Source: a bacterium | GTDB taxonomy: Bacteria > CAIJMQ01 > JAADFP01 | NCBI GenBank assembly: GCA_027021085.1 | Contig: JALUVB010000255.1 | Coordinates: 1-8,370 of the forward strand | Direction: 5' to 3' | DNA: 8,370 nucleotides | Shown here: piece by piece, positions 1 to 8,370 of the stretch | Layout: the number at the start of each line of letters is the position of its first letter | Numbering within the stretch: the first letter of the stretch is position 1 | Position numbers and translations under genes: made by a program | The notes under the pieces: model-generated | What the model saw: the letters and a program-made list of their open reading frames with translations, nothing else | What the model was told of the DNA's origin: nothing | Databases searched by the model: none

Positions 1-125
1 AAAACCGCTCCATAGAGGAGACCCTGAATCTGGGCTGGGAGCTCTTGACCATGCTGCCCACCTCCGAACTGCGCAGAATAAGGCCGGAGTTTGTGAAGAA
101 ATACCTCCCTACCGTCAAGCGGTAA
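1..125 (+). CDS. atpB: V/A-type ATP synthase subunit B, C-terminal end (5' partial)
   Basis: The frame starting at base 3 is open from the window edge to TAA at 123-125 and encodes about 40 residues. It begins [15 protein letters not shown] and continues through [14 protein letters not shown] to KKYLP. This is the conserved C-terminal helical tail of subunit B, the non-catalytic nucleotide-binding subunit of V/A-type (archaeal/vacuolar-type) ATP synthases, which alternates with subunit A in the soluble head of the membrane enzyme. The RSIEE(T/S)L..W.LL..LP..EL.RI pattern is what I recognise; only the tail is visible, so the nucleotide-binding region cannot be checked. In most operons subunit D follows B directly, but here about 500 bases of repeats follow. 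The gene is known as atpB or ntpB depending on the organism. Confidence 0.8.
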
Positions 126-170
126 TCGGATCTCCCGACACCTATATATATCGGATAGTTGCCAGTTCCC

Positions 171-192
171 TGTCCCGGCGCACGTCGGGACA
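171..192. repeat. Inverted repeat (hairpin) TGTCCCG...CGGGACA
   Basis: The arms TGTCCCG (171-177) and CGGGACA (186-192) are perfect complements around an eight-base centre that can pair further. No T-run follows, so it is not a standard terminator. Related GC-rich hairpins occur at 244-261, 569-586, 7787-7804 and 8152-8167, so it is probably one module of the repeat family. Confidence 0.6.
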
Positions 193-242
193 CCTATCCC
201 CCCATGTTAGGCTATGATCTAAAAGTTGTGAGTTGCCAGTTT

Positions 243-350
243 CTCCCGATGAACATCGGGACCAGTTCTGCCTATCCACCCCATGTTAGACTATAGACAT
301 CAGACTTTAGACATTAGACGGGAAAGACACATGATACGGGGGACCAACTC
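243..350 (+). repeat. Left copy of inverted long repeat block
   Basis: This 108-nt block matches the reverse complement of 7699-7805 with a single inserted C (in CTATCCACCCC here versus CTATCACCCC there) and no other difference that I can see. It starts with the palindrome TCCCGATGAACATCGGGA, passes through TAGAC words, and ends in a non-periodic anchor at about 319-350 containing GGGAAAGACACATG and GGGGGACCAACTC. Near-identity in non-coding DNA 7.4 kb apart implies recent copying or gene conversion. Confidence 0.9.
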
Positions 351-460
351 GCTATTTACTGTTCACTATTTACTATTTACTATCTCCCCTCACTACCCGC
401 TACTCACTACTATCTACTCCCTACTATTCACTATTCACTGCTTACTGTTCACTATCTATC
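351..460 (+). repeat. Heptad word array (TTYACTR / CTACT type)
   Basis: Seven-base words follow one another with an invariant ACT core, such as TTTACTG, TTCACTA, TTTACTA, then CTCACTA, CTCCCTA, and TTCACTG, CTTACTG, TTCACTA. The first base of each word recurs every seven positions with occasional slips. The same words appear on the opposite strand at 7606-7701 and 7862-7910. Confidence 0.8.
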
Positions 461-494
461 CTCCCAGTCTAATGTCTCAAGTCTATAGTCCAAG

Positions 495-529
495 AGTTGT
501 GAGTTGCGAGTTATTAGTTGCCAGTTCCG
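495..529 (+). repeat. AGTTNNN heptad array, five units
   Basis: Five back-to-back heptads with an invariant AGTT: AGTTGTG, AGTTGCG, AGTTATT, AGTTGCC, AGTTCCG. The invariant part is four bases and the variable part three. It is a third word family, beside the ACT and TAGAC families, with the same period of seven. Confidence 0.8.
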
Positions 530-622
530 CCTGTGCCTCCGCCTATATACGGGAGAATTGTGAGTTGCTCCCGATGAACATCGGGACCAGTTCTGCCTAT
601 CACCTCACACCTAGTTCTCCCA

Positions 623-652
623 TTGACACGCTGTCTATTTTTAAGCTATAAC
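623..652 (+). promoter_or_regulatory. σ70-type promoter carried at the repeat end, reading into the deaminase gene
   Basis: TTGACA at 623-628, an 18-nt spacer and TATAAC at 647-652 make a strong housekeeping promoter. The predicted start is near 659, about 16 nt before the ATG at 676. The promoter lies inside a 39-nt block (615-653) identical to the reverse complement of 7504-7542, so it is part of the repeat and not private to this gene. Confidence 0.75.
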
Positions 653-675
653 TTTGGTAGAGAAATTTAATATTT

Positions 676-1257
676 ATGAAATTGTTAGAGTTTAAATTTA
701 GTCTTCCGGGCTGGGTGGAGGGTTTCCTGCGGGAAAGAGGAAGTAAATTTTCCACTGTGGAGAAGCGTATGCGTTTTGTGGTGGATTTGGCACGGCGGAA
801 CGTGCAGAAGCGCTCAGGTGGCCCTTTTGCTGCCGGTATATTTGACGAAAAAGGAACCCTCATTGCTCCCGGAGTTAACATAGTTGTTGCCAGTAACTGC
901 TCTATTTTACATGCTGAAATAGTGGCAATAATACTGGCGCAGAAAAGGTTAGGTTGCTATGACATAGGAGCCGGGGATGAGAGCCACTATGAGTTGGTTA
1001 CCTCGACAGAGCCGTGTGCCATGTGCTTGGGAGCCATTCCCTGGTCGGGAATTTCCTGTGTAGTCTGCGGTGCACGGAGTGAAGATGCACAAAGTATTGG
1101 TTTTGACGAGGGCGCTAAGCCACCGGATTGGCAGCATGCAATGCAGAAGAGAGGAATTAAGGTGGTACAGGATGTTCTCCGCCCGGAAGCTATTTCAGTA
1201 TTAAAAGAATATGCTCGCGGGGGTGGCCCTATATACAATGCCGGAAAGAGGCGATAG
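676..1257 (+). CDS. Zinc-dependent nucleoside/nucleobase deaminase (CMP/dCMP or guanine deaminase-like)
   Basis: This 193-aa cytosolic protein has the cytidine-deaminase-fold signature: HAE at residues 79-81 (zinc-ligand His and catalytic Glu) and PCAMC at 113-117 (zinc ligands Cys114 and Cys117). GGPFAAGIFD (48-57) forms the substrate-binding strand, and IGFDEG (141-146) resembles the C-terminal region of guanine deaminases. The family hydrolytically deaminates purine or pyrimidine bases or nucleosides; the substrate cannot be read from sequence alone, though the GFD motif leans toward guanine. The N-terminus is about 30 residues longer than in B. subtilis guanine deaminase. A second start at 769 (GGAG at 759-762, 6-nt spacing) would give a 162-aa protein of typical length, while the 676 start lacks a good Shine-Dalgarno sequence. 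I keep 676 because residues 10-40 (LPGWVEGF...ERMRFV-like) look like a conserved extension. It is transcribed from the repeat-borne promoter and converges on the radical SAM gene. Confidence 0.85.
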   Translation: MKLLEFKFSLPGWVEGFLRERGSKFSTVEKRMRFVVDLARRNVQKRSGGPFAAGIFDEKGTLIAPGVNIVVASNCSILHAEIVAIILAQKRLGCYDIGAGDESHYELVTSTEPCAMCLGAIPWSGISCVVCGARSEDAQSIGFDEGAKPPDWQHAMQKRGIKVVQDVLRPEAISVLKEYARGGGPIYNAGKRR

Positions 1258-1374
1258 AACTCCCTTTTATCCCGCTGCTTCTCTTCCGGGGTATCTCCCC
1301 CAATATCCCATTCGCTGGAGAGCCTGAGACTACCGTCTGCCGACATTCAGCAAGCAACTATTAAGACTTGCCGG

Positions 1375-2910
1375 CTAAAATCCCGAAGCCACCTTATGAG
1401 ATTCCTCGCCCGCAAATTTCTCTAATACACCCTTATTTAAAATGCAGCCCGGGTCAGGTGCTTCCAGGTCCCCAAAGTAGGCATATGCTCTGGCCACACA
1501 ACCACCGCATACACTGAAGTACTTACCCCGGCAACCGCATCTATCCAGATGTTTCCGTCTATTTCTTATCTTTGCCATAATCGGCGAAGTATCCCAGACT
1601 TCAATGATATGCTCTCCCTTTATCTCCCCCTCTTTCTTTATGTTGCCTATTACAAGATTGGGCATAAATACGCAGGGAGTTATTGATCCGTCAGGTTGCA
1701 GTGAGAGATAGGCTCTTCCTGCGCCACATCCGCCGATGAGTTCTACCAGGCTTTCCAGTTTCTCGCTGTTTCCGGAGGAAAAGTGTCCCAGCACAGTTAA
1801 GTTTCCTTCTCCCCTTTCATACATTTGCCTGCAATATCTGCCGAACTGGGGGGCAGTGGATAAAAGGGTTTCTTTTCCATTCTGAAGGTCCCGGTAAAAT
1901 ATTTCAAAGAGTCTTTCTCTTTCATCGCAGGTCAAATCATTTACCATGTCGGCTCTCCCGCAGGGAATGTAGTTATAGCAGACAATCTTTCTTATGCCCA
2001 ATTCATCTCTCAGCTTGAGCATTTTGGGGATTTCATCCTGCAGGATGGCATTTTCTCGCGCCACGGTAAAGGATATGCAGGTTTTATCACCTTCCCCTGC
2101 CTTCACCAGGTTTTTTATTCCTCTTATTGTCCTTTCAAAAGCGCCTTTCACTCCCCGGAAAGTATCATGCACCTCCGGGCTGGCTCCGTCCAGACTCACC
2201 CCGTAGTAAGCAAACCCCATTTCTTTTAATCGCCAGGCTACTTCTTCTGTAATCAGCGTCCCGTTTGTATTTATAGACATATAAAGGCCATTTTCTTTTC
2301 CTATCCTGGCCAGTTCCCAGAACATGGGGTCCATCAGCGGCTCTCCCCCCGCAAAGGCAAAAGTCGGTATGTTTAATTTACATATTTCTTCCATGACTTT
2401 TACTTTCTCTTCCTTGCTGAGTTTGTTAGGTAGGCCCTTGGAGAGAACACCGGCATCTTCGTAACAATGTTTACATCTTAAATTGCATTTTGCCGTGGTG
2501 TTCCAGACCAGCATCAAGGGTTCGGCAAATACCATGGGCATGCTTACTCCGTATTTCTCTATGGTCTTTGCTACATTTAAAACTGCTCTTTTGAGTTTGG
2601 GGTTTTTTACTGCGGCAGGAAAACTCTCCTTCTCCAGGTTAAAGAGCCTTCTCAAATGCTCAAAGATTATGTAGGGGAGCACGGTTTCCGGGTCCTTAAA
2701 GACTCTCTCCAGGAGAGGGCGGTCATCTTTGCTGTATTTTTCTACCAGATGCTCCAGCCTGGTCTTCCCGTGGCCTTCCTCTTTCAGGAAATCCCCCACT
2801 CTTTTTCTTATAAATTCAGAGTTCAGGAGTGTGAATAAGCTGTTAGATTTAAACTGGGAGGAAAGCTTCACGGGATCAAAAGGAAAGCCGTTAAGATTCC
2901 ATAAACCCAT
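1375..2910 (-). CDS. Radical SAM/SPASM domain protein
   Basis: This is a 511-aa protein. The radical SAM motif CNLRCKHC gives Cys142, Cys146 and Cys149, which hold the SAM-binding 4Fe-4S cluster, and GGEP lies at 188-191. The C-terminal SPASM region carries Cys395, Cys413, Cys458, Cys460, Cys468, Cys471 and Cys489, ending in CGGCVARAY...GD...DPGC, which resembles AhbD/NirJ-type and peptide-modifying enzymes that bind two auxiliary 4Fe-4S clusters. About 130 residues of helical, charged N-terminal region precede the core. It should reductively cleave SAM to modify a peptide, protein or cofactor; I see no precursor peptide gene next to it, so the substrate is unknown. The start is ATG at 2910, set by AGGAGG at 2919-2924 with 8-nt spacing; a GTG at 2919 lies inside this site and is unlikely. 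It follows the transposase-derived gene by 15 nt, so the two are probably co-transcribed. Confidence 0.88.
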   Translation of the reverse strand: MGLWNLNGFPFDPVKLSSQFKSNSLFTLLNSEFIRKRVGDFLKEEGHGKTRLEHLVEKYSKDDRPLLERVFKDPETVLPYIIFEHLRRLFNLEKESFPAAVKNPKLKRAVLNVAKTIEKYGVSMPMVFAEPLMLVWNTTAKCNLRCKHCYEDAGVLSKGLPNKLSKEEKVKVMEEICKLNIPTFAFAGGEPLMDPMFWELARIGKENGLYMSINTNGTLITEEVAWRLKEMGFAYYGVSLDGASPEVHDTFRGVKGAFERTIRGIKNLVKAGEGDKTCISFTVARENAILQDEIPKMLKLRDELGIRKIVCYNYIPCGRADMVNDLTCDERERLFEIFYRDLQNGKETLLSTAPQFGRYCRQMYERGEGNLTVLGHFSSGNSEKLESLVELIGGCGAGRAYLSLQPDGSITPCVFMPNLVIGNIKKEGEIKGEHIIEVWDTSPIMAKIRNRRKHLDRCGCRGKYFSVCGGCVARAYAYFGDLEAPDPGCILNKGVLEKFAGEESHKVASGF

Positions 2911-2918
2911 TTTTCTCA

Positions 2919-2924
2919 CCTCCT
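2919..2924 (-). promoter_or_regulatory. Ribosome binding site fixing the radical SAM start
   Basis: AGGAGG on the minus strand lies 8 nt before ATG at 2910 and just after the TAA (2926-2928) of the upstream gene. The spacing suggests translational coupling and excludes the overlapping GTG at 2919 as start. Confidence 0.8.
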
Positions 2925-2925
2925 T

Positions 2926-3408
2926 TTAGTACTCAGGTTCAAAATCACCTTTTTTGCGCAGGTCCTTTAGACTCAGGTTTGCTTCCTTGAGAATGCGGCG
3001 TATGGTTTCGTGGCTTATTTCGAGTACAATCCGCTTTTTTTCCAGGTAATCCTTGAGACCGTGGAGCGTCCAATGGGTGGCGAAAACACCGAGCTTTCTG
3101 GGGGGCTGTCTTACAATGCTGAGTAATTTATCTTTGAAACTTTCATCAAATCTCTTTTTCAATCCTACCCTGGGAGCCTCTAAAAGAGAGCTCAACCCTT
3201 TCCGGTTAAACCGATGTATCCATTTCCTTAAATTGATGGGATGGAGATTCACTATGCGGGAGATTTCCGGTATCTTGTATTTATGTTCGCTGGAGAGAAG
3301 GATAATGCGGGCTCTTTTTCGGAGATGGTACTCCCCCTCTTTTAGGATCTTTTCAAGAATCTTTTTCTCTTCCAGGCTGGGTTTTCTGGCAAATACCAAC
3401 TTACCCAT
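2926..3408 (-). CDS. IS630-type transposase DNA-binding half (no DDE domain)
   Basis: This 160-aa protein matches the N-terminal part of IS630-family transposases. A first helix-turn-helix spans about residues 25-75 (ARIILLSSEH, IPEISRIVNLHPINLRKWIHRF, GLSSLLEAPRVG), and a second winged-helix-like region spans about 85-145 (WTLHGLKDYL, ISHETIRRIL). The full transposase has a DDE catalytic domain of roughly 170-200 more residues; here the protein stops at GDFEPEY, close to the usual junction between the two halves. The following DNA is the radical SAM ribosome binding site, so no catalytic remnant remains. I saw no terminal inverted repeats. It may be a remnant, or a transposase DNA-binding domain now used as a regulator. 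The intact frame, its own promoter and 15-nt coupling to the next gene favour retained expression; the regulatory role is inference. Confidence 0.75.
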   Translation of the reverse strand: MGKLVFARKPSLEEKKILEKILKEGEYHLRKRARIILLSSEHKYKIPEISRIVNLHPINLRKWIHRFNRKGLSSLLEAPRVGLKKRFDESFKDKLLSIVRQPPRKLGVFATHWTLHGLKDYLEKKRIVLEISHETIRRILKEANLSLKDLRKKGDFEPEY

Positions 3409-3417
3409 TTCTCCATT

Positions 3418-3445
3418 ATTATAATACTTTTTTTGAAAAAATCAA
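3418..3445 (-). promoter_or_regulatory. Promoter of the transposase-derived gene and radical SAM unit
   Basis: On the minus strand, TTGATT (3440-3445), a 16-nt spacer and a perfect TATAAT (3418-3423) precede the ATG at 3408 by only 9 nt. Transcription would start at or within a few bases of the start codon, giving a leaderless or nearly leaderless mRNA. The only Shine-Dalgarno-like bases, GGAG, sit 2 nt from the ATG. Confidence 0.5.
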
Positions 3446-3459
3446 TATGTTTTATGTGA

Positions 3460-3472
3460 AATTCCTGGAATT
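3460..3472. promoter_or_regulatory. 13-nt perfect palindrome in the divergent region
   Basis: AATTCCTGGAATT has 6-bp perfect arms around one central T. It lies 14 nt upstream of the minus-strand -35 and 34 nt upstream of the plus-strand -35, a place suited to an activator or a shared repressor. The protein that would bind it is unknown. Confidence 0.4.
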
Positions 3473-3506
3473 AGCGGAAAAATCCGGATAAATTTAGAAA
3501 ATTCTC

Positions 3507-3535
3507 TTGACAGATGTAAAGTTTTGGGTTAGAAT
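3507..3535 (+). promoter_or_regulatory. σ70-type promoter of the regulator-hybrid cluster protein operon
   Basis: TTGACA (3507-3512), a 17-nt spacer and TAGAAT (3530-3535) give a near-consensus promoter with a predicted start near 3542 and a leader of about 30 nt to the ATG at 3572. No other convincing promoter appears before 6678, so all five genes likely depend on it. Confidence 0.75.
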
Positions 3536-3538
3536 TAC

Positions 3539-3551
3539 TTAGGAGTCCTAA
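3539..3551. promoter_or_regulatory. Candidate operator of the MarR-type regulator
   Basis: TTAGGAGTCCTAA is a perfect palindrome with 6-bp arms and a one-base centre, beginning 3 nt after the -10 box and covering the predicted transcription start. MarR-family repressors commonly bind such dyads in their own promoters, so autorepression is the simplest reading. The binding itself is inferred. Confidence 0.55.
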
Positions 3552-3571
3552 ATAAATTAAGGGAATCAAAT

Positions 3572-4168
3572 ATGGAAATTGAAGAAAAGATAGTATCCGC
3601 CCTGGAGAAATTGACTCAGGTGAATCGTATTCTTCTCTGGGATGTCTCGAAGAGAGAGAACCTGAGCCCCATTCAGATTCAGTTTCTCCTGTACATCTCC
3701 AGGCATAAGGAAGAATCTTCCACGATAGGCAAACTGGCGGAAGAGTTTGGTTTGACTCCTGCTACGGTAAGCGAGGCGGTGAATTCGCTGGAGGAGAAGG
3801 GGCTGCTTTTGCGGAAGCAATCAAAGAAAGATGGGAGGGTTTTTGCCCTTACTCTCACTTTTGCCGGCAAGGAAGCAGTAAAAAAAATAGCTAACTGGTC
3901 AGATGCGTTGAAAAAGCATATAGAAAAACTTCCCTTGCAGGGGAAGGAGGTAACGTTAAAATTTCTTCTGGATCTCATAAAGAGTCTCTACGAGTCCGGA
4001 GTGATAAGCGTGGCCAGGTTGTGTTTTACCTGTGCAAACTTTGTCATGGATGCACGTCCAGAATCTTCCAAACCTTATTATTGCAAATTAACCAATATGG
4101 CTTTTTCAAATTCCGAGGTGAATGTAGATTGTTCAGGTTTCGTACCCAAAAAAAAGAAGGAGGGTTAA
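3572..4168 (+). CDS. MarR-family regulator with a C-terminal four-Cys cluster
   Basis: This 198-aa protein has a MarR winged helix at about residues 30-110: LSPIQIQFLLYI, IGKLAEEFGLTPATVSEAVNSLEEKGLL as the helix-turn-helix, and a wing with KKDGRVFALTLT. After a helical dimerisation region comes a tail with Cys151, Cys154, Cys171 and Cys187 (C-X2-C-X16-C-X15-C), which could hold a metal ion or an Fe-S cluster. Placed first in an operon with a hybrid cluster protein, it probably senses NO or redox state through this cluster and controls the operon; this is inference. AAGGGA at 3559-3564 is the ribosome binding site. The stop is 3 nt before the next start, and the next gene's AGGAGG lies inside its last codons, implying coupled translation. 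Confidence 0.85.
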   Translation: MEIEEKIVSALEKLTQVNRILLWDVSKRENLSPIQIQFLLYISRHKEESSTIGKLAEEFGLTPATVSEAVNSLEEKGLLLRKQSKKDGRVFALTLTFAGKEAVKKIANWSDALKKHIEKLPLQGKEVTLKFLLDLIKSLYESGVISVARLCFTCANFVMDARPESSKPYYCKLTNMAFSNSEVNVDCSGFVPKKKKEG

Positions 4169-4171
4169 GAA

Positions 4172-5473
4172 ATGGAAAGGTTGGAAATGTTTTGTTACCA
4201 GTGTTCACAAACCGTAAAAGGAGATGGCTGTACTCATGTGGGAGTATGTGGAAAGCAGCCGACAGTGGCCAGGCTGCAGGATAACCTTATTTTTTCTATT
4301 AAAGGTATCTCTGCCTATGCCTACCATGCCCGGGAGCTGGGAGCTACCGATCCGGAGGTGGATGCATTCTTCAGCCAGGGGATTTATTCCACCTTGACCA
4401 ATGTTAACTTTGATGCAGGAAGCTTCGTGAAGTTAGCTCTGGAATCAGGGAAGATAAACCTCAAGGTAATGAAACTGCTGAAAGATGCTCACATCAAGGC
4501 TTACGGTGAGCCCGAACCCACGGAAGTGCAGACGGGAACGCGCAAGGGCAAGGGAATTCTGGTTACCGGACACGGGTTAAAGGCACTGGAAGAATTGCTT
4601 AAGCAGACAGAAGGAACCGGCATAAATGTTTATACCCATTCTGAAATGCTGCCTGCACATGGATATCCAGGACTCAAGAAGTATAAGCACCTTGTGGGTA
4701 ATCTGGGACGTGCCTGGTACGACCAGAAAAGGTTATTCTCTGAGTATCCCGTGGCTATTTTAGCTACTTCTAACTGTGTGCTACTTCCGAAGGAAGAGTA
4801 CAAAGACAGGATATTTACCACAGGCGCGGCAGGACTTCCGGGAGTAAAGCACATTGAAGGATACGATTTCTCTCCGCTGATAGAGAAGGCTAAATCACTG
4901 CCGGATCTGGAAGAGAAGGAAGGGGAGGTAACACTTACTACGGGATTCTCAAAATCCGTGGTTCTTTCTTTGGCTGGTAAAATTAAGAGCCTGGTGGAGG
5001 CGGGGAAAATTAAACATTTTCTCCTGGTGGGCGGATGTGATGCTCCCACGCGAAAGGACGAGTATTACCGCGAGTTGGTTAAAATGCTTCCCCAGGATAC
5101 TGTTGTTTTGACCCTGGCCTGCGGAAAATTCAGGATAAACGACCTGGACCTGGGAGATATAGAGGGTATTCCCCGCTTGATTGACTTAGGGCAGTGCAAC
5201 GATGCCATTGTAGCAGTGGAAATCGCAGCTGCACTCTCTGACCTTTTTGGCTTGGAGATAAATGACCTGCCTCTTACCCTGGTGCTCATGTGGATGGAGC
5301 AGAAAGCAGTCTCTATTCTCTGGAGTCTCCTCTCACTGGGGATAAAGGGGATATACCTGGGTCCTATAGTTCCTGCCTGGGTCAACCAGGATATTCTTAA
5401 TGTTCTTGTGGAAGAGTATGATATTAAAATCATCGGTGACCCGCAGGAAGACATAAAAAACATCCTGGGGTGA
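4172..5473 (+). CDS. hcp: Hybrid cluster protein (hydroxylamine reductase), short class III-like form
   Basis: This 433-aa protein carries the N-terminal cluster motif Cys8, Cys11, Cys20, Cys26 (C-X2-C-X8-C-X5-C) and all the expected ligands of the 4Fe-2O-2S hybrid cluster: His134 (VTGHGL), Glu158 ([12 protein letters not shown]), Cys202, Cys289 (GGCDAP), Cys317 (LACGKF), Cys342 (LGQCNDA), Glu376 and Lys378 (MEQK). Class I proteins of sulfate reducers have about 550 residues; here the inter-cluster helical region is about 110 residues shorter, as in class III enzymes of thermophiles and archaea. The enzyme is cytoplasmic and reduces hydroxylamine in vitro; NO reductase and protein S-nitrosylation roles are reported for family members. 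AGGAGG at 4158-4163 with 8-nt spacing fixes the start at 4172 rather than the in-frame ATG at 4187. The next gene begins 19 nt after the stop. Confidence 0.95.
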
Positions 5474-5492
5474 AGAAGGAGGTGCATAGAAA

Positions 5493-6278
5493 GTGAAGAG
5501 AAAAATAATCAGGATTGACGAGGATAAGTGCAACGGGTGTGGACTCTGTATACCAGGCTGTCCTGAGGCTGCTTTGCAGATTGTAGATACGCCGAAAGGG
5601 AAGAAGGCAAGACTGGTGAAGGAAATATTCTGCGACGGGCTGGGTGCGTGCCTGGGCAAATGTCCCCAGGGTGCTATTTCCATAGAAGAGAGAGATGCTG
5701 CTCCCTACAACGAAGAAGAGACTATTGAGTGGATAAAGAAAAATGCTCCGGAACGATTGGAGGAGCATCTGCGCCATTTAAAAGAGCATGCTCAGGAACT
5801 ACCCCAGTTCCACCAGCATAAAGTGATGGGCGGGTGCCCGGGAGCCAGGGAAATCTCCTGGGAGGATAAGGGAGAGGCGACTGAGACAGAGAGGGCAGCA
5901 AGAGAAGATATCCCTTCCCAGCTCAGGCAGTGGCCAGTGCAGATTACCCTGGTTTCCCCCCATGCACCCTATTTCAAGAATGCCCATATTCTTATCTGTG
6001 CAGATTGTGTGCCTTTTGCTTATGCCAATTTTCACCGCGATTTCCTCAAAGGAAAGACGGTGCTTGTAGGGTGCCCCAAACTTGACGACCTGGAAGCCTA
6101 CATTGAAAAGTTTACGCAGGTTTTCAGCGTAGCTTCTCCGCAACGCGTAACTGTGCTGCATATGGAAGTGCCTTGCTGTTTTGGCCTGGTATATGGGGTA
6201 AAAGAGGCTTTAAAAAGGTCTGGCAAGGATATCCCTTTTGAAGAAATTACCATCAGCATTGATGGCAAGGTAATATGA
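5493..6278 (+). CDS. 4Fe-4S ferredoxin-domain protein with Cys-rich C-terminal domain
   Basis: This 261-aa protein starts at GTG (AGGAGG at 5477-5482, 10-nt spacing). The N-terminus is a two-cluster ferredoxin domain: C13-X2-C16-X2-C19-X3-C23-P, then C47-X5-C53-X3-C57-P in the sequence CDGLGACLGKCP, where the usual middle Cys of the second motif is missing. The charged linker (about 68-145) contains GGCPGA (Cys115). A C-terminal domain (about 146-261) has ICADC (169, 172), VGCPK (194) and PCC (228, 229), enough for further metal or thiol chemistry. I recognise this architecture from anaerobes but not a proven function. Position directly after hcp suggests it passes electrons to the hybrid cluster protein. 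Its ATG/TGA overlap with the next gene (6275-6278) shows tight coupling. Confidence 0.8.
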   Translation: MKRKIIRIDEDKCNGCGLCIPGCPEAALQIVDTPKGKKARLVKEIFCDGLGACLGKCPQGAISIEERDAAPYNEEETIEWIKKNAPERLEEHLRHLKEHAQELPQFHQHKVMGGCPGAREISWEDKGEATETERAAREDIPSQLRQWPVQITLVSPHAPYFKNAHILICADCVPFAYANFHRDFLKGKTVLVGCPKLDDLEAYIEKFTQVFSVASPQRVTVLHMEVPCCFGLVYGVKEALKRSGKDIPFEEITISIDGKVI

Positions 6279-6517
6279 AGTGTCCCGGTACAGATACGAG
6301 ATTTCTCAGGGTAGGGGTACATAAGTGTCCTAATTGTGGCTACGAGGTGGAAATATTTTCCGACGAGGTCAGAGTTAAATGCCCGAAATGTAAAAAGTAT
6401 GTGTACCGGGAAGAGCTTCCTTCCTGTATTGACTGGTGCAAGTATGCCAGGCAGTGTATAGGGGAAGAACGCTGGAAGGAATTGATGGATTTCAAAAAAC
6501 GGAAAAAGGAGGAGTAA
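6275..6517 (+). CDS. Small Cys-rich zinc-ribbon protein (CPGTDTRF motif)
   Basis: This 80-aa protein overlaps the previous gene by four bases (ATGA). It opens with KCPGTDTRF (Cys3), has a zinc ribbon made of CPNC (18, 21) and CPKC (36, 39), and ends with [12 protein letters not shown] (51, 55, 61) followed by a lysine-rich tail. The CPG.D.RF...CP.CG.E.EIF.DE pattern followed by C..WC.YA..C resembles a small Cys-rich module that I recall from other anaerobic bacteria, sometimes next to HD-domain phosphohydrolases. Here it stands alone. It probably binds one zinc and perhaps a second metal; its function is unknown. Context suggests an accessory or maturation role for the Fe-S proteins around it. 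Confidence 0.75.
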
Positions 6518-6519
6518 CA

Positions 6520-6678
6520 ATGGATAAATATGTATGTACGGTATGTGGATATATTTACAATCCTGAGGTAGGTGACCCTGATGCAGGTATTGATCCAGGC
6601 ACTCCTTTTGAGAAGTTGCCCGATGATTGGATTTGCCCTGAATGCGGAGCCGGGAAGGATGCCTTTGAGAAAATGTAG
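6520..6678 (+). CDS. Rubredoxin
   Basis: This 52-aa protein has the two rubredoxin iron motifs [14 protein letters not shown] (Cys6, Cys9) and [14 protein letters not shown] (Cys39, Cys42), plus the typical [13 protein letters not shown] core. It is a small cytoplasmic one-electron carrier with a single Fe(Cys)4 centre that serves rubrerythrin, superoxide reductase, flavodiiron proteins and similar enzymes. It starts 2 nt after the previous stop, with AGGAGG at 6507-6512 and 7-nt spacing; a longer in-frame reading from 6436 would run antiphase through the upstream gene and is not needed. As the last gene of the stress operon it is probably an electron donor, though none of its usual partners lies in the window. 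Confidence 0.97.
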
Positions 6679-6710
6679 TAAATGTTGACGCTATGTGCGA
6701 CTTTTTTGGA

Positions 6711-6803
6711 TGAGTAGTTAGTAGCGGGTAGCGAGGGGAACATTTTAGACTATAGACCATAGACTTTAGACTATAGACTGGGGAGCGGGCTGACCCGCCT
6801 GCT
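6711..6803. repeat. Short heptad repeat patch with hairpin
   Basis: The patch has GTAG words at about 6713-6735, then five exact heptads ending in TAGAC at 6744-6778 (TTTAGAC, TATAGAC, CATAGAC, TTTAGAC, TATAGAC), then a hairpin GCGGG (6785-6789), CTGA loop, CCCGC (6794-6798). It sits between the rubredoxin and winged-helix genes. The same words occur in the two large mosaics. The hairpin has no T-run, so its use as a terminator is uncertain. Confidence 0.75.
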
Positions 6804-6886
6804 TTCGAAGGGGAGGCAGGGTATTTTCTGGAGAGTCACCGCATTTGGATATTAGTGGGTATGTAAATAAATTAAGGAGGTGAAAC

Positions 6887-7069
6887 ATGGGAAACAAAGA
6901 AGAAGTGGTTCTGGAGGCCATGAAAAAGGAAGGGAAGCCTTTAAGACCCGGAGATATTGCCAAATTAACCGGGTTACCTTCTTCCGAGGTATCAAAGATT
7001 ATAAAGGAACTGAAAAAGACAGGTAAAGTTATCTCGCCAAAAAGATGTCATTATGCTCCCGCAGAGTAA
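6887..7069 (+). CDS. Small winged-helix/HTH protein
   Basis: This 60-aa protein is preceded by AAGGAGG at 6874-6880 with ideal spacing. It is essentially one winged helix: helix 1 EEVVLEAMKKEGKP (residues 5-18), then RPGDIAKLTGLPSSEVSKIIKELKKTGKVISP (20-51) as the helix-turn-helix and wing start, ending in KRCHYAPAE. Proteins of this size with a SPKRC.YAP ending are familiar from anaerobic bacteria as uncharacterised DNA-binding proteins. Cys54 is the only Cys, so it is not a cluster sensor on its own. It could be a regulator or a protein-binding wing. It is separated from the stress operon by repeats and converges on the cupin gene. Confidence 0.8.
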   Translation: MGNKEEVVLEAMKKEGKPLRPGDIAKLTGLPSSEVSKIIKELKKTGKVISPKRCHYAPAE

Positions 7070-7093
7070 ATAACAAGCTTTTAGCTGCTGTTT

Positions 7094-7118
7094 TTCCCGT
7101 AATGGCGGGGAGCGGGAA
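7094..7118. terminator. Weak hairpin between convergent genes
   Basis: TTCCCG (7094-7099) pairs with CGGGAA (7113-7118) around a 13-base loop between the ends of two convergent genes. A T-run precedes it on the plus strand rather than following it, so it is not a canonical intrinsic terminator for either gene. It may still act as an RNA end-stabilising stem. Confidence 0.25.
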
Positions 7119-7133
7119 GGGGTAATTTCTGCT

Positions 7134-7454
7134 TTAGCGCGATTTAATCATAACTAAGAGCATCTTAAATTTTTCTATGGCTTTTAGGGCATGGGGTTCA
7201 TTAGCAGGCATAATAATCATATCCCCCTTCTCCAGAAGATTGGGCTGGCTGGAAATTCTAATCTCTGCCTTTCCATCCAGTATATATACCATGGCATCAA
7301 ACGGAGCTGTATGTTCACTGAGTCCCTGTCCCTGGTCAAATGCGAATACAGTTACGGTTCCCGCGTCTTTTTCCAGTAAAGTTGCACTAACAATAGCTCC
7401 TTCTTGATAATCCACCACATCAACCAAACGTTTTACCTTAGCCGGCTGAAGCAT
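7134..7454 (-). CDS. Small cupin-domain protein
   Basis: This 106-aa protein is a single cupin β-barrel. The first motif region is GLSEHTAPFDAMVYILDGKAEI (44-65), with His48 and the family's usual G-rich turn; the second is GDMIIMPANEPHAL (77-90) with His88. A single His occupies the first motif where classic cupins have HXH, and Asp53 sits near the usual acidic position, so metal binding may be reduced. Such stand-alone cupins are common in anaerobes and have no settled function. AAGGAG (7461-7466) lies 6 nt before the ATG at 7454. Transcription should come from the repeat-borne promoter at 7505-7534, with a leader of about 44 nt. Confidence 0.85.
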   Translation of the reverse strand: MLQPAKVKRLVDVVDYQEGAIVSATLLEKDAGTVTVFAFDQGQGLSEHTAPFDAMVYILDGKAEIRISSQPNLLEKGDMIIMPANEPHALKAIEKFKMLLVMIKSR

Positions 7455-7504
7455 TTTTCTCTCCTTTCCTGGTTATTATTTAATCTACTTACTCTATCCA
7501 CTTA

Positions 7505-7534
7505 GTTATAGCTTAAAAATAGACAGCGTGTCAA
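7505..7534 (-). promoter_or_regulatory. σ70-type promoter carried at the repeat end, reading into the cupin gene
   Basis: On the minus strand TTGACA (7529-7534), an 18-nt spacer and TATAAC (7505-7510) form the same promoter as at 623-652. It is part of the identical 39-nt block 7504-7542. The expected start is near 7498. Confidence 0.75.
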
Positions 7535-7698
7535 TGGGAGAAGCCTGGAGTCCAGTAGCGGGTATTTTAGACCTTAGACCATAGACCTTAGTCTGTAGAC
7601 TGGGAAAATAGTGAACAGTAAACAGTGAATGGTGAATAGTAGGGAGTAGATAGTAGTGAGGGGAGATAGTAAATAGCAAATAGTGAACAGTGAATAGT

Positions 7699-7805
7699 GA
7701 GTTGGTCCCCCGTATCATGTGTCTTTCCCGTCTAATGTCTAAAGTCTGATGTCTATAGTCTAACATGGGGTGATAGGCAGAACTGGTCCCGATGTTCATC
7801 GGGAG
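7699..7805 (-). repeat. Right copy of inverted long repeat block
   Basis: These 107 nt are the reverse complement of 243-350 with one base fewer and no substitutions seen. Outside the block the heptad arrays diverge in word order although they use the same words, which suggests slippage in the arrays and conservation of the anchor. Confidence 0.9.
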
Positions 7806-7861
7806 GGACTCACAACTCTTGGACTTTAGACCATAGACCTTAGACTATAGACTGGGAGAAT

Positions 7862-7910
7862 AGTGAACAGTAAGCAGTAAACAGTGAATAGTAAACAGTA
7901 AGCAGTGAAC
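7862..7910 (+). repeat. Seven uninterrupted AGTRARY heptads
   Basis: Seven consecutive seven-base units fit AGTRARY with no exception: AGTGAAC occurs twice (first and last), AGTAAGC twice, AGTAAAC twice and AGTGAAT once. Only positions 4, 6 and 7 vary, all by transitions. This is the clearest stretch of the period in the window. Confidence 0.9.
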
Positions 7911-7955
7911 AGAGTGAGTAGCGGGTAGTGGGTAGTTAGTAGTGGAGGGGAATAG

Positions 7956-7975
7956 ATTCCTGCTTGCGCAGGAAT
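7956..7975. repeat. VIPAQAGI-type (dRS3-like) palindromic repeat
   Basis: ATTCCTGCTTGCGCAGGAAT has perfect 8-bp arms around TTGC and is followed by GACG. Its minus-strand reading VIPAQAGI is the well-known signature of a palindromic repeat scattered through many bacterial genomes, related in form to the neisserial dRS3 element. It is embedded in the heptad mosaic. Confidence 0.75.
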
Positions 7976-8049
7976 GACGTAGAGGGAGTAGCAAGTAAGT
8001 GAGAGAAGAGGCAGGATGCAAGATACAGGTGGATAGTGAACAGTAAATT

Positions 8050-8090
8050 GGTATCCTGGTGTCCTGGTAATCCTGGTATCTCGGTTTCCT
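8050..8090 (+). repeat. GGTATCCT octamer array
   Basis: Five units run head to tail: GGTATCCT, GGTGTCCT, GGTAATCCT (one extra base), GGTATCTC, GGTTTCCT. It is a fourth word type, with a period of eight rather than seven. Confidence 0.75.
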
Positions 8091-8151
8091 AGGAGCAAGC
8101 CTTATGGTTTCCTCAAGATTGCCGTATTTAAAAAAGGTGGAGGAGAGGTGC

Positions 8152-8167
8152 CCCGGCATGCGCCGGG
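8152..8167. repeat. GC-rich hairpin
   Basis: CCCGGC (8152-8157) pairs with GCCGGG (8162-8167) around ATGC. It resembles the other TCCCG/CGGGA hairpins of the mosaics and has no following T-run. The rest of 8099-8300 shows no gene. Confidence 0.5.
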
Positions 8168-8309
8168 ACCGATGGACACCGGGAGGAACTTGCAACTCTT
8201 ACAAAATGCAGGTGGAATGGTAAAGGTGAACGGTGATGGAAAATTTCTGCGCTACTTCTGATTAGCCTTCTCTACTGCAATAATCTTTCTTTCCCGTGTG
8301 ATATTAGTG

Positions 8310-8318
8310 TGATACAAT
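8310..8318 (+). promoter_or_regulatory. Possible extended -10 promoter for a gene at the window end
   Basis: TGATACAAT reads as an extended -10 (TGN before TACAAT at 8313-8318). No good -35 is visible 16-18 nt upstream. It lies 8 nt before a GGGAGG ribosome binding site, giving a very short leader. Confidence 0.35.
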
Positions 8319-8338
8319 AAAAAAGAGGGAGGCGGTTG

Positions 8339-8370
8339 GTGAGTGTTTTTAGTATTAGCGAGGTTCTCCA
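8339..8370 (+). CDS. Possible start of a protein gene (3' partial)
   Basis: GTG at 8339 follows GGGAGG (8327-8332) with 6-nt spacing and opens a frame reading (V/M)SVFSISEVL to the window edge. A second GTG at 8343 in another frame (reading MFLVLARFS) has 10-nt spacing, so the frame is not certain. Ten residues are too few to name a product; an opening like this is compatible with ferritin-like or rubrerythrin proteins, but that is only a guess from the redox context. Confidence 0.35.
   Translation, partial: MSVFSISEVL

What the first reader, a model, noticed from the sequence alone, without database searches (positions are those of the whole stretch)
615..7542. Repeat family that carries an identical promoter to two unrelated genes
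A 39-nt block with a strong σ70 promoter (TTGACA, 18-nt spacer, TATAAC) is identical at 615-653 (plus) and 7504-7542 (minus). Each copy sits at the gene-proximal edge of a repeat mosaic and reads straight into the adjacent gene, a deaminase on one side and a cupin on the other. The flanking sequences beyond the block differ, so the promoter seems to have arrived with, or been homogenised by, the repeat. This would make the mosaics mobile or gene-converting regulatory cassettes placing many genes under one common promoter.
Basis: partly seen in the sequence, partly recalled or inferred. Interest (0 to 1): 0.8.

Follow-up and report, generated by a model that had tools for sequence, protein, structure and literature searches.

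The report
Inverted twin promoters flanking flipped segment
Two genes at opposite ends of a 7-kb stress-gene island share one duplicated, inward-facing promoter whose copies stay matched within each genome, and the island lies flipped in the only close relative available, which points to ordinary recombination between inverted repeats and not to a mobile promoter cassette.

Summary
A 39-nt block (TTGACA-18-TATAAC) is identical at 615-653 (+) and 7504-7542 (-), facing inward into a deaminase and a cupin gene. The block occurs only at these two sites in the 1.93-Mb genome (up to 3 mismatches), although the surrounding mosaic repeats give 111 matches, and those mosaics show no preference for gene starts.

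What is there is an old inverted promoter pair. The sister species (same genus, JAADFP01, deposited as Caldisericota) has the same two promoters at the same two genes. The copies agree within each genome (0 and 2 differences in 31 nt) but differ between genomes (5-6). All four fully informative sites pair copies by genome and none by gene, whereas the gene-side leaders follow the gene. The roughly 6.9-kb segment between the blocks is inverted between the two species relative to the adjoining V-ATPase B gene, with the promoter blocks marking its ends.

Best reading: the duplicated promoter with its repeat-rich flank served as a recombination site, inverting the segment and converting the copies, while each gene kept its promoter. 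Precedent: insertion-sequence inversion between terminal repeats. Shared regulation remains a rival. Promoter activity and recombination were not tested.

The parts
615..653 (+). Promoter block copy 1, -35 TTGACA 623-628, -10 TATAAC 647-652, reads into the deaminase gene
   Evidence: hexamers unchanged in all four copies of two species; transcription not tested
7504..7542 (-). Promoter block copy 2, -35 at 7534-7529, -10 at 7510-7505, reads into the cupin gene
654..7503 (.). Segment between the inverted promoter blocks; inverted in sister species G001 (contig C38) relative to the V-ATPase B flank
3..125 (+). 3' end of the V-ATPase subunit B gene (rest on contig C80); anchors the orientation. 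Family named from own knowledge of its C-terminal sequence
130..614 (+). Left repeat mosaic (tandem 7-nt-like units, ATCGGGA-type palindromes, dispersed ~75-nt core)
   Evidence: 111 matches genome-wide; longest exact copies 72-75 nt
7543..8243 (-). Right repeat mosaic, partly the inverted complement of the left one (163 nt at 90%, 54 nt at 93%, 74 nt exact)
676..1257 (+). Cytidine/deoxycytidylate-type deaminase
   Evidence: PF00383 E=4.5e-16
7134..7454 (-). Small cupin-domain protein
   Evidence: PF07883 E=7.6e-10; 90% identical in G001
1375..2919 (-). Radical SAM/SPASM protein (passenger of the inverted segment)
2926..3408 (-). IS630-type N-terminal HTH protein without a catalytic domain (160 aa)
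3572..4168 (+). MarR-family regulator
4172..5473 (+). Hybrid-cluster protein (hydroxylamine reductase family)
   Evidence: TIGR01703 646.7 bits
5493..6678 (+). Ferredoxin-type protein, zinc-ribbon protein, rubredoxin

Best explanation
The two blocks are an old inverted duplication of one sigma-70-type promoter at the two ends of a ~6.9-kb gene island, already present in the ancestor of two species of this genus. SHOWN: the same pair exists at the same two genes in the sister species, the copies are more alike within a genome than across species, and the segment between them lies in opposite orientation in the two assemblies. INFERRED: homologous (RecA-type or short-homology) recombination between the inverted ends, the promoter blocks plus the inverted, partly matching mosaics, flipped the segment at least once and, with or without crossover, converted one promoter copy to the other. 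Because each crossover arm contains a complete inward-facing promoter, flipping leaves both genes with the same promoter, so the inversion is close to neutral and tolerated. The dispersed mosaics supply homology and turn over quickly, but they do not carry the promoter around the genome.
For: Only two copies in G000 and two diverged copies in G001, all at the same two genes. Distances 0/31 and 2/31 within a genome versus 5-6/31 between; 4 sites pair by genome and 0 by gene. The 5' leaders next to the block align between orthologues (16/22 and 37/50), so the genes and leaders are vertically inherited while the block is homogenised. Window 623-7535 aligns to G001:C38 7024-357 in reverse, while V-ATPase B 22-129 aligns forward to 1-108. 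The rest of V-ATPase B lies on G001:C33 and on G000:C80, and C80-C255-C256 overlap by exactly 127 nt. Exact repeats at the ends are at most 75 nt in G000 against the mosaic loci compared and at most 60 nt in G001 against the contigs held, both below 127, so a k=127 mis-join is unlikely. In G000 the left mosaic's best genome-wide match is the right mosaic, inverted (321 vs 258 bits). Precedent: inversion plus conversion through 23-bp terminal repeats holding a -35 box in Wolbachia IS elements (PMC3004938).
Against: Only two genomes carry the pair, and no outgroup polarises the inversion. G001:C38 has just 108 nt of the flanking gene beyond its left mosaic, and its right flank is not assembled. 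In G001 the partner mosaic is only about the sixth best match. Four informative sites is a small number, and parallel selection on a shared regulator site could give the same pattern. The crossover could lie in the mosaics, with promoter conversion a separate event.
Confidence: 0.66

Rival explanations
1. Shared regulation: the blocks stay alike because both genes are controlled by one factor that reads the spacer/-35 region, and the sites co-evolve with that factor. The inversion is incidental.
For: All six variable positions lie in the spacer and the hexamers never change. GACAcgcTGTC in G000 is a short inverted repeat overlapping the -35. A MarR-type regulator is encoded between the two genes.
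Against: The G000 inverted repeat is not kept in G001 (GACACATCATCTG). No third site exists in either genome. In G000 the identity extends 8 nt upstream of the -35 into mosaic sequence; in G001 the two copies also share a 21-nt mosaic stretch just upstream of the -35 (336-356 / 7026-7046).
Confidence: 0.17
2. Mobile or gene-converting promoter cassette carried by the mosaic family to many genes.
For: Both copies abut mosaics, and in G000 the identity includes 8 nt on the mosaic side.
Against: Two copies only, none in other relatives. Mosaics are not oriented to gene starts. The block is older than the present mosaics next to it, which differ between the species.
Confidence: 0.03
3. The blocks are terminal inverted repeats of a 6.9-kb transposon.
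For: Perfect inverted ends; an IS630-type HTH protein inside.
Against: No catalytic transposase domain, no obvious target-site duplication outside the blocks (CACACCTAG / GCCTGGAG), no other copy in either genome, and the island sits beside the same gene in both species.
Confidence: 0.04
4. Assembly artefact: one of the two contigs is mis-joined in the mosaic, so there is no inversion.
For: Both contigs end in or near mosaics. G001 keeps only 108 nt of the flank, with 191 nt of V-ATPase B missing between C33 and C38.
Against: Exact repeats found there (at most 75 nt) are shorter than the 127-nt overlap length. The V-ATPase B 3' end is found once in G001. The concerted pattern of the promoters does not depend on the join.
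Confidence: 0.1

Closest known systems
IS inversion by recombination between terminal inverted repeats (ISWpi1, Wolbachia; PMC3004938)
   Same: Short inverted repeats containing promoter elements, inversion in place relative to the flanks, repeats made identical by conversion, promoters kept in working position.
   Different: Here the segment is a 6.9-kb island of resident genes, not an IS. There is no transposase and no target duplication. Both ends carry a complete promoter for different genes.
Neisserial intergenic mosaic elements / dRS3 repeat arrays (PMC3898611)
   Same: Dispersed intergenic arrays built from short palindromes and repeat units, linked to local recombination; ATTCCTGCTTGCGCAGGAAT at 7956-7975 resembles the dRS3 layout (ATTCCC-N8-GGGAAT).
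   Different: Different sequences and units (many 7-nt-like tandem motifs); no phage integrase target shown; unrelated organism.
Invertible promoters / invertons of Bacteroidales (e.g. PMC8748976, abstract only)
   Same: Inverted repeats bounding an invertible segment near promoters.
   Different: There the promoter lies between the repeats and flipping switches expression. Here the promoters are the repeats, flipping should leave expression unchanged, and no invertase gene is in the window.
Gene conversion between duplicated genes such as tufA/tufB (own knowledge)
   Same: Concerted evolution of two copies in one genome.
   Different: The converted unit is a ~31-39-nt promoter, not a gene.

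Membership tests
Inverted-repeat-mediated inversion with conversion (ISWpi1-type process) | Segment in opposite orientation relative to the same flank in related genomes | tested here: met
   623-7535 reversed, 22-129 forward; for flanks on C33/C80 (left flank only)
Inverted-repeat-mediated inversion with conversion (ISWpi1-type process) | Inverted repeats at the segment ends | tested here: met
Inverted-repeat-mediated inversion with conversion (ISWpi1-type process) | Repeat copies homogenised within a genome | tested here: met
   (4 sites pair by genome, 0 by gene)
Insertion sequence / transposon | Transposase with catalytic domain inside the repeats | tested here: not met
   only the IS630 N-terminal HTH (160 aa)
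Insertion sequence / transposon | Multiple copies or target-site duplication | tested here: not met
   flanks of the blocks differ
Invertible promoter (inverton) | Promoter between the inverted repeats, switched by flipping | tested here: not met
   Promoters coincide with the repeats and face inward
Invertible promoter (inverton) | Both orientations coexist in a population | not testable with these tools
   No reads; G000 contig runs unbroken through both blocks, which suggests one main orientation
NIME-like repeat array | Dispersed intergenic mosaics of short repeat units and small palindromes | tested here: met
   (likeness of layout only, no sequence homology tested)
Sigma-70 promoter | TTGACA / TATAAT-like hexamers at 16-18 nt, conserved between species | tested here: met
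   P=0.037 that six changes all miss the hexamers
Sigma-70 promoter | Transcripts start just after the -10 | not testable with these tools
   needs 5'-end RNA data

The most novel reading that the evidence does not exclude
A promoter-bounded flip island: a duplicated promoter acts both as the start of transcription for two unrelated genes and as the preferred crossover site of a recurrently inverting stress-gene segment, with recombination keeping the promoters identical and thereby enforcing equal expression of the two genes.
Probability: 0.1. Interest if true: 0.55.

Novelty: new member of a known kind. Interest (0 to 1): 0.33.

Why it matters
It gives a small natural case in which regulatory sequences about 30-40 nt long evolve in concert and coincide with the ends of an inversion. 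It shows how promoters could be kept identical by recombination and not only by selection, and it warns that shared promoter sequence need not mean shared regulation or a mobile cassette.

Tried and rejected
Exact 29-nt core in GTDB genome contigs and viral contigs: no match. The wider cupin search (80 loci) found no promoter block outside the genus (1.26 Mb scanned; best non-genus hit 7 mismatches). Plasmid collection: only weak coding matches. Rfam: nothing. Generality of mosaic-mediated inversion: 20 stretches of mosaic-bearing G000 contigs against most of G001 gave collinear junctions (e.g. C31, C25, C33, C30) and no second inversion, so mosaics alone are not inversion hot spots in this comparison. 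An operator common to both species was looked for by eye and not found. Strong homogenisation of the mosaics themselves is seen in G000 but not in G001. The consensus promoter scan missed both blocks because TATAAC lacks the final T.

Full report
OBSERVATION. The 39-nt block is present, exact and inverted at 615-653 and 7504-7542. It contains TTGACA-18-TATAAC and faces inward into a cytidine/dCMP-type deaminase (PF00383) and a cupin (PF07883). Around it lie mosaics of short tandem motifs and small palindromes.

THE CASSETTE IDEA FAILS. The window is a complete contig (G000:C255) of a 1.93-Mb, 94%-complete genome. With up to three mismatches the block occurs only at these two places, and its 16-nt core only there too (at one mismatch). 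The left mosaic matches 111 places. In 40 mosaic loci the nearest gene end facing the mosaic is a 3' end 40 times and a 5' end 27 times (rough ORF-based calls), so there is no aim at start codons.

THE SISTER SPECIES. One genome of the same genus (G001; its contig C38 is JAADFP010000038.1, deposited as a Caldisericota MAG) has the whole island at 79-86% DNA identity. Both its deaminase and cupin genes carry TTGACACAKCATCTGTTTTTARGCTATAACT. Differences in the 31-nt block: 0 within G000, 2 within G001, 5-6 between species. Four variable sites pair the copies by genome, none by gene, and all six variable sites fall outside the hexamers (P=0.037). The leaders right after the block align by gene. 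The block has therefore evolved in concert while its neighbours have not.

THE INVERSION. In G000 the V-ATPase subunit B 3' end leads into the deaminase end; in G001 it leads into the cupin end. BLAST puts 22-129 forward on C38:1-108 and 623-7535 reversed on C38:7024-357, with the ends of the reversed match at the -35 boxes. Assembly support: C80, C255 and C256 overlap by exactly 127 nt, which places C255 between V-ATPase B and the gene that starts on C256 in G000. In G001 the V-ATPase B 3' end is found once, with the rest of the gene on C33. Exact repeats found at the ends are at most 75 nt (G000) and 60 nt (G001), below the 127-nt overlap. The weak points are the short 108-nt flank in G001, its unassembled right side, and the lack of an outgroup.

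MECHANISM. Recombination between inverted repeats inverts what lies between, and conversion equalises the repeats. The same outcome, with 23-bp repeats that include a -35 box, is documented for ISWpi1 in Wolbachia (PMC3004938). Here the repeats are complete promoters, so flipping should not change expression of the end genes. The mosaics add inverted homology (163 nt at 90%) and change quickly between species. In the parts of both genomes compared they do not cause other inversions. Whether the crossover lay in the promoter block or in the mosaic cannot be told.

RIVALS. Shared regulation with a co-evolving factor is the main one; it is weakened by the absence of a conserved operator or a third site. 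Transposon ends and promoter cassettes were tested and not met. Misassembly is possible but would not explain the concerted promoters.

VERDICT. A real pattern, best seen as concerted evolution of an inverted promoter pair linked to an inversion: a new example of a known process, moderately interesting.

Noticed in passing
window 3507-3551: Good promoter (TTGACA-17-TAGAAT) of the MarR-family gene followed by a palindrome TTAGGAgTCCTAA at 3539-3551, a likely autoregulatory operator.
   Followed up: no
window 4172-5473: Short hybrid-cluster protein (433 aa) whose main match starts at profile position 122 of TIGR01703, resembling the short class of these enzymes known from thermophiles (own knowledge).
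   Followed up: partly
window 7956-7975: Palindrome ATTCCTGCTTGCGCAGGAAT resembling the layout of neisserial dRS3 repeats; a similar CATTCCTGCGCAAGCAGGAATC motif lies in the G001 deaminase-side mosaic.
   Followed up: partly
window 6711-6800: A third small mosaic between rubredoxin and a 60-aa HTH gene; it falls in the gap between aligned blocks with G001.
   Followed up: no
window 2926-3408: Stand-alone IS630-type HTH protein, apparently co-transcribed with a radical SAM/SPASM gene and inside the block conserved in the sister species, possibly a domesticated regulator.
   Followed up: partly
window 277-350 and many loci in G000: Dispersed core of about 75 nt inside the mosaics with near-identical copies across the genome, of unknown origin; no Rfam match.
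   Followed up: partly
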